Shown: positions 1 to 7,091 of the stretch, one piece after another | Numbering within the stretch: the stretch's first letter is position 1 | How the letters are laid out: each line of letters opens with the position of its first letter | DNA from: Candidatus Pelagibacter sp. | GTDB taxonomy: Bacteria > Pseudomonadota > Alphaproteobacteria > Pelagibacterales > Pelagibacteraceae | NCBI GenBank assembly: GCA_028101445.1 | Contig: JAOHKR010000027.1 | Span: forward strand, 1 to 7,091 | DNA: 7,091 nucleotides | Direction of reading: 5' to 3' | Position numbers and translations under genes: made by a program | Notes under the pieces: model-generated | The model's input: the letters and a program-made list of their open reading frames with translations, nothing else | The model's database searches: none | What the model was told of the DNA's origin: nothing

Positions 1-513
1 TTTTAATTTATTCATTTGACCGAAAGTAATTTTTTCATTATTTGGTATAAAGATTGGATCATATCCAAAACCTTTTTTTCCTAAAATTCTATTAGATATT
101 TTTCCATTTATTTTTCCCTCAACGGAAGTAATTTTATTACTTGTATCTTTAAAGGAAAGACTGCAAACAAAGGTTGCTGTTCTATTTTTTTTCTTTTCTA
201 ATTTTTTTAAAATGAATTTCATAGCTTTAAAAAAACCACCATATTTTTTTGCTAATCTTGCAGAATAAATACCAGGCATATTATTTAATGCCTTAATACA
301 TATACCTGAGTCATCAGATATAACTGGGTAATCAACAAATTTTGAAAAGAATTGAGCTTTTAATTTTGAGTTTGATAAAAATGTTTTTCCTGTTTCTTTT
401 GGACTTTTAATTTTTAGTGGTATTGGAGAAATTTTTTTATACTTTTTTGAAATTAAATAGGCAATTTCCTTAAATTTTCCTTTATTATGAGTACCAATTA
501 AAATTTTTTTCAT
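1..513 (-). CDS. rdgB: RdgB/HAM1 non-canonical purine NTP pyrophosphatase, 3' end cut off by the window
   Basis: Hydrolyses ITP, dITP and XTP to the monophosphate plus pyrophosphate, keeping deaminated purines out of DNA and RNA; cytosolic. Translated from the reverse strand, 171 codons are visible, starting MKKILIGTHNKGKFKEI. The N-terminal THNKGK (residues 8-13) is the family's phosphate-binding T-x-N-x-x-K type motif. SDDSG (66-70) holds the acidic metal/catalytic residues, and GFGYDPIF (148-155) is the family's C-terminal hallmark. The family is usually about 195-205 residues, so roughly 25-30 residues (the KN..SHR region) lie beyond base 1. The ATG at 511-513 is the only sensible start because the phosphate motif follows at once. 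A weak purine stretch (TAGG) precedes it. It is divergent from grpE with a 44-base gap. The frame is intact and the identity is secure. Confidence 0.95.
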   Translation of the reverse strand, partial: MKKILIGTHNKGKFKEIAYLISKKYKKISPIPLKIKSPKETGKTFLSNSKLKAQFFSKFVDYPVISDDSGICIKALNNMPGIYSARLAKKYGGFFKAMKFILKKLEKKKNRTATFVCSLSFKDTSNKITSVEGKINGKISNRILGKKGFGYDPIFIPNNEKITFGQMNKLK

Positions 514-557
514 ATCAGCCTAGTAATTTAATAATCTCTTACTATATAGCATTATAA
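514..557. promoter_or_regulatory. Divergent rdgB/grpE intergenic region with AT-rich -10-like elements
   Basis: This 44-base gap must hold the starts of both divergent transcripts, unless grpE is read from elsewhere. On the minus strand a perfect TATAAT lies at 556-551, which would give rdgB a leader of about 30 bases; I see no convincing -35 partner. On the plus strand TATATA at 543-548 sits only about 10 bases before the grpE ATG, so a transcript from it would be nearly leaderless, and no Shine-Dalgarno is visible before grpE. There is no CIRCE inverted repeat (TTAGCACTC-N9-GAGTGCTAA) and no RpoH-type promoter here. In so AT-rich a genome -10 matches arise by chance, hence the low confidence. 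Confidence 0.35.
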
Positions 558-1139
558 ATGAGTGAAAATATTAAAAAACAAAATCAAGATGTCAAAGTAA
601 ATGATGATGAGGAAAAAGTTAAGTCATCAAAAGAAAAGACTATAGAAGAAAAACTTCAAGAAGCCGAAGAAAAACAACTCAGATCTCTTGCTGAAATAGA
701 AAATCAAAGAAGAAGATTCGAAAAAGAGGTAAGAGATGCTTTTGAATTTGGATCATTTAATTTTGCCAAAGAGTCTTTGGCTATTCTTGACAACCTTCAA
801 AGAGCTAAATTAGCCATTAAAAATGATGAGAGTCTTAAAGATAATAAAGATTTAAACAAGTTTATAGAAAACCTTACTATTATTGAAAAAGATTTAATTT
901 CAATATTTGAAAAAAATAACATTAAGAAAATTGAAACAGTAAACAAGAAATTCGACCCTAATTTTCATCAAGCAATGTCTGAAATTCAAGATGAAAAAGT
1001 TGAAACAGGAACTATCTTACAAGAAATACAAGCCGGCTATCTTTTAGGTGAAAGACTCTTGAGACCATCGTTAGTAAATATTTCAAAAAAAAATGAGGAA
1101 AATGGGGAAAAAAAGAATAAAAAAAACCTTGCAGATTAA
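558..1139 (+). CDS. grpE: GrpE, nucleotide exchange factor of DnaK
   Basis: Cytosolic homodimeric co-chaperone that opens the DnaK nucleotide cleft, releasing ADP and thus substrate. The 193-residue length is normal. Residues 1-30 are a charged, disordered-looking leader. About 30-115 form the long charged helix (dimer coiled coil) containing the conserved ENQRRRFEKE segment (48-57). Residues 120-176 form the beta domain that contacts DnaK. The PROSITE-type GrpE signature is complete: FDPNFHQAM (132-140), a 19-residue gap, then GYLLGERLLRPSLVNI (160-175). The tail after 176 is Lys/Asn-rich and coded by A-runs, so it is the part most open to indel error. The ATG at 558 is preceded by no recognisable Shine-Dalgarno. 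The last codons overlap the -35 element of the proposed dnaK promoter. hrcA, which often precedes grpE in bacteria, is not adjacent here. Confidence 0.97.
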   Translation: MSENIKKQNQDVKVNDDEEKVKSSKEKTIEEKLQEAEEKQLRSLAEIENQRRRFEKEVRDAFEFGSFNFAKESLAILDNLQRAKLAIKNDESLKDNKDLNKFIENLTIIEKDLISIFEKNNIKKIETVNKKFDPNFHQAMSEIQDEKVETGTILQEIQAGYLLGERLLRPSLVNISKKNEENGEKKNKKNLAD

Positions 1140-1155
1140 AAAAAAACACCCATAT
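1128..1155 (+). promoter_or_regulatory. Putative RpoH (sigma-32)-type promoter for dnaK-dnaJ
   Basis: CTTGCAG at 1128-1134 matches the sigma-32 -35 consensus CTTGAAA at 5 of 7 positions, including the whole CTTG core. After 13 bases, ACCCATAT at 1148-1155 matches the -10 consensus CCCCATNT at every specified position but the first. A 13-base spacer is the usual one. The expected start near 1162-1164 would give a leader of about 21-23 bases containing the dnaK Shine-Dalgarno. The -35 lies in the last grpE codons and the spacer contains the grpE stop and a 9-A run (1138-1146). Consensus sequences are from established knowledge of RpoH; use here is inferred. Confidence 0.6.
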
Positions 1156-1170
1156 AAATCACATAAACAA

Positions 1171-1175
1171 AAGGA
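1171..1175 (+). promoter_or_regulatory. dnaK Shine-Dalgarno
   Basis: AAGGA sits 9 bases upstream of the dnaK ATG at 1185, in a short unstructured A-rich leader. It supports the chosen start. No uridine stretch able to mask it is visible, so I see no RNA thermometer here. Confidence 0.7.
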
Positions 1176-1184
1176 TCAAATTTA

Positions 1185-3113
1185 ATGAGTAAAGTTATAG
1201 GAATAGATTTAGGTACAACAAATTCATGTGTCGCCATAATGGATGGTTCACAAGCAAAAGTTTTGGAAAATGTAGAAGGCGCAAGAACAACACCGTCTGT
1301 TGTCGCTTTTTTAGAGAATGAAGAAAAATTAATTGGGCAACCAGCGAAAAGACAAGCTGTTACTAATGCGCAAGATACAATTTTTGCATCAAAAAGATTA
1401 ATTGGAAGATCTTTTGAAGATGAAACAGTAAAAAAAGATGTTAACAAAGTTCCGTTCAAAATTGTTAAATCTGAAAACAGTGAAGCTTGGGTTGAAGGCA
1501 AAGGTAAAAAATATTCACCAGCACAAATTTCTGCTTTTGTTTTACAAAAAATGAAAGAGACAGCTGAAAAATATTTAGGTCAATCAGTAACTAAAGCTGT
1601 GATTACTGTGCCAGCTTATTTTAATGATGCACAAAGACAAGCTACCAAAGATGCAGGTAAAATTGCAGGACTAGAGGTTTTGAGAATTATTAATGAACCT
1701 ACTGCTGCAGCCTTAGCTTATGGTCTAGATAAAAAAAATGGTCAAAAAATCGCAGTTTATGATTTAGGTGGTGGAACATTTGATGTTTCAATTCTTGAAA
1801 TAGGCGATGGTGTATTTGAAGTAAAATCTACAAATGGTGATACATTTTTAGGTGGTGAAGATTTTGATGATGCTATTGTAAACTACTTAATTGATGAATT
1901 TAAAAAAGATAATGGTATTGATCTAAGAAACGACAAACTTGCTCTTCAAAGATTAAAAGAGGCGGCTGAAAAAGCTAAAATAGAATTGTCTTCTGCAACA
2001 CAAACTGAAATTAATCTTCCGTTCATAACCGCAGACAAAACTGGCCCAAAACACGTGAATTTAAAATTCACTAGAGCAAAACTTGAAGCGTTAGTAGCTG
2101 ATCTCGTTGAAAGAACTTTAGAACCATGCAAAATAGCTTTAAAAGACTCTGGTTTTTCTGCAGCAGAGATTAATGAAGTTGTTTTGGTTGGTGGCATGAC
2201 TAGAATGCCTAAAATTATTGAAACAGTAAAAAATTTCTTTGGTAAGGAACCTAACAAAAGTGTTAATCCTGATGAGGTTGTTGCTATGGGCGCCGCTATT
2301 CAAGGTGGTGTGCTACAGGGTGACGTTAAAGATGTATTATTACTGGACGTAACTCCATTATCACTTGGAATTGAAACATTAGGAGGAGTTTCAACAAAAT
2401 TAATTGAAAAAAATACAACGATACCAACAAAAAAAAGTCAGATTTTCTCAACAGCTGAAGATAATCAGCCTGCTGTCTCCATTCGAGTTCTTCAAGGTGA
2501 AAGAGAAATGGCGTCTGATAATAAAATTTTAGGTAATTTTGAGTTAGTGGGTTTACCGCCGGCACCGAGAGGAACTCCTCAGATTGAAGTAACATTCGAT
2601 ATTGACGCAAATGGTATTGTCAACGTTTCTGCAAAAGATAAAGGAACTGGAAAAGAACAAAAAATTCAAATTCAGGCTTCAGGTGGGCTTTCTGATGAAG
2701 AAATTCAAAAAATGGTTAAAGAAGCAGAAGCAAACAAAGAAGCTGATAAAAAGAAAAGAGAATCTGTTGATGCTAGAAATCAAGCAGACAGTTTAGTTTT
2801 TTCTACAGAAAAAAGTTTAAAAGAACATGGAGATAAAGTTTCAGCTGAGGAAAAGAAAGCTATTGAGACTGGTATAGCGGACCTGAAAAAATCTTTAGAA
2901 GGAACAGACTCTGAAGATATTAAAAAGAAAACTCAAAATTTAATTCAAGTTTCGATGAAATTAGGTGAAGCTGTATATAAAAGCCAACAAAAGCCTGATG
3001 CCAATAAAGCAGAAGGAGCAAAAGACACAAAACCTAATGACAAAGAAAATGTAGTTGATGCCGATTTTGAAGATGTAAAAGAAAAAGAAGAAGATAAAGA
3101 AAAAAGCGCCTAA
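1185..3113 (+). CDS. dnaK: DnaK, Hsp70 molecular chaperone
   Basis: ATP-driven cytosolic chaperone that binds and releases hydrophobic peptide segments with DnaJ and GrpE. All Hsp70 signatures are present in the 642 residues: IDLGTTNS (7-14), [12 protein letters not shown] (193-204, with T198 matching the E. coli autophosphorylated Thr199), and [10 protein letters not shown] (333-342). [16 protein letters not shown] (143-158) and [13 protein letters not shown] (169-181) complete the ATPase core. The interdomain linker VLLLDVTP is at 384-391. The substrate-binding beta domain runs to about 500 and the helical lid to about 600. An acidic/lysine tail follows with VVDADFEDV, as in alphaproteobacterial DnaKs. 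The ATG at 1185 gives the canonical [14 protein letters not shown] start and has AAGGA 9 bases before it. It lies 45 bases after grpE and 23 before dnaJ. It is probably heat-inducible through the RpoH-like promoter at 1128-1155. Codons are less A/T-skewed than in neighbours, as expected for a conserved, highly expressed gene. Confidence 0.99.
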
Positions 3114-3123
3114 GAAAATAATT

Positions 3124-3136
3124 AAGGAGACGTCCT
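3124..3136 (+). promoter_or_regulatory. dnaJ ribosome binding site within a possible mini-hairpin
   Basis: AAGGAG at 3124-3129 is the strongest Shine-Dalgarno in the window and sits 7 bases before a GTG start at 3137, which decides that start. The bases right after it can pair back: AGGA (3125-3128), loop GACG (3129-3132), UCCU (3133-3136). The stem is only 4 base pairs, ending directly at the start codon. The ribosome binding site is clear; any regulatory role for the fold is inference. Confidence 0.75.
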
Positions 3137-4258
3137 GTGGCTAAGAGAGATTGTTATGATGTCTTAGGTGTGACTAAATCAGCATCTAAAGACGAAATTA
3201 AAAAAGCTTACCGAAAACTTGCTTTAAAATTCCACCCAGATAAAACTAAAGGTGACAAAGCTTCTGAAGAAAAGTTTAAAGAAGCTAGCGAAGCTTACCA
3301 TATTCTTTCAGATGAAAAGAGAAAAGCAAACTATGATCAGTTTGGTCATGCGGCTTTTGAAGGAGCTGGGGGAGGTGGTCAAGGTTTTGGAGGTTTTGAT
3401 GCATCGTCTTTTTCAGATATTTTTGAGGATTTTTTTGGTGATTTTGGTGGAAGCGGTTCTAGTAGAAGATCAAGTAATCGAGGAAATGATTTAAGATATG
3501 ATGTAAGCATAAACCTAGAAGATGCTTTTAAAGGAATTGAGAAAAATGTTAAGTACACTACCTATAAATCATGCTCATCTTGTTCAGGCAGTGGCGCTGC
3601 AAAAGGCTCTAAACCTATTAGATGTGATTATTGCTCTGGAAGAGGAAAAGTTAGAACCAACCAAGGATTTTTTACTGTTCAACAAACATGTCCCCAGTGT
3701 AGTGGATATGGTGAGACGATTGGTAAGCCATGTAATACTTGTAGCGGTAATGGTAAAGTCCAAGCTAATGAAAATGTAACTGTTAAAATTCCAAAAGGTG
3801 TTGATGATGGAACAAGAATAAGAGTCTCTGGAAAAGGTGAAGCAGGATCCAAAGGTGGTTCCAGTGGAGATCTCTATTTATTTATTTCAATAGATAATCA
3901 CGAAATTTTTAAAAGATCAGAAGAAAATCTATACTATGAGTTACCTGTTTCATTTGCTGACGCAGCACTTGGAACTTCTGTTGAAGTGCCGTCAATTGAC
4001 GGTGGAAAATCAAAAATAAAAATTCCACCTGGAACACAACATGGTAAGCAATTTAGATTAAAAGGCAAAGGTATGCCGATTTTAAGAAGAAGTGTTCTTG
4101 GAGACTTATATATTAGAATTATCACTCAAGTGCCCTCAGCACTGACAAAAAGACAAAAAGAAATATTAGAAGAATTTAATAAAATTGAAAGTAATAAACC
4201 CGATCCAATCATTAAATCTTTTTTTGAAAAAGCAAAAAAGTTTTGGAAAAATTCCTAG
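3137..4258 (+). CDS. dnaJ: DnaJ, type I Hsp40 co-chaperone
   Basis: Cytosolic co-chaperone that delivers unfolded protein to DnaK and triggers its ATPase. The 373 residues show the complete type I layout. The J domain (about 2-70) has the catalytic HPD at 33-35. A Gly/Phe-rich region (about 76-106) includes the DIF-type segment [11 protein letters not shown]. The zinc region carries four CxxCxGxG repeats (146-153, 163-170, 185-192, 199-206), giving two zinc sites. The C-terminal substrate-binding beta domains run from about 210 to 335. Residue 6 is Cys where E. coli has Tyr, a minor change. GTG at 3137 is the start, since [11 protein letters not shown] follows immediately and a strong AAGGAG lies 7 bases upstream. 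It is 23 bases after dnaK and surely co-transcribed. It ends TAG 5 bases before the next small gene, with no terminator between them. Confidence 0.98.
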
Positions 4259-4263
4259 ATTAA

Positions 4264-4431
4264 ATGGAAATTGATCAGACAATGTCTGCAATTTTTTTAA
4301 TTGCTGTTTTAACTTTAATCTTACCTAGCTTTTTATCTACAAATAATAAACTTAAGGAATTTTTAAGAAATATATCTATTTGGGCTGTAATTACATTGGT
4401 TATTATTGTAATAATTTATTTTATAAAATGA
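4264..4431 (+). CDS. Small two-helix membrane protein of unknown function, 55 residues
   Basis: Not a gene I recognise. The ATG at 4264 follows the dnaJ stop by 5 bases. The frame stays open for 55 codons and its TGA (4429-4431) overlaps the dapB ATG as ATGA. Two hydrophobic stretches are plain: SAIFLIAVLTLILPSFLS (8-25) and ISIWAVITLVIIVIIYFI (37-54). They are joined by a basic loop (LKEFLRN, about 30-36), suggesting a hairpin with a cytoplasmic loop and both ends outside. No signal cleavage site, cysteine or catalytic motif is seen. No clear Shine-Dalgarno precedes it, so translation may depend on dnaJ. By feel it resembles the short membrane anchor before TIGR02281-type aspartyl proteases of alphaproteobacteria, but no protease follows; this is a weak guess. 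The exact fit between two genes and the membrane-like composition argue that it is real. Confidence 0.7.
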   Translation: MEIDQTMSAIFLIAVLTLILPSFLSTNNKLKEFLRNISIWAVITLVIIVIIYFIK

Positions 4432-5207
4432 TTAAAAAAATAAATTTATCTGTTACAGGCTGTATGGGTAGAATGGGTCAGCAACTCATAAAATCGTCAA
4501 AAAATAATAAAAGATTTAAATTAGTTTCATTAACAGAAAATAAAATAATTAATAAAAAGATTTCAGGTGTTAAACCTGGTCTTAATAATATTGAGTCATT
4601 TAAAAATACAAATGTAATTATCGATTTTACTGTTCCAAAATGTACCCTTGAGATTTTAAAAATTGCGACAAAACTTAAAAAAAGGGTTGTTATAGGAACA
4701 ACTGGCTTTTCAAAAAAAGATGAAAATTCAATTAAAAAATTTTCAAAAAAAATTCCAATTCTAAAAGCAGGTAATATGAGTCTTGGGGTCAATCTACTAA
4801 TGTACTTAACGGAAATTACATCTAAATCTCTTGGAAATAATTTTCTTAGTAAAGTACATGAAGTGCACCATAAGCATAAAATAGATTATCCATCTGGGAC
4901 TGCTCTAATGTTAGGTAAAGGTATAGCTGCTGGAAAAAATAAAAATCTTAATAACATAATTGGTAAAAAATATTTAAATAAAAAATCTTTTCCTTATTCA
5001 AAAAGGATAAATTTTAATTCTATTCGAAAAGGTGAAGTCATTGGAGAGCATGAGGTTAGATTTTCAAGTGGAAAAGAAATCATAAAACTTAATCACGAGT
5101 CTTTTGATAGAGCTCTTTACTCAGAGGGTGCGTTGACAGCTGCTATGTGGCTTATGAACAAAAAACCTGGACTTTATTCGATGCGTGATCTTTTAAACTT
5201 TAAGTGA
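4428..5207 (+). CDS. dapB: DapB, 4-hydroxy-tetrahydrodipicolinate reductase
   Basis: NAD(P)H-dependent reduction to tetrahydrodipicolinate in the diaminopimelate/lysine pathway; cytosolic, usually a tetramer. With the ATG at 4428 the protein is 259 residues, close to E. coli's 273. The Rossmann nucleotide-binding loop is GCMGRMG (11-17), with Cys-Met where Ala-x is usual. IDFT (65-68) and GTTGF (90-94) line the cofactor site. The catalytic signature is HEVHHKHKIDYPSGTAL (144-160), where H147 and K151 match E. coli His159 and Lys163 and PSGT binds substrate. The C-terminus SMRDLL is typical. A longer reading from TTG at 4380 adds 16 residues with no homology feel and overlaps the membrane-protein gene, so I reject it. 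The start overlaps the upstream stop by 4 bases (ATGA), implying coupled translation, and its own stop overlaps nth. Confidence 0.96.
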   Translation: MIKKINLSVTGCMGRMGQQLIKSSKNNKRFKLVSLTENKIINKKISGVKPGLNNIESFKNTNVIIDFTVPKCTLEILKIATKLKKRVVIGTTGFSKKDENSIKKFSKKIPILKAGNMSLGVNLLMYLTEITSKSLGNNFLSKVHEVHHKHKIDYPSGTALMLGKGIAAGKNKNLNNIIGKKYLNKKSFPYSKRINFNSIRKGEVIGEHEVRFSSGKEIIKLNHESFDRALYSEGALTAAMWLMNKKPGLYSMRDLLNFK

Positions 5208-5857
5208 ACAATAAAGAAAAATCTAAAATTATTTTAAGGGAATTAAATAAAATATATCCCGAAGTACCAATTCCTTTAAATTACAAAAATACTTTTACAC
5301 TATTAATATCTGTATTACTCTCTGCGCAATGCACTGATGTTAATGTTAATAACGTTACTAAAAATATTTATCCAAAATATAATCAACCAAAACACTTTGT
5401 AAAATTAGGTAGAAAAAAAATTGAACGGTTAATAAATAAGATTGGCATATTTAGAATTAAAGCTAAAAGTATTTATTTTCTCTCGAAAACACTCGTTGAA
5501 AAATATAAAAGCAAAGTTCCTAAAACTTATGAAGAGCTTGAGAGTCTTCCAGGTGTAGGCCATAAAACTGCGAGTGTAGTAATGTCTCAAGCTTTTGGTT
5601 ATCCAGCATTCCCGGTAGATACTCATATTCATAGATTAGCGCAGAGATGGGGTCTGACTAATGGAAAAAATGTAGTTCGTACAGAAAAAGATTTAAAAAA
5701 TATATTTCCTAAGAAAAACTGGAATAAATTGCACCTTCAAATTATTTGGTATGGAAGAGAACATTGTCAAGCTAGAGAGTGTTTCGGAATTACTTGTAAA
5801 ATTTGTAAAAGATGTTATCCAAATAGAAAAAAACCAATCAAAACTAATAAAGCATAA
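5204..5857 (+). CDS. nth: Nth, endonuclease III (base-excision DNA glycosylase/AP lyase)
   Basis: Removes oxidised pyrimidines from DNA and nicks the abasic site by beta-elimination. Its 217 residues compare with 211 in E. coli. Conserved SVLLSAQCTD (36-45) is followed by the helix-hairpin-helix LPGVGHKTA (115-123) containing the Schiff-base lysine K121 (E. coli Lys120). PVDTHIHRL (137-145) supplies catalytic D139 (E. coli Asp138). The C-terminal iron-sulfur loop is atypical: cysteines lie at 188, 193, 198, 201 and 204, instead of the C-x6-C-x2-C-x5-C pattern, although the total span is the same. The start is GTG at 5204, overlapping the dapB TGA as GTGA, so it is probably translated by re-initiation. 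A basic tail (about 205-217) follows the cysteines. The kinase gene begins 3 bases after its stop. The glycosylase call is firm; only the cluster geometry is open. Confidence 0.95.
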   Translation: MNNKEKSKIILRELNKIYPEVPIPLNYKNTFTLLISVLLSAQCTDVNVNNVTKNIYPKYNQPKHFVKLGRKKIERLINKIGIFRIKAKSIYFLSKTLVEKYKSKVPKTYEELESLPGVGHKTASVVMSQAFGYPAFPVDTHIHRLAQRWGLTNGKNVVRTEKDLKNIFPKKNWNKLHLQIIWYGREHCQARECFGITCKICKRCYPNRKKPIKTNKA

Positions 5858-5860
5858 TTA

Positions 5861-6790
5861 ATGAATATTTTGGGAATAGGAAACGCAATAGTTGATGTTA
5901 TTTGTAAGGTAAATGATGAGTTTCTTACTAAAAATGGTTTAGCAAAGAGCAACATGAAATTAATAGATGAAATAGAGTTTAAAAAATTACTAGGTAATCT
6001 TAAAATTGAAGAAACAGTTTCAGGCGGATCTGTGGCCAACTCAATTGTTGGCTTATCACAATTAGGTAATAAGGTTGGTTTTATTGGAAAAGTAAGTGAT
6101 GATGAACTAGGACAAAAATATGAGCAAGGTCTAAAAAAAGAAAATGTTGAATATTTTTATACTAAAAAGAAAGAAAGTTTACCTACTGGAACATGCCTTA
6201 TACTAATCACTCCAGATTCAGAGCGAACAATGTGTACTTTTCTTGGAACGGCAGGAAAAATTAACAAAACAGACATAGATGCTCAAGCTATTAAGAATAG
6301 TAAAATAACTTTTCTTGAAGGATATTTGTGGGATGAGGGAGAACCTAAAGAAGCATTCAATGAAGCTATTAAATATTCAAATAAAATAGCCATGTCATTA
6401 TCAGATAAGTTTTGCGTAGATCGTCATAAAAAGAATTTTCTAGATTTGGTAAAAAATAAATTAGATATTACTTTTGCCAATGAACAAGAAATACTAGAGT
6501 TAATCGATGCTACATCATTTAATGAAGTTATTTCATTTGGTAAAAAAATAAATAAAACTCTTGTAATAACTAGATCAGATAAAGGTAGTGTAGTTATTAA
6601 TCAAAATGAAGTAGTAGAATGTAAAAGTCAAAAAGATCTTAAAATTGTAGATTTAACAGGAGCTGGAGACTTATTTGCAGCAGGTTTTCTTCATGGCTAT
6701 ATTAATAAAATGACGCTGCAAGAGAACTTAAATAAGGGAACTGAAATGGCTTCCAAAGTAATCCAAAAAATTGGTGCAAGATTAGACTAA
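5861..6790 (+). CDS. PfkB-family sugar kinase, adenosine kinase type
   Basis: Probably phosphorylates adenosine to AMP with ATP (purine salvage, also clearing adenosine from the S-adenosylhomocysteine cycle); cytosolic. The 309 residues fit the ribokinase/PfkB fold. GIGNAIVDV (5-13) is the first strand with the substrate-binding Asp. SGGSVANS (54-61) is the di-glycine hinge, close to the GGSxxN of adenosine kinases. NEQE (207-210) is the NxxE Mg/ATP motif, and DLTGAGDLFAAGFL (264-277) is the anion hole, with D270 the catalytic base. Leu265 stands where Ser/Thr is usual in the PfkB signature. LEGYLWD (152-158), SDKFCVDR (181-188) and the IGAR ending match what I recall of alphaproteobacterial adenosine kinases, so I prefer that over ribokinase or fructokinase, without proof of substrate. 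The ATG at 5861 has no visible Shine-Dalgarno and follows nth by 3 bases. It appears to be the last gene of the operon. Confidence 0.88.
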   Translation: MNILGIGNAIVDVICKVNDEFLTKNGLAKSNMKLIDEIEFKKLLGNLKIEETVSGGSVANSIVGLSQLGNKVGFIGKVSDDELGQKYEQGLKKENVEYFYTKKKESLPTGTCLILITPDSERTMCTFLGTAGKINKTDIDAQAIKNSKITFLEGYLWDEGEPKEAFNEAIKYSNKIAMSLSDKFCVDRHKKNFLDLVKNKLDITFANEQEILELIDATSFNEVISFGKKINKTLVITRSDKGSVVINQNEVVECKSQKDLKIVDLTGAGDLFAAGFLHGYINKMTLQENLNKGTEMASKVIQKIGARLD

Positions 6791-6803
6791 TAGTAAATAA
6801 TTA

Positions 6804-6817
6804 ATTACTAATTACTA
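6804..6817. repeat. Tandem 7-base repeat ATTACTA x2
   Basis: Two perfect adjacent copies of ATTACTA lie just after the kinase stop, in the 36-base convergent gap and against the terminator stem. They are probably chance in such AT-rich DNA and are recorded only for completeness. Confidence 0.4.
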
Positions 6818-6844
6818 AAAGTTAAATTAACTTTTTTTTCTTTT
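6817..6844 (+). terminator. Probable AT-rich intrinsic terminator of the dnaK-to-kinase transcript
   Basis: AAAAGTT (6817-6823) pairs with AACTTTT (6829-6835) around a 5-base loop. The plus strand then continues into T4 C T4 (6836-6844), as expected for a Rho-independent terminator. The stem has 7 base pairs but only one G:C, so it would be weak alone. It lies 26 bases past the kinase stop. On the minus strand the same hairpin contains the stop codon of the arfA-like gene but is not followed by a clear U run. Confidence 0.5.
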
Positions 6845-6934
6845 AAAACTTCCTTTACCTTTTTTTGGTTTAACAACTCGTTTTCTGTATTTTTTTGTGA
6901 AAAGATCTTTTGCTATTTTATTTCTCTTTTTCAA
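6827..6934 (-). CDS. arfA: Minimal ArfA-like alternative ribosome-rescue factor, 35 residues
   Basis: ArfA recruits release factor RF2 to ribosomes stalled on mRNA without a stop codon; its basic tail lies in the empty mRNA channel. The minus-strand frame starts at TTG (6934-6932) and encodes MKKRNKIAKDLFTKK then YRKRVVKPKKGKGSFKRKKS. Residues 5-34 align without gaps to my recollection of E. coli ArfA residues 14-43: N-x-I, then FRxRVxKxKKGKGS(Y/F)xRK, about 15 identities in 30. The protein lacks the first 9 or so E. coli residues and the C-terminal extension that E. coli removes by mRNA cleavage. AAGAAGGG (6950-6943) is a Shine-Dalgarno 8 bases before the TTG, and TTGA overlaps the upstream response-regulator stop, which supports the start. 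An alternative is an unrelated basic peptide, but the KKGKGS context makes ArfA the best call. Confidence 0.65.
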   Translation of the reverse strand: MKKRNKIAKDLFTKKYRKRVVKPKKGKGSFKRKKS

Positions 6935-7091
6935 AGGTAATACCCTTCTTTATTATTAAGAATAAATTTTAAGTCAGAAAATTTATCATTGATTTTTTTT
7001 CTTAATCTATAAATATGTGTTTCTACAGTGTGGGTATCCGCTTCAGATGAATAATTCCAGACCAAAGATAGAATTTTATTTTTTGAAATAG
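6931..7091 (-). CDS. OmpR/PhoB-family response regulator, C-terminal part of winged-helix DNA-binding domain; 5' end outside window
   Basis: Transcription factor of a two-component system; only the last 52 residues are inside the window. They read as the second half of an OmpR/PhoB winged helix. SKNKILSLVWNYSSEAD (2-18) leads into the recognition helix THTVETHIYRLRKKI (19-33), then a linker and the wing FILNNKEGYYL (42-52), where the usual form is (F/L)I.T..G.GY.L. The THTVETHIYRLR wording resembles alphaproteobacterial regulators of this class. The receiver domain and any partner kinase lie beyond base 7091, so the signal and targets cannot be named. Its TGA (6933-6931) overlaps the TTG start of the arfA-like gene by 4 bases, so the two are very likely co-transcribed and translationally coupled. 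Confidence 0.9.
   Translation of the reverse strand, partial: ISKNKILSLVWNYSSEADTHTVETHIYRLRKKINDKFSDLKFILNNKEGYYL
6943..6950 (-). promoter_or_regulatory. Shine-Dalgarno of the arfA-like gene
   Basis: On the minus strand AAGAAGGG lies inside the last response-regulator codons (encoding Lys-Glu-Gly), 8 bases before the TTG start at 6934. Its purine-rich core and spacing support initiation at a TTG that would otherwise be doubtful. Confidence 0.55.

What the first reader, a model, noticed from the sequence alone, without database searches (positions are those of the whole stretch)
6827..6934. A 35-residue ArfA-like ribosome-rescue gene, shorter than the classic family
The minus-strand microgene carries the ArfA core (RKRVVKPKKGKGSFKRK). 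It ends just past it, about where E. coli ArfA is cut down to its active form by nonstop mRNA processing. So this genome may encode the processed form directly, on a start codon (TTG) and at a length that gene callers usually skip. ArfA is best known from gamma- and betaproteobacteria, so a minimal version in a SAR11-like genome would extend the family. The missing N-terminal residues raise the question of how it contacts RF2.
Basis: partly seen in the sequence, partly recalled or inferred. Interest (0 to 1): 0.72.

Follow-up and report, generated by a model that had tools for sequence, protein, structure and literature searches.

The report
Minimal ArfA ribosome-rescue gene in SAR11
A 35-residue gene in an abundant ocean bacterium (SAR11) is a real, conserved, very short relative of ArfA, a protein that frees ribosomes stuck on broken messages; databases already carry such proteins under that name, but this kind lacks the parts by which the textbook ArfA is regulated and is thought to switch on its partner.

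Summary
The ORF is real and ArfA-like. It matches Pfam PF03889 just above the curated cut-off (25.9 vs 25.5 bits) and aligns without gaps to E. coli ArfA residues 13-42. A matching ORF lies in 80 of 80 SAR11 loci fetched by the neighbouring kinase, under purifying selection (pN/pS 0.21 vs 0.74 for column shuffles). Its start overlaps the stop of an upstream regulator gene in 74 of 78 loci. Of 247 genomes of the order, 159 match, SmpB is in 216, and none shows a third RF-1-domain protein, so ArfB was not detected.

The protein ends near E. coli residue 44, about ten short of the processed form, and starts near residue 10. No in-gene hairpin exceeds chance. Positions equivalent to Ala18, Leu19 and Leu24 are Lys, Asp and Lys, so RF2 recruitment looks conserved while RF2 activation must differ or be lost. 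Databases already hold relatives, one named ArfA from Pelagibacter, yet a 2024 survey reported arfA in 0 of 2,376 Alphaproteobacteria. Marine phage contigs carry similar mini-ArfA genes.

The parts
6827..6934 (-). mini-ArfA coding sequence: TTG start 6932-6934, TAA stop 6827-6829, 35 aa
6848..6865 (-). codons for KKGKGS (window residues 24-29; E. coli ArfA 33-38), the mRNA-channel motif, invariant in 81 of 81 sequences
   Evidence: channel role from PMC5378476 (passages)
6872..6889 (-). codons for YRKRVV (window residues 16-21; E. coli 25-30): equivalent of Phe25 and of the strand that recruits RF2
   Evidence: alignment; role from PMC8012679 (passages)
6931..7091 (-). 3' end of the upstream regulator gene (Trans_reg_C winged helix; runs off the window); its TGA stop (6931-6933) overlaps the mini-ArfA start, the two genes sharing 4 nt
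5861..6790 (+). convergent kinase-like gene (GIGNAIVDV...GAGD) used as the synteny anchor; the name kinase is recalled from motifs, no family search was run on it
6817..6835 (.). perfect 9-bp inverted repeat AAAAGTTAA/TTAACTTTT spanning the mini-ArfA stop codon, followed by a T run on the + strand; perhaps the kinase terminator. The terminator scan, which requires G-C pairs, found none

Best explanation
The gene encodes a minimal ArfA that backs up tmRNA-SmpB in SAR11. Inferred mechanism: the KKGKGSFKRK tail enters the empty mRNA channel of a ribosome that has run off a broken message, and the aromatic residue plus strand (YRKRVV) recruits RF2, whose GGQ domain then releases the nascent chain. 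Because the protein lacks the E. coli residue 1-9 segment and the Ala18/Leu19/Leu24 patch, RF2 opening must be driven by a different, smaller N-terminal element. Because it lacks the degradable tail and an in-gene hairpin, its supply is probably not switched by tmRNA as in E. coli; its level is more likely set together with the upstream regulator gene, whose stop it overlaps. Shown here: coding, conservation, synteny, the family match, retained and missing residues; and in relatives RF2 with its switch-loop Trp, tmRNA, SmpB, and no ArfB detected. Inferred: ribosome binding, RF2 use, peptide release, regulation, backup role.
For: PF03889 above cut-off; 15 of 15 chosen SAR11 members match PF03889 at E <= 0.01; 8 of 8 SAR11 genomes match, 4 over the cut-off. 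Ungapped match to ArfA residues 13-42 of ribosome-ArfA structures. ORF in 80 of 80 loci. Purifying selection. Invariant in 81 of 81: N14, L20, KKGKGS, R41 (E. coli numbering); position 25 always Tyr or Phe. RF2 above cut-off in 6 of 6 genomes tested, all six with IGWG in the switch loop, one aligned to E. coli RF2; Trp319 is the ArfA contact (PMC5378476 passages). SmpB in 216 of 247, alpha tmRNA in 18 of 18 tested. No genome of 247 has more than two RF-1-domain matches, while 32 of 115 class-level genomes have three or more. Start overlaps the regulator stop in 74 of 78.
Against: No functional data. The Pfam match covers only profile positions 23-41 of 44 and clears the cut-off by 0.4 bits; NCBIfam gives no match. 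The Ala18 position, where Thr abolishes E. coli ArfA activity, is Lys in 75 and Arg in 4 of 81; Ala18, Leu19 and Leu24 are kept in 0 of 81. 88 of 247 genomes show no match, some perhaps incomplete, but the gene is cleanly absent between regulator and kinase in G011, G013, G019, G021, G032 and G104, so it is dispensable. Lack of a third RF-1-domain protein is not special to SAR11: 83 of 115 class-level genomes show two or fewer, and my search's sensitivity for ArfB was not measured; PMC11633108 reports arfB in 2,022 of 2,376 Alphaproteobacteria. Apart from ArfA and the two release factors, the closest relative's genome (G005) was not tested, and the window's own genome is not held.
Confidence: 0.72

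Rival explanations
1. It binds the empty mRNA channel and recruits RF2 (or only occupies the A site) but does not trigger release, acting instead as a ribosome-parking, protective or regulatory peptide.
For: Recruitment and channel positions are kept, activation positions are not; E. coli ArfA(A18T) recruits RF2 without activating it (PMC8012679 and PMC5378476 passages).
Against: A similar short form is kept across SAR11 loci and in many marine viral contigs, and no ArfB was detected in 247 genomes to do the release otherwise.
Confidence: 0.15
2. It recruits RF1 as well as RF2, like the Francisella factor (name ArfT recalled), since the patch that explains RF2 specificity is altered.
For: Leu19 and Leu24, part of the patch that touches RF2 Trp319, are absent in 81 of 81. 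PMC6299226, of which I saw title and start of abstract in a listing, reports a mechanism that can recruit RF1 or RF2.
Against: The aromatic at position 25 and the switch-loop Trp of RF2 are both kept. The Francisella factor itself was not compared here.
Confidence: 0.08
3. A basic nucleic-acid-binding or ribosomal micro-protein that resembles ArfA by chance in its Lys/Gly-rich tail.
For: The protein is Lys/Arg-rich and the Pfam match rests on 19 residues.
Against: Ungapped match over 30 residues to ArfA only (6 of 6 PDB hits), N14, L20 and the aromatic 25 conserved outside the basic tail, and other proteins named ArfA that keep an N-P-I-A..L-R-T-P-x-F spacing.
Confidence: 0.04
4. A chance open reading frame or a by-product of the overlapping regulator gene.
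For: It overlaps the regulator's stop and has a TTG start.
Against: ORF in 80 of 80 loci, pN/pS 0.21, a frame different from the regulator's.
Confidence: 0.01

Closest known systems
E. coli ArfA (PF03889; PDB 5mgp, 5u9f, 5h5u, 7oj0)
   Same: Ungapped alignment over residues 13-42; KKGKGS and R41 identical; aromatic at 25; RF2 with switch-loop Trp in the related genomes tested
   Different: The window protein lacks residues 1-9 and everything after about 44; Ala18, Leu19, Leu24, Glu30 are Lys, Asp, Lys, Val; no KH motif (0 of 81); in-gene folding no stronger than chance (z < -2 in 1 of 81); start overlaps an upstream regulator gene
Pelagiphage HTVC027P gp30 (QGZ17811, MN698241), called ArfA in PMC12753301
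   Same: NPVAKEVRTPKYK..IIKPKKGRGSFKR core, the same marine variant
   Different: 58 residues with a longer N-terminus; below the Pfam cut-off (20.2 vs 25.5 bits); a phage gene that overlaps the small-terminase gene; 'hypothetical protein' in its record
'Alternative ribosome rescue factor ArfA [Candidatus Pelagibacter sp.]' (P0067) and '[Alphaproteobacteria bacterium]' MAG proteins (P0123, P0126, P0128-P0132)
   Same: Same family, 36-52 residues
   Different: Names given by the sources only; the five of these MAG proteins that I printed (P0123, P0128-P0131) have a ...RTPTFRQR+xRPKKGRGSYSR core
BrfA (Bacillus) and the Francisella factor of PMC6299226, other RF-recruiting rescue peptides
   Same: RF-dependent rescue factors; BrfA's N-terminal contacts also differ from E. 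coli ArfA's (PMC8012679 passages)
   Different: The review calls the KH motif the only outstanding similarity of BrfA and ArfA, and it is absent here; neither factor's sequence was compared directly

Membership tests
ArfA (PF03889) | Score above the curated Pfam cut-off | tested here: met
   25.9 vs 25.5 bits; marginal. In 8 SAR11 genomes 8 match and 4 are over the cut-off
ArfA (PF03889) | Basic KGKGS-type tail for the mRNA channel | tested here: met
   KKGKGS and R41 in 81 of 81
ArfA (PF03889) | Phe25-type aromatic and strand for RF2 recruitment | tested here: met
   Tyr 65, Phe 16 of 81 at position 25; Ile/Val at 29 in 73 of 81; by sequence only
ArfA (PF03889) | N-terminal minidomain with Ala18/Leu19/Leu24 that activates RF2 | tested here: not met
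   0 of 81 keep Ala18, Leu19 or Leu24; residues 1-9 absent in the window protein, role. Known from E. coli; its conservation in other ArfA proteins was not tested
ArfA (PF03889) | Expression from non-stop mRNA (in-gene hairpin) and unstable hydrophobic tail; a regulatory trait of E. coli arfA, not needed for activity | tested here: not met
   Tail absent; in-gene folding z < -2 in 1 of 81
ArfA (PF03889) | Partner RF2 with switch-loop Trp in the same genome | tested here: met
   6 of 6 related genomes; the window's own genome is not held
ArfA (PF03889) | RF2-dependent peptide release on truncated mRNA | not testable with these tools
   needs an in vitro release assay
ArfB | GGQ-bearing RF-1 domain | tested here: not met
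   35 aa without GGQ
BrfA | KH motif in the channel tail | tested here: not met
   0 of 81

The most novel reading that the evidence does not exclude
SAR11 and marine phages share a distinct minimal ArfA class. It recruits RF2 with the conserved half of ArfA but opens it by a route that does not use the Ala18/Leu19/Leu24 minidomain. It is made constitutively and coupled to a regulator rather than through tmRNA-controlled non-stop mRNA, and it stands in for ArfB as the tmRNA backup in the ocean's most abundant bacteria.
Probability: 0.35. Interest if true: 0.7.

Novelty: new variant of a known kind. Interest (0 to 1): 0.52.

Why it matters
It would move ArfA beyond the reported Gammaproteobacteria, some Betaproteobacteria and ten B. 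subtilis-group species into SAR11, and suggest what backs up trans-translation there if ArfB is truly absent. It would also give a natural minimal ArfA that separates RF2 recruitment from RF2 activation, and point to phages supplying their own rescue factor.

Tried and rejected
Chance ORF: rejected by synteny and selection. In-gene hairpin or terminator like E. coli arfA: not found. The inverted repeat at 6817-6835 lies over the stop, not before it, and is not in the sequence printed for the closest relative L001; its conservation in the other loci was not counted. Phage hits by tblastn with the 35-mer: none; with a 47-aa phage-contig protein, one weak hit (E = 5, half the query). Low-complexity masking may be the reason; a degenerate-DNA search did find relatives. 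Tree of the mini-ArfA itself to ask whether phage or host came first: not attempted, 30 residues cannot resolve it. Structure prediction: not run, a 35-residue peptide without the ribosome would say little. PF03889 matches in seven class-level genomes of 3.6-6.4 Mb: only L215 of these seven shows the K(K/R)G(K/R)G(S/T) motif, and it is the one below the cut-off; the others were left as doubtful. Presence of ArfA against SmpB per genome was not cross-tabulated: rows without a match are cut at 20 and completeness is not told. L015 and L124 dropped out of the kinase tree because no ORF met my motif rule. The regulator was not found by motif in 3 of 81 loci. Only 30 of the 80 viral loci were translated.

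Full report
OBSERVATION. The window is a SAR11-type chromosomal segment whose main plus-strand ORFs look like GrpE, DnaK, DnaJ, DapB, Nth and a PfkB-type kinase (names recalled from the translations; no family search was run on them). The ORF at 6827-6934 (minus) is as described: TTG start, 35 residues, RKRVVKPKKGKGSFKRK core. Pfam gives ArfA PF03889, 25.9 bits against a cut-off of 25.5, E = 6.7e-06, covering residues 16-34. NCBIfam gives nothing for it. phmmer against PDB sequences lists six distinct sequences, all labelled ArfA; the three alignments printed are ungapped over query 4-33. The chain 5h5u_3 (72 aa) shows the match at residues 13-42, which I use as E. coli numbering.

CONSERVATION. 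The neighbouring kinase brought in 80 SAR11 loci (best 80 of 110 confirmed). All 80 carry the mini-ArfA-like ORF on the opposite strand, most directly beyond the kinase stop; L018, L019, L026, L050, L073 and L080 have it further off. Over codons 5-33 the 81 DNA sequences (80 plus the window) are all different and encode 68 different core proteins. pN/pS is 0.207 against a mean of 0.74 (sd 0.14, minimum 0.54) in 30 column shuffles, and variability by codon position is 0.095, 0.094, 0.292. With starts chosen by a rule that prefers ATG near the aligned start, lengths run from 34 to 47 residues, most often 39 (34 of 81) or 35 (22 of 81), and starts are ATG 67, TTG 7, GTG 7.

GENE ARRANGEMENT. Upstream on the same strand lies a regulator with a Trans_reg_C winged helix. 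In the two relatives scanned whole (L001, L002) Pfam finds no receiver domain. A script found the regulator by motif in 78 of 81 loci. In 74 of these the mini-ArfA start lies before the end of the regulator's stop codon (overlap of 1 to 23 nt); in the other 4 it lies 20, 54, 687 and 1136 nt beyond it. This suggests translational coupling, which is inference.

DISTRIBUTION. A profile of 15 SAR11 members finds 159 of 247 genomes of the order of G001 (a Pelagibacteraceae genome) at E <= 0.001. Three of these (G026, G062, G093) are weak, 4e-4 to 8e-4; the others are 4e-11 or better. Completeness is not told, so absences mix real loss with missing sequence. At the syntenic site, G011, G019, G021, G032 and G104 have regulator and kinase back to back, and G013 has them 35 bp apart, with no ArfA; none of the six has a match elsewhere. 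In a kinase tree of 100 rows these six absences fall in three places within the clade of 84 present and 6 absent. The whole tree needs 4 changes, well-supported branches force only 2, and support is SH-aLRT alone with 49 of 97 inner branches open. That fits an ancestral gene lost more than once without proving it. In that tree G009 and G015 count as present although their copy lies elsewhere, and G026 and G062 as absent despite the weak matches. G019 is 1,308,759 bp, the size I recall for Pelagibacter ubique HTCC1062; the genome itself is unnamed. PF03889 in a class-level draw gives 10 of 385, three of them (G001, G009, G015) already known from the order.

RESCUE CONTEXT. PF00472 (RF-1 domain) gives at most two matches in each of 247 genomes of the order, and at least one in 244. 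In six genomes searched with the RF2 model (G001, G009, G019, G021, G023 and G005, the last not in the 247) the two matches are RF2, above its cut-off, and a weaker one that reads as RF1 (the RF1 name is recalled from motifs). In a class-level draw 32 of 115 genomes have three or more matches by my count of the printed rows, so the search can see further RF-1-domain proteins; but 83 of 115 have two or fewer, the extra ones were not individually identified as ArfB, and the sensitivity for ArfB was not measured. PMC11633108 reports arfB in 2,022 of 2,376 Alphaproteobacteria. So: no ArfB was detected in this order, and that is not unique to it. SmpB is found in 216 of 247 and alpha-type tmRNA in 18 of 18 tested. 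None of this could be tested in the window's own genome. RF2 of all six genomes, with or without ArfA, keeps IGWG in the switch loop. The one aligned to solved RF2 also keeps the SPF motif and the Phe that I count as 217.

ANATOMY AGAINST E. COLI. Taking the ungapped alignment, the window protein spans E. coli 10-44. Kept in 81 of 81: N14, L20, KKGKGS 33-38, R41; Lys31 in 77; aromatic 25 in all (Tyr 65, Phe 16). Changed: Ala18 is Lys in 75 and Arg in 4, Leu19 is Asp or Glu in 75, Leu24 is Lys or Arg in all, Glu30 is Val, Ile or Phe in all. In the E. coli structures residues 31-48 lie in the mRNA tunnel, Leu19/Leu24/Phe25 touch RF2 Trp319, Ala18 packs in the N-terminal minidomain against Ile11 and C1914, and A18T binds RF2 but does not release (PMC5378476, passages; PMC8012679, passages). 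Hence recruitment looks conserved and activation does not. The review says processed ArfA lacks 17-18 of 72 residues and that only 46-48 residues could be modelled, so ending at about 44 need not bar activity.

REGULATION. Folding of the last 75 nt of the gene is no stronger than dinucleotide shuffles (mean z 0.47, z < -2 in 1 of 81; window z 0.42). The stretch across the stop likewise (mean z 0.47, 1 of 81; window z -0.29). With no hydrophobic tail either, the E. coli scheme of non-stop arfA mRNA controlled by tmRNA is not seen here.

PHAGES. In none of the 80 fetched stretches does a motif of the host regulator or kinase occur. Of 20 neighbour ORFs given to PHROGs, 15 have a match (E limits 1e-3 and 1e-5). 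Named ones include clamp loader on L156, L170 and L204, terminase and integrase on L137, endolysin on L131. Of the 80, 30 were translated; many share a core like N-P-(I/V)-A-K-(D/E)-(L/V)-R-T-P-K-Y. HTVC027P gp30, named ArfA in PMC12753301 (passages), has the same core and its record gives HTCC1062 as host.

NOVELTY. Databases already know these proteins: P0067 is 'alternative ribosome rescue factor ArfA [Candidatus Pelagibacter sp.]', P0059 (35 aa, 73 contigs) has a JGI name, most of the 120 listed of 546 have none, and MAG proteins are named ArfA in Alphaproteobacteria. In print, PMC11633108 (passages) reports arfA in 0 of 2,376 Alphaproteobacteria by nhmmer. Searches of the held library combining ArfA, ribosome rescue or alternative ribosome-rescue factor with Pelagibacter, SAR11, Alphaproteobacteria, marine, phage or bacteriophage listed one relevant paper, PMC12753301 on a SAR11 phage ArfA. 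I saw nothing on a SAR11 host ArfA in those listings; the other papers listed were not read for it, and most subscription papers and all preprints are outside that library. I rate it a new variant of a known kind.

Noticed in passing
L127-L206 (viral contigs), e.g. L156, L170, L204 at 3001: Marine viral contigs commonly carry mini-ArfA genes; on L156, L170 and L204 the gene directly follows a clamp-loader gene, and on L170 a second clamp-loader gene comes after it.
   Followed up: partly
L219 15768-15944 (HTVC027P gp30) and L108 (G019): A phage of HTCC1062 carries ArfA, while a genome of HTCC1062's recalled size (1,308,759 bp) lacks ArfA at the syntenic site and elsewhere: a phage may bring its own rescue factor.
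   Followed up: partly
window 6817-6835: Perfect 9-bp inverted repeat over the mini-ArfA stop codon with a T run on the + strand; possible terminator of the kinase gene, reaching into the Lys codons of mini-ArfA.
   Followed up: partly
window 6931-7091; L001 4030-4659; L002 4036-4626: The upstream regulator has a winged helix but no Pfam receiver domain in the two full-length relatives scanned; an atypical regulator lies next to the rescue gene.
   Followed up: no
L208 (G009), L209 (G015): Two SAR11 genomes keep mini-ArfA away from the usual kinase site, in a 70-residue open frame, about 1.5 and 3.4 kb beyond the kinase.
   Followed up: no
L215 (G529, 5.5 Mb) and P0123, P0128-P0131: Another short ArfA type in alphaproteobacterial genomes or MAGs, typically NPIA(K/R)ALRTPTFRQRKxRPKKGRGSYSR; where the stretch is present it also lacks Ala18.
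   Followed up: partly
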